DNA of 64,000 bases from Bordetella parapertussis (GTDB taxonomy: Bacteria; Pseudomonadota; Gammaproteobacteria; Burkholderiales; Burkholderiaceae_B): NCBI GenBank assembly GCA_945887835.1, contig CAMCZQ010000003.1, forward strand, positions 1-64,000, given 5' to 3'. Shown here in pieces: positions 1 through 64,000 of this stretch. The notes under the pieces were generated by a model, which was not told where the DNA came from, ran no database searches, and was given only the letters and a program-made list of their open reading frames with translations. The number at the start of each line of letters is the position of its first letter. Positions within the stretch are counted from its first letter, which is position 1. Made by a program: the position numbers and the translations under genes.

Positions 1-1026
1 GGTAGTGGGTTCTCCTTCAATGTCGACCACAAAGCTGATACCAAGCGCCTCGGCAGCTGCGTCATACAGCTCGAGCAAATCCGTCACAACGGTACGCAGC
101 ACAACGGTTTCAAAAGGTTGTCGGCGTGTACCCGATTCGGCTTCCGCAATTTGCAGCAGTTTTTCTAGCACGATGATCAGGTCATCAATTGCGCCGATCG
201 CAAAGTGTCCGGCCTCTTCGAGCTGGCGCTGCTGCGGTACGCCTCTTAAGGCCTCTTCAAGATGCCCTCGTATTAAGCCCAGTGGGGTACGTAAATTATG
301 CGCAATCGTATTAGAAACGTGTCGCACGCCTTCCATCAGGTGCTGAATTCGGTCGAGCATACGATTGATATCTGCACTCAGGCGGTCGAACTCGTCAGGC
401 GTACCCGACAGGGTAATTCGTTGGTCTAAGTTACCTGCTTCGATATTTTGCGTGGTGTGTCGAATCGCCCAAATGCGTTTTTCAAGCTGTTGCCTGAACA
501 CCAAAGCGCTCAAAATAGCGAGTAATACGGCGCTTAAACCACCGATGACCACAGCGCGTGCGATCAGGCTACCGATCTCGCTTAAATCTTGCATATCGCG
601 ACCAACAACCAATAAAGAGCCGTCTTTCATTTTGTGCAAACGTATACGGCTCGGTAGCGCTAAGTCACCACGCTGAACGATGCGGTCAAGGATCTGATCG
701 AGTGGTGCGCTTAAGTCAGACCAGCCCGCGATATTGCCGGCTAATTTTTTGCCGGTTGGGTCAGTGAGCAACAAAATTTCGACATCTGAGTCAACACCAT
801 CGCTCAGGGTCGAAGCGATCCGCTGCGCGACGACAGATAAACCATGGCTCTCGGCGTTCTCGCTAAGTTTTTCTGAAATGGACACAATCTTACTGTCGAT
901 GTTGCGCGCTAACAGGCCGAGCGAAACAAAATAAAAAACAGACGATAAGACCAACACAGAAGCGACCACTAAGCCACCGCAAAGCAGGGCTAAGCGAAAG
1001 GCGACCGAGTGCCAGATTCTATCCAT
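1..1026 (-). CDS. Sensor histidine kinase, 3' end cut by window edge
   Basis: Inner-membrane sensor kinase of a two-component system; 342 codons are visible and the catalytic ATPase domain lies mostly outside the window. Reading from the start at 1026 there is an N-terminal membrane segment (about residues 8-32), a periplasmic sensor region of about 115 residues, a second membrane segment near 150-172, a HAMP linker, and a HisKA dimerisation domain with phosphoacceptor His243 in the motif AHNLRTPL. The residue after the His is Asn, where most HisKA kinases have Glu or Asp. The start codon overlaps the stop of the upstream response regulator (ATGGATAG), so the pair is co-transcribed and probably translationally coupled. 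The signal sensed cannot be inferred; the divergent porin gene is a plausible target. Confidence 0.9.
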   Translation of the reverse strand, partial: MDRIWHSVAFRLALLCGGLVVASVLVLSSVFYFVSLGLLARNIDSKIVSISEKLSENAESHGLSVVAQRIASTLSDGVDSDVEILLLTDPTGKKLAGNIAGWSDLSAPLDQILDRIVQRGDLALPSRIRLHKMKDGSLLVVGRDMQDLSEIGSLIARAVVIGGLSAVLLAILSALVFRQQLEKRIWAIRHTTQNIEAGNLDQRITLSGTPDEFDRLSADINRMLDRIQHLMEGVRHVSNTIAHNLRTPLGLIRGHLEEALRGVPQQRQLEEAGHFAIGAIDDLIIVLEKLLQIAEAESGTRRQPFETVVLRTVVTDLLELYDAAAEALGISFVVDIEGEPTT

Positions 1027-1732
1027 CGACGCCAAACCGATAGCCTACGCCGCGCACGGTGTGTAACAAGGGCGTGTCGTGACCCTTGTCAATTTTATTG
1101 CGCAGGCGGCTAATCTGCACATCGATGACATTGGTACCGGGGTCAAAGTGAAAATCCCAAACTGCTTCTAGCAGCATGGTACGAGTCACCACCTGACCTT
1201 GATTACGCACCAAGTATTCAAGCAGTTTAAATTCTCGGGGTTGCAAGGTGATTGGTTGACCTGCGCGCTTAGCTTTGCGTGAGATTAAATCTAACGTTAA
1301 GTCAGCCAGTTTGAGCTGAAAGGTGTCAGTGCCCAGGCTTGGGGTGGGGTTTGTACGCCTGATAAGCGCTTCTAATCGGGCCAGCAATTCAGGCATAGCG
1401 AAAGGCTTAGTCAGGTAGTCATCGCCCCCGTCGCGCAAGCCTCGCACGCGATCGTCTAAACTCGCAAGTGCACTCAGAACAAGCACGGGTGTTTGTATGG
1501 CGGCATTCCGTACAGCCTTGACGATATCGAGGCCCTCGTGCGCTTGGTGTAGCATTCGGTCAATGATCATGACCGCCCAATGGCCTGTTAACGCAAGCCT
1601 CTGAGCCTCTTGGGGCTGATCCGCGTGCGTCACCGCGTAGCCCGCTTCAGTCAGGCCCTTACTCAGATAACGCGCCATGTCTTGCTCGTCTTCAATCAGC
1701 AAAACCTGCGTCTCAGTCGTCGGGTGTCTCAT
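1019..1732 (-). CDS. OmpR/PhoB-family response regulator
   Basis: DNA-binding response regulator of 237 residues, partner of the overlapping kinase. The receiver domain (about 8-123) has the acidic pair Glu14-Asp15, phosphoacceptor Asp58 in VMIIDRML and the conserved Lys109 in LTKPF. The C-terminal winged helix (about 138-236) contains LQPREFKLLEYL and ends VRGVGYRFG, typical of the OmpR/PhoB class. I chose the ATG at 1732: an in-frame extension to 1798 adds 22 residues with no family character. The gene diverges from an OprB-like porin across about 120 bp, so it may control itself and the porin from the shared intergenic region. This last point is inference from layout only. Confidence 0.93.
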   Translation of the reverse strand: MRHPTTETQVLLIEDEQDMARYLSKGLTEAGYAVTHADQPQEAQRLALTGHWAVMIIDRMLHQAHEGLDIVKAVRNAAIQTPVLVLSALASLDDRVRGLRDGGDDYLTKPFAMPELLARLEALIRRTNPTPSLGTDTFQLKLADLTLDLISRKAKRAGQPITLQPREFKLLEYLVRNQGQVVTRTMLLEAVWDFHFDPGTNVIDVQISRLRNKIDKGHDTPLLHTVRGVGYRFGVDG

Positions 1733-1852
1733 AACTGAAATAGTAACCTGTTGTAATCCTTGGCCGGTGCTAGCCCTTAAACAGATAACAAGCGCCACTC
1801 TTGGCGTGAATCTGCTTGTTGTTTAAACCGTATGTGCTTGTCCGTGAATCGT

Positions 1853-3196
1853 ATGTATTTGATCTTTATTCGGTCTGTCTTAAAGATGTTCTGGCTGGCC
1901 AGTGCAGCCTTGCTATGCGCGCCCTTTACGGCTACCGCCACGGCCGAAGAGCTCGCCTTTGACTACGTCACCGCAAAGCTGCAGTCGACCTGGATCTGGC
2001 AAAAGCAGCCCGGCTTTTCGGCGCCGTATTCAGGCTTTAGCAGTCTGAATCCGAACGGTGAGTTAGGCTACACCTTGACTGGCACCGCTTTTTTAGGTGT
2101 TCGACCTTTTAAAGGGACTGAGTTTTTTTTCGATCCAGAGTTCGCCAAAGGTGTTCCTTTTTCAGGCCTGCGCGGCTTGGGTGGTATCACAAACGGTGAG
2201 GCTCAGAAAGCTGGTAATGGCGAGATTAGCGGTTATTATGCGCGCGCCTTTGCAAGGCAGACGATTGGATTTGGTGGTGGTACGACCGAACAAGAGGCAA
2301 GTTTCAATCAGTTCGCGGGTACGGTCGATAAGCGTCGCCTGGTGCTCACGGGCGGTGTCTATGCCATCACCGATATCTTTGATCAAAACGCGTTTGCGCA
2401 TGACCCGCGCACACAGTTTATGAATTGGGCGATGATGGATTATGCAGCCTGGGATACCCCGGCCGATGCGCGTGGGTATACCCGCGGTTTGGCCTTGGAG
2501 TATTACCATGATGACTGGGCCTTTAGAGTGGGGCGCAATCTGTTACCGGTCGAGTCAAATGGCTTGCAACTCAACAGCGCTTTTTCAAGTTCGTACAGCG
2601 ACAACGCCGAGATCGAGCACGGTCATGAACTTTGGGGACAAGCGGGTAGGCTTCGCGTTTTGGGTTTTCGCAACCGGGCTAAGCTTGGTAATTTTAACGA
2701 TGCCTTGAGTTATGCCCAACAGTTTGGTGGCACGCCGGATGTGGCTAACGTGCGCAAAGACCAGACCAAATATGGCTTCGGTGTCAGCCTTGAACAAAAT
2801 GTGAGCGCCAACGTTGGTGTTTTTGCTCGTTATAGTTGGAATAACGGAGTGACCGAGGGGTATTCCTTTACGGATGTGAATGATTCTGTTTTGGTCGGTG
2901 TGTCGCTTAAAGGAACAGGTTGGTCTCGACCTGACGACGTGTTGGGCTTAGCCTACGCCTTGAACGGAATCTCAAACGCTAATCGCAATTATCTTAAAGC
3001 GGGCGGCAACAATTTTTTCTGCGGTGATGGCAACCTAAATTATCAACGCGAAGGTATCTTTGAAATTTATTACAGCGCTAAGGTTAATAAAACCTTTTGG
3101 GCAACACTCGACTACCAACGCATTCAAAACCCTTGTTTCAATGCCGATCGTGGCCCTGTCAACGTGTATTCGCTTCGCGTGCATTTTGAATACTAA
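1853..3196 (+). CDS. OprB-family carbohydrate-selective porin
   Basis: Outer-membrane beta-barrel of about 447 residues, resembling the OprB family that passes sugars and related small solutes. A hydrophobic signal peptide ends near ATATAEE, with cleavage likely after Ala. The mature part is Gly/Tyr/Phe/Asn rich with alternating hydrophobic strands, contains the family-type stretch YHDDWAFRVGRNLLPVESN, and finishes in an aromatic C-terminal strand (SLRVHFEY), the signal expected for BAM-mediated insertion. ATGs at 1832, 1853 and 1886 are in frame; 1853 gives a signal peptide with basic residues ahead of the hydrophobic core, and no start has a clear Shine-Dalgarno. Transcribed away from the two-component system and ended by a strong terminator. 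The solute specificity is unknown. Confidence 0.85.
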   Translation: MYLIFIRSVLKMFWLASAALLCAPFTATATAEELAFDYVTAKLQSTWIWQKQPGFSAPYSGFSSLNPNGELGYTLTGTAFLGVRPFKGTEFFFDPEFAKGVPFSGLRGLGGITNGEAQKAGNGEISGYYARAFARQTIGFGGGTTEQEASFNQFAGTVDKRRLVLTGGVYAITDIFDQNAFAHDPRTQFMNWAMMDYAAWDTPADARGYTRGLALEYYHDDWAFRVGRNLLPVESNGLQLNSAFSSSYSDNAEIEHGHELWGQAGRLRVLGFRNRAKLGNFNDALSYAQQFGGTPDVANVRKDQTKYGFGVSLEQNVSANVGVFARYSWNNGVTEGYSFTDVNDSVLVGVSLKGTGWSRPDDVLGLAYALNGISNANRNYLKAGGNNFFCGDGNLNYQREGIFEIYYSAKVNKTFWATLDYQRIQNPCFNADRGPVNVYSLRVHFEY

Positions 3197-3219
3197 GTTG
3201 TCTCAGACGTTCGTCAGAC

Positions 3220-3250
3220 AAAAAAAGGATCCTTGCGGATCCTTTTTTTT
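3220..3250. terminator. Bidirectional Rho-independent terminator
   Basis: A GGATCC stem flanked by A7 on the left and T8 on the right, with loop TTGC, forms a 13-bp self-complementary hairpin. Read on either strand it ends in a T-tract. It sits between the convergent porin and DUF35 genes, 23 bp after the porin stop and 12 bp beyond the DUF35 stop, so it can end both transcripts. Confidence 0.93.
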
Positions 3251-3262
3251 ATGCGCTTTTAT

Positions 3263-3664
3263 TTAACCCGGCGTAAACATTGGTACGGGTGGCCCATCAC
3301 CTTCGGTGGGTTTAAACACCAGCTTGACGTGCTGCCCAATTTTTAAAGCCGCCAAATCACAATCGACAATTTGCGTCATCATCGTGACGCCTTCTTCGAG
3401 CGTGACGTAGGCGATGCAATAAGGATTAGGGTTGCCGCGCTGCATGACGCTTAACGAGTAAATGACGCCTTTGCCTGAGCCTTCTTTCCATTCGGTCTCA
3501 CCAAAACAGAAAGGGCAAAGCGCACGCGGATACCAGTGTGGCTTCTTGCACGAGGTGCAATATTTAACTAAAAACTTACCGTTTTTAGCAGCATCCCAAA
3601 AGGGTTCGTTGCCGGGTTCTTTGACAGGTGCCGGGAGGGGGTTAGGTTGATACATCATAGTCAT
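3263..3664 (-). CDS. DUF35 OB-fold / zinc-ribbon protein, thiolase partner
   Basis: 133-residue Zn-ribbon plus OB-fold protein of the DUF35 family, which acts as an acyl-CoA-binding partner of thiolase-like enzymes. Four cysteines (Cys36, 39, 50, 53) form the rubredoxin-like zinc site in YCTSCKKPHWYPRALCPFCF; the remainder is the OB fold (about 62-131). It starts 2 bp after the thiolase stop codon, so the two are one operon and probably form a complex. ATG 3664 was chosen; ATGs at codons 3 and 4 are also possible. The pair's substrate is not evident. Such pairs occur in sterol side-chain, aromatic and branched acyl-CoA breakdown. Confidence 0.9.
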   Translation of the reverse strand: MTMMYQPNPLPAPVKEPGNEPFWDAAKNGKFLVKYCTSCKKPHWYPRALCPFCFGETEWKEGSGKGVIYSLSVMQRGNPNPYCIAYVTLEEGVTMMTQIVDCDLAALKIGQHVKLVFKPTEGDGPPVPMFTPG

Positions 3665-3666
3665 GA

Positions 3667-4836
3667 TTATGCACGCTCCAGAATCAGGGTTGCACTGCCG
3701 TGGCGCGCGCCAAGCAGGCCGCCTGTGCCATGTGCGAGGGCAAGATCGCAGTTTTTAACTTGTACGGCAGGATGAGCTTCGCCGCGCAATTGACGCACCG
3801 CCTCAATGACCTTGGTGATGCCGCCACGGTTAGCCGGGTGGTTATTACACAAGCCACCGCCATCGGTATTAAAAGGTAGTTTGCCAACGCCTGAAATCAG
3901 GTTGCCGTCTGAAACGAATTTTCCGCCTTCGCCTTTTTTGCAAAAACCGAGATCTTCGAGCTGCATCAAGACCGTGATGGTAAAGCTGTCATAGATCGAA
4001 GCGTATTTAATGTCTTGAGGCGTCAGGCCCGCTTCTGCGAAGGCAGCTGCGCCCGAAGCGCGTGCGCCCGAATAGGTTAAGTCAACATGACCGCCTAACT
4101 GACCTTTTAGCGCTTCACCCGCGCCACGCACCTTCACCAGCGGTCGTTTAAGCGACTTGGCGATATCGGGGTGAGCGACAATCAAGGCGCCGCCGCCATC
4201 ACTGACCACGCAGCAATCCAGACGATGCAAAGGCGTTGAGACCAAGGGTGAGTTCACCACGTCTTCGACCGTGACAACGTCACGCAGCATGGCGTGTGGG
4301 TTGTGTTGCGCATGATGCGAGGCAGCGACCTTAATCCAGGCCAATTGTTCGGCAGTCGTGCCGTATTCGTACATGTGCCGGGCGGCAACCATGGCATAGC
4401 TGTTGACCGTGACTGGACCAAACGGCGCTTCAAAGGGCACGTCCGGAATGTCTACGCCCCAACTGCGCGGCTGCATGCCCGACGAGCCAGCCGAGCGCGG
4501 ACGACCGGCCAGAGTAATCAGGGCAATTTTGCACTTACCTGCTGCAATCGCCTGTGCGGCGTGCGAGACATGAATCAGATAAGAGCAGCCACCGGTCTCG
4601 GTTGAGTCGACATGACGCAATTTTGTGAGACCCATGTAGTCGGCCATGTTGAGCATGCCCAAACCGGGTGCGTCACCGGCGCAGTAATAGCCGTCGATGT
4701 CGCTGAGCGACAAACCGGCATCGGCAAGTGCGCCTTTGGCCGACTCAGCGTGAATTTGCGCAACTGACTTATCAGGTGCTTTGCGGGTAGGGTGCTCGTA
4801 GGCACCAACGATATAAGCTTTGTCTCGTATTGTCAT
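3667..4836 (-). CDS. Thiolase family protein (SCP-x-like acyl-CoA thiolase)
   Basis: 389-residue thiolase-fold enzyme expected to cleave or form acyl-CoA carbon-carbon bonds in the cytoplasm. The nucleophile is probably Cys84 in STETGGCSYL and the catalytic His is His333 in CNNHPANRGG. The C-terminal motif is AHGTGG (His369), where classical thiolases have CxGGG, which places it in the SCP-x/non-canonical branch. These proteins nearly always work with a DUF35 protein, and one follows immediately. Lipid-degrading dehydrogenases are not adjacent, so the pathway is unknown. Whether it is degradative or synthetic cannot be decided from sequence alone. Confidence 0.9.
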   Translation of the reverse strand: MTIRDKAYIVGAYEHPTRKAPDKSVAQIHAESAKGALADAGLSLSDIDGYYCAGDAPGLGMLNMADYMGLTKLRHVDSTETGGCSYLIHVSHAAQAIAAGKCKIALITLAGRPRSAGSSGMQPRSWGVDIPDVPFEAPFGPVTVNSYAMVAARHMYEYGTTAEQLAWIKVAASHHAQHNPHAMLRDVVTVEDVVNSPLVSTPLHRLDCCVVSDGGGALIVAHPDIAKSLKRPLVKVRGAGEALKGQLGGHVDLTYSGARASGAAAFAEAGLTPQDIKYASIYDSFTITVLMQLEDLGFCKKGEGGKFVSDGNLISGVGKLPFNTDGGGLCNNHPANRGGITKVIEAVRQLRGEAHPAVQVKNCDLALAHGTGGLLGARHGSATLILERA

Positions 4837-4945
4837 GGGTCGTTGTGTTGATCAAGAGTCAATAAAATAGTGCTGAGTGAGGCACTCACCAAATAGCTTT
4901 TTACCACCGATGCGAGCTTGCGTGGGGCGCGCGGGTAAGAGAGTG

Positions 4946-5359
4946 TTAATTATTCGGTTTGCCGCGTCTCAGCGCCGAGGCACCGAGCAGCAGCCAACCG
5001 AGCATCAGACAAACGCCTCCAGTGGGTGCAAAGGCGCTGGCATTTGTGACTGAGAACAAGTACTTAAGCTCGATCGAGCCACAAAACAAGACGATGCCAG
5101 CGAGTAATAAGCAGCGTGCGCCCAGCGCAAGGTAACCAGTTAAGCCGGCGGCAAAGAGCAAGACGACGGCGTGAATCAATTGATACAGCGAGGCGCGTTC
5201 GACAGCCCGCGCGGCCAAAGGGTCAGCTAACGCGTGCGAGGCTACGGCACCCAAGGCGACAGCTGTCAGGCCCAGCAAGGCGGCGACAACGAACCAGCCG
5301 CGCTGGCTGGCACTGGGGCTGTGGTGCGTGGGGTGGGCGAGAGTATTCTTAAGGGACAT
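4946..5359 (-). CDS. DUF423 family inner-membrane protein
   Basis: Small membrane protein of about 137 residues with four hydrophobic helices, related to E. coli YgdD. The first helix carries the family-type GAVASHAL motif and the third is followed by the typical stretch FCGSIELKYLFSV. Function of the family is not established. ATG 5359 is the first ATG in the frame; a TTG at 5386 would add nine residues. Upstream of the ATG the transcript reads CCTCCTCTT rather than a purine-rich Shine-Dalgarno, which leaves the start uncertain. The gene stands alone between the thiolase operon and a divergent lipoprotein gene. Confidence 0.85.
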   Translation of the reverse strand: MSLKNTLAHPTHHSPSASQRGWFVVAALLGLTAVALGAVASHALADPLAARAVERASLYQLIHAVVLLFAAGLTGYLALGARCLLLAGIVLFCGSIELKYLFSVTNASAFAPTGGVCLMLGWLLLGASALRRGKPNN

Positions 5360-5504
5360 AAGAGGAGGGCGCCCGTCAGGCTGCAAAGGTGGTTATTCGT
5401 GCGGTGACACGGCAGGCGACTAGAGAAAAAGTCCTTGCGAAGGCTCAAGGCTAGCATTAACGCTAAAATATGACTTGAGCGCAGGTTGTCTGAGAGCAAA
5501 AACT

Positions 5505-5933
5505 ATGTTGAACAAAATAAAGTGTCTGTCGGTGGTGATTCTCCTGTTTTTGACAGGCTGCGTCGGGCTTGAGTCGGCAAACTCACCTAAAGAAACCTTT
5601 GTGCTGCCACGCGCCTACCAAGAGGTCTATCAACTCGCCCTGGTGCAAGCCAAAGAGTGCTGGAGCGATGAGGGCGATCTTCCCGTTAAAGGGCAACTTG
5701 ATTCGGCCGCTCGCACGGCACAGGTGTTTGTGACAAACGGCCTGGGGAGCGGGCGCTATGGTCAGGTCGATATCCGCGCCTTAGATGATAAAAATTCTGA
5801 AATTACCGTCCGTTTGGCGGGTGTCAACATTTGGGACGCCGCCGCGCTTGCCGCGATGCACGAAGCCTTGCAGTTTGGCGTCTGGACGTGCACCCGCTAT
5901 ATGCCGAGCGCCCGACCCGCCAATAAAAAATAA
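5505..5933 (+). CDS. Small lipoprotein of unknown function
   Basis: 142-residue predicted lipoprotein. The N terminus is a signal peptide with a lipobox LTGC and lipidation site Cys19; the first mature residues are VGLES, so outer-membrane sorting is expected because no Asp follows the Cys. The mature region has mixed alpha/beta character, two further cysteines (in KECWSDEG and WTCTRY) and a basic tail. I recognise no named family. The ATG at 5505 was preferred over one 30 bp upstream because it places the basic residues directly before the hydrophobic core. A thioesterase gene follows 46 bp downstream on the same strand. Confidence 0.75.
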   Translation: MLNKIKCLSVVILLFLTGCVGLESANSPKETFVLPRAYQEVYQLALVQAKECWSDEGDLPVKGQLDSAARTAQVFVTNGLGSGRYGQVDIRALDDKNSEITVRLAGVNIWDAAALAAMHEALQFGVWTCTRYMPSARPANKK

Positions 5934-5979
5934 AGCGTTGGTCTACAACGTCAATTTCAATTTTCTTAAAAAGCGCATT

Positions 5980-6405
5980 GTGTCCGAACCTTTTGAACCT
6001 TCCACTTATTTTGGTCTTGATATCCCCTACCTGAAGTTTTTAGGTGTAGAGCCGGTGCTGTGTGCAGACGAACGCGCTGTGACACGGTTAAAAATTCGCG
6101 ATGATTTACTGAATAGCCGCGGCCACATTCATGGCGGTGCGCTGATGAGCCTGCTGGATTTCACCCTCAGTGCGGCGGGTCGTTCGGTTGACCCACTGGG
6201 GCTCGGCATGGCAACGATCGACATCACCGTGAGCTGTTTTGAACCCGCAGTGACCGACTTGACGATTCAGGCTCGTTGTCTGCGACGCGGTTCGTCGATT
6301 GCTTTTTGCGAGGGTGAAGTGTTAGATACCGAGGGCAAACTGATTGCGAAAGCCTCGGCTTCGTTCAAGGTATTAAAGGCCAAATACCGAGCGAAGGCCG
6401 CGTAA
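5980..6405 (+). CDS. PaaI-type hotdog thioesterase
   Basis: Hotdog-fold acyl-CoA thioesterase of about 141 residues. The motif HIHGGALMSLLD (residues 49-60) holds the conserved HGG and an Asp typical of the PaaI/4HBT subfamily, which hydrolyses aryl- or acyl-CoA thioesters to release CoA. Start chosen at GTG 5980 (MSEPFEPSTYFG...), which gives the usual family length; the frame is open further upstream but that part overlaps the lipoprotein gene in another frame. No strong Shine-Dalgarno precedes it, so the start is uncertain. Likely a housekeeping CoA-recycling enzyme; its substrate is unknown. Confidence 0.85.
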   Translation: MSEPFEPSTYFGLDIPYLKFLGVEPVLCADERAVTRLKIRDDLLNSRGHIHGGALMSLLDFTLSAAGRSVDPLGLGMATIDITVSCFEPAVTDLTIQARCLRRGSSIAFCEGEVLDTEGKLIAKASASFKVLKAKYRAKAA

Positions 6406-6470
6406 AGCCGCGCCAATAGGCCATTGACGCTGACCGCGTCAGCCTCGCGTCACCTCGGGCGAGTGCTGGT

Positions 6471-6926
6471 TTAGCCGAGCTTTGCTTTCACCAGCGCAGA
6501 CAACGTTGACATGTCAGCGCGACCGGCTAAAGCTGGTTTTAAGAGCGCCATGACTTTACCCATGGCAGGGTTGCCAGTAATGCCTTGTGCTTGCACTTCT
6601 GCTAGGGCGGCGTCGATCGCGGCGTTGACTTCTGCCTCGGTTGCCGCTTGTGGCAAAAACTCTTTTAAGACAGCCATCTCGGCGGTTTCTAGTGCGACGG
6701 TTTCGGTACGTCCGGCTTGTTCGTAGGCTGCGATTGATTCGCGACGCTGCTTGATCTGTTTTTCAATGATGGCGGTGACCTCAGCGTCGGTGACATCTTT
6801 ACGTTCGTCGATTTCTTTTTGTTTAATCGCAGCCTGTAAAAAGCGCAACGTACCCAAACGTTCGCTGGCCTTTGCACGCATGGCGTCTTTGACTGATTCT
6901 GCGATACGAAGTTTGAGTGCTGACAT
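6471..6926 (-). CDS. YqeY/GatB-tail domain protein
   Basis: 151-residue YqeY family protein, all helical, resembling the tail domain of the GatB amidotransferase subunit that contacts tRNA. Family features include the opening MSALKLRIAESVKDAMRAK, the conserved EIDERKD and KQRRESIAAYEQAGR segments, and the terminal GRADMSTLSALVKAKL. ATG 6926 gives the conserved N terminus; the in-frame extension to 6983 is not family-like. In many Burkholderiales this gene follows rpsU, but here there is no rpsU and it lies between a convergent thioesterase and the end of upstream dnaE2. The start lacks a purine-rich Shine-Dalgarno. Confidence 0.92.
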   Translation of the reverse strand: MSALKLRIAESVKDAMRAKASERLGTLRFLQAAIKQKEIDERKDVTDAEVTAIIEKQIKQRRESIAAYEQAGRTETVALETAEMAVLKEFLPQAATEAEVNAAIDAALAEVQAQGITGNPAMGKVMALLKPALAGRADMSTLSALVKAKLG

Positions 6927-6979
6927 AAGAGGCCCGAGGATGAAGAAGAAATAAGTTCTAGTATAAAGCCTCGTCGTTT

Positions 6980-9900
6980 TCAAACAAAACGGTCTGCGTG
7001 GTTGAGACTTGCTGCGGCTTGTTCGCTGTCAAGCAAAGGCAATAAGTTTGAATGGTCTTCTAAACGCCCCACAAGCAAGTGTTGCGTGCCTTGTAAATTT
7101 TGCCACGTGCCAATGGCCGCCAGTAAAGGCGCATGAAATAGCTCACGGCGCTGTCGTACGGCTAACTCAGCGCGTACGATCAGATTGACCGAGCCGGTTT
7201 CGTCTTCAAGTGTAATGAATACGACTCCCTTGGCGGTTTGTGGTCGCTGACGCATGGTGACCAGGCCACAAGCGCGTGCCAGACGCCCTTGTGGAAACTG
7301 TGCCAGCGTCGTGGCGGGCGCAAAGCGCAGGCGTGTCAAGGTTTGGCGTAGCAAAGCCAGAGGATGGCGCCCTAGCGTAAAGCCCAGACGTTGATAGTCA
7401 ACGACGATATCGTGTGCCTCTGTGGGGGCTGACAAAAGGGGTTGCTCGTGCTCGTGGGGCTCGGCTTCGCGCAGCAAGCCTTTGCTTGCCACACTCGCCG
7501 CCGCGTTCCAGGCCGCCAAACGGCGATGTCCGCTTAAAGAATGCAGGGCACCCGCCAGTGCGAGTTGTTGTAAAACAGACAGATTGAGCTCTGCGCGTCG
7601 ACCAAGTTCTTGGGTGTCAAGAAACGGTCCAGATTGCCTGGCCTCAAGCAGCGCCTGAGCAGCCTTTTCAGGCAAACCGAGAATCTGATTTAAGCCTAAG
7701 CGTACGGCGGGCCGTGCACCCGACAGGCCAGCTTTGTCTGACGCTTGCCTGGCTGCGTCAGGCGAAGCGAACGCCATCTCGAGCGTGCATTCCCAGTCAC
7801 TAGCCTGCACGTCGACAGGCAAAAGTTGTACCCCGTGACGACGCGCGTCTTGAATCAACTGTGAAGCCGCATAAAACCCCATTGGCTGCGAGTTCAGCAG
7901 CGAAGCCAAAAAGGCTTCGGGTTCGTGGCACTTTAACCAAGCGCTGGCATAGGCCAATAAAGCAAAGCTCGCGGCATGACTTTCAGGAAAGCCGTATTCG
8001 CCGAAACCCTCGATTTGTTTAAAAATTGTTTCAGCAAATTCAGGTGTGTAACCGTTATTCAGTAAACCCTCGATTAATTTTTGTCGAAATTGATCGACGC
8101 CTCCCTTGCGCCGCCAGGCTGCCATTGAGCGGCGTAATTCGTCAGCTTGGCCCGCAGTAAAGCCTGCCGCGGCCATCGCAATCTTCATGACTTGTTCTTG
8201 AAAAATCGGCACGCCTAACGTGCGCTCAAGCACCGCTCGCACCGCTTGGCTCGGAAACGTCACGGCCTCAAGGCCTTGCCGGCGTCGCAAGTATGGGTGC
8301 ACCATGCCACCTTGAATTGGCCCCGGCCGTACGATGGCAACTTCGATGACCAGATCGTAAAACTGACGGGGACGCAAACGCGGCAGCATTGACATTTGCG
8401 CACGCGACTCGATCTGAAAAACACCGACCGTATCCGCTGCACAAATCATGTCGTAGGTGGGACCGTCGTCATCCGAAATATCTTGCAAGCTAAAGTGTGG
8501 CAACTTGCGACGCCAGGCCACCCACTCTAGGCTGCGACGCAGCACCGTTAACATGCCTAGCGCCAGAATATCGACTTTTAATAAACCTACCGCGTCTAAA
8601 TCGTCTTTGTCCCACTGCACGACGCTGCGCTCTGCCATGGCGGCGTTTTCAATCGGTACTAAGCGTGACAACAAGCCACGCGCCAGCACAAAGCCACCCG
8701 GGTGCTGCGACAGGTGACGCGGAAACCCCATCAACGCCTGGGCAAGTTCGGCCCATTGTTGCGTGACACTAGCCTCGGCGTCTAAGCCCGCTTCAAGCAA
8801 ACGATTAATCAGATTTTGTTTGCCATCCCACCAGCGATGCGACTTAGCAACCCGGTCAATGATCTGTGCATCAATTCCCAGAGCGCGACCCGTATCGCGC
8901 AAGACACTGCGCGGTCGATACGAGGTGACCACGCCAGTTAATGCGGCGCGTTGCCGACCATATTTTTGATACAAGTATTGAATGACCTCTTCGCGGCGCT
9001 GGTGTTCAAAGTCAACATCGATATCCGGGGGTTCATTACGTTCGCGACTAATAAAGCGCTCGAATAACGCATTGCCGTTCGCGGGGTTAACGGCGGTGAT
9101 TCCCAGGCAATAACATACTGCTGAATTCGCTGCGGACCCGCGACCTTGGCACAAAATCTGTCGGCGCACCGCAAATTGCACAAGATCATAGACCGTTAAA
9201 AAATAGGTTTCATAGCCAAGCTCTGCAATGAGAGCGAGTTCGTGTTTAAGCTGTGCGCGAACAGTGTCGGGCACCCCAGCGGGGTAGCGTTTGGCCGCGC
9301 CTTGCCAAGTTTGCTCGTGCAGATATTGCACGGCACTGTAGCCTGTTGGTACGACTTCTTCGGGGTATTCGTAGCGTAATTCATCCAGGCTAAAGTGGCA
9401 TTGTTCGGCAATGCTGATGGTTTGCAATAAAAGTTCAGGGCCATACAGATTGCTTAAGCGCAAGCGTGTGCGCAGATGCTGTTCGGCGTTTGAGGCCAAG
9501 GCATAGCCGCATTGCGCAACGGTTTTGCGTAAACGAATTGCCGTCAAAATGTCATGCAAAGCTTTGCGCGAACGCTTGTGCATTTCGACCTGACCAAGCG
9601 CCACGCAAGGGATACCATAGGTTTGCGCCAGTGTTTGTAGCGCGTGTAAATGTGTGGTTTCTTGTGCGCGATGCAAGCGACTGATGCCGACCCAGCAGCG
9701 TGTTGAAAAATTCTGCGAAAGCCAGTCTAACTGTTTGGCAAAAGCCGCTGGTGTCACGTCTGAGGCGGGTATCAAGATCGCCAGACAGCCGTCAGTCACG
9801 ACATCTTGAGGCTGTAAAAAATATTGACCTTTAACCGCCTGCATGCGTCCACGCGTGATCACTTCGCATAAATTACCGTAGCCTTCGCGGTGCTGCGCGA

Positions 9901-10165
9901 GTAAGACAATTTTGTAAGGCGGTTGATTGCTTGGGTCAAGGCGAAGTTCAGAGCCTACTAATAAGGTCAGCCCTAATTTTTTGGCCTCAAGGTGGGCGCG
10001 CACAATACCTGCTAAAGAGCATTCGTCAGTGAGCGCCAGTGCGTGGTATCCCAACGCGGCCGCCTGAGCAACCAGACTTTCAGGCGAAGACGCACCACGC
10101 AAAAACGTAAAATTTGACAGGCAGTGAAGCTCGGCGTAGCCGGGTAAAACAGTGCTGAAATGCAT
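6980..10165 (-). CDS. dnaE2: Error-prone DNA polymerase DnaE2 (ImuC)
   Basis: C-family DNA polymerase of about 1061 residues that carries out mutagenic translesion synthesis together with ImuA and ImuB during the SOS response. An N-terminal PHP domain begins YAELHCLSNFTFLRGASSPE. The catalytic palm has PDIDVDF with Asp381 and Asp383, and the third acid is expected in LLKVDILALGML. The fingers, helix-hairpin-helix and OB domains follow (ITLEDETGSVNLIV near the C terminus). It lacks the C-terminal tau-binding extension of replicative DnaE, as expected for DnaE2. ATG 10165 lies 5 bp after the imuB stop (TAAGCGTCATG), so the genes are coupled; a longer frame to 10297 would overlap imuB and lacks homology. 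Confidence 0.97.
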   Translation of the reverse strand: MHFSTVLPGYAELHCLSNFTFLRGASSPESLVAQAAALGYHALALTDECSLAGIVRAHLEAKKLGLTLLVGSELRLDPSNQPPYKIVLLAQHREGYGNLCEVITRGRMQAVKGQYFLQPQDVVTDGCLAILIPASDVTPAAFAKQLDWLSQNFSTRCWVGISRLHRAQETTHLHALQTLAQTYGIPCVALGQVEMHKRSRKALHDILTAIRLRKTVAQCGYALASNAEQHLRTRLRLSNLYGPELLLQTISIAEQCHFSLDELRYEYPEEVVPTGYSAVQYLHEQTWQGAAKRYPAGVPDTVRAQLKHELALIAELGYETYFLTVYDLVQFAVRRQILCQGRGSAANSAVCYCLGITAVNPANGNALFERFISRERNEPPDIDVDFEHQRREEVIQYLYQKYGRQRAALTGVVTSYRPRSVLRDTGRALGIDAQIIDRVAKSHRWWDGKQNLINRLLEAGLDAEASVTQQWAELAQALMGFPRHLSQHPGGFVLARGLLSRLVPIENAAMAERSVVQWDKDDLDAVGLLKVDILALGMLTVLRRSLEWVAWRRKLPHFSLQDISDDDGPTYDMICAADTVGVFQIESRAQMSMLPRLRPRQFYDLVIEVAIVRPGPIQGGMVHPYLRRRQGLEAVTFPSQAVRAVLERTLGVPIFQEQVMKIAMAAAGFTAGQADELRRSMAAWRRKGGVDQFRQKLIEGLLNNGYTPEFAETIFKQIEGFGEYGFPESHAASFALLAYASAWLKCHEPEAFLASLLNSQPMGFYAASQLIQDARRHGVQLLPVDVQASDWECTLEMAFASPDAARQASDKAGLSGARPAVRLGLNQILGLPEKAAQALLEARQSGPFLDTQELGRRAELNLSVLQQLALAGALHSLSGHRRLAAWNAAASVASKGLLREAEPHEHEQPLLSAPTEAHDIVVDYQRLGFTLGRHPLALLRQTLTRLRFAPATTLAQFPQGRLARACGLVTMRQRPQTAKGVVFITLEDETGSVNLIVRAELAVRQRRELFHAPLLAAIGTWQNLQGTQHLLVGRLEDHSNLLPLLDSEQAAASLNHADRFV

Positions 10166-10170
10166 GACGC

Positions 10171-11667
10171 TTAACCAAAAAAGCCATGTAAAAACCAACG
10201 TGCCTGTTCGGTATCGCGTTCGCGGTAGATCCAGTAACGTACTGCCCGTTGATCTTGTGCAACAAAATAATCGCGTGCAATACGCAAGTGATCCCACCAG
10301 CCGCTTTCAATGCGTTCGGGGCCTCGTAGTAAGTGCAAAGGGCCCTCGTACATGGGTCGATCGCCCCTCACTTTGAGCGCCAAAGGCTCGGTTAACAACC
10401 AGAAAGGCCTTTCTCTTAAAAAGGGATCGTTTGCGTAGCTTGCAGGCGTGCTCAGTGAGGGGCTTGCCTCTGGTGTGAGTGAGGCTTTCAAAGGTAACCA
10501 GCGGTTCTCAATCTCAGGCCGGTGATCGGCAAGTTGTGCGGGTTGTAAAACGTGTTCGGCGCCAAGCCGTGCCGACAATAAATCAAGCAGACGCCGGTAA
10601 TCAGCCGGTGCGTGCAAGGGATCTGGAAACAGTGTCGCGCTGCGCGCACTTTGTTGTGCCAGCGCTTGGCTGCGTAAGGTCAGGGCAACGACTGGCCCCG
10701 CTAAGACTTGACGCGACAGGCGCTCGCGCAATAAAGGCACTAGCTGCACCATCAGCCAGACGGGTTCGCCAAAGGCGAGTTCAAGCACAGTGGGTGGGCA
10801 GGCGTGACGTCCGCGTTCGTGGTGCAGCTCAAGGATGGCGCTACGCAAGGCGGCTTGCCTGGCTGCTAACCAAGTACACAGGCTCAGTGCTAAACGCTCT
10901 GAGAGCCCGGCAAGCGCTGCCGTGTGTTCCAGGCGCTCGAGCAAGTCAAGTTGTTGAACAAATTGTTCGGGTGCGACATAAGGCGTCTGACGCCAGGGCC
11001 CCTGTGTATACGCTTGTTCGAGCTCGGCAAATAAAGCAGGGCCAACGCGTCGTTGTAGCCCCTTACGTGGCAGGGCTCGTAAGCCTCTGAGCGTTTCACA
11101 ACCAAGCGCGTTGAGCCAAACCAAATGCGGTTTAGCGCTTGGTAGCGCCGCGCAAGGTACACGACTGAGCAAACGTTCTAACGTTGCCTGGCCGCAGGCA
11201 TAACGTGCAGGCGATACTGCAGCTTGCGCTAACAGCCAGGCACCCCTTGCCGTTGGGGCAACGCTGCTTCGTACTTGCAGTTTCAAGAGCTTAAGTTTTT
11301 TGCGCAACCCTTGAACAATCGGACGCACGCCGCCAAATAACCGTAAGCTGTAAGTGGCTTCGAGCAACACAATGTCGCCGGTGTGTTGGTAGACAGACGG
11401 CGAATAGGCAAGGGCGGCTTGTGCAGCTTGAGCGTAAGCACTGTGTTCTGCGGCCGGATCTCTTGGATAAAGCAAACACTCAGGCGCCAGGCTGCGCGCC
11501 GTTGCGCAACGCATGCCCAGCGTCAGCCCGCGCTGCAGCGCGCCTGGCGTTGCAGCGATCAGAACATCGTGCTCGAACACGGCGGCGGCGGTGGGCTCAG
11601 TCAGCCAGTTGAGTCGCCACGTGTCCAGGCTGAGGTTGTGCAAGTGCAGGCCGATCCACAGGGTCAT
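10171..11667 (-). CDS. imuB: ImuB, catalytically inactive Y-family polymerase-like hub
   Basis: 498-residue Y-family-like protein that is not expected to polymerise DNA but bridges DnaE2 and the beta clamp. The N terminus WIGLHLHNLSLD lacks the DxD metal-binding signature that opens true Y-family polymerases. Palm/fingers-like and little-finger regions follow (PSVAPTARGAWLLAQAA resembles the family helix near residue 140). SATLFPD around residue 345 is a candidate clamp-binding motif. The start at 11667 gives the canonical N terminus and overlaps the end of imuA by 71 bp in another frame. Second gene of the SOS mutasome operon. Confidence 0.92.
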   Translation of the reverse strand: MTLWIGLHLHNLSLDTWRLNWLTEPTAAAVFEHDVLIAATPGALQRGLTLGMRCATARSLAPECLLYPRDPAAEHSAYAQAAQAALAYSPSVYQHTGDIVLLEATYSLRLFGGVRPIVQGLRKKLKLLKLQVRSSVAPTARGAWLLAQAAVSPARYACGQATLERLLSRVPCAALPSAKPHLVWLNALGCETLRGLRALPRKGLQRRVGPALFAELEQAYTQGPWRQTPYVAPEQFVQQLDLLERLEHTAALAGLSERLALSLCTWLAARQAALRSAILELHHERGRHACPPTVLELAFGEPVWLMVQLVPLLRERLSRQVLAGPVVALTLRSQALAQQSARSATLFPDPLHAPADYRRLLDLLSARLGAEHVLQPAQLADHRPEIENRWLPLKASLTPEASPSLSTPASYANDPFLRERPFWLLTEPLALKVRGDRPMYEGPLHLLRGPERIESGWWDHLRIARDYFVAQDQRAVRYWIYRERDTEQARWFLHGFFG

Positions 11668-12334
11668 GGGAGGATATTGAAAAAGAGTCTGAAGCTTGGG
11701 CGCCTAACCTGACGGGATGCCCGCAGGCTGGGCCACGACGTTTGATAATGGATAAAGTGAGAGCGCCCGATTGTTCAGGGGACAGCAACAGACGTAGGAC
11801 TGCAGGCGATGCTTGGCTTTGTACAGCGTGCGGGCGAAACATAAAAAATAGCGTTTGACTACTTTGTGCAGCCAGATGTAAACGCTTCAGTACCGAGGTT
11901 TGAATGGGATGCGCCCAAAACAACAAGGCCGCACAACTGCCATTCTTTAGAATTTGCTCAGCCGCCCAGTAGGCATCGCGCGCACGTTGTGGTGCCAAAT
12001 AAAGTAAACGTTGAGTGCCTAGTCGCCAGCCCGACCAGCAAGCACTATTCGGTTGATAAGGGGGCTGCAACAAGACAACCGGTTGTTTGTTTAAGTCAGC
12101 CTGTAAAGCGGTGCGCAACAGTTGGATTTCGCCTACGCCGGGCTGAGCAATCAGCAGTTCAATCAAACTGCCGGTTGGCCAGCCTTGCCCAGGCAGTTCG
12201 GCATCGAGTGCTGCAAAGCCCGTGGCGATCGTCGGCCCCGTACGCGCGCCAAATTGCGACCCCCGCCAAAGCGCAGGGTGCAAGTTAAGTAACGAGGTTG
12301 CGGGACCTGTTAAAGAAGAAAGAGGGCTCGACAT
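11597..12334 (-). CDS. imuA: ImuA, RecA-like SOS mutasome protein
   Basis: 245-residue ImuA (SulA-related, RecA-fold) protein, first gene of the imuA-imuB-dnaE2 operon. It has the family N terminus around LHPALWRGSQFG, the region TGFAALDAELPGQGWPTGSL and a degenerate Walker A-like loop QPGVGEIQLL; the middle segment CAALLFWAHP matches the position of Walker B in RecA relatives. ImuA supports translesion synthesis by binding ImuB, and may modulate RecA. The 3' end overlaps imuB by 71 bp. A LexA box lies about 45 bp upstream of the start. The transcript just before the ATG reads GATCTCCTTCA and has no purine-rich Shine-Dalgarno. Confidence 0.92.
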   Translation of the reverse strand: MSSPLSSLTGPATSLLNLHPALWRGSQFGARTGPTIATGFAALDAELPGQGWPTGSLIELLIAQPGVGEIQLLRTALQADLNKQPVVLLQPPYQPNSACWSGWRLGTQRLLYLAPQRARDAYWAAEQILKNGSCAALLFWAHPIQTSVLKRLHLAAQSSQTLFFMFRPHAVQSQASPAVLRLLLSPEQSGALTLSIIKRRGPACGHPVRLGAQASDSFSISSHDPVDRPALAQPQPGHVATQLAD

Positions 12335-12363
12335 TGAAGGAGATCAGTGAAAAGAAGATAAAA

Positions 12364-12409
12364 AGGAGCATAAATATACTGTACAAATATACAGTATATT
12401 TATGCTCCT
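12364..12409. repeat. 46-bp perfect palindrome enclosing the SOS box
   Basis: Two perfectly complementary 20-bp arms (12364-12383 and 12390-12409; left arm AGGAGCATAAATATACTGTA) flank a 6-bp centre. The LexA box is the core. On the minus strand, the direction of imuA, the right end is followed by TTTTTAT, so the transcript could also fold as a terminator-like hairpin in the leader. This is far longer than LexA needs. Confidence 0.9.
12379..12394 (-). promoter_or_regulatory. LexA binding site (SOS box) of imuA-imuB-dnaE2
   Basis: CTGTACAAATATACAG matches the consensus CTGT-N8-ACAG used by beta- and gammaproteobacterial LexA. It is centred about 53 bp upstream of the imuA start, where LexA would block RNA polymerase. 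It implies induction of the mutasome by DNA damage. Confidence 0.92.
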
Positions 12410-12632
12410 GCGTGTGCCACATCAAAAATAACGAGACCTACGGATTAACCCTTGCCTGTCCTGACTGACATACGTGCAATGCGCACAACAAACAAAAAAT
12501 CAGCTAAGTTTATGTCAAGCCCTTAGGCGTGCAGCTGCGGGAATATGGTCAGGTAATGCCTGATACCGACAAAGTTCTGTTGGATTCAGCCGCCGTTTGA
12601 GGCCTCTTGAAGGGATACTCAGGGAACACACA

Positions 12633-13616
12633 ATGCAAAGCAAAGTCATGTCGTTTTTAGGTGGTTTTCTTTTTATGGGTTGCGCGGCTGTGGCACTTGC
12701 GCAAAGTCCGTCCCCATACCCTAACAAACCCATCACAATGCTTGTCCCGTTTCCACCCGGAGGAGTGACTGACCTGGTGGCGCGCGAACTGAGCAAACGC
12801 TTGAGTGAGGGACTGGGTCAAGCCGTAGTCGTCGAAAACCGCATCGGTGCAGGTGGCAACATCGGCACCGCCGCGCTGGCTAAAGCGCAGGGCGATGGTT
12901 ATACCCTCGGGGTGATGACCGTCAGCGCGATGTCAATCGCCCCTCACATACAGAAGTCTTTAAGCTTTGTGCCGGCGCGCGACTTCACGCCGATCACGAA
13001 TATTGTGAATACGCCCGGCGCAGTTTTAGCAGGCATCACGACGCCTTATCACTCCTTACAAGACTTGGTGAAGGCCGCCAAAGCCGATCCCGGGAAGATC
13101 CCCTACGCAAGCGTGGGGCTTGGGTCTTTACCGCACTTGATTGCCGAAAAGCTCGCGCTTGATGCTGGCATTAGCTTGTCGCACATACCCTACAAAGGCG
13201 CGGCACCCGCCATGCAAGACTTATTAGCGGGCGTTGTGGCGTTGTCTTTTGAAAGTGCGCTGACCAATACCGTGACAAACTATCAAAGCGGCCGGTTAAG
13301 AGTGCTCGCCACAACGGGCTCAGTGCGAGTCCCCATCTTAAGCGGCATACCGACAGTGGCAGAGTCTGGTTACCCTGGCTTTGTCGCGCAAGGCTGGTTT
13401 GGTTTTTTTGGGCCAGCGGGTTTGCCGCCAGCCATTACCAAACGTTTGAATGAGATTGCCACAGCAATGCTCAAAGACAAACTAGTCGTAGAGCGCTTCG
13501 AAAAACTAGGCATCCAAGCCGATCCATTAACGCCTGAGCAATTCGTTACGTTTTTACAAGAACAAGATCGGATCTGGGCCGCGACCGCGAAAGGGTTGAA
13601 TTTACAGCTTGAATAA
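12633..13616 (+). CDS. Bug/TctC-family periplasmic solute-binding protein
   Basis: 327-residue tripartite-tricarboxylate-transporter receptor (Bug family). A Sec signal peptide ends near VALAQS; the mature protein starts with the family pattern YPNKPITMLVPFPPGGVTD, then VVENRIGAGGNIGT, and later the conserved SHIPYKGAAPAMQDLLAG and SGIPTVAESGYPGF. Bug proteins bind carboxylates or amides in the periplasm and are greatly expanded in Alcaligenaceae. No tctA/tctB membrane genes or catabolic enzymes are adjacent, so the ligand is unknown and it may feed a permease encoded elsewhere. ATG 12633 was preferred to the upstream 12597 start because it gives a normal signal peptide. Confidence 0.93.
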   Translation: MQSKVMSFLGGFLFMGCAAVALAQSPSPYPNKPITMLVPFPPGGVTDLVARELSKRLSEGLGQAVVVENRIGAGGNIGTAALAKAQGDGYTLGVMTVSAMSIAPHIQKSLSFVPARDFTPITNIVNTPGAVLAGITTPYHSLQDLVKAAKADPGKIPYASVGLGSLPHLIAEKLALDAGISLSHIPYKGAAPAMQDLLAGVVALSFESALTNTVTNYQSGRLRVLATTGSVRVPILSGIPTVAESGYPGFVAQGWFGFFGPAGLPPAITKRLNEIATAMLKDKLVVERFEKLGIQADPLTPEQFVTFLQEQDRIWAATAKGLNLQLE

Positions 13617-13720
13617 TGGCAATGCCAAACAAACCGCTGTCACGCAAAACAAGCTTGAGTCGCCAGTGGGTACGGCCCAAGCGTCAGAATGAATATTGAA
13701 AATTTGCGGCGTCATCGCGT

Positions 13721-14512
13721 TCAGGCAGGAGAAATGCTCGCGCTTAAAAAATCGACCCGCCAGTTGCTGTCGCCCGACTCTGAACCAAACGCGTCATAGC
13801 GTTTTTCATAAAACAAGGCATAGCCTTCGCGGTGCTTCAAAATGATGGTCGTGCAGCGCGTGCCGTAGCGTTCGTTTTGAATAAAGGGGCTCGCCAGCAG
13901 TTTTTCGCGATCAAGCCCGATGCCGGTATCGGGCAGTTCGTGCTCGGCGGCGCGGGTGGTATCGTGAAAAATCTCAAATAGTCGGGCAGGGTCGGGGTGT
14001 TGCGTTTGAGCCAGATGTTCCGACACACTGTGTTGCGTGCGAAGCAGTTTAGGCCAGGGCGTATTGAGCGTGGCATTTGACACTCCTGTCACGCCCTCAG
14101 GAACCTGACTAGGCTGCGTGGTTAAGCGGTTTGAGTAATACCAAAGGCCACTTGGGTCGCCCGTTAAAAGATTAAAGCCATTGTACGAAGCGTCTGGCCG
14201 CTGCAACGCTTGCAGATATTGTTGCGCCGACTGCTCTTGACGCAAATAGTGTTCGACAAGACGTCCGCGCGAGGGCGCGAAGTCATCGCGTTGTCCGGTT
14301 TCGCGATAATTCGTTAGCAGCGCGATACGCCCTGAAGTGGTCAAACCCAGCCAGGTACCGCCCGCCTGCAAATCACGACCGGCCAGCAGGTAAGGTGCCT
14401 CAGCCCAGGGCCGGGCAGCCTCAGTGGGTCGCGCGTGCAACTCATCGCGATTCGCCACAACGATTAGTGGCCAGTCAGGTAAAACATTTTGAGCAAAAAT
14501 AGCTAAACACAT
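13721..14512 (-). CDS. NRDE (TANGO2-like) family protein
   Basis: 263-residue member of the NRDE/TANGO2 family, named for the motif seen here as VVANRDELHARPT after the N-terminal MCLAIFA. Further family landmarks are AGRDLQAGGTWLGL and ALLTNYRE, and the closing region GTRCTTIILKHREGYALFYEKRYD. The N-terminal Cys2 following Met suggests an Ntn-hydrolase-like fold, although activity is not established for the family; roles in haem or lipid handling have been proposed for relatives. ATG 14512 places Cys at position 2; the longer frame to 14554 does not. Divergent from folC. Confidence 0.9.
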   Translation of the reverse strand: MCLAIFAQNVLPDWPLIVVANRDELHARPTEAARPWAEAPYLLAGRDLQAGGTWLGLTTSGRIALLTNYRETGQRDDFAPSRGRLVEHYLRQEQSAQQYLQALQRPDASYNGFNLLTGDPSGLWYYSNRLTTQPSQVPEGVTGVSNATLNTPWPKLLRTQHSVSEHLAQTQHPDPARLFEIFHDTTRAAEHELPDTGIGLDREKLLASPFIQNERYGTRCTTIILKHREGYALFYEKRYDAFGSESGDSNWRVDFLSASISPA

Positions 14513-14645
14513 TGCAAAGTGATGCTCCGGTTCAACGCTTGGGTCTGCGTTCACTCATGTTTGACGATTTTAGTAGAAATGCGTCAAGCGCTTCGATGCC
14601 TTGTTAAAATGCGTACTTGCCCGAAGATACCAAGCAGCCCTTACC

Positions 14646-15956
14646 ATGACCTTAGCTCCCCCGTCCTCGACCGCGTCGCTCCCCGACTGGCTCAGCTACC
14701 TCGAACAGCTTCACCCCAGCGCGATCGATATGGGGCTTGAGCGGGTACAAGACGTCGCTGCGCGTCTGCCTCTGAGCTCTGGCGCGGTCAAAATTGTAGT
14801 GGGGGGCACGAACGGCAAGGGTTCAACCTGCGCCATGCTCGAAGCGATTTTATTGGCGGCCGGCTATCGGGTGGGGCTTTACACTTCGCCGCATTTAGTC
14901 AACTTTAACGAGCGCGCGCGCCTGAATGGCGCAATCGTCTCTGATGCTGAATTTGTTCGGTACTTCAATATGGTTGAGCACGCGCGGCAAGGCGTTTCGC
15001 TGACCTATTTCGAATATTCAACACTTGCCACGCTTGCGATGTTCGCAGCCACACAACTTGATGTAATGGTGCTTGAAGTTGGGCTCGGTGGGCGCCTAGA
15101 CGCCGTGAACATCGTTCAGGCAGATTGCTCAATCATCACCAGCGTCGATATCGATCATGTTGAGTGGCTAGGCGACACGCGAGAAAAAATTGGCTTCGAA
15201 AAAGCCCATATCTTTCGAAGCGCGCGTCCCGCAATCTGCAGTGATCCCGCACCGCCTCAGTCTTTGCTTGATTATGCAAAAGCCATCGGTTGCGACCTTT
15301 GGCTCTTTGGCCGAGATTTCAACTACTCGGGCGACCGCCAGCAGTGGGCCTTTGCAGGGCGCCAGCAGCGGCGCAACGCTTTGGCGTATCCTGCCTTACG
15401 GGGCGCGAATCAGTTGTTAAACGCAGCAGGCGCCTTGGCTGCCCTAGAGGCTTTGCGTAACCGATTGGCGGTCCCTCAGCAGGCCGTCAGGTTGGGCTTG
15501 CTTCAAGCTTCACTGCCAGGACGCTTTCAGATTTTGCCCGGCCAGCCAACCGTCATTCTTGATGTGGCACACAACCCTCATGCTGTGGCAGTACTTGAAA
15601 AAAACTTGGGCAATATGGGCTTTCATCCCTATACCTATGCGGTCTTCGGGATGCTTGCCGACAAAGATATTGAGGCGGTGCTTAAGCACATGGCCCCGCG
15701 TATTGATCATTGGTTTTGTGCCGGTTTGCCCGGCCCACGTGGGCTGACAGCCGAACAACTCGCGCTCAGGGTGACCTCAGTCGTGGCAGCGGAGCAAAAG
15801 CCTGGCGAGCCGCCGGTGCCCGTCAGCGCCTATCCTTCGGTGGCGCTGGCGCTTGAAGCGGCCCACAAACTAAGTAAGCCGGATGATAGAATCATCATAT
15901 TCGGTTCGTTTTTGACCGTCGCTGGGGCCTTGCAAGCGAGTGGACGGTCTGTGTAA
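14646..15956 (+). CDS. folC: Bifunctional dihydrofolate synthase / folylpolyglutamate synthase
   Basis: 436-residue Mur-ligase-family enzyme that adds glutamate to dihydropteroate and to folates in the cytoplasm. The P-loop is GGTNGKGSTCAML; the folate-binding segment YTSPHLVNFNERARLNG follows and the central ATPase region contains LEVGLGGRLDAVN and TSVDIDHVEWLGDT. The C-terminal ligase domain starts near LDVAHNPHA. ATG 14646 gives the usual N terminus. First gene of the conserved set folC, SPOR protein, cvpA, purF; a 65-bp gap follows. Confidence 0.97.
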   Translation: MTLAPPSSTASLPDWLSYLEQLHPSAIDMGLERVQDVAARLPLSSGAVKIVVGGTNGKGSTCAMLEAILLAAGYRVGLYTSPHLVNFNERARLNGAIVSDAEFVRYFNMVEHARQGVSLTYFEYSTLATLAMFAATQLDVMVLEVGLGGRLDAVNIVQADCSIITSVDIDHVEWLGDTREKIGFEKAHIFRSARPAICSDPAPPQSLLDYAKAIGCDLWLFGRDFNYSGDRQQWAFAGRQQRRNALAYPALRGANQLLNAAGALAALEALRNRLAVPQQAVRLGLLQASLPGRFQILPGQPTVILDVAHNPHAVAVLEKNLGNMGFHPYTYAVFGMLADKDIEAVLKHMAPRIDHWFCAGLPGPRGLTAEQLALRVTSVVAAEQKPGEPPVPVSAYPSVALALEAAHKLSKPDDRIIIFGSFLTVAGALQASGRSV

Positions 15957-16021
15957 TCGTCGTTTGTTGTTTCTAAGCGCTTTTCGGAGCTGTCTGTTTT
16001 TGAGTCAGGGTGTTTCGATCA

Positions 16022-16789
16022 ATGGGACTATTTTCCAGAAAAGATAGTGCAGCACCACGCAAGCCGCCCGGCAAGGTGCGTCCGTCGGTGTCAAGCGAGG
16101 CTCAGGCAGCCGAGTTGCGCGTCAAGGCGCGCAGGCGTCTGGCGGGCGCCGTAGCCTTGGTTCTGGTGGCTGTGGTGATTTTGCCGATGCTGCTTGATTC
16201 TGAGCCTGTACCCGTTTCAAACAAAATCCCTATCAAAATTCCTGATCGGAATGCGCCTTTTCAGTCTAGTCTCACTGAGCCAGCCGCCGTTACCGACGTG
16301 GCGTCTGTCACACCGGCAGTGACAGCCCCTGCGCCAGTAGCACCGCCTGCAAGCGCCACACCTCCCGCTGTGACGGCCCCCGTTAAACCCGACCCTAAAT
16401 CACGCACTGAGCCTGTTGCAAAACCCGAACCCCCAAATGCCCCCGCGACTCGCTCTGATGACGGTGCGCGCGCAATGGCCTTGCTTGATGGGCGCCCAAC
16501 TGCCGAATCAACAAGTCCGCCGGGCACCGCCGCAGCTAAAGTCCCCACTCGCGGAAACTTCGTCGTTCAGGCCAGCTCGCTTGATGGCGCCGCTGACGCT
16601 CAAGCGCAAAAAAATAAACTCTTGGCCGCAGGGGTAAGCAACGCCTTTGTTGACGGCCCCGTCGAGGTTAATGGCAAAACAAAATATCGCGTTCGCGTCG
16701 GACCGTTTCCCTCCAGAGAGGCCGCACTTGCCACGCAGGCCCGCCTGCGCACGCTTGGGTTCGCCGACGCTTACATACCCGCGCAGTGA
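16022..16789 (+). CDS. DedD-like SPOR-domain inner-membrane protein
   Basis: 255-residue cell-division-type protein: a short basic cytoplasmic N terminus (MGLFSRKDSAAPRKPPGK), one membrane helix (about 44-63), a long Pro/Ala/Thr-rich periplasmic linker, and a C-terminal SPOR domain (about 182-254; NFVVQASSLDGAADAQAQ and YRVRVGPFPSREAAL) that binds denuded peptidoglycan glycan at the septum. Position between folC and cvpA is that of dedD in proteobacteria. The stop overlaps the cvpA start (GTGA). An upstream in-frame ATG at 16010 is possible. Confidence 0.88.
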   Translation: MGLFSRKDSAAPRKPPGKVRPSVSSEAQAAELRVKARRRLAGAVALVLVAVVILPMLLDSEPVPVSNKIPIKIPDRNAPFQSSLTEPAAVTDVASVTPAVTAPAPVAPPASATPPAVTAPVKPDPKSRTEPVAKPEPPNAPATRSDDGARAMALLDGRPTAESTSPPGTAAAKVPTRGNFVVQASSLDGAADAQAQKNKLLAAGVSNAFVDGPVEVNGKTKYRVRVGPFPSREAALATQARLRTLGFADAYIPAQ

Positions 16790-17274
16790 CTGGTTTTGAT
16801 TTTGTTTTGTTAGGCATACTCGGGCTGTCGGCACTTTTGGGTCTGATTCGTGGTTTGCTAAAAGAGGTGTTGTCGCTCGCGGCGTATGCCTTCGCTTTTT
16901 TAGCAGCAATTTGGTGGGGACCGCGCGTCTCGGATTGGTTGCTCCCCTGGATCACGCAGTCGTTTTTACGGATGGCTCTTGCCTATATTGGCGTGTTTAT
17001 CGCAGTGCTGTTACTGATCGGTTTGGTCAATATGACCTTGTCAGCCTTGATTGATAAAACGGGTCTGACTCCTGCTGATCACGGCTTGGGTGCGGTGTTT
17101 GGTCTGGCCAGAGGGGTGTTGTTCGTGTTGATTTTGGTCACTCTGGCGGGCTTTACGCCCATCCCAGATGAGCCTTGGTGGAAAAACGCCATGTTTTCCA
17201 AGCAGGTGGTGGGGGCTGTGCAACAAATCAAAGCCCGGTTGCCCGAGCCCGTCGGTAGTTGGCTTCCTTATTGA
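16786..17274 (+). CDS. cvpA: CvpA family membrane protein
   Basis: 162-residue inner-membrane protein with four hydrophobic helices. The N terminus TGFDFVLLGILGLSALLGLIR carries the typical D and the LxGLxRGLxKE motif, here LLGLIRGLLKEVLSLAAY. CvpA is named for colicin V production and has been linked to envelope homeostasis and bile or deoxycholate tolerance. The GTG start overlaps the previous stop codon, so translation is probably coupled; purF follows after 44 bp as in E. coli. Confidence 0.93.
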   Translation: MTGFDFVLLGILGLSALLGLIRGLLKEVLSLAAYAFAFLAAIWWGPRVSDWLLPWITQSFLRMALAYIGVFIAVLLLIGLVNMTLSALIDKTGLTPADHGLGAVFGLARGVLFVLILVTLAGFTPIPDEPWWKNAMFSKQVVGAVQQIKARLPEPVGSWLPY

Positions 17275-17318
17275 GTCAGACAGAATTTAATGCGGTTCAA
17301 CAGTGATCAGGAAAGTAC

Positions 17319-18830
17319 ATGTGTGGAATTGTGGGTGTCATTGGTCGAGGTCCTGTCAATCAACTTTTATACGATAGTTTGCTGCTATTGCAACATCGCG
17401 GTCAAGATGCGGCGGGTATCGCGACGTCAAACGGCAATCATTTCAATATGTATAAAGCGCATGGCTTAGTGCGAGACGTATTTCGCACCCGCAACATGCG
17501 TTCTCTGCCCGGCACGACTGGCATTGGCCAAGTGCGCTATCCCACGGCGGGGTCTTCGGACAGCGTCGAAGAGGCTCAGCCTTTTTACGTGAATGCGCCG
17601 TTTGGCATCACCTTCGCACACAACGGTAATCTGACAAATTGGCGTGAATTGCGCATGTCGCTGTTTACCAATGATCAACGCCACATCAACACGAACTCAG
17701 ATTCTGAGGTGTTGCTCAACGTGCTGGCGCATGAGTTACAACGCGCGGCCAATGGCGTTTCACTCGACGAGTCGGCAATCTTTCGCGCTGTCAAAGCGGT
17801 GCATCAACGGATCAAGGGCGCCTACGCAGTGATTGCGCAAATCGCGGGGTATGGCTTGCTTGCTTTTCGCGATCCCCACGGAATTCGTCCGTTGTGCATT
17901 GGTCGGTTTGATACCGCACCGGGCCCCGAGTGGATGGTGGCATCAGAGTCGGTCGCTCTTGAAGGCTCTGGATTTCAGTTTGTCAGAGATGTCGCGCCTG
18001 GCGAGGCCGTCTTCATTTCGCTTGAGGGCCAGTTTAGTAGCGAACTGTGCGGTGAGGGTATGGTGCACGCGCCCTGTATTTTTGAATACGTGTATTTTGC
18101 GCGACCTGACTCCGTCTTAGATGGCGTGTCGGTTTATGGTTCACGTCTAAAAATGGGTGAGTATCTTGCCGATAAGTTGGCACGCACCTTGCGTTTGGGC
18201 GATATCGATGTCGTCATGCCGATTCCCGATTCGTCGCGCCCCTCGGCGATGCAGCTCGCAGACCGTCTGGGGCTGAGCTATCGCGAAGGGCTAATTAAAA
18301 ATCGTTATGTCGGTCGCACTTTCATCATGCCTGGCCAGGCAGTCCGTAAAAAATCCGTACGCCAAAAACTAAATACGATCGGCATGGAATTCAAAGGTAA
18401 AAATGTCTTGTTAGTCGATGATTCGATCGTTCGTGGCACCACCAGCCGTGAAATCGTCGACATGGCGCGGGCTGCAGGTGCCAATAAAGTGTATATGGCC
18501 TCTGCCGCGCCACCGGTGCGTTATCAAAATGTTTATGGCATTGATATGCCGACACAACAAGAGTTAATCGCCACGGGGCGTGACGAGCAAGAAATCGCTC
18601 GAATCATCGGAGCCGATGCCTTGGTATACCAAGATATTGAGGCGATGCAAAAATCTGTCTCAGACTTGAATCCAGCACTGAAGCATTTTGACACCTCGTG
18701 CTTTACTGGCGAATACGTCACTGGCGATATCACCCCCGAGTATCTTGAACGCTTGGGATTGACTCGCCAAGAGATACGCGAAGAACAAAACGGCCTGTTG
18801 TTTAATATGGGATTCGCGGCCGAAGATTAA
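17319..18830 (+). CDS. purF: Amidophosphoribosyltransferase
   Basis: 503-residue glutamine PRPP amidotransferase, first committed enzyme of purine synthesis. After Met removal Cys1 (MCGIVGVIG) is the glutaminase nucleophile; the class II glutaminase domain includes QVRYPTAGSS and FAHNGNLTNWRELR. The phosphoribosyltransferase domain has the PRPP loop VLLVDDSIVRGTTSRE near residues 362-377 and the flexible loop YVGRTFIMPGQAVRKKSVR. No CxxC [4Fe-4S] cluster pattern was noticed, consistent with the E. coli-type enzyme. Last gene of the folC operon-like set. Confidence 0.97.
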   Translation: MCGIVGVIGRGPVNQLLYDSLLLLQHRGQDAAGIATSNGNHFNMYKAHGLVRDVFRTRNMRSLPGTTGIGQVRYPTAGSSDSVEEAQPFYVNAPFGITFAHNGNLTNWRELRMSLFTNDQRHINTNSDSEVLLNVLAHELQRAANGVSLDESAIFRAVKAVHQRIKGAYAVIAQIAGYGLLAFRDPHGIRPLCIGRFDTAPGPEWMVASESVALEGSGFQFVRDVAPGEAVFISLEGQFSSELCGEGMVHAPCIFEYVYFARPDSVLDGVSVYGSRLKMGEYLADKLARTLRLGDIDVVMPIPDSSRPSAMQLADRLGLSYREGLIKNRYVGRTFIMPGQAVRKKSVRQKLNTIGMEFKGKNVLLVDDSIVRGTTSREIVDMARAAGANKVYMASAAPPVRYQNVYGIDMPTQQELIATGRDEQEIARIIGADALVYQDIEAMQKSVSDLNPALKHFDTSCFTGEYVTGDITPEYLERLGLTRQEIREEQNGLLFNMGFAAED

Positions 18831-18864
18831 CCGCGCGTGTTTATCTGGTGTTTAATGATTGATC

Positions 18865-19356
18865 TTAGCGGGCACTATTTTGTTTGCGAAAGCCGTGAAT
18901 GAGCGTCACCACTAAGGCGGCTAGCAACACAAAGAGCAGCAGACTCCAGTAGGCATATTCAAGGCCAAATACTTTAATGCGCGCGTCCATGCAGCTTGCA
19001 TAGATGCCAAAGAGGGCGGGCAGAGCGGTCTCGAGACCTGTTTGCGTCATCAATAAGTCGGCCAGCGTCTGCGCGCACGAAAATGAGTGTGAGGCCACCT
19101 GGGCTTGATACCAGGCCGCCAGCGCCCCTGCTATCGTCAAACTCAGACCTAGCATCGCACACGGCAAACGAAGGCTTAAGCCTTGGCTGCAGGCACCCAC
19201 CGCCGCAACGAGCGCGAGTAGCAAGTAAATCAGTCTTTGAAATACGCACCAGGCGCACGGCTGCATACCAAACGCGTGCTGTGAAAGCAGGGCGACGCCG
19301 ACTGCGGCCAAGCAAAGAACGACGATCGACCACCAGATTTTTTTTTCACGCGGCAC
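18865..19356 (-). CDS. dsbB: Disulfide bond formation protein DsbB
   Basis: 163-residue quinone-linked thiol oxidase of the inner membrane that re-oxidises DsbA. Four membrane helices are visible. The first periplasmic loop has the redox pair Cys34-Cys37 (QPCAWCVFQRL) and the second has the other cysteines in HSFSCAQT and YASCMDA. I chose GTG 19356 because GAGG sits about 9 bp upstream and the upstream frame to 19446 lies wholly within glnD; the gene then overlaps the glnD stop by 11 bp, pointing to translational coupling. Confidence 0.93.
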   Translation of the reverse strand: MPREKKIWWSIVVLCLAAVGVALLSQHAFGMQPCAWCVFQRLIYLLLALVAAVGACSQGLSLRLPCAMLGLSLTIAGALAAWYQAQVASHSFSCAQTLADLLMTQTGLETALPALFGIYASCMDARIKVFGLEYAYWSLLLFVLLAALVVTLIHGFRKQNSAR

Positions 19357-21934
19357 GACGTTCGACCTCGGTGATTGCCTCAAGCATGGCACGCTCGAAC
19401 TGTCGCTGGGTGCGCGGTTGTAAAAGCGTTTCACCGCTGACAACAAACACGTCTTCGACGCGATCGCCCAAGGTCATGACTTTGGCCGTTTGCAGATGAA
19501 TATTGTAGGCAACGAACACCTGTGCAACATCGCCAAGCAGGCCGGGCCGATCAGTGGCGACAATCTCTAACCGCCAGTTTTGACTGCCTTCGTCTGGGTG
19601 GAGATTTACCATCGGAGGCACCGGAAACACCTTTGACAGCCTCGAGAGGCGACCGTTCGCGGTGCGCGCGATCAACGACGAAGGCGCGGGTGCATTCAGG
19701 TGTTTTGCGAGTTCGTGTTCGATCAGCGTGGCAAGAGTACGAAATTCTTGCGTTGGGTCAACAGGCAAAATGATGAAGCTGTCAAGCGCATACCCTCGCC
19801 GCGTGGTGTGAATACGCGCATCAATAATGTTTAGACCGCGTGCACCAAAAAATCCACAAATCCGCGCGAATAAATCTGGGATATCTTTGGTATAGACCAT
19901 GACTTGCAAACCCTCATACCCATCGGCGGGACGTGCTTTAACAATTGCCTGCTCGGGTGCCACCTGGTGATAAAGATGGCGAGTATGCCAGGCAATATCG
20001 CCGGCCTCGTGTCTTAAAAAATACGCCACATCGAGTTGTTGCCAAAACGCTTCTCGGGTGTCATCGCGCAAGCCCGCCAGGCGGGTTAAGCCTGCAGCCT
20101 CTTCGAGTCGGCGTCGCAACACCGTATTGGTGTCGTCAACGGTTGCGCCAAGTTTCGCTTGGGTGAGGTTGTAGAGGTCTTCTAGCAGCTTACCTTTCCA
20201 AGTGTTCCAGACCTTGGGGCTGGTGCCGCGAATATCAGCAACAGTGAGTAGGTAAAGCGCCTGCAAGTTTCGCAAGGTTTTGACGCGTGCGGCAAAAGCG
20301 ATTACGACTTGCGGATCGGATAAGTCTTTTTTCTGTGCGACCTGTGACATCAATAAATGGCTGTCAACCAAGAACACCACAAGCGCCTGGTCGTTTGGGT
20401 CAAAGGCGTGGACCTTGGCAAAACGCTTGACCTCTTGCGCGCCTAACGTCGAGTGATCGCCTCCGCGGCCTTTCGCAATATCGTGAAATAAGGCTGCGAC
20501 GTAAAGCAACCAATGGCGCTCAAAGCCTGCAATGAGCTTGCTGGCGAGGGGATACTCTTGCGCGTGCTCTGGCATCGTAAACCGGCGCAAGTTACGCACC
20601 ACAGCAAGCGTGTGCTGGTCAACGGTATACACATGAAACAAATCGTGCTGCATCTGACCGACAACACGTCTGAACACTGGCAAATAGCGCGGCAAAATAT
20701 TGAGCATCGTCATGCGCCTGAGCGCGTGCACAATACCGTGTGGCTGCTGCAATATCTTAAGAAATAGGGCCTGATTGACAGGGTCGCGCCTAAACGCTGC
20801 ATTGATGCGATCACGCGCATGCCAAATTGCCCGCAACGCTCGCCCAGACAATTCAGTCAGCTCAGGATGCTGCTGCAGCACTAGAAACACGTTCAGTAAC
20901 TGACTCGGAGATTTTTCAAATAAGAGTTCGTCTTGAATATCCAAGCGATAATGACGTGAAATATAATTTTCGTCGAGCACGCGGGCTTCGATCTCTTGCA
21001 AAGCGAACAGCCGTTCTTCAATGTTTTGAACCAGCAACGTATTGAGCTGCGTCACCAAACGGGCCGCCCAATAATAGCGTTGCATCAAGAGTTCGCTGGC
21101 ACGTCGCGTTGCGGTCGCGGCGATGTTGTAGGCTTGCGCAAGACCATGTTGCAGGTCAAAGAGCAGACGGTCTTCGCGGCGGTTCACTAAAAGATGCAGT
21201 TCGATGCGTACGCGCTTAAACGCTTGTTCGGCGCGCTTGAGATCGCGCGCCTCAGCGCTGGTTAACAGTCCAGCGCGCGCGATCGCCTGCCAGCTTGAAC
21301 CAAAGCCGGCCGCACGCGCCATCCACATAATGACCTGAAGATCGCGCAGTCCGCCGGGGGATTCTTTGCAATTTGGCTCAAGCGAATAGGGCGTGTCTTG
21401 AAAACGCGCATGACGCTGTTGCATCTCGGCGCGCTTCGCACGAAAAAACTGCTTTGCATCAAGATGCTCAGTCATTGTTTGACTAAAGACTTTTGCCAGA
21501 CTCTTGTTGCCAGCGATCCAGCGACTTTCAAGCAAAGACGTTTCGACGGTAATGTCGGCTCGCGCTTCTTTGACGCATTGCTCAATGGTTCGTACGCTGT
21601 AGCCCGGCTCAAGGCCAACATCCCACATCGCCGCGACTAAACCGCTCAGGCTCGCCTCGGCCTTTGAATCGGGTTCACCTTGCAGCAAAATCAACAGATC
21701 GACGTCTGAAAACGGAAACAATTCGCCACGGCCATAGCCACCTACCGCGGCTAGCGTGGCACCTTCAGGGAGGGGATAGCGCTCAAGCAGTTTGTTCAGC
21801 GTCTGATCTGCGCAGCGACTAAGCGCTGCTAACAAAGCATCAGGGCGCAGCGATTGTCGGTAGCTGCGGATCGCGTCTTGCCGACTGCTTTGCAGACTGT
21901 CGCGGATGGCTTCAAGCGTGAGGCTGTCACTCAT
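19346..21934 (-). CDS. glnD: PII uridylyltransferase / uridylyl-removing enzyme GlnD
   Basis: 862-residue bifunctional enzyme that uridylylates PII at low glutamine and removes UMP at high glutamine, setting the cell's nitrogen response. The nucleotidyltransferase motif GGYGRGELFPFSDVDLLIL is near residue 65, the HD domain contains YVAALFHDIAKGRGGDHS, and two C-terminal ACT domains bind glutamine (ARICGFFGARGLNIIDARI and ATDRPGLLGDVAQVF). Gene order map-glnD is classical. Start at ATG 21934, 11 bp after the map stop. Confidence 0.97.
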   Translation of the reverse strand: MSDSLTLEAIRDSLQSSRQDAIRSYRQSLRPDALLAALSRCADQTLNKLLERYPLPEGATLAAVGGYGRGELFPFSDVDLLILLQGEPDSKAEASLSGLVAAMWDVGLEPGYSVRTIEQCVKEARADITVETSLLESRWIAGNKSLAKVFSQTMTEHLDAKQFFRAKRAEMQQRHARFQDTPYSLEPNCKESPGGLRDLQVIMWMARAAGFGSSWQAIARAGLLTSAEARDLKRAEQAFKRVRIELHLLVNRREDRLLFDLQHGLAQAYNIAATATRRASELLMQRYYWAARLVTQLNTLLVQNIEERLFALQEIEARVLDENYISRHYRLDIQDELLFEKSPSQLLNVFLVLQQHPELTELSGRALRAIWHARDRINAAFRRDPVNQALFLKILQQPHGIVHALRRMTMLNILPRYLPVFRRVVGQMQHDLFHVYTVDQHTLAVVRNLRRFTMPEHAQEYPLASKLIAGFERHWLLYVAALFHDIAKGRGGDHSTLGAQEVKRFAKVHAFDPNDQALVVFLVDSHLLMSQVAQKKDLSDPQVVIAFAARVKTLRNLQALYLLTVADIRGTSPKVWNTWKGKLLEDLYNLTQAKLGATVDDTNTVLRRRLEEAAGLTRLAGLRDDTREAFWQQLDVAYFLRHEAGDIAWHTRHLYHQVAPEQAIVKARPADGYEGLQVMVYTKDIPDLFARICGFFGARGLNIIDARIHTTRRGYALDSFIILPVDPTQEFRTLATLIEHELAKHLNAPAPSSLIARTANGRLSRLSKVFPVPPMVNLHPDEGSQNWRLEIVATDRPGLLGDVAQVFVAYNIHLQTAKVMTLGDRVEDVFVVSGETLLQPRTQRQFERAMLEAITEVERRAA

Positions 21935-21945
21935 GTGCGTCGCAC

Positions 21946-22746
21946 TCAGGCGGCAATCAGGGCGGGTGGCGCGGGCATGCCCTCAGAGAGCGTCAAAACC
22001 TCATAGCCGGTGTCGGTCACTAAAATAGTGTGTTCCCACTGCGCCGACAAACTATGATCGCGGGTTACGACAGTCCAACCATCTGCGAGTTGACGAATTT
22101 CACGTCGTCCAGCGTTAATCATGGGTTCGATGGTGAAGATCAAGCCAGGCTCGAGTTTGTCGCCCGCGCCGGCGCGTCCGTAATGCAAGATTTGTGGGTC
22201 TTGGTGAAAACGTTGACCGATGCCATGGCCACAAAATTCGCGCACAACCGAAAACCCTTGTTTTTCGGCATGCTTTTGAATCGCATTGCCAATGTCGCCC
22301 AACGTATTGCCCGGTTTGACTTGAGCGATACCGAGCCACATGCATTCGTAGGTGATGTCGGTGAGGCGTTTGGCTAAAATCGAAGGCTCGCCGACATAAA
22401 ACATGCGACTGGTGTCACCAAACCAGCCTTCTTTGATAATGGTGACGTCGATATTGAGCACATCGCCATTTTTGAGGACTCGGTCGCCGGGGATCCCGTG
22501 GCAGACTTGGTGGTTAACCGACGTGCAAATTGCACCCGGAAACGGTGGATAGCCCGGCGGCGCATAACCCACCGTTGCTGACGTGACCCTCAGAGTTTGG
22601 GTCAGGTATTGCAGGCAAAGCTGATCGAGTTGACCGGTTGTGACGCCCGCTTTGACGTGTGGGGCAATAAAGTCAAGCACCTTCGCGGCATCGCGACAAG
22701 CCGCACGCATAAGATCTAATTCGAGTGGATTGGTGACTAATCCCAT
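21946..22746 (-). CDS. map: Methionine aminopeptidase type I
   Basis: 266-residue dimetal peptidase that removes N-terminal Met from nascent proteins. The five metal ligands sit in NIDVTIIKEGWFGDTSRMF (two Asp), CGHGIGQRFHQDP (His), IFTIEPMIN (Glu) and the Glu of QWEHTILVT. ATG 22746 gives the family N terminus; an in-frame ATG at 22812 adds 22 non-family residues. A TATAAT at 22781-22786 on this strand is a candidate -10, though no good -35 is spaced with it. It diverges from rpsB, the arrangement usual in proteobacteria. Confidence 0.96.
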   Translation of the reverse strand: MGLVTNPLELDLMRAACRDAAKVLDFIAPHVKAGVTTGQLDQLCLQYLTQTLRVTSATVGYAPPGYPPFPGAICTSVNHQVCHGIPGDRVLKNGDVLNIDVTIIKEGWFGDTSRMFYVGEPSILAKRLTDITYECMWLGIAQVKPGNTLGDIGNAIQKHAEKQGFSVVREFCGHGIGQRFHQDPQILHYGRAGAGDKLEPGLIFTIEPMINAGRREIRQLADGWTVVTRDHSLSAQWEHTILVTDTGYEVLTLSEGMPAPPALIAA

Positions 22747-22922
22747 GGCGACTTGAAACAAAGTGGTGAAAGATAGTAGAATTATAGACTTACCAAGTTT
22801 TGGGGCATACAAAACCCCCTGTTCTCAACCAGTCGGTCGCACGTTGTGTCAGTTCGCTAAATATTTTTTTGCTTGGCTGACAAAAACAAGCAGACCAAAT
22901 CGCGTGTTACGCCACCAGGGTG

Positions 22923-22945
22923 CTGTTTTTGTTGAACAAAAACAG
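22923..22945. repeat. Palindrome in the rpsB leader region
   Basis: CTGTTTTTGTT and AACAAAAACAG are exactly complementary 11-bp arms around a single G. It lies about 42 bp before the rpsB start. It could be a protein site or, in RNA, part of the S2 autoregulatory leader known upstream of rpsB in many proteobacteria. I could not build a full leader fold, so the role is open. Confidence 0.5.
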
Positions 22946-22986
22946 TGCAGACGTAATACAAGACTTAACCCTCGGAGCCTTAAATC

Positions 22987-23733
22987 ATGTCGTTAATGCG
23001 TGAAATGTTAGAAGCGGGTGTGCACTTCGGTCACCAAACCCGTTACTGGAATCCAAAGATGGCCCCCTTTATCTTCGGCCATCGCAACAAAATTCATATT
23101 ATCAACCTCGAAAAAACGGTTGCCAATTACACCGAAGCCACCAAGTTTGTGCGCTCGGTGGCTGCAAAAGGCGGCAACGTTCTGTTCGTCGGCACCAAGC
23201 GTGCTGCACGCGAACTCGTGGCACAAGAGGCTTCACGCGCCGGCATGCCTTTTGTTGATAGCCGTTGGCTTGGCGGTATGCTGACCAACTTTAAAACAGT
23301 CAAAAGCTCGATCAAGCGCCTCAAAGACATGGAAATCATGATCGCTGAAGGGGGCACGGAGCGCATGAGCAAAAAAGAGGGCCTGATGTTTCAGCGCGAA
23401 CTCGACAAGCTCAATAAGTCAATCGGCGGCATTAAAGACATGAACGGCCTGCCAAGTGCCATTTTTATGATCGATGTCGGTTATCACAAAATCGCCGTGC
23501 TTGAGGCAATTGCCTTAGGGATTCCAGTGGTTGCCGTGGTCGACACGAATCACTCGCCTGATGGTATCGATTACATCATTCCTGGCAACGACGACTCGGC
23601 CAAAGCGATCGCGTTGTACGCAAAGGGCATGGCAGACGCAGTACTTGAAGGGCGCGCCCAAAGCCTGAACGGTATCGTCGAAGAACTTGCCTCTGGCGAA
23701 GAGTTCGTCGAAGTCGCTGAAGAAAAAGCGTAA
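22987..23733 (+). CDS. rpsB: 30S ribosomal protein S2
   Basis: 248-residue small-subunit protein. Diagnostic segments are [56 protein letters not shown] and [23 protein letters not shown] lies about 10 bp before the ATG. Followed by tsf across 92 bp that contain a hairpin, the standard rpsB-tsf operon. Confidence 0.98.
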
Positions 23734-23745
23734 TTTTTTCTGGTG

Positions 23746-23765
23746 GTCCCGTCTGTGCACGGGAC
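23746..23765 (+). other. Intergenic hairpin between rpsB and tsf
   Basis: GTCCCGT and ACGGGAC pair across a 6-nt loop. No T-tract follows, so it is more likely an mRNA stability or processing element than a terminator. A hairpin at this place is common in rpsB-tsf operons. Confidence 0.6.
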
Positions 23766-23825
23766 ATCGCAACAGTGCGCCCCTGACTTTTGGTTGAGGC
23801 GCCACTAAATAGTCTTGGAGCAAAC

Positions 23826-24704
23826 ATGGCTGAAATCACTGCCGCAATGGTTAAAGAATTGCGCGAAAAAACCGACGCACCTATGATGGAATGCAAACGC
23901 GCTCTAACCGAGGCCGCTGGAGACCTCGTGCGTGCCGAAGAAATCTTGCGCGTCAAATTAGGCAGTAAAGCCAGCAAGGCGGCAGGACGCATCACCGCCG
24001 AAGGGCTCATTGGCTTGTATATTTCGCCTGATGCAAAACAGGGCGCGGTGCTTGAAGTCAACTGCGAAACAGATTTCGTCGCAAAAAATGACGATTTTGT
24101 CGCCTTCGTCGAAGCTCTTGCCAAGCAAGTCGCAGCGAACGACTATGCAGATGTGGCGGCTTTAGCTGCCTCAAAGTTGTCCACCGGTACGGTTGAGTCT
24201 GTGCGCTCAGCGTTGGTCGGTAAAATCGGTGAAAACATCTCGATTCGCCGGTTCAAGCGTTACACCACCGCAAACAAGCTTTCAAGCTATGTGCACAGCG
24301 GCCGAATCGGCGTTTTGGTTGAGTTTTCGGGTGCCGACGAAGTCGGTAAAGACGTCGCCATGCATATTGCAGCGACTAAGCCTCGCGCGTTAGATGAGTC
24401 CGGTGTTCCTGAAGCTGACAAAGAAGCCGAACGCTCGGTCGCGCGTCAAAAGGCTGCCGAATCCGGCAAACCAGCCGAAATTGTCGAAAAAATGGTCGAA
24501 GGTTCGGTGCAAAAGTTTTTAAAAGAAGTGGCGCTTCTTTCGCAACCTTTTGTTAAAAATGACAAACAGTCTGTTGCTCAAATGCTAAAAGAAAAAAATG
24601 CAGCGATTGCTGGATTTTCACTTTTTGTCGTGGGCGAAGGCATCGAGAAGAAAACGATGGATTTTGCCGCTGAAGTCGCTGCTGCAGCTGCCGGAAACGC
24701 CTAA
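23826..24704 (+). CDS. tsf: Elongation factor Ts
   Basis: 292-residue guanine-nucleotide exchange factor for EF-Tu. The N-terminal UBA-like helix bundle has [20 protein letters not shown], followed by the core [13 protein letters not shown] and the coiled-coil/C-terminal region. The Thr-Asp-Phe-Val motif that contacts EF-Tu is intact. ATG 23826 gives the universal N terminus; the ORF reads open upstream to 23790. A stem-loop follows the stop. Confidence 0.98.
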
Positions 24705-24715
24705 AGCCGTCAATC

Positions 24716-24738
24716 AACCGAGGCGTTGTGCCTCGGTT
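24716..24738 (+). terminator. Stem-loop after tsf, possible (partial) terminator
   Basis: AACCGAGGC and GCCTCGGTT form a 9-bp stem with loop GTTGT, 12 bp after the tsf stop. The following tract is only TCGCTT, so read-through into pyrH is likely and the element may act as an attenuator. Confidence 0.65.
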
Positions 24739-24793
24739 TCGCTTAGTTTGACGTACACTTTTGCTAGTGTTTAACCTTCCGGAACCCTGACCT

Positions 24794-25510
24794 ATGGCTA
24801 GCCGAATGCACAAAAGAGTTCTTCTTAAACTTTCTGGCGAAGCCTTGATGGGTGATGATGCTTTTGGCATCAATCGTGCCACCATCGCACGCATGACCGA
24901 AGAGGTTGCTGAGGTGGTTTCGATGGGCGTGCAGTTAGCCATCGTGATTGGTGGCGGTAACATCTTTCGAGGTGTTGCACCCGGCGCACAAGGCATGGAC
25001 CGCGCGACCGCTGACTACATGGGCATGATGGCCACTGTCATGAATGCGTTGGCCTTGCAAGACGCGCTCAAACACCGTGGCGTTGACGCCCGCGTTCAGT
25101 CTGCTCTGAACATCGAACAGGTGGTTGAACCTTACATCCGGCCTAAAGCGTTAAGGTATCTCGAAGAGGGCAAGGTTGTGGTGTTTGCCGCTGGCACAGG
25201 TAACCCCTTTTTTACCACCGATACCGCAGCCTCGTTGCGCGGTGCCGAGATCGGCGCCGAAATCGTTTTAAAAGCGACAAAGGTCGATGGCATATACAGT
25301 GCCGATCCCAATAAAGATCCAGCCGCGACACGCTACACCCGAATCAGTTTTGATGAGGTCATCAACCGTCGTCTTGAAGTGATGGACGCAACGGCGTTTG
25401 CCTTGTGTCGAGATCAAAAATTACCAATCAGAGTCTTTTCGATCAACAAACCTGGCGCGCTTAAGCGGGCAGTCAGCGGCGAGGACGAAGGCACTTTGGT
25501 TCACGTTTAA
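24794..25510 (+). CDS. pyrH: Uridylate kinase
   Basis: 238-residue bacterial-type UMP kinase of the amino-acid kinase fold, hexameric in relatives, making UDP for RNA and envelope precursors. Motifs seen: [41 protein letters not shown], and [16 protein letters not shown], which holds the UMP/acceptor site. Part of the conserved rpsB-tsf-pyrH-frr set; frr follows after 10 bp. Confidence 0.98.
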
Positions 25511-25520
25511 AGGAACCCCA

Positions 25521-26081
25521 ATGAGTATTGCAGATATTCAAGCCTCTGCTCAGGCCCGCATGGCGAAGTCGCTCGAGCAACTTAAAGCCAACCTCGCTAA
25601 AATTCGCACTGGGCGCGCACATCCCGGTATTCTTGATCACGTTCAGGTCGAGTACTACGGCTCGTTAGTGCCAATCTCGCAGGTTGCGAACGTCAACCTG
25701 ATGGACGCCCGTACCTTAAGCGTCCAGGTCTGGGAAAAAAACATGTCGGGCCCAGTCGAAAAAGCGATTCGAGACTCTGATTTGGGTCTGAATCCAATCG
25801 GCATGGGCGATAGTATTCGGGTACCGATGCCAGCCTTGACCGAAGAGCGCCGTCGCGATTTGAATAAGGTTGTGAAATCTGAGGGCGAAGACGCCAAAAT
25901 CGCCGTACGTAATCTACGCCGTGATTCAAACGACTCCTTTAAAAAACTTATAAAAGACAAAGAGATTTCTGAAGATGACGAACGCCGTGCACAAGAGCTT
26001 GTGCAAAAGCTAACGGATCGTTGCGTGATCGAAATCGACAAAATGGTTGCGCAAAAAGAAGCCGAGATTTTGACGGTTTAG
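25521..26081 (+). CDS. frr: Ribosome recycling factor
   Basis: 186-residue RRF that with EF-G splits the post-termination ribosome. Recognised by [38 protein letters not shown]-like segment (here [20 protein letters not shown]) and the C-terminal helix. AGGAA lies 6-7 bp before ATG 25521. The upstream open frame to 25398 overlaps pyrH and is not used. Confidence 0.98.
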
Positions 26082-26092
26082 GCCGCCCCTTT

Positions 26093-26857
26093 ATGGCCAT
26101 CAGCTCAACCCGCGAAATCCCTGTAACGTCTGCGACTCCGACGCACGTGGCAATTGTCATGGATGGTAATGGGCGTTGGGCCCACGCTCGGTTATTGCCA
26201 CGCACCGCTGGGCACGCCAAAGGGGTGCAGTCTGTGCGGCGCGCGGTTGAAACCTGTGGGGCAGCCGGGGTTAAATACTTGACTCTGTTTGCGTTTAGCT
26301 CTGAAAACTGGCGTCGCCCCGCAGATGAAGTCTCGCTCTTGATGCGCCTGTTTGTGCAAGCGCTTGAGCGTGAAGTGACCCGCCTGCAAGATCAGGGCGT
26401 GCGACTGCACGTGGTTGGCGATTTAACGGCCTTCGAACCAAAACTTCAAGATTTGATTGCCCAGGCTCAGCAAAAAACTGAAAAAAATGATCAATTGCAT
26501 CTGACGGTTGCCGCGAATTACGGCGGTCGTTGGGATATTCTTCAAGCGACGCGCGCGCTTTTACGGGCGCGGCCAGAACTGGCTGCCAACCCGGCGGCGC
26601 TCGATGAAAGCAGTCTGGCGCCTTATTTGTCGATGGCCTGGGCACCCGAGCCTGACCTGTTTATTCGCACCGGCGGCGAGCAGCGCATTTCTAATTTTTT
26701 GATCTGGCAACTGGCTTACACAGAGTTGTACTTTACGGAATGCTACTGGCCTGATTTTGACGAAGCCGAACTCAGTGCATCGTTTGAGTGGTATCGAACG
26801 CGTGAGCGAAGATTTGGACGCACCAGTGCTCAAGTTCATGTCATCAGCCAGAGTTAA
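26093..26857 (+). CDS. uppS: Undecaprenyl diphosphate synthase
   Basis: 254-residue cis-prenyltransferase making the C55 carrier lipid for peptidoglycan and O-antigen. The catalytic motif [13 protein letters not shown] holds the essential Asp; [11 protein letters not shown] and the C-terminal [20 protein letters not shown], with the Arg residues that bind IPP, are also present. Start ATG 26093, 11 bp after frr, gives a short N-terminal extension before the family core. A second ATG lies at the motif itself, too late to be the start. Confidence 0.97.
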
Positions 26858-26862
26858 CGGGA

Positions 26863-27717
26863 ATGCTTAAACAGCGCCTCATCACTGCACTTGTGTTGCT
26901 AGGCATTCTGGCTCTGGCAGTTTCTGCGACCTCACCCTGGCCCTTTTTACTGTTTATCGCGCTGGCCTGTGCTTGTGCCAGTTTCGAGTGGTTGAGACTC
27001 ACGCTGGGCGCGCGCAGCCTGTGGTCTGGCGTCTGTGCGCTGGTGCTGTTTGGGTTAACGGTCTGGCAAACGAGTGTTTGGCTGGGGGATGAACTCAAGC
27101 TTGAACTCAAGCTCTCCTGGGGATTAAAGAGCGTATTGGTGGCGGCAGTACTGGCTTGGGTGCTGCTACTTTTACCGTCTTTGCTGCAGGCTCAAGTCAC
27201 CAAGCCGGTGGGGCGCTTGCGCAATAGCCTGGCAGCGGTCGTGGTTCTTTATGCAACCTGGGCAGCGCTGGCGTATTGGTATTTGCAGCGCGGGGCTGTT
27301 TTCGTGGTCTCGCTTTTGATTGTGATCTGGGTCGCGGATATTGCAGCCTACTTCGCAGGGCGTACCTTTGGTCGGCGCAAACTGGTCCCGAGTATCAGCC
27401 CTGGCAAAACGCTTGAAGGCGCGCTGGCGGGCGTGGTGGGTGTGGTGGTGTGGCTGGTCGTCTCGGCGCACTGGCCGCAAACCTTTGCCACCGAGCTGCT
27501 CGCGCAATGGTCTTGGGCTGGGCTGATCTTGGCAGCAGTTGTCTTGGCGCTTTTTTCGATTGCAGGTGATTTGTACGAGTCACTGCTAAAACGTCGCGCA
27601 GGCGTGAAAGACTCAAGCCAACTGTTACCCGGGCACGGTGGGGTGTACGACCGGATTGACGCCGTGGTAGCCGTTGTGCCGTTGGCTTTTTTATTACTCG
27701 AGGCGCGCACGTGGTAG
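26863..27717 (+). CDS. cdsA: Phosphatidate cytidylyltransferase
   Basis: 284-residue polytopic inner-membrane enzyme that converts phosphatidate and CTP to CDP-diacylglycerol for all phospholipid synthesis. About eight hydrophobic helices are visible. The CdsA signature is in the C-terminal third: [21 protein letters not shown] and [14 protein letters not shown] with the conserved acidic residues. The ATG is 5 bp after uppS; the stop overlaps the dxr GTG start. Confidence 0.96.
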
Positions 27718-28910
27718 CCCCGCTTGTCGTCACGATCCTGGGCTCAACGGGCTCGATTGGTCAGAACACACTAGGTGTCATCGCGCGACATCCCACACGC
27801 TTTGCCGTCCACGCCTTGACCGCGCACAGCCGAATGGACCTGCTGGCCAAGCAAGCCTTTGACGTCAAGGCTGCAGTGGTGGCGGTCCCTAGTCAGGCAA
27901 CCGCTGAAAGATTTAAAGCCGCCTGGGCCGATGCGCCTAACCGCCCCGTCATCTTGGTGGGCGCCCAGGCGTTGGTCGAAGTGGCGCGCGACCCCGCCAG
28001 CCAGGCAATCATGGCTGCGATCGTAGGCGCTGCGGGTCTTCCGCCTGCGCTGGCGGCAGCGCAGGCTGGCAAACGCGTACTGCTTGCCAACAAAGAAGCC
28101 TTAGTGGCGGCCGGTTCAATCTTCATGGCGGCCGTGCGTGCGTCTGGCGCTGAACTCCTGCCCATCGACAGCGAGCACAATGCGATTTTTCAATGTCTGC
28201 CTCAGCACGAACGGGCGAGCGCGCCGCAAGGGCCGGCTGCGGGGGTCAGACGCTTAATTCTCACAGCCTCGGGCGGACCTTTTCGAAACCAACGCTGGGC
28301 AGACTTGAGCAAGGTGACGCCCGAACAAGCCTGTGCGCATCCAAACTGGAGTATGGGTAAAAAGATCTCGGTCGACTCGGCCACGATGCTCAATAAGGGT
28401 CTTGAAGTGATCGAGGCGCATCACCTGTTTGCGATGCCTGCCGAGAAAATTAGTGTGGTGATTCACCCCCAAAGTGTGGTGCACTCGATGGTCGAATATG
28501 AAGACGGCTCTGTGATCGCTCAGTTGGGGCAGCCCGATATGCGGACCCCGATCGCGTATGGCTTAGGGTTTCCAGAGCGCATCAGCTCGGGCGTAGGCAT
28601 GCTTGACTTGGCGCTGGCGGGTCGGCTAGATTTTTCGCAACCAGATCTGAAACAGTTGCCCTGTTTGGCCTTATCCTTTCAAGCCCTGAAAGCTGGGCAA
28701 GGCGCTTGCGTGGCGCTAAACGCGGCCAATGAAGTTGCAGTGGCGGCGTTTCTTGAAAGGCGCTTGGCTTACACACAAATTTCTCAGGTGATCGAAGACA
28801 CGCTTTCTTGGCAGGCGGGTCAAAGCACGAGACAGCTTGAGTCGTTAGGCGATATTATTGCTTTAGACGAACAAGCACGCAGTGCGGCCCGTCGGGCAAG
28901 CACGATTTAA
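27711..28910 (+). CDS. dxr: 1-deoxy-D-xylulose 5-phosphate reductoisomerase
   Basis: 399-residue NADPH-dependent enzyme of the MEP isoprenoid pathway, target of fosmidomycin. NADPH-binding [14 protein letters not shown] opens the protein; the substrate and metal site has [15 protein letters not shown] (Asp and Glu ligands) and [19 protein letters not shown], followed by [15 protein letters not shown] 27711 overlaps the cdsA stop by 7 bp. It supplies precursors to the neighbouring uppS step. Confidence 0.97.
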
Positions 28911-28941
28911 CGCCTCAGCGCAGATTTAGCAAAAGAGAAAT

Positions 28942-30285
28942 ATGCTCGTTACTTTGATCGCCTTTTTGGTTGCACTCGGCATTCTCATTACCTTTCATGA
29001 GCTCGGACACTATTGGGTGGCGCGCTGGTGCGGGGTAAAAATTCTACGTTTTTCGGTTGGTTTTGGCCGGGTTCTGTTCAAGCGGGTTGACCGCCATGGC
29101 ACGGAGTGGGCCCTGTCTGCGATTCCCTTAGGGGGCTATGTCAAGATGCTTGACGAAGAACCGCACAGCACCCCGGCCACGACCTCAGGCTCAACACATC
29201 GTTCGCAAAGTTTTCAGTCGCAGCCGGTGGGTAAGCGGTTTGCAATTGTTGCGGCAGGCCCCATTTTTAATTTGATTCTGGCAGTGGCGTTTTATGCCGC
29301 AATCAATCTGCTTGGTGCCCAAGAGCCGGCGTCAATTTTGTCAAAACCGCCCGCAGGCAGTGTGGCGGCAGTTGCTGGTTTGCAGGGTGGCGATAAGATC
29401 ACCGCGATCGATCAGCAGCCGATCGCCTCTTGGCCTCAGGCGCGCTGGGCATTACTGCAACGCTCGGCAGATGGCGGGCAGGTTGAAATCACCGTAGAAC
29501 GCGGCGGTAGCGCCTTGACACGGGTGCTTGAGGTTGCGGCTTCTGCGGATCCAAGCGCTGCCGATCCGATCGCTCGCTTGGGTTTGACCGTTGGCGGCGC
29601 AACCCCCCAGATTCGCACGGTGGTTGAGGGTAGCGTGGCCCAGAGTGCAGGCTTGTTGGCGCGCGATTTGATCGTCGCCGTCGCTGACGAGCGCCAACCC
29701 GACGTGGGTCAGGTGATTCGAGTGATTCAGGCTCATCCAAACAAGCCGCTTGCGCTCGAAATCGAGCGCGAAGGGCAGACTACGCGTTTGTCGCTCACGC
29801 CAGCGGCCGTCACCCTAGAAAGCGGCAAAGTTGTCGGACGGGCGGGTTTTCAGCTCGGCGGAGATCTACCGATGGTTGAAGTGAGCTACGGCTTGTTTGA
29901 CAGCGTGTGGCTCGGGATGACCAAAACCTTCGATACCGCCTGGTTTTCGCTCAAGATGATGGGAAAAATGTTGACAGGCGAGGTGTCGGTCAAAAATATC
30001 AGTGGCCCCGTGACGATTGCAGATTATGCGGGTCAGACTGCAAGAATTGGTTGGGTGGCCTACGTTTCGTTTCTTGCTTTGGTCAGTGTGAGCCTCGGCG
30101 TGTTGAATTTACTGCCAATTCCTATGCTAGACGGGGGGCATCTGCTGTACTATCTCATTGAAATCGTACGTGGAAGTCCTCCCTCGGCGCGCTCGGTCGA
30201 CTGGGGGCAAAGAGCGGGCATGGGGATACTTGCAGCCTTGATGGCCGTTGCTCTTTTTAACGACCTTGTCCGCATTTTTACGTAG
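28942..30285 (+). CDS. rseP: Site-2 intramembrane metalloprotease RseP
   Basis: 447-residue zinc protease of the inner membrane that cleaves anti-sigma factors, remnant signal peptides and similar substrates. The first helix carries the zinc motif HELGH (in ITFHELGHYWVARW), two PDZ domains lie in the periplasm (about 115-300), and the C-terminal helix has the third ligand in PIPMLDGGHLLYYL. Located between dxr and bamA as in most beta- and gammaproteobacteria, which ties it to envelope-stress control of outer-membrane assembly. Confidence 0.96.
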   Translation: MLVTLIAFLVALGILITFHELGHYWVARWCGVKILRFSVGFGRVLFKRVDRHGTEWALSAIPLGGYVKMLDEEPHSTPATTSGSTHRSQSFQSQPVGKRFAIVAAGPIFNLILAVAFYAAINLLGAQEPASILSKPPAGSVAAVAGLQGGDKITAIDQQPIASWPQARWALLQRSADGGQVEITVERGGSALTRVLEVAASADPSAADPIARLGLTVGGATPQIRTVVEGSVAQSAGLLARDLIVAVADERQPDVGQVIRVIQAHPNKPLALEIEREGQTTRLSLTPAAVTLESGKVVGRAGFQLGGDLPMVEVSYGLFDSVWLGMTKTFDTAWFSLKMMGKMLTGEVSVKNISGPVTIADYAGQTARIGWVAYVSFLALVSVSLGVLNLLPIPMLDGGHLLYYLIEIVRGSPPSARSVDWGQRAGMGILAALMAVALFNDLVRIFT

Positions 30286-30354
30286 GTCGATTCTGCCTTA
30301 AAATTGCGTGTGCCCCATTTAATGATGATTAGTCTGTTTCAAGGATTGTTTAGA

Positions 30355-32694
30355 ATGCCCGTCAGCTTGGATTGTTTTTGCGCCCGTTGCCGGCAACTGC
30401 TGTTGACCCTGTTTGCACGCGTTGCACTCGCAGTGTGTTTAGCGGGCCCGTTGGCGGCAAACGCCTTCACCCCTTTTGTGATTGGCGATATCCGCATCGA
30501 AGGCATGCAACGCACTGAGCCGGGCACTATTTTTGGGCAATTGCCCGTGAAGGTCGGGCAACAATTCACCGATGATCTGGCCACCGAAGCCGTGCGCCGT
30601 CTGTATGCAACCGGTCTGTTCTCTGACGTACGCATTGAAACTGCCAATCGCGTGGTGGTTGTCGTCGTGCAAGAGCGCGCGACCATCGCCTCGCTATCTT
30701 TTAGCGGCATGCGCGAATTCGAGCCCAAAGGCATGACAGACTCTTTGCGCCAGATTGGTTTTGGCGATGGGCGCGTCTTCGATCAGTCGATGCTCGAACA
30801 GGCAGAGTTTGAATTGCGCCAACAGTATCTTGCCAAAGGCAAATACGCAGCCGAAATCACCTCAACGGTCACGCCTTTGCCCCGCAACCGGGTGGGTATC
30901 AATTTTGATGTGTTCGAGGGCGCCGTCGCCCGCATCCGCGAAATCAAAGTGATCGGCAACGAAGCCTTTACCGAAAGCAATCTGCTCGGCTTGTTTAAGA
31001 TGACAACGCCTGGCTGGTTATCGTGGTACACCGATAGCGATAAATACTCACGTGAAAAACTCGAACGCGATCTTGAAACGCTGCGCTCGTTTTACTTAGA
31101 TCGCGGCTACCTTGAGTACAAAGCCGAGCCGCCACAGGTCACGATCTCGGGCGATCGAAAAGATATTTTTATCACTCTGACTATCAGCGAAGGTAAGCCC
31201 TACAAAGTGACCAGTGTGAATCTGGCGGGTAATTTGCTCGGCCTCGAAAACGAGGTCAGCACCTTAGTACAGGTAAAAGCTGGCGAGACATTCTCTGGCG
31301 AAAAAACTAACGCCACAGCAAAAAGTATCAGCGATTATTTGGGTGGACTCGGCTACGCGTTTGCGAACGTGAACCCCAACCCCGTTCTGAATCGCGAAAA
31401 TCAAACCGCTGAGTTAACTTTTTATATAGATCCGAGCCGACGCGTATATGTGCGCAAAATTCAAATTACCGGTAATCACCGTACGCGTGACGAAGTCGTG
31501 CGCCGTGAGCTTCGACAGCCTGAGGCTGCCTGGTACGACTCTGGCAAAATCAAGCTTTCGCGTGATCGGCTAGATCGCTTGGGGTACTTTAAAGATGTGA
31601 AGGTTGGTACCGAACCCGTGCCAAATTCGCCCGATCAAGTTGACATCAACTTAACTGTCACTGAAAAACCCACCGGTATGATTAATTTGGGTGTTGGTTA
31701 CGGCCAGGTGGACGGCGTGATTTTGTCTGCAGGTATAACTGAGGATAACGTTTTTGGTAGTGGCACTAACCTAACGCTTAACTTGAATACCAGTTTGTAC
31801 AACCGGTCAGCTGTGTTGGCGCACACTGACCCCTACTTTACAAACGATGGGATTAGCCGTACGAGTTCTGTTTATTACCGTACGATGACGCCTTATTCAA
31901 ACAACCCTGGTATGTATCAAGTCACGACCCTTGGTACTGGCTTAAGCTTTGGCGTACCCATCTCTGAGTTTGACCGTATCTATGGTGGCGCGAACATCGA
32001 ACGCAACACCATCGGCTTGTATGATAACTCGCCACTGGCTTACCGCGAATACGTTTATAACTATGGCGACACGACGACCGCTGTGATTTTGAATACAGGC
32101 TGGTCTAAAGATACGCGCGACAGTGCGATTGCCCCAACGCGTGGTAGCTTTACGCGCTTGAAGGCTGACTTAGGCACGGTGAATCTTAAGTACTACATGT
32201 TGGGTGCTCAGCAGCAGTTATATGTGCCAATTGGTCGCGACTACACCTTGGCGTTTAACGCCTTATTCGACTACGGCAAAAGCTACAGTGATTTGCAGTA
32301 CCCAATCTTTAAAAACGTCTATGCCGGTGGTATTGGTACGGTTCGGGGTTTTTCACAAAACTCTTTAGGCCCACGTGACTTGATTACGGGTACCTACCTT
32401 GGTGGCTCAAAACGGGTGGTGGGTAACGTGCAGTTTTTTCTGCCAATGCCCGGCACACAAAATGATCGTACCTTGCGCTGGTTTACCTTTGTGGATGGCG
32501 GCCAGGTATTTGGCACCGACGGATATGGCAACGACACAGCGATTGATTTCAGTAAGATCCGTTATTCCGCTGGTGTTGGTTTGTCGTGGGTGTCGCCACT
32601 CGGTCCTCTACAGGTGTCACTAGCTAAGGCACTTAACGCCAAAGAGGGCGACAATCTGCAGGTATTCCAGTTCCAGATCGGTACAGGCTTCTAA
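30355..32694 (+). CDS. bamA: Outer membrane assembly factor BamA
   Basis: 779-residue Omp85 protein that folds and inserts outer-membrane beta-barrels. After a signal peptide ending in PLAANA come five POTRA domains (first starts FVIGDIRIEGMQRTEPGTIF) and a 16-strand barrel; the VRGF motif of loop 6 appears as IGTVRGFSQNSLGPRD and the terminal strand ends QFQIGTGF. ATG 30355 was chosen because AAGGA precedes it by 9 bp; ATG 30322 and TTG 30304 in the same frame lack such support. Followed directly by its periplasmic helper skp. Confidence 0.96.
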   Translation: MPVSLDCFCARCRQLLLTLFARVALAVCLAGPLAANAFTPFVIGDIRIEGMQRTEPGTIFGQLPVKVGQQFTDDLATEAVRRLYATGLFSDVRIETANRVVVVVVQERATIASLSFSGMREFEPKGMTDSLRQIGFGDGRVFDQSMLEQAEFELRQQYLAKGKYAAEITSTVTPLPRNRVGINFDVFEGAVARIREIKVIGNEAFTESNLLGLFKMTTPGWLSWYTDSDKYSREKLERDLETLRSFYLDRGYLEYKAEPPQVTISGDRKDIFITLTISEGKPYKVTSVNLAGNLLGLENEVSTLVQVKAGETFSGEKTNATAKSISDYLGGLGYAFANVNPNPVLNRENQTAELTFYIDPSRRVYVRKIQITGNHRTRDEVVRRELRQPEAAWYDSGKIKLSRDRLDRLGYFKDVKVGTEPVPNSPDQVDINLTVTEKPTGMINLGVGYGQVDGVILSAGITEDNVFGSGTNLTLNLNTSLYNRSAVLAHTDPYFTNDGISRTSSVYYRTMTPYSNNPGMYQVTTLGTGLSFGVPISEFDRIYGGANIERNTIGLYDNSPLAYREYVYNYGDTTTAVILNTGWSKDTRDSAIAPTRGSFTRLKADLGTVNLKYYMLGAQQQLYVPIGRDYTLAFNALFDYGKSYSDLQYPIFKNVYAGGIGTVRGFSQNSLGPRDLITGTYLGGSKRVVGNVQFFLPMPGTQNDRTLRWFTFVDGGQVFGTDGYGNDTAIDFSKIRYSAGVGLSWVSPLGPLQVSLAKALNAKEGDNLQVFQFQIGTGF

Positions 32695-32747
32695 GTTTTA
32701 TTATTTGCACAATTGCGTGCTGAGATTTTTTTTGTGAGACTCTAATA

Positions 32748-33308
32748 ATGTCTGCTTTGATGACTACCACTACTCGCTCAACCCTCGGTCGTTTGACTTC
32801 GCGTCTATTCTTAGTCACGGCGGCCACGAGTCTGGCGCTGAGTCTGACGATTGCTGCCCCCGCGCTGGCACAAGGGCAGGGCACCAAGATCGGCTTTGTC
32901 AACACTGAGCGTATTTTGCGTGATTCAGTTCCGGCGAAGGCTGCGCAAACAAAGATTGAAAACGAGTTTAAAAAACGCGCCGAAGAACTTGAAAAACAAG
33001 TGAACAATTTACGCGGGCTAGCGCAAAAACTTGAAAAAGATGCTCCCGTGCTGTCTGAGTCAGAGCGCAACAAACGCCAGCGCGAATTAGCGAATATCGA
33101 TGCCGATTTACAACGCAAGCGTCGCGAGATTCAAGAAGACTCAAGCCGCCGTCGCAACGAAGAATTCGCAACCATCATCGAAAAAGCAAACGCGGCGATT
33201 AAAAAAATTGCAGAAACTGAAAACTACGACATCGTGATCCAAGATGCCGTGACGGTGAACCCACGTGTTGACATCACCGACAAGGTGATTCAGGCACTGA
33301 GCAAATAA
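32748..33308 (+). CDS. skp: Periplasmic chaperone Skp/OmpH
   Basis: 186-residue trimeric chaperone that holds unfolded outer-membrane proteins. A signal peptide ends near APALAQG; the mature N terminus [19 protein letters not shown] is typical, then a long charged coiled-coil (about 65-145, EEL-EKQ repeats) and a C-terminal beta strand region [19 protein letters not shown]. The usual position is between bamA and lpxD. Confidence 0.95.
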
Positions 33309-33316
33309 ATCGACCG

Positions 33317-34411
33317 ATGCCAGTTTTATTAGCCCCCGACCGCGCACCCTTACTGTCTCAGTTACTCAAAGCGATACCGGGGGGCTTGGTGCAAAAAATT
33401 GTCCCGGGTAGCGGGCAATTTTTGGATCCGGTGGTGGCAGGCCTTGGCGCCTTGCCGACGGCGGGTCAGTACGAAGCCTCTTTTATTGTCCACCCCAAAT
33501 ACCTTGAGCAACTCGCCAGCACCAAAGCTGCCGTGGTGCTTGTGTTGCCCGAGATCGACGAGCTGTTATCGCAGGCTCCGATTCAGCCTGCCTACGCACG
33601 CGTCGTGTGCAAACACCCTTATCTGCTGTATGCACGTATTGCTCAGTGGTTTGACTGGGCACGTCAACCTGCCCGCGAGATCAGCGTGCACCCATCGGCG
33701 GTGGTTGATCCAACGGCGGTGTTGGCACCGAGTGTCACGGTCGGGCCCTTAGCCGTCATTGGTGCGCGTTGTCGCCTTGAAGCGATGGTACAAATTGGTG
33801 CGGGCTGCGTGCTTGGGGCTGACGTCAGCGTTGGTGCGTCTAGTACGATACAGCCACGCGTATCGATTTATGACGGTGTGCAAATTGGCGCGCGTGTCAT
33901 CGTTCACAGTGGTGCAGTGCTGGGGGCTGACGGCTTTGGCTTTGCCCCTGACCCAAGCCTTGCAAAAGGCGCCTGGGGAAAAATCCCTCAACTCGGCGGT
34001 TTAGTGATTGGCAACGACGTTGAAATCGGTGCCAACACCACCATTGATCGGGGTGCTCTCGAAAACACTATCATTGAAGACGGCGTGAAACTCGACAATC
34101 AAATTATGATTGCGCACAATTGTCGCATTGGCACACACACAGCGATCGCAGCTTGTACTGCTGTCGCCGGTTCAACGACTATCGGAGCGCGTTGTACGAT
34201 TGCCGGCGCAGCAGGTATTGCAGGGCACTTAACCATTTGCGACGATGTGTTTGTTTCGGGTGGTACGGGTATTACAACCGATGTGACAGAGCCCGGGCGT
34301 TATACCGGGGTGTTTCCGTTTGCGCCGCATTCTGACTGGCAGCGCAACGCGGCTGTGATCTCGCAGTTGTCGCTGATGCGCAAGCGCCTACGTAAACTCG
34401 AGCGCGAATAA
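33317..34411 (+). CDS. lpxD: UDP-3-O-(3-hydroxyacyl)glucosamine N-acyltransferase
   Basis: 364-residue left-handed beta-helix acyltransferase, third step of lipid A synthesis. An N-terminal uridine-binding domain (about 1-110) is followed by hexapeptide repeats such as [19 protein letters not shown]. The catalytic His is in [10 protein letters not shown] and the conserved stretch [10 protein letters not shown] is present; a C-terminal helix [20 protein letters not shown] caps the trimer. Starts 8 bp after skp. Confidence 0.97.
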
Positions 34412-34482
34412 CACCCTAAATACGCACGTCGGTCTGATTGATTAGTTTAGTGTCAGTCCTTTGCAGGATTACTGGAAGCTCT

Positions 34483-34932
34483 ATGCAACTCGATATTAAA
34501 AGCATTCTTGAACGCTTGCCGCATCGCTATCCGATGCTGCTGATTGATCGTGTCTTCGAAATGGTACCCGGAAAATCTATCAAGGCACTTAAAAACGTCT
34601 CGATTAACGAGCCTTTTTTTGTTGGGCATTTTCCGCACCACCCAGTGATGCCAGGCGTCTTAATTCTAGAAGCGATGGCGCAGGCCGCCGCTATTTTTTC
34701 GTTCGCAGAAGAAACAGGACTTAAACCCAAAGATCAAGAAAGCGTGTATTACTTTGTCGGTATCGATGGCGCGCGCTTTCGTAAACCGGTCTTACCTGGC
34801 GATCAACTACATATCGAAGTCGTCGCCGAGCGCTTGGGTAGCAAAATCTGCAAGTACCAAGGCCGTGCCTTTGTCGATGGACAAGTCGTTGCAGAGGCGA
34901 AGTTGATGTGTGCGATTCGACCTGTGGAATAA
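34483..34932 (+). CDS. fabZ: 3-hydroxyacyl-ACP dehydratase FabZ
   Basis: 149-residue hotdog dehydratase of fatty-acid elongation. [13 protein letters not shown] opens the fold; the catalytic His is in [16 protein letters not shown] and the Glu in [15 protein letters not shown] 34483 was chosen; the frame is open to 34438 but without homology. Between lpxD and lpxA as in most proteobacteria, balancing phospholipid and lipid A precursors. Confidence 0.97.
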
Positions 34933-34934
34933 AA

Positions 34935-35729
34935 ATGTCAGCGCTTATCCATACGACTGCTTTAGTGGACCCTCTGGCTCAGCTTCATCCGACTGTTAGC
35001 GTGGGGCCTTACTCGATTGTCGGTCCGCACGTCAAAATTGACGCCAATACTAAAATTGGCTCACATTGCGTGATTGATGGCCACACAACAATCGGACAAA
35101 ACAATCATTTTTATCGGTTTTGTTCTGTCGGCGGTATGCCACAAGATAAAAAATATTCTGGCGAGCTGACTCGACTTGAAATCGGTGACCGCAACATGGT
35201 GCGCGAATACGTCACGATCAACACCGGTACGGTACAAGACGTGGGCGTCACGCGTTTAGGGTCTGATAATTGGGTGATGGCGTATGTGCACGTGGCGCAC
35301 GACTGTCAGATCGGTAGCAACGTCATTTTGGCTAATGGCGTACAGATGGGCGGTCATGTCCACATCGGCGACTGGGCGATTGTTGGAGGGCTGGCAGCCA
35401 TTCACCAGTTTGGTCGTATCGGTGCGCACAGCATGACGGGCGGTCAAAGTGCGCTACACATGGATGTACCACCCTACGTGATGAGTTCAGGCAATCCCTG
35501 CGTGCCTGTTGGCGTGAACACCGAAGGCTTAAAGCGCAGGGGCTTCTCAGCCGAAGACATCAGCGCCTTACGCGATGCCTACAAGTTAATCTATCGGCGT
35601 GGCTTAGCGCTTGATGACGCTCGTGCGCAGATGCGCGAGCGTCAAGCCCAAGAGCCCGCGGTTGCCCCTGCGCTGCAGGTGTTGCTTGATTTTCTGGATT
35701 CAAGTACCCGAGGCATCATCCGTCCATGA
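34935..35729 (+). CDS. lpxA: UDP-N-acetylglucosamine acyltransferase
   Basis: 264-residue left-handed beta-helix acyltransferase, first step of lipid A synthesis. Begins [20 protein letters not shown]; the catalytic His is in [15 protein letters not shown] and the acyl-chain ruler region is [19 protein letters not shown]. The C-terminal helical domain starts near [20 protein letters not shown] 34935 is 2 bp after fabZ; the stop overlaps lpxB (ATGA). Confidence 0.97.
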
Positions 35730-36970
35730 CCTGGCGGCTTGGACTTGTTGCGGGCGAGCCTTCGGGCGATCTGATCGCAGCAAGGGTGTTGGCGGGGGTG
35801 CAGCAGGCCGACCCCGAGGTTCAGGCTTCGGGCATTGGTGGACCGCAACTCGCCGCGCAAGGCCTTGAACTTTGGCATCCGATGCAAGCCTTAACCGTGT
35901 TTGGCTATCTGGATGCACTTAAACAAATTCCCACCTTGGTGCGCACGTACCAAGATGTTAAAAATCGCTGGCTGGCGCAGCCACCACAGGTTTTTTTGGG
36001 CGTAGATGCGCCCGATTTCAATTTGCGTCTTGAACACAAACTAAAGGCCTCTGGTATCCCAACGGTACACTTGGTGAGTCCTTCGATCTGGGCTTGGCGT
36101 TATGAGCGAATCCATCACATCAAAGAAGCGGTTTCGCACATGTTGGTGATGTTTCCGTTTGAAGAGGCGATCTACCAAAAAGAAAATATTCCGGTTACGT
36201 TTGTTGGACACCCTTTGGCCGATGCGATTGCGCAAGAGCCCGATCGGGATGCCGCCCGCGCACGCTTGGGGCTTGATCCTCAAGCCCGTATTTTAGCGGT
36301 GCTGCCCGGCAGTCGCGCGTCAGAAATTAAATGGATCGCACCCAGATTTTTACAGGCGGTTCAGCTATTGCAAAAACGTGACCCGCAACTTCAGGTGTTG
36401 GTGCCAATGGTGAATGCCACGCGCCTCAAAGAGTTCAATCAGCTTCTACAGCTTTATCCCATCAAGCACTTGCATGTACTCGCCACAGCGGCACAGTCAG
36501 AGCAAGATGTGCGCGGCGCTCCAGCACGTCCGATTGCCTGGGAGGCGCTCGAGGCCTGCGACGTGGCGCTAGTTGCCAGTGGGACGGCGACCTTAGAGAC
36601 GGCTTTATTTAAGCGGCCGATGGTGATCTCGTATGCAGTCTCGCCTTGGGTGCGTCGCCTGATGGCGTGGAAGTCAGGGCAACAGAGGCCGTATGTGCCG
36701 TGGGTAGGCTTACCGAACGTGCTGTTAAACGAAACGGTGGTCCCTGAACTCATTCAAGAGGACGCCACACCCGAGAAACTCTGTGCCGCCGTCTTTGAAA
36801 AATTTATCGACGAGCGTGCGGCTCGCGAGATCAAAACAAAATTCGAGGCGTTACATCAGTCGCTACGTTGCGACACCGCGAAGCGGGCGACCGAAGTGAT
36901 TCTGGAACTTGCACAGACGCGCAAGCCCGCACGCAGCAGAGCAACCCAAAGCGCCGAGAGTACGCAATGA
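35726..36970 (+). CDS. lpxB: Lipid-A-disaccharide synthase
   Basis: 414-residue GT19 glycosyltransferase that joins UDP-2,3-diacylglucosamine with lipid X. Begins [17 protein letters not shown]; further motifs are [31 protein letters not shown] and, in the nucleotide-binding half, [20 protein letters not shown] and [15 protein letters not shown]. Basic Arg/Ser-rich tail. ATGA overlaps with lpxA at its start and rnhB at its end indicate one tightly coupled transcript. Confidence 0.97.
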
Positions 36971-37584
36971 AGCGCGCCGCGCAACACAGTCTGTTTGTGA
37001 GTGTGGATCCGCTCGCTGAACATTGTGCCGGGGTAGATGAAGCCGGTCGCGGGCCGCTTGCTGGGGCTGTGTATGCGGCCGCGGTCATTCTAGATCCAGC
37101 GCAGCCTATCGAGGGCTTGGCCGATTCAAAGGTCTTAAGCGAAAAACGACGCGAGGCGTTAGCGCCCTTGATCCAGCAGCGGGCGCTGGCCTGGTGCGTG
37201 GCCTTTGCGACGACGCAAGAGATCGATCAGTTCAATATTTTGCAGGCAACGCTTTTGGCGATGCAACGCGCGGTGCAAGGCTTAAGCGTTGCGCCTCAGC
37301 TAGCGTGGGTGGATGGAAACCAAGCGCCACGACTTGCTTGCCGCGTACAAACCGTGGTGAAAGGGGATTCGTTAGTGCCTGCGATCTCGGCAGCCTCGAT
37401 TTTGGCAAAAACAGCACGTGATGCCGAGTTGTTGCGCCTTCATGGTTTGTATCCGTCGTATGGCTTTAATCTGCATAAAGGTTACGGCACAGCTTTGCAT
37501 ATGGCGCGGTTAAAAGAGTTTGGCCCCTGTCCTGCGCACCGTCGCAGTTTTGCACCTGTGCGACGCTTATTGGAAGTCTGTTGA
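36967..37584 (+). CDS. rnhB: Ribonuclease HII
   Basis: 205-residue enzyme that removes RNA and single ribonucleotides from DNA. The active-site acids lie in [20 protein letters not shown] (Asp, Glu), [10 protein letters not shown] (Asp) and [10 protein letters not shown] (Asp). ATG 36967 overlaps the lpxB stop (ATGA), and a longer in-frame start at 36868 inside lpxB is not needed. The stop overlaps the TTG start of the next gene. Confidence 0.96.
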
Positions 37585-38357
37585 AACACATTGAATCTCG
37601 TTCGAACCCTTTGTTCAAGCAATTGTATAAGTGGCAGTCTAGCGCGGGTCGGCGTGGCGAGCCTGTCATCTTGGATGGCATCCATTTATGCGAGGCTTGG
37701 TTAGGGGTGGGCCGGCCTCCTCAATACGCGATCTTTGATATCGACCGCATTGACGAGCCTCAGTTAGTCGCTTTGCGCGAGCGTCTCGCACCCGAGGTTT
37801 GTCTGACCCTGTCGGGCACCTTGCTTGGGGGACTGTCAGGCTTTAATACGAATCAAGGCGTGCTCTTTGTGGTTCAGCCAAAGCTTGATACGTTGCCTCA
37901 GCGCCTGAAAGAGTCGATCGTGATTTTGGATCGCATACAGGATCCGGGTAATGTCGGAACGTTATTGCGGACGTGTGCGGCTGCCGGCATCAAACGTGTA
38001 TTCGCTTCAACCGGAACCGCCACGCTTTGGTCGCCCAGAGTCTTGCGTAGCGGGCAGGGTGCGCACTTTGCGCTACGCCTTCACGAGCAAGCCAATCTTG
38101 AGGCGCTGCTTGCAACGCTCGAGATTCCGTTAATCGTGACAACACTCTTAGACGCGCAAGATTTGTTCGCAACGACGCTACCCGCACAGTGCGCTTGGGT
38201 CTTTGGCAATGAGGGGCAGGGGGTTGACGAGGCCTTGAGTCAACGCGCTGCGTTGCGAGTAAAAATTGCGCACGATCTGACCGGTACCGAATCGTTAAAT
38301 GTGACCGCTGCTGCGGCGATTTGTTTATTCGAGCAACGTCGTCAACATCCGAGCTAA
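37581..38357 (+). CDS. SpoU/TrmH-family RNA 2'-O-methyltransferase
   Basis: 258-residue SPOUT methyltransferase. An N-terminal substrate-binding region ([20 protein letters not shown]) is followed by the knot domain with motif 1 [21 protein letters not shown], motif 2 [14 protein letters not shown] and motif 3 [20 protein letters not shown]. Members methylate rRNA or tRNA; the exact target cannot be told, and RlmB-like naming would be a guess. TTG start overlaps the rnhB stop (TTGA). Last gene of the long plus-strand block; it converges with ppsR. Confidence 0.93.
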
Positions 38358-38366
38358 AACGCTTAG

Positions 38367-39203
38367 TTAGTAGGCTGAGTGCTTGTCCAGACCGATCTCT
38401 TGCATGACGGTCGTCGAAATTTCCTCGATTGATTTTGTGGTGGTCGAGAGCATCGGAATCGAATCACGACGCATCAGGCGTTCGGCCTCGGCAACTTCGT
38501 GGCGGCACTGTGCCAGCGAACAATACACGCTATCGGGGCGGCGCTCAAAGCGCACCTCGGTTAAACGCTCGGGTTGAATCGTCAGCCCAAATAGTTTGTG
38601 TTTATGTTGGGTTAAGGTGCTAGGCAGTGCGTTGCGCTCAAAGTCCTCAGGAATCAACGGAAAATTTGCAGCCTTGATGCCGTATTGCATCGCTAAGTAC
38701 AGACTGGTTGGTGTTTTGCCGCAGCGCGAGACCCCAATCAAAATCACATCGGCTTGCGCCAGGCCGCGAACGAATTGGCCGTCATCATGCGCCAGACTAA
38801 AGTTGATGGCTTCGATTCGGTTGCGGTAGGCGATTGAACTGACCGAAAGATGGGACTTGCCGATTGAGTGGCTTGACTTGACACCCAGATTTTGTTCGAG
38901 CGGTTCAACGAAGGCACCAAACAAATCTAAGAATAACGCGTTGGCTAGTTTGACGCGTGCCAGAATGTCCGGGCTCACAAGCGTGGTGAACACAATCGGC
39001 TGAGTGCCCTGCTCAAGGGCGCACAGATTGATGCGGTTGACCACGCCGTCGGCTTTCGCAACCGTGTCGACAAAGGGCATGCGAACTTGCTTGAAACTGA
39101 CAGAATCGAATTGCGACAGTACCGAATGACTAAATGTTTCAGCAGTGATTCCGGTGCCATCCGAGATGATAAAAACGGTGCGTTCTGTGGGGTCGTTTTG
39201 CAT
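38367..39203 (-). CDS. ppsR: PEP synthase regulatory kinase/pyrophosphorylase
   Basis: 278-residue DUF299 protein that inactivates PEP synthase by ADP-dependent phosphorylation and restores it by Pi-dependent dephosphorylation. Opens RTVFIISDGTGITAETFSHS; the P-loop-like motif is ILIGVSRCGKTPTSLYLA and the later conserved region is AANFPLIPEDFERNALP. ATG 39203 gives the normal start; the longer frame to 39365 has no homology. It diverges from its target gene ppsA, which strengthens the call. Confidence 0.95.
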   Translation of the reverse strand: MQNDPTERTVFIISDGTGITAETFSHSVLSQFDSVSFKQVRMPFVDTVAKADGVVNRINLCALEQGTQPIVFTTLVSPDILARVKLANALFLDLFGAFVEPLEQNLGVKSSHSIGKSHLSVSSIAYRNRIEAINFSLAHDDGQFVRGLAQADVILIGVSRCGKTPTSLYLAMQYGIKAANFPLIPEDFERNALPSTLTQHKHKLFGLTIQPERLTEVRFERRPDSVYCSLAQCRHEVAEAERLMRRDSIPMLSTTTKSIEEISTTVMQEIGLDKHSAY

Positions 39204-39334
39204 GAATCTGTATCCAGAAAAGTATTCGTCAGTAGTATAATGCGGTGCACCATTGCACGCGCACTTCAGAGTTTTTTTGTTAAGCGCGCTTTGCCAGCAC
39301 CCCAACCATCGGATGCATTTGCCTGTTAAGGCCG

Positions 39335-39367
39335 GTTTGGTCAGCCTGTTTTGCATGCTGACCAAAC
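39335..39367. repeat. Inverted repeat upstream of ppsA
   Basis: GTTTGGTCAGC and GCTGACCAAAC are exact 11-bp complementary arms with an 11-bp spacer, ending 31 bp before the ppsA start. It could bind a transcription factor or form a leader hairpin. No T-tract follows that would make it a standard terminator. Confidence 0.6.
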
Positions 39368-39398
39368 TCGCTTTCTTATATTGTCAAAGGTGGTTTTC

Positions 39399-41771
39399 AT
39401 GTCGTATGTCGTTTCTTTTGAGCAACTCCGCATGACGGATGTTGACTCTGTTGGGGGTAAAAACGCTTCATTGGGCGAAATGATCAGTCAGCTGGCAGAC
39501 GCGGGCGTTCGGGTGCCGGGTGGTTTTGCGACGACGGCACAGGCTTTTCGCGATTTTTTATCCGGCACGGGGCTTGATCAGCGTATCGCCGAACGCCTCA
39601 CCACGTTAAACCCTGAAGATGTTCGTGAGCTGGCTTTGGCCGGTGCACAGATTCGTCAATGGATTACCGAGGCACCTTTGCCTAGGCAACTTAACGACGA
39701 TATCAAAGCCGCCTTTGCGGTGCTTGATGCGGATGGCAAAGGTTCGTTTGCGGTGCGTTCCTCGGCCACTGCCGAAGACTTACCTGACGCCTCGTTTGCT
39801 GGTCAGCAAGAAACCTTTCTGAATGTCGTCGGCTTTGATGACGTGATCGATAAAATTCGTCACGTGTTTGCTTCGCTCTATAACGACCGGGCGATTTCTT
39901 ATCGCGTACACAAAGGCTATGCGCATGCTGACGTGGCCTTGTCTGCCGGTATTCAACGCATGGTGCGCTCTGACAAGGGTAGCGCGGGTGTCATGTTTAC
40001 CCTGGATACCGAGTCTGGCTTTGAAGATGTCGTCTTTATTACCTCGTCTTACGGCTTAGGCGAAACCGTAGTCCAGGGCGCCGTGAACCCCGATGAGTTT
40101 TATGTGTTCAAGCCGACCTTGGCCGCAGGCTTTTATCCAATCGTCAATCGTCGTATTGGTTCAAAGCTCTTGAAAATGGAATTCGACCCAGAACGAACCG
40201 AAGGACGCGCAGTTCGTACGGTGGACGTTCCGGTTTCTGAGCGGAATCGGTTTTCGTTAACAGCTGACGAGATCATTGAATTGGCGCGTTACGCCGTCAT
40301 CATCGAAAAACACTATCAGCGACCCATGGATATTGAATGGGGACGCGACGGTATCGATGGCAAAATCTATATTTTGCAAGCTCGCCCCGAAACCGTAAAG
40401 TCGCAGCAAGGCCATCACGATGTTCAGCAGCGCTATCGTCTGAAAGCGACGGGTAAGATCTTGCTTACGGGTCGTGCGATCGGACAAAAAATTGGCTCTG
40501 GTCGGGTGCGGGTCGTGGCTGATCTTTCGCAGATGGATCAAGTCCAAGCTGGTGATGTTCTGGTGACTGACATGACCGATCCTAATTGGGAACCCGTCAT
40601 GAAGCGCGCGGCGGCGATTGTGACCAATCGTGGCGGGCGCACCTGCCATGCAGCGATCATCGCGCGTGAGCTTGGTATTCCGGCTGTCGTGGGTTGCGGA
40701 GACGCTACCGATCTTTTAAGCGACGGTCAAATTGTGACAGTTTCGTGCGCAGAGGGCGACGAGGGGCGAATTTATGATGGCCTGATCGAAACCGAGGTCG
40801 AAGAAGTGCGCCGCGGTGTGATGCCCGAGATCGGTTTAAAAATCATGATGAACGTGGGCAATCCACAGCTGGCCTTTGATTTCTCGCAAATCCCCAATCA
40901 CGGGGTCGGCCTGGCTCGCCTAGAGTTCATTATCAATAACAACATCGGTATTCATCCTAAAGCCGTGCTTGATTACCCGAATATCGACAGCGAGTTAAAG
41001 GTTGCCGTTGAATCGGCTGCGCGCGGGCATGCAAGTCCGCGCGCCTTCTTTGTCGAAAAACTCGCAGACGGCATTGCCACAATCGCGGCCGCCTTTTATC
41101 CTAAGTCTGTGATCGTGCGTTTGTCTGATTTCAAATCAAACGAATACCGTAAGTTAGTCGGTGGCGCGCGTTACGAACCCGAAGAAGAAAATCCAATGTT
41201 GGGGTTTCGAGGTGCTTCGCGCTATATCGCCGAAGATTTTGCCGAGTGCTTCAAAATGGAATGTGAAGCCTTGAAACGGGTGCGCGAACGAATGGGGCTC
41301 ACTAACGTCGAAATCATGGTGCCGTTTGTGCGAACAGTCAAACAAGCGGAGCGAGTGGTGGGTTTGCTTGCGCGCGAAGGCCTTGCTCGGGGCGAGAACG
41401 GTTTGCGCGTCATCATGATGTGTGAAGTCCCGTCAAACGCGATTTTGGCTGAAGAGTTTCTGGAACACTTTGATGGTTTCTCGATCGGTTCAAACGACAT
41501 GACTCAACTGACTCTTGGCCTTGACCGAGACTCGGGCATGGAGCTCTTGGCAGCTGATTTTGACGAACGCGATGCCGCCGTTAAATTCATGTTGCAACGT
41601 GCCATTGGGGCGTGCTTAAAGGCCGGTAAATATGTCGGTATTTGCGGTCAGGGGCCAAGCGATCACGCCGACTTTGCGCAGTGGTTAAAAGACGAAGGTA
41701 TTTTGTCGATGTCTTTAAATCCTGACACCGTCGTAGACACCTGGCAGCGCCTGGCCGCCAAGTCGATCTAA
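39399..41771 (+). CDS. ppsA: Phosphoenolpyruvate synthase
   Basis: 790-residue enzyme that makes PEP from pyruvate and ATP for gluconeogenesis. An N-terminal ATP-grasp domain ([35 protein letters not shown]) is followed by the swivelling phosphohistidine domain with catalytic His417 in [17 protein letters not shown], then the C-terminal PEP/pyruvate barrel ([19 protein letters not shown] and [12 protein letters not shown] with its Cys). ATG 39399 gives the family start. Controlled by PpsR encoded divergently. Confidence 0.97.
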
Positions 41772-41881
41772 AAGGGGGCCGTCGGCGCGTCAATACGGCG
41801 CGTCGTGCCACCGCAAAAGGCCAAGGTGCGCGGCTTGTGCGCTGCGGCCTTCGTTGCTTAAGCGCTCAGCCGCTTAACCGC

Positions 41882-42340
41882 TTAATCTCGGGTGCGGCTG
41901 TCGTGCTTCATGAGGCGCTCTTTTTCGCGTGCCCAGTCTTTTTCTTGTGAGGCGTCACGCTTGTCGTGCAGCTTTTTACCTTTACCCAAGCCAAAGTCGA
42001 GCTTGATTCGACCATTTTTGTAATGCAAATTGATGGGGACCAAAGCAAAGCCGCGTTGCTCAACTTTGCCGATGAGCTTGCTGATTTCTTCGGCTTTGAG
42101 CAGCAGTTTACGGGTTCGGGTCGCATCGGGCAAAATATGCGTTGAGGCTGATAATAAAGGGCTAATATGCATGCCAATCAGCCAAATCTCGGCCTCGAGT
42201 ACCACGACGTAGCTTTCTTTAAGCTGTGCGCGGCCTTCGCGGATTGCTTTGACCTCCCAGCCTTGCAGCACGAGACCGGCCTCGAAGCGTTCTTCGATCA
42301 GGTAGTCGTGAAAAGCTTTGCGGTTTTCAATAATGCTCAT
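41882..42340 (-). CDS. smpB: SsrA-binding protein SmpB
   Basis: 152-residue partner of tmRNA in rescue of stalled ribosomes. Begins [20 protein letters not shown] and contains [18 protein letters not shown] and the C-terminal basic tail [20 protein letters not shown] that enters the decoding centre. No ssrA gene is seen within the window. Divergent from ratA, a conserved beta/gammaproteobacterial arrangement. Its end converges on ppsA across 110 bp that hold short CGCTTAA repeats but no clear terminator. Confidence 0.97.
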
Positions 42341-42407
42341 GGGGCCTAAGACTTCTGGTGTGATACCAGTAAAATGCCTCTATTCTATCAACCATTCATG
42401 ATTAACA

Positions 42408-42845
42408 ATGCATTGCGTCGAGCGTTCTGTCCTAGTGCCCTTTAGTGCCAGTCAAATGTTTGAACTGGTGGCCGATGTCCAAAAGTATCCTGACTTTATG
42501 CCTTGGTGTGGAGGCTCTTCGGTGACCGAGCGCGATGAACACGGCATGCAGGCTTCGATCACGATTGCCCTAGCCGGTCTGCGCCAAACGTTTACCACGC
42601 GTAACCGACACGATTATCCCCGCAAAATAGAGCTTGAACTTGTGAAAGGCCCTTTTTCTGCATTAATCGGCGAGTGGGTCTTCAGACCTTTGGCGCATGA
42701 TGCCTGTAAAGTGTCGTTCACGCTCAAGTACGCGTTTTCAAACCGCGCGCTTGAGGCGCTGGTTGGGCCAATTTTTAATCGCATTGCCACAAGCTTTATC
42801 GACTCATTCTCGCAACGTGCCCAGAGCATCTATGGCGACGCCTAA
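42408..42845 (+). CDS. ratA: RatA-type START/polyketide-cyclase-like protein
   Basis: 145-residue START-fold protein of the RatA/CoQ10-binding family. Recognised by ERSVLVPFSASQMFELVADV, YPDFMPWCGGSSV and the terminal FNRIATSFIDSFSQRAQSIY. Relatives act as a toxin that inhibits 70S formation or as ubiquinone-binding Coq10-type proteins; which applies here is not clear. Overlaps the start of rnfH by 14 bp. Confidence 0.92.
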   Translation: MHCVERSVLVPFSASQMFELVADVQKYPDFMPWCGGSSVTERDEHGMQASITIALAGLRQTFTTRNRHDYPRKIELELVKGPFSALIGEWVFRPLAHDACKVSFTLKYAFSNRALEALVGPIFNRIATSFIDSFSQRAQSIYGDA

Positions 42846-43167
42846 ACCGCCTCAAACACTTCTGAATATTACCGTCTGTTGGTCAACCGACCAGCAAGTC
42901 TTGCAGCAAGCGTTGGTCGTGCCGCCTGGCACCTGTGTGGGGCTTGCGCTTGAAATCCTTGGGCAGCCCCTGGTGCAAGAAGCCGCGCTGGTAGGTATTT
43001 TTGGGCAACGTTGTGCCTTGTCGCGGGTATTGCAAGAGGGCGATCGTATTGAGCTGTATCGCCCCTTAACCGTTGAACCCAAGGCGGCCCGAAGACGCCG
43101 GGCAATTCACCGAGAAAAAGTTCGCAATATTAAAAAGAAAGTGCCCATCAATGACTTAACGGTTTGA
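42832..43167 (+). CDS. rnfH: RnfH/UPF0125 ubiquitin-like protein
   Basis: 111-residue beta-grasp protein of the RnfH (YfjF) family that pairs with ratA. The core runs LNITVCWSTDQQVLQQALVV to EGDRIELYRPLTVEPKAARRRRA, followed by a strongly basic tail. ATG 42832 sits inside the end of ratA; the upstream open frame overlaps ratA and is not coding. Function is unknown despite the ratA link. Confidence 0.93.
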   Translation: MATPKPPQTLLNITVCWSTDQQVLQQALVVPPGTCVGLALEILGQPLVQEAALVGIFGQRCALSRVLQEGDRIELYRPLTVEPKAARRRRAIHREKVRNIKKKVPINDLTV

Positions 43168-43195
43168 CTTCGCCGACCGACCCCAGGAGAACGTT

Positions 43196-44350
43196 ATGGA
43201 TATGGAACTCAACGACGATCAGCTTGCCTTTGCGCAGGCCGCTAAAGAGTTTGCCTTGGGCGAACTTGCACCGCATGCTGCACGCTGGGATCAAGAGGCG
43301 ATTTTTCCGCTTGAGACGATTAAGCTAGCGGGTCGCATGGGGTTTGGTGCGATGTACGCGTCAACCGAAATTGGTGGCCTTGGGTTGCCCCGGCTAGATG
43401 CGACCTTGGTGTTTGAAGAGATGGCTGCGATTGACCCCTCGACCACCGCTTTTTTGACCATACACAACATGGCGACTTGGATGGTGGGCGAGTGGGCGAC
43501 ACCCTCGGCGCAAGAGCAGTGGGGTCGAGCTTTAGCTTCGGGCGAAAAGCTCGCGTCGTATTGTCTGACCGAACCGGGCTCGGGCTCTGATGCGGCCTCT
43601 TTAACTAGCACTGCTGTTTTACAGGGCACGCACTACGTTCTGAACGGTGCCAAAGCTTTTATCTCGGGTGGTGGCGATACCGATGTGTTAATCGTGATGG
43701 CGCGCACCGGAGGCAGTGGGCCTTCTGGTGTCTCGTCCTTTCTCGTGCCTGCTGACCTTGAAGGCATTAGCTTTGGTCGCAAAGAAAACAAAATGGGCTG
43801 GAACAGCCAGAGCACGCGTGCGATTAAGTTTGAAAATGTTCGTGTACCCGTCGAAAACTTATTAGGTAAAGAAGGCGAGGGTTTTAAAATCGCGATGCGC
43901 GGCCTCGATGGCGGGCGCATTAATATCGCAACGTGTTCGGTCGGTGCCGCGCAGGGCGCGCTTGAGGCCGCCTACACCTACATGCTTGAGCGCAAACAAT
44001 TCAAGCAGCCGCTGGCAAGTTTTCAAGCCTTGCAATTTAAGTATGCAGATATGGCGACACACACCGTTGCAGCCCGACAAATGGTGCGCTTGGCCGCCTG
44101 CAAACTCGATGCGGATTCGCCCGATGCCTCGACCTATTGCGCGATGGCAAAACGCTTTGCAACCGACCTGGGTTTTCAAGTTTGTTTAGATGCGCAGCAG
44201 TTGCACGGTGGCTATGGCTATCTAAAGGATTACCCTCTTGAGCGTTTGGTGCGCGACACACGTGTGCATCAAATTCTTGAAGGGACCAACGAAATTATGC
44301 GGGTGTTGATTGCTCGTCAATTACTAGAAAAAGGCGCAGACGTCAGATGA
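43196..44350 (+). CDS. Acyl-CoA dehydrogenase, isobutyryl-CoA dehydrogenase-like
   Basis: 384-residue FAD flavoenzyme oxidising short branched acyl-CoA. The substrate-binding pattern LTEPGSGSDAASL, flavin region KAFISGGGDTDVLIVMART and KMGWNSQSTRAIKFENVRVP are typical; the catalytic Glu is expected in HQILEGTNEIMRVLI. The next gene is a 3-hydroxyisobutyryl-CoA hydrolase-like enzyme with a 4-bp overlap, so valine catabolism (isobutyryl-CoA to methacrylyl-CoA) is the best guess. AGGAGAAC lies 5-6 bp upstream of the ATG. Methylmalonate semialdehyde and BCKDH genes are not in the window. Confidence 0.9.
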   Translation: MDMELNDDQLAFAQAAKEFALGELAPHAARWDQEAIFPLETIKLAGRMGFGAMYASTEIGGLGLPRLDATLVFEEMAAIDPSTTAFLTIHNMATWMVGEWATPSAQEQWGRALASGEKLASYCLTEPGSGSDAASLTSTAVLQGTHYVLNGAKAFISGGGDTDVLIVMARTGGSGPSGVSSFLVPADLEGISFGRKENKMGWNSQSTRAIKFENVRVPVENLLGKEGEGFKIAMRGLDGGRINIATCSVGAAQGALEAAYTYMLERKQFKQPLASFQALQFKYADMATHTVAARQMVRLAACKLDADSPDASTYCAMAKRFATDLGFQVCLDAQQLHGGYGYLKDYPLERLVRDTRVHQILEGTNEIMRVLIARQLLEKGADVR

Positions 44351-45510
44351 GCACATTGACAAATACAGAAGCCGTTGTGCTCTTTGAAGACATTGCTTGC
44401 GCCAATGGGATGCGCTTAGGTCTGGTCACCCTCAACACCCCCAAAACTTTGAACGGCCTCTCGCTCGAGATGACGCGTTTGCTCGCCGCCAAAATAGAGC
44501 TCTGGGCCAACGACCCCGAGCTTGCGGTGGTGATCTTAAAAGGCGCAGGAGACAAAGCCTTTTGTGCAGGCGGTGATTTACACGCCTTGCATCACAGTAT
44601 GGTGCAAAACCAAGGCCAGGCGGCGCTGAATAACTCGCATGCCGGCACCTTCTTCGCCGAAGAGTATGCGCTGGATTACCGTTTACATACGTTCTCGAAG
44701 CCGCTGCTCGTGTGGGGCAATGGCATTGTGATGGGCGGCGGTATGGGCCTGATGATTGGCGCAAGTCATCGCGTTGTCACCGAAACCTCGCGCCTTGCCA
44801 TGCCCGAAATTTCGATTGGTCTGTTTCCCGATGTTGGGGGCACCTGGATGTTAAACAGGCTACCAGGTAAGACGGGTTTGTTTCTGGGCCTGACCGGTGC
44901 GCAGCTTGGCGCCTCGGACGCGCTTTTTGCGGGTTTGGCCGACTATCACCTGACGCGCGACGCGTGGCCAGTGCTGCTCGAGAGCTTGAGCAGGCAGGCC
45001 TGGGGCAACTCTGCGCAGCAGCCGAGACTAGAAAACGACGCCTTGCTTGACGAGGTGTTGGCCGCGTTGTCAAGCGTGCCCACGGTGGCGCCTGGTCCGC
45101 TGCAACAACATCTTGCTTTGCTACAAACTTGTTGTGCGGGTACCGACCTCAACAAGATTGTGACGGCTTTGCTGGCACTGGCTCAACATCCCGACCCTTG
45201 GCTGCAGCGCGCGGCAAAGACGTTGGCGGCTGGCTCGCCGGGCTCGGCGCGTTTGACGTTTACCTTGCTCAAGCGCGTTAAACATCTGTCTTTAGCGCAG
45301 GCTTTTCAGGCTGAGTGGGTTGCCGGTCTGATGTGTGCGTCGCACGGCGACTTTGCAGAAGGCATTCGCGCGCTGCTGATTGATAAAGACAAACAGCCTA
45401 AATGGAATCCAGCGCACCTTAGCGAGGCAACCGAGGCCTGGGTTGAAAAGTTTTTTACGCTGCCGTTTGCACCTGAACAACATCCGTTGCATCACCTCGG
45501 TGCAACTTAA
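44347..45510 (+). CDS. 3-hydroxyisobutyryl-CoA hydrolase-like crotonase
   Basis: 387-residue crotonase-superfamily enzyme with the C-terminal extension of 3-hydroxyisobutyryl-CoA hydrolases. Oxyanion-hole segments are GAGDKAFCAGGDLHAL and GNGIVMGGGMGLMIG; the catalytic acids are expected in RLAMPEISIGLFPDVGGTW (Glu and Asp). It would release free 3-hydroxyisobutyrate in valine breakdown. ATGA overlap with the upstream dehydrogenase supports one operon. A plain enoyl-CoA hydratase role is less likely given its length and the Glu/Asp pattern. Confidence 0.88.
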   Translation: MSTLTNTEAVVLFEDIACANGMRLGLVTLNTPKTLNGLSLEMTRLLAAKIELWANDPELAVVILKGAGDKAFCAGGDLHALHHSMVQNQGQAALNNSHAGTFFAEEYALDYRLHTFSKPLLVWGNGIVMGGGMGLMIGASHRVVTETSRLAMPEISIGLFPDVGGTWMLNRLPGKTGLFLGLTGAQLGASDALFAGLADYHLTRDAWPVLLESLSRQAWGNSAQQPRLENDALLDEVLAALSSVPTVAPGPLQQHLALLQTCCAGTDLNKIVTALLALAQHPDPWLQRAAKTLAAGSPGSARLTFTLLKRVKHLSLAQAFQAEWVAGLMCASHGDFAEGIRALLIDKDKQPKWNPAHLSEATEAWVEKFFTLPFAPEQHPLHHLGAT

Positions 45511-45532
45511 ACTCTTTCATAGAGCTCACCGT

Positions 45533-46642
45533 TCAGGCTGGCTTGGTTGCGTAGGGCAACTCGCCAAGTAGAATCGGCGCGCCCTCGCGGCCACCCACAT
45601 GCAAGGCGTTGTGCGCAAGAGCCTCGAAAGTTGTTTCAAACAACAAGTGAGCCACTGAGGGGTCGGCTGCGCTGGCGCCTGCAACGAAAGTGCTGTTGAT
45701 GACACGCCCGCAGGCTTGCTCTGAACCCAGGGCGTCAAAAATATCACTGCCTGCTTGAATCATTAACCCTTTAGCCTGCATGACTTGACCAAAGTGCATG
45801 CGCCGCTTGACGGTGCCGCGATAATGACTGCGCGCAACGATTTCTTGGCCGGGATAGCACCCCTTGGTAAAGCTGACCCCCTCAATTAAGTCAAGGTTTA
45901 GCGTTTGAGGTATCAGCAGGTCTTGCGTGGCCGCCTCCACCCAAGGTAAACCTGCTGTCATATCAAGCGCCTGCCAGTGTTCAGGGGTTTTAAGCGTAAA
46001 GCCTAGCTTGAGGGTTTCGCACGCCGCGCGTTGGGTGTCTGCGGCCAGCCACCACCAACGTGTCACCGCGTCAGAAGCCGCCGAGGGTGCGCAAAGCCAC
46101 AGGCCGGTTGGGGCCGTGATTGCCTGCCAAGCCGCAGTGGGCAAGTCGTGACCAAGTTGCTGGCTGAGCGCTTTGAGCTGCGAGGTCGCGAGCGACACTC
46201 CGACAACTTCAAGGGTGGTGGGGTTCAATTTTGCTTTGGCGCGTAGCACGAACATGCTAAGTCGCTTGAGGACCGGAGCCATCAGGTCGCGCCGCAGCAG
46301 ACCTAGTAATGCGCCTGTGTCAGCAGGCAAACCGCCAGGTGCCGTAGAGGTCGCTGAACCTGTTGCAGCCGCTGCCTCGGGCACTGTGCCGAAAACTGAG
46401 TCTGGCGCCCAGACAACCACCATAGTGGCCAGCAAGCGCCCCTGAGCCGTGCAATAACCCGCGAGCCGTGCCTGTTCGGGGCCAGCGCTTGCGATATCGT
46501 TGGTGATTTGTCCTTGCAAAAAGGCACGGGCCTCTGCGCCGCGTGCCTCAAAGACCGAGAGCTCGTCGAGGGGATAGAGCGTCAGTGTATGGCAGAGGCT
46601 GTGAACCCCCGTGGCATGTGCATGGCTCAATATCGGGTGCAT
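45533..46642 (-). CDS. ygfZ: YgfZ-type folate-binding Fe-S maintenance protein
   Basis: 369-residue GcvT-fold protein that helps maintain or repair certain Fe-S enzymes and binds tetrahydrofolate. The diagnostic motif KGCYPGQEIVARSHYRG contains the conserved Cys; the N-terminal ARAFLQGQITNDI segment is also typical. ATG 46642 is the first ATG in the frame (the open frame extends to a TTG at 46651). Convergent with the hydrolase gene and divergent from mltG. Confidence 0.93.
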   Translation of the reverse strand: MHPILSHAHATGVHSLCHTLTLYPLDELSVFEARGAEARAFLQGQITNDIASAGPEQARLAGYCTAQGRLLATMVVVWAPDSVFGTVPEAAAATGSATSTAPGGLPADTGALLGLLRRDLMAPVLKRLSMFVLRAKAKLNPTTLEVVGVSLATSQLKALSQQLGHDLPTAAWQAITAPTGLWLCAPSAASDAVTRWWWLAADTQRAACETLKLGFTLKTPEHWQALDMTAGLPWVEAATQDLLIPQTLNLDLIEGVSFTKGCYPGQEIVARSHYRGTVKRRMHFGQVMQAKGLMIQAGSDIFDALGSEQACGRVINSTFVAGASAADPSVAHLLFETTFEALAHNALHVGGREGAPILLGELPYATKPA

Positions 46643-46697
46643 ACGTCTCAATCTTTCGTTTTGGCAGGATCGAGTTACATATTAAACTGTCACTGTC

Positions 46698-47714
46698 ATG
46701 AACGCGCTGAATAAACTTCTTCTTTATCTGGTTTTGCCCCTGATCTTAATCGTGGGAGGGTTCGTTGCGGCCGCCTACTCCTGGGTACAGGGCCCGCTAG
46801 TGCTGCCGACTGAGCGGGTCGATATTTTGGTGCCACCTGGGGCAACCCCGTCCAGCATTGCCACGATAATCAATCAAGCCGGCATCCCTTTAAACAGCAC
46901 AGGCTTTGTGGCGCTGGCGCGTATCGGGGAACTCGACACCAAAATAAAGGCGGGCGGCTACCAAATCACTCAAGGCGACAGCCCTTGGGCCGTTCTTCGC
47001 AGAATGGCCTTGGGCGACGTCACCGCTCGCCAAATCACCTTCGTCGAAGGCTGGACGCTGCGTCAGTTTCGTGCCGCTTTGGCACAGCACCCGGATATTA
47101 AGCAAACACTCGCGCAGCTAAGTGATGCCGATTTGTTAAAACGGTTAAAAAACCTTGGGGCGACTAGTTCTCCCGAGGGCTTGTTTTTTCCGGATACCTA
47201 TGTGTTTTCGATCGGCACCTCTGACTTCGAACTGCTCGAACGCGCGGCCCGCACTCAGAAGCAAATCCTTGAGCAGGCCTGGGCCAACCGCGCGCCGAAC
47301 TCCATGCTTAAAAATCCCTATGAAGCCTTGATACTGGCCTCGATTATTGAGAAAGAGACCGGTTATGCGCCCGATCGCAAACGGGTTGCCGGTGTGTTTA
47401 GTAACCGACTACGTGCCAATATGCTGTTGCAAACCGACCCCACCGTGATCTATGGTTTGGGCGAAACCTATACTGGCAAGCTACGCAAGCAAGACTTGTT
47501 GGCTGACTCGCCTTACAACACGTATACGCGTTCGGGTCTGCCCCCTAGTCCAATTGCCAGCAGCGGACGGGCAGCGCTGAGCGCAGCACTCAATCCCGAA
47601 AAACATTCTTATCTGTACTTTGTGGCAAAGGGCGACGGCAGCAGCGCCTTTGCTGCAACGCTGCCCGAGCACAACAAAAATGTGTCGACCTATCTTTTGA
47701 ATCGAAAGCCATGA
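46698..47714 (+). CDS. mltG: Endolytic murein transglycosylase MltG
   Basis: 338-residue inner-membrane YceG-like lytic transglycosylase that terminates nascent glycan strands. One N-terminal membrane helix (about 8-28), a LysM-like region ([20 protein letters not shown]), then the catalytic domain with the essential Glu in [20 protein letters not shown] and [11 protein letters not shown], followed by [20 protein letters not shown]. Heads the conserved mltG-tmk-holB run. Confidence 0.96.
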
Positions 47715-47730
47715 TCTTGAGCCCAACGCA

Positions 47731-48369
47731 ATGACGACACCTCAACGCGGGCTTTTCTTGACTCTGGAAGGGGTCGATGGGGCAGGCAAAAGCACGCACG
47801 TTCAGTGGCTAGTTGACCAGTTAACAGCGCTTGGTGTGCCCGTGGTGTGCACCCGCGAACCCGGTGGGACGCCGCTAGGCGAACAATTACGCGCTTTGTT
47901 ACTGCACCAACCTATGAGTCTCGAATGCGAAACCTTGTTGCTGTTTGCCGCAAGAGCTGAGCATCTGCAAACGGTGATTGAACCTGCGCTTTGCGCGGGC
48001 GTGTGGGTAGTTTGCGACCGCTTCACGGATGCGACCTTCGCTTATCAAGGTGGCGGACGCGAGCTTGGAGTTGAGCGCATTGCCGTGCTTGAGCAGTGGG
48101 TGCACCCGACGCAACAGCCCGATTGCACGTGGCTGTTTGATGTACCACTTGCGGTCGCCCGCGAGCGTCTTGACCGCACACGCGAGCAAGATCGCTTCGA
48201 GCAAGAGGCCGATGCGTTTTTTGAGCGCACCCGCGCTGTCTATCTCGCACGCGCCAAGCAACAGCCTGAGCGGATCGTGCGAGTCGACGCTACCCAAAGC
48301 ATTGCTGCGATTCGCGCTCAGCTTGGCGCTGAACTTGCTGCGCTTGTGCAGCCTTGGCAGATGCGATGA
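47731..48369 (+). CDS. tmk: Thymidylate kinase
   Basis: 212-residue dTMP kinase. P-loop [11 protein letters not shown], dTMP-binding [14 protein letters not shown], the DRF motif in [18 protein letters not shown] and the lid region [11 protein letters not shown] are all present. 16 bp after mltG; the stop overlaps the holB start (ATGA). Confidence 0.97.
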
Positions 48370-49472
48370 GTGTGCCGCAATTTTTTCCGTGGCAAGTCGA
48401 GGTCGCGCAACAGTGGCTCGGGCAGCGCGAACGTTTTGCTCACGCCTGGCTGGTGCACGGCCTTGCTGGGATCGGTAAGCGCGAGTTTGTCGTTGCCGCT
48501 GCTGCAGCGCTGCTGTGCGAGGCGCCTGTACAAGGTTTGGCGTGCGGTCAGTGTCTGGCTTGCGGGTGGCTCGAAAAAGGCAATCATCCTGATCTCAAAC
48601 GGATTCGCCCCGAGGCGCTCGCACTTGAAGAGGGGGCTGAGCAAGAGGACGACGAGGCGCACGAGGGTGACGCCGTACCGGCTCCTGCCGAGGGCACGGG
48701 CTCAAGCAAACGCGCACCCTCAAAAGACATCCGCGTCGAACAAATTCGTAATCTGACACCTTGGTTTAATCGCTCGACGTATCGCGATGGGTACCGTGTG
48801 GTGTTGCTTTATCCCGCCGAAAGATTGACCCCTATCTCGGGTAACACTCTGCTAAAGGTTCTTGAAGAGCCGCCGCCCTCGACGATCTTCTTGTTGGTGG
48901 CAGACGCGCCCGACAGGCTCTTGCCAACGCTACTTTCGCGTTGTCGGCGCTTGCCGCTTGCCACTCCCTCACCGGCCAGCGCCCAGGCTTGGCTGGCAAG
49001 CCAACATGTCAGCAACGGTGCCGACTGGCTTGCCTCGGCTGGCGGAGCACCTGTTTGGGCAAAAAAAATGGCTGAGGGCCAGTCTCACCCTTGCCCTGAG
49101 TGGCTGTCTAGCTTCGTACAAATGCTGGCAAAGGGGCAGGTCACTAACAGCGGTCAGTTGGCCGACACACTGGCAAAAGAGTTGCCTAACGTGTGGCTGG
49201 ATCTGTTTCAGCGTCTTTTAATTGATTTGACGCTGAGCGTGCATGGTCAGACGCCAAGATATTTCCCGGTCTTGAAACCGACCTTGGCGGCGCTCAGCGC
49301 GCGCCTTGCGCCCGAGCGAGTCAGCGATCTGGCCGAGTGGTTAAATCAACAGCGGTGGGTGGCTGGACACGCATTAAACGGTAAGTTATTTGCGCATGCG
49401 GTGTTATTACGCATAACCTCTGTTTGCCAGACCACGGCTGCAGCCCCAGTCAATTCTTCCGCACGACGTTAA
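48366..49472 (+). CDS. holB: DNA polymerase III subunit delta prime
   Basis: 368-residue clamp-loader subunit. The N-terminal [15 protein letters not shown] is the degenerate P-loop region; zinc is bound by cysteines in [20 protein letters not shown]. An acidic, Glu/Asp-rich insertion of about 35 residues (from [15 protein letters not shown]) lies before the conserved [10 protein letters not shown] and is of a type seen in related betaproteobacteria. ATG 48366 overlaps tmk. TatD follows after 7 bp; the pilZ gene often found here is absent. Confidence 0.95.
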
Positions 49473-49479
49473 GGTTTTT

Positions 49480-50250
49480 ATGTTTGTCGATTCACATTGT
49501 CACGTTGATTTTCCGAAGTTAATTCAGCAGATGCCTGAGATTTTGCAGCGCATGCAAACCAATCAGGTTTCGCACGCGCTCTGCGTCAGCGTCAATCTGC
49601 CTGACTGGCCAGCGCTGATTGCGTTGGTCGAGCAATACGATGCCTTGTGGGCGTCCGTCGGTGTGCATCCGGATTACGAAGATACAGTCGAGCCGACGGT
49701 GCAAGAGTTGGTTTCGCGTAGCGCACACCCACGGGTTGTAGCGATTGGTGAGACCGGTTTAGATTATTTTCGCCTGTCGGGCGATCTTGCTTGGCAACGC
49801 GAACGATTTAGATGCCATATGCGTGCTGCGCGTGAGTGCCAATTACCACTCATTATTCACACGAGGTCGGCAGCCGAAGATACCTTGCGCCTGATGCGCG
49901 AAGAGGGCGCAGAACAAGTCGGGGGGGTGTTGCATTGTTTTACCGAGTCTTGGGAAGTTGCCCAAGCCGCCATGGACATGAATTTTTATATCTCGTTTTC
50001 TGGGATCGTGACGTTTAAGACAGCTCTGGCGTTACAAGAGGTCGCCAGACGCGTGCCACTTGACCGGCTGTTGATCGAAACCGACTCCCCTTATTTGGCG
50101 CCAGTGCCGTTTCGCGGAAAATTAAACGATCCGTCTAAAGTTATTCATGTCGCTGAAAAAATTGCAGAAATTAGAAAGTGTACGTTAAAAACGATTGAAG
50201 AGGCCTCGACAAGAAATTTCTTCAATTTATTCAACAAGATACATAATTAA
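49480..50250 (+). CDS. TatD-family metal-dependent DNase/hydrolase
   Basis: 256-residue TIM-barrel hydrolase. Metal ligands are in FVDSHCHVDF (two His), IGETGLDYFR (Glu), IIHTRSAAEDTL (His), VLHCFTES (His) and IETDSPYLAP (Asp). Relatives cut DNA 3' ends or act as deacylases such as YcfH. The last ~90 bp of the gene are markedly richer in A/T than the rest and run into the AT-rich tract; the tail FFNLFNKIHN extends a few residues beyond the usual end. Confidence 0.95.
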   Translation: MFVDSHCHVDFPKLIQQMPEILQRMQTNQVSHALCVSVNLPDWPALIALVEQYDALWASVGVHPDYEDTVEPTVQELVSRSAHPRVVAIGETGLDYFRLSGDLAWQRERFRCHMRAARECQLPLIIHTRSAAEDTLRLMREEGAEQVGGVLHCFTESWEVAQAAMDMNFYISFSGIVTFKTALALQEVARRVPLDRLLIETDSPYLAPVPFRGKLNDPSKVIHVAEKIAEIRKCTLKTIEEASTRNFFNLFNKIHN

Positions 50251-50460
50251 ATTCAAGTATTTTATATTTTAAGCTGTTTTTATTAAAAATTAATTTATGC
50301 CGTTTAAAATCAATATATTATCTAATTTATTTAAATCCAATTATATAAAGTGATTTATTTAAAGTAAATAATTTAATATTTTACATTTTCTTATAAATTT
50401 ACCAAAATATAATTAAAAATATATCCAGTTCATAAAAATTACTTCAACTTAGACTCATCA
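50251..50460. other. Extremely AT-rich intergenic tract
   Basis: 31 G or C in 210 bp by my count (about 15 %), against mid-fifties around it. It holds an 11-bp direct repeat ATTTATTTAAA (50325-50335 and 50353-50363) and a short inverted repeat TTATTTA-AAG-TAAATAA (50355-50371). No ORF of note. It could be a xenogeneic-silencer site, an UP-element-rich promoter for the ankyrin gene, or residual foreign DNA. Confidence 0.85.
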
Positions 50461-50474
50461 ACGATATCACGCTC

Positions 50475-51161
50475 ATGCATAATCGCAACTTGTCCTTACA
50501 CTTTGGCAGCCTCACCTTTGCACTCTTCGTATTTTTTGTCGCTCTACAGCCACTTCAGCCGGCTCATGCAGCGAACGCAAAAGACTATTGGATTTATGTC
50601 ACAAACGACAAGGCCGCTGAGGTCAAAGAGTTGCTTGCGAAGGGGTTTGATCCAAACAGCAAAAGCCCCAATCAACAAACAGGTTTACTGCAAGCGGCGC
50701 GAGATGGTGCCTGGCAAGTCTTTGATCTGTTGCTGTCTAGCCCCAAAATAAATGTCAACCTAGCCAATCAGTACGATGAAACGCCGTTGATGTATGCGGC
50801 GCTGCTCGGTGACTTACCGCGCGTTCAAAAAATGGTCGCCCTTGGTGCAAGCGTCAACAAAGAAGGCTGGACACCGCTGCATTACGCGGCGGTTAAGGCG
50901 CGTGCCGAAGTCGCCAAATTTTTGCTGGGTAAGGGCGCATTACCGAATGAGCTGTCGCCCGAAGGCGATACGGCACTGATCTTGGCCGTGCGCGCTGACA
51001 GCGTAGAAACCGTGCAAGTGCTGATTAATGCAGGCGCCGACCCTAGTCTGTCTAACCTTAAAGCGCAAGACGCGATTGATGTCGCACGTGCGCGCGGTAA
51101 AGAGGATTTGGCCAAAGCTCTTGAAAAAATCGTTGCAAATCGCAAGGCCAAACAAAAATAA
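50475..51161 (+). CDS. Exported ankyrin-repeat protein
   Basis: 228-residue protein with a Sec signal peptide (basic start, hydrophobic core, cleavage near AHAANA) and about five ankyrin repeats covering residues 40-215. Clear repeat cores are DETPLMYAALLGDLPRVQKM, GWTPLHYAAVKARAEVAKFL and GDTALILAVRADSVETVQVL. The tail is basic (NRKAKQK). Ankyrin repeats bind other proteins; in the periplasm some relatives protect catalases or act as immunity-like proteins, but the partner is unknown here. No operon partner on this strand. Confidence 0.92.
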   Translation: MHNRNLSLHFGSLTFALFVFFVALQPLQPAHAANAKDYWIYVTNDKAAEVKELLAKGFDPNSKSPNQQTGLLQAARDGAWQVFDLLLSSPKINVNLANQYDETPLMYAALLGDLPRVQKMVALGASVNKEGWTPLHYAAVKARAEVAKFLLGKGALPNELSPEGDTALILAVRADSVETVQVLINAGADPSLSNLKAQDAIDVARARGKEDLAKALEKIVANRKAKQK

Positions 51162-51185
51162 CAAGCGCTGCAGGGCGTCTGCGCG

Positions 51186-52289
51186 CTAAGTTTTTGGCAA
51201 TAATTCGGGGCGCAAAATCCCTTTTAACTCGCGAAACGGGATATAAATCGTGGGTTTGCCAAAAGAGTACGGTGCCAAAAGGTAGGGGTCATAGGTCACG
51301 GCCAAGCCGTTCTCAAGCAGTGCGACGTTGTCACTGGGCTCAAACGGCCATAACTTGTTGTAACCCTCGGGATCTTTCTTTGCCAGTTCGTTCTTTTTTA
51401 GCCAAAGCGCGTGCTGTTTTTTAAGCGCACCTTCAAAAGCTTGCGCTTGGCCTGGTACTAACATCGTTTCCAGCGTTAATAATTTATCAGTTTTAGGCAA
51501 CCAGTTCAGATATTGCGTGGTTGACATCCCATGTGCACCACCCGTAAAAATATAGCTGTCAAGCTGAATGACGATCACCTCTTCAGACTGAAATTTAATG
51601 CTTGCAGCTAATGCAATTTCATGGCGCGGTTGGGCCGTTTTAAAAAAATACATTTCAAGCTCGGCCAACGTGCGCACACTTTGGGTGCGATTCGTTTCGA
51701 GCAGTGCCAAAGAAAGCAGGGTCTGCTCAAGAAACGAATTAAAACGGTCATACCCCGTGAACGTCAACTGTTTAAAATTCAGGCCTGGGCACTCTGAACC
51801 TTTGCAATCTGGTTTAACCCGTTTAAGCGTCAGTACCCGCGAGGCGATTTTTTTGTTGCTATTTGCCGTGACGCCTGGATCGTTAGCCTTGGCCAAAGCC
51901 GCTGCCTGAACCTCGGGTGCCTGAGGCTCGATCATGACGGCCGTGGCCAGCCGAGCGGGACGCACCGGACTTGCGGTTGCCACCGGTTCAGTGCTTTTGT
52001 CTGACGCTGGGCGGGCGGTTGTTGGGCTGGTGTCAGACGAATATTGCGAGATCACATTGACTGTTGCGCCAGACCCAGTCACAACGTTCGACCCCGCATT
52101 TAGAGCTTGCGTCTCGGTCGGTTGCGTCGCGTTCGTTTGCCCTGACGCGCCACGCGTTGGCGCTGCGGTCTGCGTGGCAACCGGACTTGCGTTTGCCAGC
52201 GTAATATCTTTGGGTACGCTTGGTTCGTTTGCGCAACCTGCTAGCAAAAAAAACGCGAAGATACAGAATGTTGCACGCAGATCAAACAT
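51186..52289 (-). CDS. DUF3298-containing lipoprotein
   Basis: 367-residue lipoprotein with lipobox LAGC (Cys19) then a Thr/Ala/Ser-rich, low-complexity region to about residue 150, followed by a folded C-terminal domain. That domain has the segment IFTGGAHGMSTTQYLNWL, characteristic of DUF3298/RsiV-like proteins, and ends VTYDPYLLAPYSFGKPTIYIPF. RsiV relatives bind lysozyme, but the linkage here is only by fold and should not be extended to function. The linker suggests reach from membrane to cell wall. Confidence 0.85.
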   Translation of the reverse strand: MFDLRATFCIFAFFLLAGCANEPSVPKDITLANASPVATQTAAPTRGASGQTNATQPTETQALNAGSNVVTGSGATVNVISQYSSDTSPTTARPASDKSTEPVATASPVRPARLATAVMIEPQAPEVQAAALAKANDPGVTANSNKKIASRVLTLKRVKPDCKGSECPGLNFKQLTFTGYDRFNSFLEQTLLSLALLETNRTQSVRTLAELEMYFFKTAQPRHEIALAASIKFQSEEVIVIQLDSYIFTGGAHGMSTTQYLNWLPKTDKLLTLETMLVPGQAQAFEGALKKQHALWLKKNELAKKDPEGYNKLWPFEPSDNVALLENGLAVTYDPYLLAPYSFGKPTIYIPFRELKGILRPELLPKT

Positions 52290-52333
52290 CAGTCAGCCCT
52301 TTTGTGGTTGGGTCGGCAGCGCTCGCCTATGGC

Positions 52334-52816
52334 TTACTGTGCCAGAGCGTCTTCAAGTTCGGTGCGCAGTGACTCGGGGGTGTCGGTGGGCGCATACCGC
52401 TTGAGAACGTTGCCAGCTCGACTCACTAAAAACTTAGTGAAGTTCCACTTGACGCCTTCGGTGCCAAGCAAGCCGGGCTTGCTTGTTTTTAACCACTGAT
52501 AAAACGGATCGGCTCCGGCGCCATTCACTTCGATTTTAGCGAACAGCGGAAAAGTGACTTTGTATTGCGTTTCGCAAAAATTTAAAATGGTGGCCTCGTT
52601 CCCGGGCTCTTGATGCCCAAACTGATCGCACGGAAACCCCATCACAACTAAACCGCGACTCGCAAACTCTTGGTGCAAAGCTTGCAAACCCGTGTATTGG
52701 CCTGTAAACCCACATTTAGACGCCACGTTTACGACCAACAAGACTTTGCCTTGATAGACGCTCAAAGGCTGCAACTCGCCGCGGATGGTTTTGACAGAAA
52801 AATTAACGAGACTCAT
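52334..52816 (-). CDS. Cysteine-type glutathione peroxidase
   Basis: 160-residue thiol peroxidase of the GPx family. The peroxidatic Cys35 is in NVASKCGFTGQYTGL; the Gln/Trp/Asn partners are expected in VVMGFPCDQFGHQEPGNE and VKWNFTKFLV. The second Cys in FPCDQF suggests a thioredoxin-linked, two-cysteine mechanism as in BtuE-like enzymes. ATG 52816 gives the usual start; a frame to 52840 adds eight residues. Confidence 0.94.
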   Translation of the reverse strand: MSLVNFSVKTIRGELQPLSVYQGKVLLVVNVASKCGFTGQYTGLQALHQEFASRGLVVMGFPCDQFGHQEPGNEATILNFCETQYKVTFPLFAKIEVNGAGADPFYQWLKTSKPGLLGTEGVKWNFTKFLVSRAGNVLKRYAPTDTPESLRTELEDALAQ

Positions 52817-52875
52817 GGGTTTAACTCTTAATAATGACAAAAAAAGGAGAATGCAACGGGTAGAACCCTCGCATC

Positions 52876-54294
52876 TTAGCGCAGTCCCTTGAACGCCTCG
52901 ATGGCGCGTACGCGACTGGTTTTTAGATCGACGAGTTGCTCAGGGTACTGGGCCGCCCGACGCGCAACTGGGCTTGGATCGTGGATCTCTTTCGCGCTGA
53001 GGCTGGCTAACTCGGGTAGCCAGTGTTTAATAAAAAGCCCTTGGGGATCAAACTTTTCTGATTGACTCAGGGGATTAAAGACCCTGAAATAAGGGGCAGA
53101 ATCTGCGCCGGTTGAGGCGCTCCATTGCCACCCGCCATTGTTAGCGGCAAGCTCGCCATCAATCAGGTGTTGCATGAAAAATGTCTCACCTAAACGCCAG
53201 TCGAGTAGCAGATTTTTTGTGAGATACATCGCCACAACCATACGTAAGCGATTGTGCATCCAGCCCGTTGCCAGCAGCTGGCGCATGGCAGCATCAATGA
53301 TCGGCACGCCTGTGCGACCTTCAGACCAGGCCTTAAAATCAGCAGGTGCGTCGCGCCACACGACGGCGTTCGTTTCGGGACGCATGGGTTGGTGCATCGA
53401 CAAAGCTGGGTAGCCGTGCATCAAATGTTGATAAAACTCGCGCCACAGCAATTCGTTAATCCAAACCACAATGCCGCGCTTACCCGAATCAGATTCGCCT
53501 TGGTTCATATGCAAGGCGACATGCAGGCACTGGCCCGCCGAAAGCAAGCCCGCAGCAAGATAGGCAGATAAAACACTAGTCCCCGGTATTGCCGGGAAAT
53601 CTCGATCGGGCTGATACTGCGCCATGCGTTGCTGGGCAAAATCGTCAAGCCGGGCGTGTGCAGCATCCGTCGTTGCGGGCCAAGCCTGTTGTAAACCCAC
53701 TGGCGTCACGCTCATTAGAGTATTGAGCTCTGCGGGGAACTCGTCTGAAGGGGGCAGACCTTTTTCCAGCTGTTTTTTAGGTGCGGGGGTCAGCCGATAG
53801 GGGGCAGTTCGAAGCTTCTCTTTGCAAGCCTTTGAAAAGGGCGTAAACACACGGTAATAAGCATCAGCCCCCGTTTTAACGCTGCCAGGTACGAGCAGCG
53901 TACCGCCCTGATGCCCTTTGAGCGCAATCCCAAAGTCTGAAAGCAGTCTAAAAGCCGCGCGGTCGCGCCTGCGCTCGTATACACCCTGCTCGCGATTGCA
54001 ATGAACTTGATCGATTTGGTATTTTTGGCAAAACGCGAGAAGCGCCTGCGGGACGTCATCCCAACGATTGATCACCAACAGTTTTAGAGGAATGTTGAGT
54101 GCCTCGAGTTCGGTGCGCAAACTTTTGACTGCGCGTAACCAAAAATCTATCTTAATTGCAGCGTCGTGATGTAACCGCCACTGATCGGGCGAGGCGATAA
54201 ATAAAGCAATAACGGGCCCGTGCGCTGCGGCTGCCGCCAACGCGGGCTGATCTTGCACGCGCAAGTCAGTGCGAAACCAACAAACAGTAGTCAT
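52876..54294 (-). CDS. phrB: Deoxyribodipyrimidine photolyase, class I-like
   Basis: 472-residue light-driven DNA repair enzyme. The N-terminal antenna domain starts TVCWFRTDLRVQDQPAL; the C-terminal FAD domain has WINELLWREFYQHLM, GRTGVPIIDAAMRQLLATGW, MHNRLRMVVAMYLTKNLLLD and GWQWSASTGADSAPYFRVF, typical of CPD photolyases. ATG 54294 lies 7 bp after the end of the peroxiredoxin gene, so the two appear co-transcribed; the longer frame to 54411 overlaps that gene. Confidence 0.95.
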   Translation of the reverse strand: MTTVCWFRTDLRVQDQPALAAAAAHGPVIALFIASPDQWRLHHDAAIKIDFWLRAVKSLRTELEALNIPLKLLVINRWDDVPQALLAFCQKYQIDQVHCNREQGVYERRRDRAAFRLLSDFGIALKGHQGGTLLVPGSVKTGADAYYRVFTPFSKACKEKLRTAPYRLTPAPKKQLEKGLPPSDEFPAELNTLMSVTPVGLQQAWPATTDAAHARLDDFAQQRMAQYQPDRDFPAIPGTSVLSAYLAAGLLSAGQCLHVALHMNQGESDSGKRGIVVWINELLWREFYQHLMHGYPALSMHQPMRPETNAVVWRDAPADFKAWSEGRTGVPIIDAAMRQLLATGWMHNRLRMVVAMYLTKNLLLDWRLGETFFMQHLIDGELAANNGGWQWSASTGADSAPYFRVFNPLSQSEKFDPQGLFIKHWLPELASLSAKEIHDPSPVARRAAQYPEQLVDLKTSRVRAIEAFKGLR

Positions 54295-54301
54295 ATGCGT
54301 C

Positions 54302-54847
54302 TTACCGTTTGGCTTGCCAGGCTTGCAGGGCTGCGAGCGTATTCGTGACGTGTTGATCAGGACGCATTGCACTATGAACAAACAATATTTTTGAATCAGG
54401 CGTGACAACATACGAGATACGACTTGCCATGTCAGGCAGGAGCATCATGCCCGCATCGTATGCTTTGATGATGCTGCGATCCACATCAGCCGCCACGGCA
54501 AATTTTCCGCCACAAGGGCCTTCAGAGAATTTTTTCAAGACCTCAATGTCATCGCCTGACACCCCGATGACCGACGCACTTAGGGCCGCAAACTTGTCAG
54601 TCGCCTCGGCAAATAATTGCGCTTCAAGGGTGCAGCCCGAGGTAAAGGCTTTGGGATAAAAATAAACTACAACGGGCCCTTTTTTTAACGCCTCTCCTAA
54701 CACAAAATTGAAGGTCTTTCCAGCAAGTGCCGCCTGTGCCGTAAAGGCAGGCGCACGCACACCCTGCTTGAGCTCTGCCCACGCTGTTGTAGTACCAAGC
54801 GCGAACAGCAACAGTGCGAACCCAAGTTGCAGTTTGTTTTTGAGCAT
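54302..54847 (-). CDS. Exported peroxiredoxin (AhpC/TSA, Bcp-like)
   Basis: 181-residue peroxiredoxin with a Sec signal peptide (hydrophobic core ending near TAWA). The peroxidatic Cys72 lies in YPKAFTSGCTLEAQ, fitting PxxxTxxC; Cys112 (EGPCGGKF) may be the resolving residue. The periplasmic location is the unusual point, as most Bcp proteins are cytoplasmic. AAGGA sits about 10 bp upstream of the ATG. It precedes photolyase on the same strand. Confidence 0.9.
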   Translation of the reverse strand: MLKNKLQLGFALLLFALGTTTAWAELKQGVRAPAFTAQAALAGKTFNFVLGEALKKGPVVVYFYPKAFTSGCTLEAQLFAEATDKFAALSASVIGVSGDDIEVLKKFSEGPCGGKFAVAADVDRSIIKAYDAGMMLLPDMASRISYVVTPDSKILFVHSAMRPDQHVTNTLAALQAWQAKR

Positions 54848-54927
54848 TTTGAAAAATCCTTTAAGGGCAAGACGAAAAAGCGTACAGTAGTAAGAGTACC
54901 AAGTTATCTGTTTAATGAGTGGGCAAA

Positions 54928-55284
54928 ATGTCTTATCCGTACAGTCTTAAAACCATAGGGCGGCCAGGGTTGGCTGTTGTTTTGTTTGTGTTCAGTGGGT
55001 TTGCCGCGCAGGCACAAACGGTGTTGCCCTTGCCACCGCCCCCCGTCATTATCTGGCCTGAAGCCGAGCCCGAGCGCTGGACGCAAGAAGACGTCACACT
55101 TGAACAACGTTTCGACACCGCTCGAAAAGAAACCCTCGCAGCCCACCAAGAAGCCCTTAACGACTGCCAAACGCTACTCGCGACTGAACGCCCCGACTGC
55201 AGTCGCCAGGCTAAAGAACAACTGGAGCTTGAACTGGCGCAATTAAAGGCAAGAGCCAGGTTTGGCTTTGAACCCCGCGACTAG
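54928..55284 (+). CDS. Small exported protein of unknown function
   Basis: 118-residue protein: signal peptide (basic start, hydrophobic stretch, cleavage near AAQAQ), then a Pro-rich segment VLPLPPPPVIIWPEAEP, then a long charged helix (about 55-112) with two cysteines 12 residues apart (NDCQTLLATERPDCSRQ), which could form a disulfide. I recognise no family. ATG 54928 gives the signal peptide; a GTG at 54919 is possible. Divergent from the peroxiredoxin and overlapping the DoxX stop by 3 bp. Confidence 0.7.
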   Translation: MSYPYSLKTIGRPGLAVVLFVFSGFAAQAQTVLPLPPPPVIIWPEAEPERWTQEDVTLEQRFDTARKETLAAHQEALNDCQTLLATERPDCSRQAKEQLELELAQLKARARFGFEPRD

Positions 55285-55685
55285 TTGAGCCGGCCGTGGC
55301 GGCCGCCTAAACTAAAGCGACCCGCACCCAACAGTGCGACCGTCAGCGCACCCAGTAAAAATAGGCCCTCTAGTTCAAGCGCCCAACCGCCCGTGCTACC
55401 GATTTTTAAAATCTTGGCTGCGTGCGTCAAGTAAATTGCCAAAGCCATGTTAACTACGATCACGAGCGCGCCGACACGCGTCAGTACGCCAATAATCAGA
55501 AGGCCAGGTGCGATGATTTCGCCAATAAACACGCCAAAGACCATCCAAGCTGGCCAGCCTTGAGCAACGACTAGCGCGGTGATCGAGTCGATGCCGCTGG
55601 CCAGCTTAAACAAACCATGCATCGAGAGCAACAAGCCGATTGTGAGGCGCAAAAGCAATTTGCCAAGATCTTCAGAGTGGTTCAT
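55281..55685 (-). CDS. DoxX-family membrane protein
   Basis: 134-residue DoxX/YphA-type inner-membrane protein with four hydrophobic helices. Conserved features are KLLLRLTIGLLLSMHGLFKL, the GIDSI turn and the Gly-rich segment GEIIAPGLLIIGVLTRVG. Relatives associate with redox or thiosulfate metabolism and with membrane oxidoreductases, but the role here is unknown. ATG 55685 fits the conserved N terminus; it converges with the small exported protein gene, sharing bases 55281-55284. Confidence 0.88.
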   Translation of the reverse strand: MNHSEDLGKLLLRLTIGLLLSMHGLFKLASGIDSITALVVAQGWPAWMVFGVFIGEIIAPGLLIIGVLTRVGALVIVVNMALAIYLTHAAKILKIGSTGGWALELEGLFLLGALTVALLGAGRFSLGGRHGRLN

Positions 55686-55963
55686 GGGGCATTCTCGTAA
55701 GGGGTTTAAGCAGCAAAAGCGTTTTACCATCGAAATTAGACAATCGCCGCAAATTTTAATCGAAGAATCGACCTCGTCTGTCCATTTTTAGCACAATTGA
55801 TGGCCAGGCTGTGCTTGATTCAAAAAATCTGACGGTCAGCCAACGGACTGAGCCAATATGAGCGGTTGCTGCGCGAAATGCGTTCAAGGCGAGGGCTCAA
55901 ACATCTGAGGCGCACCAATCAGCTAAGATGAAGGATAAAGACAATTAATCCAAGGAGAGTCGG

Positions 55964-57142
55964 GTGAGTACGGAACAAAACACAGCGGAACAAGTTGACG
56001 ATGCACGTATGATTATCGACTTGGTCGCAAAATTTGTTGACCAGGAATTGATGCCCCTAGAGGCTGCCGTGTTGGCGCGAGAAATCAAAGGCGAGGCGCT
56101 GAAGTTGTTGCCCGCTGAAGAAGCGCCCTTGCTAGAAAAATGTAAAGCCTTAGGTTTATGGGCGCTCGATGGCCCCGAAGAGCTCGGCGGCGCGAACCTG
56201 ACGGCAACCACTTGGATGGCTCTGAACGAAGAACTCGGTCGCACCGTGACGCCTTTTGTGTTTCCGCCAGACTCACCCAACATGCATATGCTGCTAGCTG
56301 TCGGCACGCCCGAGCAAAAAAAGAAGTACCTCGAGCCCTACGCGGCGGGTACGGCTAAATCGGCGATTGCGATTTCTGAGCCCAATGCCGGCGGTGATCC
56401 ATCAGGCATGATTACACGTGCCGAAAAAGACGGAGATCAATGGGTAATCAATGGCCGCAAGATCTGGGTCAGCAAGGTACCGTCTGCTGATTTTGTGATC
56501 GTGATGGCACGGGTCGGCGCAGGTAAACGCCACGAAGGTATTACCGCCTTCATCGTTGAAAAAAACACACCCGGTTTCGAGATTTTGCGCGAGATCCCGA
56601 TGCTTGGCGGTCATCGCACGTACGAGCTTGTGTTTGAAGACTGCAGGATCCCGGCTGAAAACGTCTTGGGCGAGATTGGGGCTGGCTTTGCGCCCATGCA
56701 GCTGCGTCTGGTCGTTCGTCGGTTGCAGATTGGTACGTGGTGTATTGGTATGTGCCGCCGTGCCTTAGACATGATGGTGAGTCATGCCAAGCAACGCACA
56801 ACCTTTGGCGCGCTGCTGGCAGACCGTCAGGCGATCCAGTGGTGGATTGCCGATGCCGCGATGAAGATGCATGCCTGTCGTTTGATGGTGCAAGATGCTG
56901 CGCGTAAGCAAGATCAAGGCATTGATGTGCGCACTGAGGCCTCGATGATTAAGGTGTATGCCACCGAGATGGCTGCCGAGATTCTTGACCATGCGATGCA
57001 AACCTTTGGTGCCATGGGCGTAACCAAAGAGCTACCCCTGCAGTTGATGGCTCAACGTGTACGGGTCATGCGCGTATACGAAGGCCCAGCCGAAGTCCAT
57101 CGTATGTCGATTGCTAAAAAAATATTAAAAGATATGCGCTAA
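55964..57142 (+). CDS. Acyl-CoA dehydrogenase family protein
   Basis: 392-residue FAD enzyme of the acyl-CoA dehydrogenase family. Substrate-binding ISEPNAGGDPSGM, flavin-binding GRKIWVSKVPSADFVIVMAR, HRTYELVFEDCRIPAENVLG, and the catalytic Glu expected in VYEGPAEVHRMSIAKKIL. The GTG start is supported by AGGAGA 6-8 bp upstream. First gene of a catabolic-looking plus-strand run followed by a class III CoA-transferase. The substrate is unknown. Confidence 0.93.
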   Translation: MSTEQNTAEQVDDARMIIDLVAKFVDQELMPLEAAVLAREIKGEALKLLPAEEAPLLEKCKALGLWALDGPEELGGANLTATTWMALNEELGRTVTPFVFPPDSPNMHMLLAVGTPEQKKKYLEPYAAGTAKSAIAISEPNAGGDPSGMITRAEKDGDQWVINGRKIWVSKVPSADFVIVMARVGAGKRHEGITAFIVEKNTPGFEILREIPMLGGHRTYELVFEDCRIPAENVLGEIGAGFAPMQLRLVVRRLQIGTWCIGMCRRALDMMVSHAKQRTTFGALLADRQAIQWWIADAAMKMHACRLMVQDAARKQDQGIDVRTEASMIKVYATEMAAEILDHAMQTFGAMGVTKELPLQLMAQRVRVMRVYEGPAEVHRMSIAKKILKDMR

Positions 57143-57246
57143 TAAGCGTTTTGGTCCGAAGATAAGCGCTAGACTTTAGATCAAAATACACCCCCCTGCG
57201 CGCTCTTTAAAAATAGTGGGGGCGTGCACCCGGAGACACACTGACC

Positions 57247-58470
57247 ATGGTTAAGGCAACACCCGCGACCCCACGCACCAACACGCCACTCGCCGGCATT
57301 ACGGTGATTGATTTGACACAAATCTATCAAGGTCCGTATGCAACGTTTTTGATGGCAAAAGCAGGGGCTGAGGTCATCAAAATTGAGCCCCTCAGTGGCG
57401 AGCCGTCGCGCATACGCGCGAAGGTCAGTGGCGGTGCCTCGTTGCCCATGGCGATGTTAAACACCAACAAGCGCGGGATCACGCTGAATTTAAAAACGGC
57501 TAAAGGTCGCGACCTATTCAAAGAGATGGTCAAGCGTGCGGATATCGTTGTTGAAAACTTTGCGCCAGGCGTGATGGATCGCCTGGGGGTGGGGTGGTCG
57601 GTCTTACACGAACTCAATTCGCGTTTGATTTATGGCTCGGGCACGGGCTATGGCTTGTCTGGCCCCGATCGCGATAATCTGGCGATGGATGTGACGATAC
57701 AAGCCGCCTCAGGCATCATGAGCGTGACCGGCACGCCAGACGGTCCGCCGTTGCGTGCAGGCGCCTCGATTGTTGATTTTTTAAGTGGCGTGCACTTATA
57801 TGCCGGCATCATGACCGCGCTGTATGAACGTTCGCAAACAGGCGCAGGGCGTTTAGTCGAAGTGTCGATGCAAGAGACCGCCTATCCGACGCTTGCTTCT
57901 AATATGGGGATTACGCTCAAATCCGTGGGTGTCGTGCCGCCACGCGTTGGCAATCGGCATGGCGGTTTGGCGCTTGCGCCCTACAACGTGTATCCGGCTA
58001 AAGATGGTTATATCGCGATCGTGTGCGTGACCGAGCCGCATTGGCGACATTTACTTGCGGCAATGGGGCGCGAAGATCTCGGCACAGATCCGCGGTTTGA
58101 AAGCAACAAATTACGGGTTGAAAATATTTCTGCCACCGACGATGAAATTACGCGTTGGACAGAAAGCCTGCCGCGCGCAGAACTCTTTGCGCTTAGCAAA
58201 AAACACGGGTTTCCGGCGGCACCTGTACGCGATTTGCTTGAAGTGATGAATGACAAACACATGCACGAGCGTGGCATGCTTGAATGGTTTGACGACAAGG
58301 ATTTAGGTCGTGTGGTGTTGCCACACACCCCCTTGGTGATACACGGCGCTGATCGTGTGAAAACCATCGCGAGCCCCGATCTTGGTCAGCACAACAAAGA
58401 GATTTATTCAGACTGGCTCGGGCTCTCGGAGGCTGAGCTCGACGCTTTGTATAAAGAGGGCGTGATATGA
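57247..58470 (+). CDS. Class III (CaiB/BaiF-type) CoA-transferase
   Basis: 407-residue family III CoA-transferase that moves CoA between carboxylic acids. N-terminal VIDLTQIYQGPYATFLMAKA, NTNKRGITLNLKTAKGR and VENFAPGVMDRLGVGW are family landmarks; the catalytic Asp is probably Asp148 in DNLAMDVTIQAASG. The stop overlaps the next gene's start (ATGA), so the transferase and the Bug receptor are translated together. This suggests that the receptor's ligand is the acid that becomes activated. Confidence 0.93.
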   Translation: MVKATPATPRTNTPLAGITVIDLTQIYQGPYATFLMAKAGAEVIKIEPLSGEPSRIRAKVSGGASLPMAMLNTNKRGITLNLKTAKGRDLFKEMVKRADIVVENFAPGVMDRLGVGWSVLHELNSRLIYGSGTGYGLSGPDRDNLAMDVTIQAASGIMSVTGTPDGPPLRAGASIVDFLSGVHLYAGIMTALYERSQTGAGRLVEVSMQETAYPTLASNMGITLKSVGVVPPRVGNRHGGLALAPYNVYPAKDGYIAIVCVTEPHWRHLLAAMGREDLGTDPRFESNKLRVENISATDDEITRWTESLPRAELFALSKKHGFPAAPVRDLLEVMNDKHMHERGMLEWFDDKDLGRVVLPHTPLVIHGADRVKTIASPDLGQHNKEIYSDWLGLSEAELDALYKEGVI

Positions 58471-59444
58471 AGTTTTTCCTAGGCAGCGTATGGCTAGGCT
58501 TATGCTTGGGCATGGGTGTGATGCCCAGCCTCAGTCACGCGCAAAAAAGTGATTATCCGGCTCGTTCAGTGAAGGTAATTGTCCCGTTTTCAGCCGGCAG
58601 CGGTGCTGACCATGCCTCGCGCTTTTTTGGCGATTTGTTGGCAAAGCAGCTGGGGCAAAGTTTTTTGGTTGAAAATAGAACCGGCGCTGCGGGTATGTTG
58701 GCGATGAACACAGTGAAGGCTGCGCCAGCAGACGGATATACGATTTTGATGGGTAGTAACTCACTGATGGCGGTGAACCCAATCATGCTCAAAGAGCTCA
58801 CGTATGATGCAGTCAAAGACTTCAAACCGATTGGCGGCTTAACGCGTGGCGTCAATGCGATTGTGGTCGCAAAAGATTCAAAATATAAATCGTTGGCCGA
58901 ACTTCTTGCCATCGCAAAGACCTCACCCGTACCACTGAATGGCGGTACGTATGCGCTAGGGTATGAGTTGTCGCTTGCCTGGTTGGCCAATGTGGCAGGC
59001 GTGAAATTTGAAAACATTTTGTACAAGGGAGCAGGCGAGATCATGGTGAGCTTGCTTGGCAATCAGTTAGATTTTGGTATCGTCAGTTTTAACGGTGCTG
59101 TGCCGCTGTTAAAGGCAGGCAAGTTCAGAGCCCTGGCGTTGTCGTCAGATCAGCGCCACCCAGATTTTCCAGAGGTTCCTACGGTCGCTGAAAGTGGTTT
59201 TCCAGAGTTTACAAATTACACCTGGACATCGTTTTACGTTCGAAGCGATACGCCTGAGAGCATTACTAATAAATTAGAAGAGGTGCTGCAGACCGTTTTG
59301 GCAACACCCGTGGCCAAAGAGTACGCCGATCAAATGCTCGTTGAGTTAATGCCATTTAAGGCTGAACAAATGCGACGCTACCAACTTGAAGAAATCGCGC
59401 GTTTTGCCAAGATTGCCAAAGAGGCGGGGTTAAAACCAAAGTGA
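58467..59444 (+). CDS. Bug/TctC-family periplasmic solute-binding protein
   Basis: 325-residue tripartite-tricarboxylate receptor. Signal peptide ends near SHAQKSDYPARS; the mature start YPARSVKVIVPFSAGSGADH is family-typical, with later ENRTGAAGMLAMN and VPTVAESGFPEFTNYTWTS. Translationally coupled to the CoA-transferase, implying a shared substrate. No TctA/TctB genes are adjacent. Confidence 0.92.
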   Translation: MKFFLGSVWLGLCLGMGVMPSLSHAQKSDYPARSVKVIVPFSAGSGADHASRFFGDLLAKQLGQSFLVENRTGAAGMLAMNTVKAAPADGYTILMGSNSLMAVNPIMLKELTYDAVKDFKPIGGLTRGVNAIVVAKDSKYKSLAELLAIAKTSPVPLNGGTYALGYELSLAWLANVAGVKFENILYKGAGEIMVSLLGNQLDFGIVSFNGAVPLLKAGKFRALALSSDQRHPDFPEVPTVAESGFPEFTNYTWTSFYVRSDTPESITNKLEEVLQTVLATPVAKEYADQMLVELMPFKAEQMRRYQLEEIARFAKIAKEAGLKPK

Positions 59445-59546
59445 GGAGGGCACCTACGAGGCATTGCGCCTCAGCACAAGAATCGGTATTGTTTAACAAT
59501 TAGAAAATTTGACCACAATGCGTAAAAACAATAATCAGGAGGCTTT

Positions 59547-60518
59547 ATGACAATGACTCTACGTGCTTTGATTGTAGTTACTCTCTCGTTTATTACGGGC
59601 TTAGTGGGCTTAAGCGCGCACGCCCAAACGAACTATCCTACCAAGCCAGTCACGATCATCGTGCCCTATGGCCCAGGCAGTGGCAACGATATGATTTCCC
59701 GTGAAATCGGGCAAAGACTGAATGAGCAATTAGGCGTGACCTTTGTGATCGAGAACAAGGTGGGTGCTACCGGCAACATTGCGATGGACTACACAGCCCA
59801 AGCGAAGCCTGACGGCTACACAATGATCCTGACCAGCACGAGCAGCATTATTTATCAGGTCTCGAACACGATTCGAACCAACATGTCTAAAGATTTCACA
59901 CCGATCGCCTTTGTGGCAGGCTTGCCTTACGTGCTGTCCGTGCCGCCTAGCGTGCCAGCAAAAACTCTGAAAGAGTTGGCGGCGTTAGCCAAAGCTAAAC
60001 CAGGTGAGATGAATTACAACGGGCCAGCCGGCAGTATGTCGGCCTTTTTAGGCTCGCTCTTTAAATCTGGTGCAGGTGTCGATATGGTCATGGTGCCTTA
60101 CAAAGCCACCTCGGATGCTCAAGTCGATGTCTTGGCCGGCCGTATTCAGCTTTGGATTACCACCTCGGCCTCTGCTTTACCCCTGGTCAAGGGGGGCAAA
60201 GTCACAGCGCTGGCCGTGACTGGTGAAAAACGCCTGAATGCCTTGCCCGACGTGCCCACCGCAATCGAGGCGGGTTTTCCAACGATGACACCTGATATTT
60301 CGTTCTTTTTATTAGGTCCCGCTGGAATCCCCGCAGACATCGTCGCAAAGCTCAATGCAAACGTCAATACGGCTTTAAAGACGCAACTGATGCAAGACCG
60401 CTTGGCCAGTTTTGCGACAGCAACCAAGATGGGTAGCCCAGACGATGTCAAGAACCATATCGCCACCGAAACAGAGCGCTGGCGAGCTGCCGTAAAAAAT
60501 GAAGTACTTTCAAAATAG
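59547..60518 (+). CDS. Bug/TctC-family periplasmic solute-binding protein
   Basis: 323-residue second receptor of the same family. Signal peptide ends near SAHAQTNYPTKP; conserved PVTIIVPYGPGSGNDMIS, IENKVGATGNIAMD, MVMVPYKATSDAQVDVLAGR and VPTAIEAGFPTMTPD. A strong AGGAGG precedes the ATG. It shares family pattern but clearly differs in sequence from its neighbour, so it is an older paralogue or independently acquired, with another ligand likely. ECH follows 9 bp on. Confidence 0.93.
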   Translation: MTMTLRALIVVTLSFITGLVGLSAHAQTNYPTKPVTIIVPYGPGSGNDMISREIGQRLNEQLGVTFVIENKVGATGNIAMDYTAQAKPDGYTMILTSTSSIIYQVSNTIRTNMSKDFTPIAFVAGLPYVLSVPPSVPAKTLKELAALAKAKPGEMNYNGPAGSMSAFLGSLFKSGAGVDMVMVPYKATSDAQVDVLAGRIQLWITTSASALPLVKGGKVTALAVTGEKRLNALPDVPTAIEAGFPTMTPDISFFLLGPAGIPADIVAKLNANVNTALKTQLMQDRLASFATATKMGSPDDVKNHIATETERWRAAVKNEVLSK

Positions 60519-60527
60519 GATTTCAAG

Positions 60528-61328
60528 ATGACTGATGCAGTGACCTATGAGCAGAACGGCGGGGTTGTGACGCTAACACTGAACGAACCCGATACGCGCA
60601 ACGCCTTGTCGGACGCAATCATCGATGCAATCGTTGCGCATGTGGCAAGAATCAATGCCGATTTATCGGTCGGTTGCGTGATTTTGACTGGTGCAGGCGA
60701 GGGATTTTCGTCAGGTGGCAACGTTAAGAAGATGAAAGACCGCGCAACCGAAGACAAGCCCAAGACACCAACTGAAGTTCGCCGCTACTACCACGAGGGC
60801 ATTCAGCGCATTCCGTTGGCTTTGTATAGCCTCGAAGCGCCCTCAATTGCAGCCGTCAACGGTGCAGCGATTGGTGCTGGGCTCGACTTGGCTACGATGT
60901 GTGATATCCGCCTTGCGGCACGCAGCGCCAAGTTTGGCGAGAGTTTTTTGCGCGTGGGATTGTTATCAGGTGACGGTGGGGCTTGGTTTTTGCCACGCGC
61001 CGTGGGGTTGTCTAAAGCCTATGAAATGACCTTTACCGGTGATTTTATTGACGGCGAAGAGGCAGCTAAGATAGGCTTGGTTTCTAAGGTTGTAGATGAT
61101 GCTGACTTGATGGACGAGGCAAGAAAGCTCGCACAACGGATTGCGTCGCATCCAGTGCAGTCGTCACGCGCCAGCAAACGCTTGATTCGTGATTCGCAGC
61201 ACGTGCCATTGCATACGTCGTTGGACATGGCAGCGGCCAATCAAGCGCTGGTGCAAACGACGCAAGATTACAAAGAGGCGATCTTAGCGTTCTCGGAAAA
61301 GCGTAAGCCAAAGTTCACTGGCAACTAG
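60528..61328 (+). CDS. Enoyl-CoA hydratase/isomerase family protein
   Basis: 266-residue crotonase-fold enzyme. Oxyanion-hole segments are TGAGEGFSSGGNVKKM and AAVNGAAIGAGLDLATMCD; the acids near FGESFLRVGLLSGDGGAWFL are at the positions of the catalytic glutamates, with Glu and Asp. It would hydrate an enoyl-CoA from the acyl-CoA dehydrogenase step, but could instead be an isomerase or hydrolase. AGGA-type site before ATG 60528; ends in a terminator. Confidence 0.92.
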   Translation: MTDAVTYEQNGGVVTLTLNEPDTRNALSDAIIDAIVAHVARINADLSVGCVILTGAGEGFSSGGNVKKMKDRATEDKPKTPTEVRRYYHEGIQRIPLALYSLEAPSIAAVNGAAIGAGLDLATMCDIRLAARSAKFGESFLRVGLLSGDGGAWFLPRAVGLSKAYEMTFTGDFIDGEEAAKIGLVSKVVDDADLMDEARKLAQRIASHPVQSSRASKRLIRDSQHVPLHTSLDMAAANQALVQTTQDYKEAILAFSEKRKPKFTGN

Positions 61329-61342
61329 ACGAAAGGAGCAGA

Positions 61343-61382
61343 GGGCATTTTAATTGCGAAAGCAAGGGAAAATGCCCTTTTT
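61343..61382 (+). terminator. Rho-independent terminator
   Basis: GGGCATTTT and AAAATGCCC pair across a 17-nt loop and are followed by TTTTT. It lies 15 bp after the hydratase stop and ends the acyl-CoA dehydrogenase/CoA-transferase run. Confidence 0.85.
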
Positions 61383-61510
61383 ATCCATCCGTACAATACG
61401 CATAATGTATATTATGTAAAGTAATGTTTTGAACGACTTGCGTGCTACACCGCCAACCGGATAATGCGAGGCTTGGTTACGTTTATTACTTTTGTTACTT
61501 GAGCTAAGTC

Positions 61511-62503
61511 ATGAAAATATGTGTTTACGGTGCGGGTGCTGTGGGTGGTCATTTGGCGGCGCGGTTGATTACGGCTGGCCACGACGAGGTGTCACTGGTG
61601 GCGCGCGGCGCACACCTGCGGGCGATTCAGCAAAACGGCTTGAAGGTGTTTCGGGGTGAAGAAATCTACACCGGCCGCCCAACGGCCGCTACGGACGACC
61701 CTGCTTCGCTGCCGGCCCAAGATGTGGTGCTAGTGACCTTAAAGGCACAGGCCTTGCCCGGTGCCGCTGCTGCCATTGAACGCCTGCTAGCCAAAGACGG
61801 CGTGGCGGTGTTTGCCGTCAACGGAATCCCCTGGTGGTGGAACAAAGGTACCAATAACGTCCAAGAGCACCTTGAATGTGTGGACCCAGATGGCGAACTT
61901 TGGTCGCGCCTGAAGGATCGCTCGCTGGGTTGTGTGATTTACTCGCCCAACGAGGTGCTTGAGCCTGGCGTGATCAAAACCGCGATGGGTGACCGTTGGA
62001 TGTTCGGTGAGCCCGATAACGCACCCTCTTCTCGTGTTGATCGTTTGGTTCAGGCGTTTCAAGCCGCCAACATCAACGGCGTTGCAGCGACTGATCTTAG
62101 ATACGATATTTGGCACAAGTTGCTGATCAATTGCGGCTTGAATCCTGTCGCCGCCCTGACCCGCTTACCAACCGTCAAAATGTCGGCAAGCCCAGAAGTG
62201 CGTGCTGAACGCTGCAAAGTGATGCTTGAAGTGTTAGAGGTGGCCTTAGCATGCGGTACCGATTTGCGAGGCAAGGTCGACCTTGAAGAACTGGTCGCAC
62301 CTAAAAAACGCCCCGGTTCAACCACGGCTTCGATGCTGCAAGACGTGCTGGCCGGGCGCTCACTCGAGCATGATGCCATCTTGGGGCAAGTTGTTGAGTT
62401 TGCACGCCAGCACAACATCAGCGTGCCACGTTGCGAACTGATGCTGGTCTTGCTGCGCGGCTTAAATCAACAACTGATGGATGAAGCCGCCGCGCGGGTG
62501 TAA
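61511..62503 (+). CDS. Ketopantoate-reductase-like (ApbA/PanE) oxidoreductase
   Basis: 330-residue NAD(P)H-dependent reductase of the PanE/ApbA family. Rossmann motif KICVYGAGAVGGHLAARL and the C-terminal helical domain with the catalytic Lys in YDIWHKLLINCGLNPVAALT. Family members reduce 2-ketopantoate or other 2-ketoacids; its placement next to aldolase and acyl-CoA genes suggests a dehydrogenase role in carboxylate catabolism rather than pantothenate synthesis. Convergent with the aldolase gene. Confidence 0.92.
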   Translation: MKICVYGAGAVGGHLAARLITAGHDEVSLVARGAHLRAIQQNGLKVFRGEEIYTGRPTAATDDPASLPAQDVVLVTLKAQALPGAAAAIERLLAKDGVAVFAVNGIPWWWNKGTNNVQEHLECVDPDGELWSRLKDRSLGCVIYSPNEVLEPGVIKTAMGDRWMFGEPDNAPSSRVDRLVQAFQAANINGVAATDLRYDIWHKLLINCGLNPVAALTRLPTVKMSASPEVRAERCKVMLEVLEVALACGTDLRGKVDLEELVAPKKRPGSTTASMLQDVLAGRSLEHDAILGQVVEFARQHNISVPRCELMLVLLRGLNQQLMDEAAARV

Positions 62504-62514
62504 CGTTTGCCGCT

Positions 62515-63279
62515 TTATTTAAACGCCGAACGTAGTTCACGCACCCCAAGCGCCAACACCCGCGCATCGGCACCGACAGCCACAAACGTGCAGCCAAGCT
62601 CAAGATAACGCTTCGCCAAAGCACGATCAGGCGTCAAAATCCCCGCTGCTTTTTTATGCTTCAAAATCACAGCGATTGATTTTTCGATTGTGCTGACGAC
62701 GTCAGAGTGACCTGGGTTACCCAAGTGGCCCAGTGCTGCCGACAAATCTGAAGGGCCTAAAAATACGCCATCTACGCCATCAACAGCGCAGATCGCTTCA
62801 AGATTATCCAACCCTGTTTGCGTTTCAACTTGCACCAGCAAACAGATCTCGTCGTTGGCGCCCTTCACATAATCTTTACGCGAATCCCAACGCGATACAC
62901 GTGCCGAGCCGTAGCCTACGCCGCGAACACCGTGGGGTGGATAGCGCACCGCTTTGACTAATTCAGCGGCCTGCTCTGCTGTGTCAACCATCGGGATCAG
63001 CAAACTTTGCACGCCCAGGTCTAACAACTGCTTAATCAAGTGCGTTTCGCCAATCGGTGGTCGCGCCACCGCCTGCGTGTTGTATGCCGCACAGGCTTGC
63101 AATTGCGACATGATGGTCAAGGGATCAGTTGGCGTGTGTTCGCCATCCAGCAACATCCAGTCAAATTCTGCTGTCGCACAAATCTCAGTGGTGAAGGCGT
63201 CTGGGATCGAAATCCACAAACCAATGTTCGCTTTGCCAGCTTTTAATGATTGCTTAAAACGATTGGTGTAATCAGGCAT
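62515..63279 (-). CDS. HpcH/HpaI-type class II aldolase
   Basis: 254-residue metal-dependent aldolase making or cleaving 2-keto-3-deoxy acids. Typical segments are RFKQSLKAGKANIGLWISIP, DWMLLDGEHTPTDPLTI, PPIGETHLIKQLLDLGVQSL and DGVDGVFLGPSDLSAALGH; the metal ligands are expected in QVETQTGLDNLEAI (Glu) and PMVDTAEQA (Asp). GGAG precedes ATG 63279. It may act on the keto acid handled by the adjacent reductase; substrate unproven. Confidence 0.93.
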   Translation of the reverse strand: MPDYTNRFKQSLKAGKANIGLWISIPDAFTTEICATAEFDWMLLDGEHTPTDPLTIMSQLQACAAYNTQAVARPPIGETHLIKQLLDLGVQSLLIPMVDTAEQAAELVKAVRYPPHGVRGVGYGSARVSRWDSRKDYVKGANDEICLLVQVETQTGLDNLEAICAVDGVDGVFLGPSDLSAALGHLGNPGHSDVVSTIEKSIAVILKHKKAAGILTPDRALAKRYLELGCTFVAVGADARVLALGVRELRSAFK

Positions 63280-63508
63280 TGCTGCGCTCCTAGAATTTGT
63301 CTATTTGTTTATTGAATGAATTGTGTGCACATTAAAGCACTTTAATCGCTACTTCCGTCACGGTGTCGCTTCCAGCAATCGTCATGGTGACATCGCATCC
63401 GCCCGAGTGACGATCTCGGTATCTGTCGCGATAATGATCTTAATCACATTGGTGGTGGAATCACGTTGTGCGCCTAAAAAGCCGAGCACACCGTTTGCTC
63501 GCGCAGGT

Positions 63509-64000
63509 CTAGACCAGCAGATGCCCAGTCTTCACAAAGATCGTACAACCCTCTTTGCTAAAGGGTTGGTGCGCGCTCAGATGCGGGCTTCTGAGCCACG
63601 ACCCCGCTGGATAGCGACCGTGCTCGTCCTCAAAGACCCCCTCGACCACAAAGATTTCTTCGCCGCCAAAGTGCCTGTGCGGGTTGAAATAGGTTTGCGG
63701 TGCCCAGCGCACTAAGGTCGAACCACTGCCCTGCCTCATTAAAGGCATGACCTTCAAACCTGGCACCATCCCTTGAAACCAAGGCGACGTTTTGGTATCG
63801 ATGACTTCGCGCTCGACTTGCTCTGCGCCAAGGTGTCGTAGCTTGACAAAGAGCGTACAGCCAGACTCACTAAACGGTGCATGAGAAGACCCCGGCGGGC
63901 TCATAAGATAAGTGCCTGCAGGATAATCACCGGTCTCGTCGCTAAAGATCCCATCCAATACAAAAATCTCTTCACCGAAATCATGGGTATGAACGTTGAA
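63509..64000 (-). CDS. Tandem-cupin ChrR-like protein, 5' end cut by window edge
   Basis: 163 residues are visible up to the right edge. Two repeated cupin units are present, each with an HxH, a GEE and a following His: HTHDFGEEIFVLDGIF near the window edge and HRHFGGEEIFVVEGVFEDE further on, each followed by YPAG, a PxxSxHxPFS and GCT-FVK. The two units differ by only modest changes, so this is an internal duplication of the ChrR cupin type seen in anti-sigma factors and metalloenzymes. The upstream frame remains open to the edge. No start is assigned. Confidence 0.9.
   Translation of the reverse strand, partial: FNVHTHDFGEEIFVLDGIFSDETGDYPAGTYLMSPPGSSHAPFSESGCTLFVKLRHLGAEQVEREVIDTKTSPWFQGMVPGLKVMPLMRQGSGSTLVRWAPQTYFNPHRHFGGEEIFVVEGVFEDEHGRYPAGSWLRSPHLSAHQPFSKEGCTIFVKTGHLLV

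Follow-up and report, generated by a model that had tools for sequence, protein, structure and literature searches.

Template switching makes quasipalindromes perfect in E. coli (PMC7202029) and, at imperfect inverted repeats, can alter several bases at once (PMC7202029, PMC8794818, PMC8604942). It can also create perfect stems together with compensatory changes, and its role in the upkeep of short stems is described as less clear, on circumstantial evidence (PMC8794818). The E. coli QP5 reporter, which scores a templated 4-bp deletion and not substitutions, gave 4.3 reversions per 10^8 cells and a 9-fold higher value in lexA3 (PMC6357072). Compensatory change is usually taken as proof of a selected structure. 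At the palindrome upstream of imuA described here, the compensatory changes lie on either side of a site for protein binding, and few signs point to an RNA; the locus therefore lets one ask, in natural lineages, whether template switching can mimic such a signal unaided.

Genomic context of the imuA operator

The window, by which we mean the whole 64,000-nt stretch of DNA that was analysed, carries the following genes around the operator:

6980..10297, minus strand: dnaE2, error-prone DNA polymerase (NCBIfam NF004225, 1441 bits against 939)
10171..11667, minus strand: imuB-like Y-family polymerase gene (Pfam IMS PF00817, 29.3 bits against 23.2; no NCBIfam match)
11597..12334, minus strand: imuA (NCBIfam NF033429, 205 bits against a cut-off of 150; no Pfam match)
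12633..13616, plus strand: TctC-type receptor gene, the divergent neighbour (Pfam PF03401)

The name imuB-like rests on the domain and on the position of the gene after imuA, and the real start of dnaE2 probably lies within the open reading frame given. Directly 5′ of the imuA ATG at 12334 we saw no Shine-Dalgarno-like sequence (CTGATCTCCTTCA), and many imuA homology matches started at residue 16–17, so the true start of imuA may differ from 12334.

The genome of the window (G000) contains lexA (TIGR00498, 228.7 bits against a cut-off of 110.95), and the CTGT-N8-ACAG site 5′ of imuA is a predicted LexA (SOS) operator. Its genus-mates include Alcaligenaceae bacterium Baikal-G1 (a metagenome-assembled genome, G154) and Zwartia hollandica (G127). 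A LexA-type box preceded imuA in most family genomes read; 158 of 184 imuA upstream regions (some genomes being represented twice) had it in strict form, and some of the other 26 have a box whose spacer is less rich in A/T. Among 111 genomes with imuA, 90 upstream regions were read, with the weakest matches omitted and a second imuA fragment of one genome (G162, L051) excluded.

A perfect palindrome centred on the LexA box

The features of the palindrome are as follows:

12360..12363, minus strand: TTTT that follows the palindrome when read towards imuA, also present in G154 and G155
12364..12383, no strand assigned: left arm, 20 nt, exact complement of 12390–12409
12364..12376, no strand assigned: outer left arm beyond the LexA 20-mer, varying among close genomes in step with 12397–12409
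12377..12396, no strand assigned: LexA/SOS box, the 20-mer TACTGTACAAATATACAGTA, with its CTGT-N8-ACAG core at 12379–12394
12384..12389, no strand assigned: spacer, 6 nt, CAAATA on the plus strand
12390..12409, no strand assigned: right arm, 20 nt, complementary to the left arm at 20 of 20 positions
12397..12409, no strand assigned: outer right arm beyond the LexA 20-mer, partner of 12364–12376

The plus strand at 12364–12409 reads AGGAGCATAAATATACTGTA-CAAATA-TACAGTATATTTATGCTCCT, confirming the sequence-only reading of this DNA, which had placed a LexA site at the centre of two complementary 20-bp arms. The LexA core CTGTACAAATATACAG and the palindrome have the same centre, and the half-sites of the box are part of the arms, leaving 13 pairs outside the 20-mer; the 6-nt spacer is itself non-palindromic. 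CTGT-N8-ACAG matched once in the window (chance mean 0.78), and among the eight inverted repeats of at least 14 nt listed there (distance up to 60) the palindrome alone reached 100%, the rest lying at 78–86%. Folded as RNA it gave z = −9.6, with none of 200 shuffles equally good. Of the T-run in the TTTTTAT reported earlier for the imuA direction, only TTTT lies beyond the arm, the fifth T being the final arm base.

Two other origins were rejected. A mobile repeat was set aside because the LexA-like sites listed from this genome include the palindrome only once, and an assembly artefact because the G000, G154 and G155 assemblies all have perfect arms in different letters.

Paired changes in the closest genomes

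Eighteen of the 32 genomes of the genus had an imuA match, and in the closest genomes imuA is 98–99% identical. Both G154 and G155 carry a perfect palindrome whose letters differ from those of G000: CATAA/TTATG in G000 stands against CACAA/TTGTG in the other two, and ATGAG/CTCAT in G154 against AGGAG/CTCCT in G000 and G155. Across the three genomes all 20 pairs are kept (100% of cells), two having changed on both sides and none on one side only, and one of the two-sided changes is a double transversion (G-C versus T-A); the re-dealing control on this alignment is weak with three rows, 53 of 500 shuffles being as high. Between G000 and G154, 4 of the 46 palindrome positions differ, all of them in two partner pairs, compared with 18 of 344 positions elsewhere in the region; the probability that four random positions of 40 make two partner pairs is 0.002. 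For the 13 outer pairs in the 18 promoters of the genus, covariation was 0.384 against 0.142 in shuffles (0 of 500 as high, in a control inflated by relatedness) and at most 0.167 in slid versions.

Covariation of the outer arms in related genomes was the test that the sequence-only reading had itself proposed, and the outcome is positive, as the letters change and the pairing stays; this supports the view that something holds the flanks. That reading took selection to be the likely cause. Mutation alone, with one arm serving as the template for the other, explains the pattern without selection, a process that the sequence-only reading did not consider. The ancestral arm in the G000/G154/G155 trio is not fixed by any outgroup, and G086 may itself be the outgroup; siblings near enough for polarity were not found in Bordetella (imuA in 8 of 9 genomes, the nearest 88% identical) or in the genus of G056 (imuA in 4 of 4).

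Long palindromes in other lineages and at umuD

The imuA box of G151 is also a perfect palindrome, of equal reach in other letters, and its five outer left-arm bases, CTAGG, are the exact complement of CCTAG in its right arm. In its siblings the left block reads ATTCT (G170), ATCGG (G166) and ATTCA (G144), none of them complementary there. These siblings show 24 to 31 scattered differences from G151 over 321 aligned columns, with 5 (G170), 4 (G166) and 6 (G144) differences at the ten outer block positions; in the left block four of five bases differ from both G170 and G144, and since only two of five differ from G166, a block copied in one step is not proven for G151. The imuA box of Bordetella sp. 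02P26C-1 (L008, the same as L132) lies in a long palindrome broken by a single mismatch, and that of G056 in a perfect, shorter one.

Among the LexA-like sites listed, long palindromes were likewise present within the genus at the umuD-umuC boxes of G086, G160, G164 and G173 (in G173 with one G-T), the Peptidase_S24 and IMS domains of the operon being checked for G160 only. The umuD loci of G160, G164 and G173 are orthologous, with a common neighbour gene and UmuD identities to G160 of 91% in G173 and 81% in G164 over the 43 residues present on the contig. At their boxes all 14 pairs are kept (100% paired); in four of them both partners have changed, in one a single partner. UmuD siblings of G160 at 97% identity have no long arms and another gene context. 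At the umuD box of G086 the left arm differs from a block that four relatives have in common and is complementary to the right arm of the same box. The blocks of G151 and G086 are compatible with the copying of one arm from the other, the ancestral state not being fixed. Compared by eye, the outer-arm letters differ between lineages and no common motif is visible.

Excess of long arms over controls

Removal of 18 duplicates from the 158 strict imuA boxes left 140 distinct ones, and 20 of these (13 from this genus, 7 from others) have at least five extra perfect pairs beyond the 20-mer. Re-dealt flanks gave a mean of 1.6 such boxes, with a maximum of 7 in 2000 shuffles, and sliding the partners by 1–4 gave 0 or 1; the AT preference beside the box is kept by the re-dealt control and not by the slid one. 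With the set thinned to 111 boxes, 11 had at least five extra pairs against 1.0 in AT-matched re-dealt flanks (at most 5 in any of 5000) and 4 had runs of at least seven against 0.11, self-pairs being omitted from the AT-matched shuffles. Extra runs of 13 pairs appeared in re-dealt flanks in 0.034 boxes per shuffle of 140, and these probably come through pairs of close relatives. At umuD, 4 of 16 boxes had at least five extra pairs against 0.31 expected, with 1 of 5000 shuffles as high, in a set that includes G174:C105 on promoter similarity only; G060 and G173:C40 showed no exact box. Independent gains are fewer than these counts, because 13 of the 20 long imuA boxes belong to one genus and 3 of the 4 long umuD boxes to one orthologous locus. 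In several lineages, inverted-repeat arms are more perfect than composition allows.

None of 28 recA-class boxes had at least five extra pairs, the longest run being 2; these boxes were assigned by promoter similarity, recA being seen beside those of G000 and Z. hollandica, and the box of G026, also beside recA, was omitted. Flanks of the recA-class boxes resemble −35/−10 hexamers. That long arms may favour polymerase operons comes from a comparison with the recA class only, tandem-box promoters and other LexA-like sites being uncounted. An order-wide sample searched with the exact strong-box pattern gave six sites in 150 genomes, none of them by eye with at least five extra pairs, and is too small.

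Origin of the extended palindrome

Our preferred reading, to which we give a probability of about 0.52, is that imuA-imuB-dnaE2 has an ordinary LexA operator-promoter, the quasi-palindromic box of which was extended and is kept perfect by template switching in the course of DNA replication (quasipalindrome correction). We infer that a nascent strand would stall at the box, fold back, copy the opposite arm and return, making one arm the reverse complement of the other; a later point change in one arm would be copied to the other likewise. LexA would act on the central 20 bp, and the outer arms would need no function. Per-base mutation rates are near 10^-10, and quasipalindrome reversion is some hundred times more frequent; at such rates correction would run ahead of point mutation, and an extended palindrome could be retained while its letters change. 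The first extension would be rare, because it needs complementarity beyond a mismatch. This scheme fits the sporadic gain of long arms, their persistence in two clades, the double transversions that skip G-U intermediates and the absence of long arms at recA. The spacers may hold a further hint, since ATAAATAT, present in 7 of 140 boxes, exactly inverts ATATTTAT, the spacer found most often (31 of 140); G156 is among the carriers of ATAAATAT, and its sibling G165 carries ATATTTGT. These are possibly spacer inversions, although simple substitution explains them too. Weighing against template switching, the evidence is comparative, with no mutation observed happening and the polarity of the changes not fixed, and if correction were easy all boxes should drift to long arms, which 120 of 140 have not done; the persistence of the umuD trio and the genus-wide covariation also fit selection.

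Selection for symmetric DNA is the main rival to template switching. The outer arms would then be maintained as DNA, an extended symmetric and possibly cruciform-forming operator that tunes LexA binding or promoter opening independently of its letters. We consider this possible, if on the unlikely side: pairing past the 20-mer holds throughout the genus although the letters vary, and long arms occur at imuA and umuD boxes and at none of the recA class, but 120 of 140 imuA boxes have fewer than five extra pairs, the siblings of G151 have only 5–6, the close UmuD siblings of G160 lack long arms (though their gene context differs) and no common letters are visible for a protein to read. More doubtful still is a combination of the two, in which the SOS operator of a translesion polymerase would be an actively maintained, letter-independent palindrome, forming a hairpin or cruciform on stalled or supercoiled DNA that senses damage or tunes LexA release, and being both selected and repaired by template switching.

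Transcription start and the proposed leader RNA

The search for promoter elements gave one further feature:

12393..12420, minus strand: GTGGCA-16-TATACT, the best promoter-like site in the imuA direction (1 found against 0.6 expected in shuffles)

Its −10 element lies within the palindrome, and transcription from it would begin at the centre of the box. Among 120 family promoters a TTGACA-like hexamer (5/6) was commonest with its start at −33 relative to the box centre (7 of 120, with 0–2 elsewhere), plain TTG being equally common at −29; taken with TACTGT as a −10 element, this peak would likewise put the start near the box centre. These elements hint weakly that imuA transcription starts there, in which case transcripts would lack the left arm.

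The earlier proposal of a leader RNA that begins upstream, folds and terminates at the U-run therefore meets a difficulty, as a leader from the box centre would fold at only −2.3 kcal/mol, compared with −33.5 kcal/mol for RNA with both arms. We think this explanation improbable. The full-length RNA would form a 20–21-pair hairpin followed by TTTTATC, stem and U-run are present in G000, G154 and G155, and the paired changes are compatible with an RNA stem; yet the T-run occurs in only one of the long-arm lineages read, a run of four T being absent after the long palindromes of G151, L008, G056, G160, G164, G173 and G086, and the A-U to U-A and G-C to U-A changes skip G-U. A known RNA family was rejected, all 13 Rfam matches lying under the gathering score.

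A second repressor dimer on the flanks, the other proposal of the sequence-only reading, is very unlikely. Large operators are known at error-prone polymerase genes, as for UmuDAb of Acinetobacter, but UmuDAb requires a specific core and arms and acts in a genus without LexA (PMC11332147), whereas lexA is present here; the UmuDAb motif TTGA-N4-GTWAC-N4-TCAA (PMC11332147) is absent, by eye, from the palindrome, and the lack of a visible common motif in outer arms that vary between lineages disfavours any such protein. Chance extension of an AT-rich box, for all that AT-rich flanks adjoin it, is scarcely credible against the re-dealt, AT-matched and slid controls and the two-sided changes in three genomes.

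Other SOS-box loci in the genus

Loci L120 and L249–L258, in genomes of the genus, have two to three overlapping tandem SOS boxes (CTGTN8ACAGTACTGTN8ACAG..., 18-bp spacing) 5′ of a small ORF. Its C-terminus, variable around roughly F-W-x-A-M-x-P-x-x-L-x-x-G-N-A-A-G-F, is conserved in 11 of 11 loci read; the three tested had no Pfam match, and the product is conceivably a small membrane protein induced by SOS. Contigs C107 and C147 of G000 (L120 and L125) carry the tandem-box region in two diverged versions, which suggests a strain mixture in this metagenome-assembled genome. A LexA-type box also abuts the apparent ATG of TnpB-like genes (named from their first residues) at L259–L261, and at L126 (1578–2801) such a box is found where a TnpB gene (NF040570) with an ambiguous start codon begins; TnpB is possibly under SOS control in several genomes of the genus.

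Comparison with known systems

These observations suggest that the operators controlling mutagenic polymerases could be hotspots of mutation in their own right, and this would bear on the interpretation of regulator motifs and covariation. Among the titles and abstract openings covered, with subscription papers and preprints mostly outside them, we found no report of template-switch palindromes at LexA boxes, and the available text of PMC10434271 and PMC6636244 holds nothing on template switching at these boxes.

The palindrome resembles the E. coli thyA and lacZ quasipalindrome hotspots (PMC7202029, PMC6357072) in that an imperfect inverted repeat is made perfect and one arm is explained by the other; in E. 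coli reporters were measured, whereas here a transcription-factor operator in natural lineages is interpreted by comparison. RNA hairpins that arise and are maintained by template switching (PMC8794818) likewise show perfect stems with compensatory changes. In yeast genes arms are homogenised or spacers inverted (PMC8604942), and such inversion is possibly echoed in the ATAAATAT spacers; the cases in these two papers concern RNA genes or coding sequence, neither of which is known to be involved at the imuA box. With the UmuDAb operator (PMC11332147) the locus has in common a larger palindrome at error-prone polymerase genes and differs in its core and in the presence of LexA, the arms of the UmuDAb operator being sequence-specific. 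It is closest to the LexA boxes of imuA-imuB-dnaE2 and umuDC, sharing the CTGT-N8-ACAG core, the place 5′ of imuA and a lexA gene in the genome, and it departs from the usual LexA box in complementarity that runs 13 pairs past the 20-mer in covarying letters.
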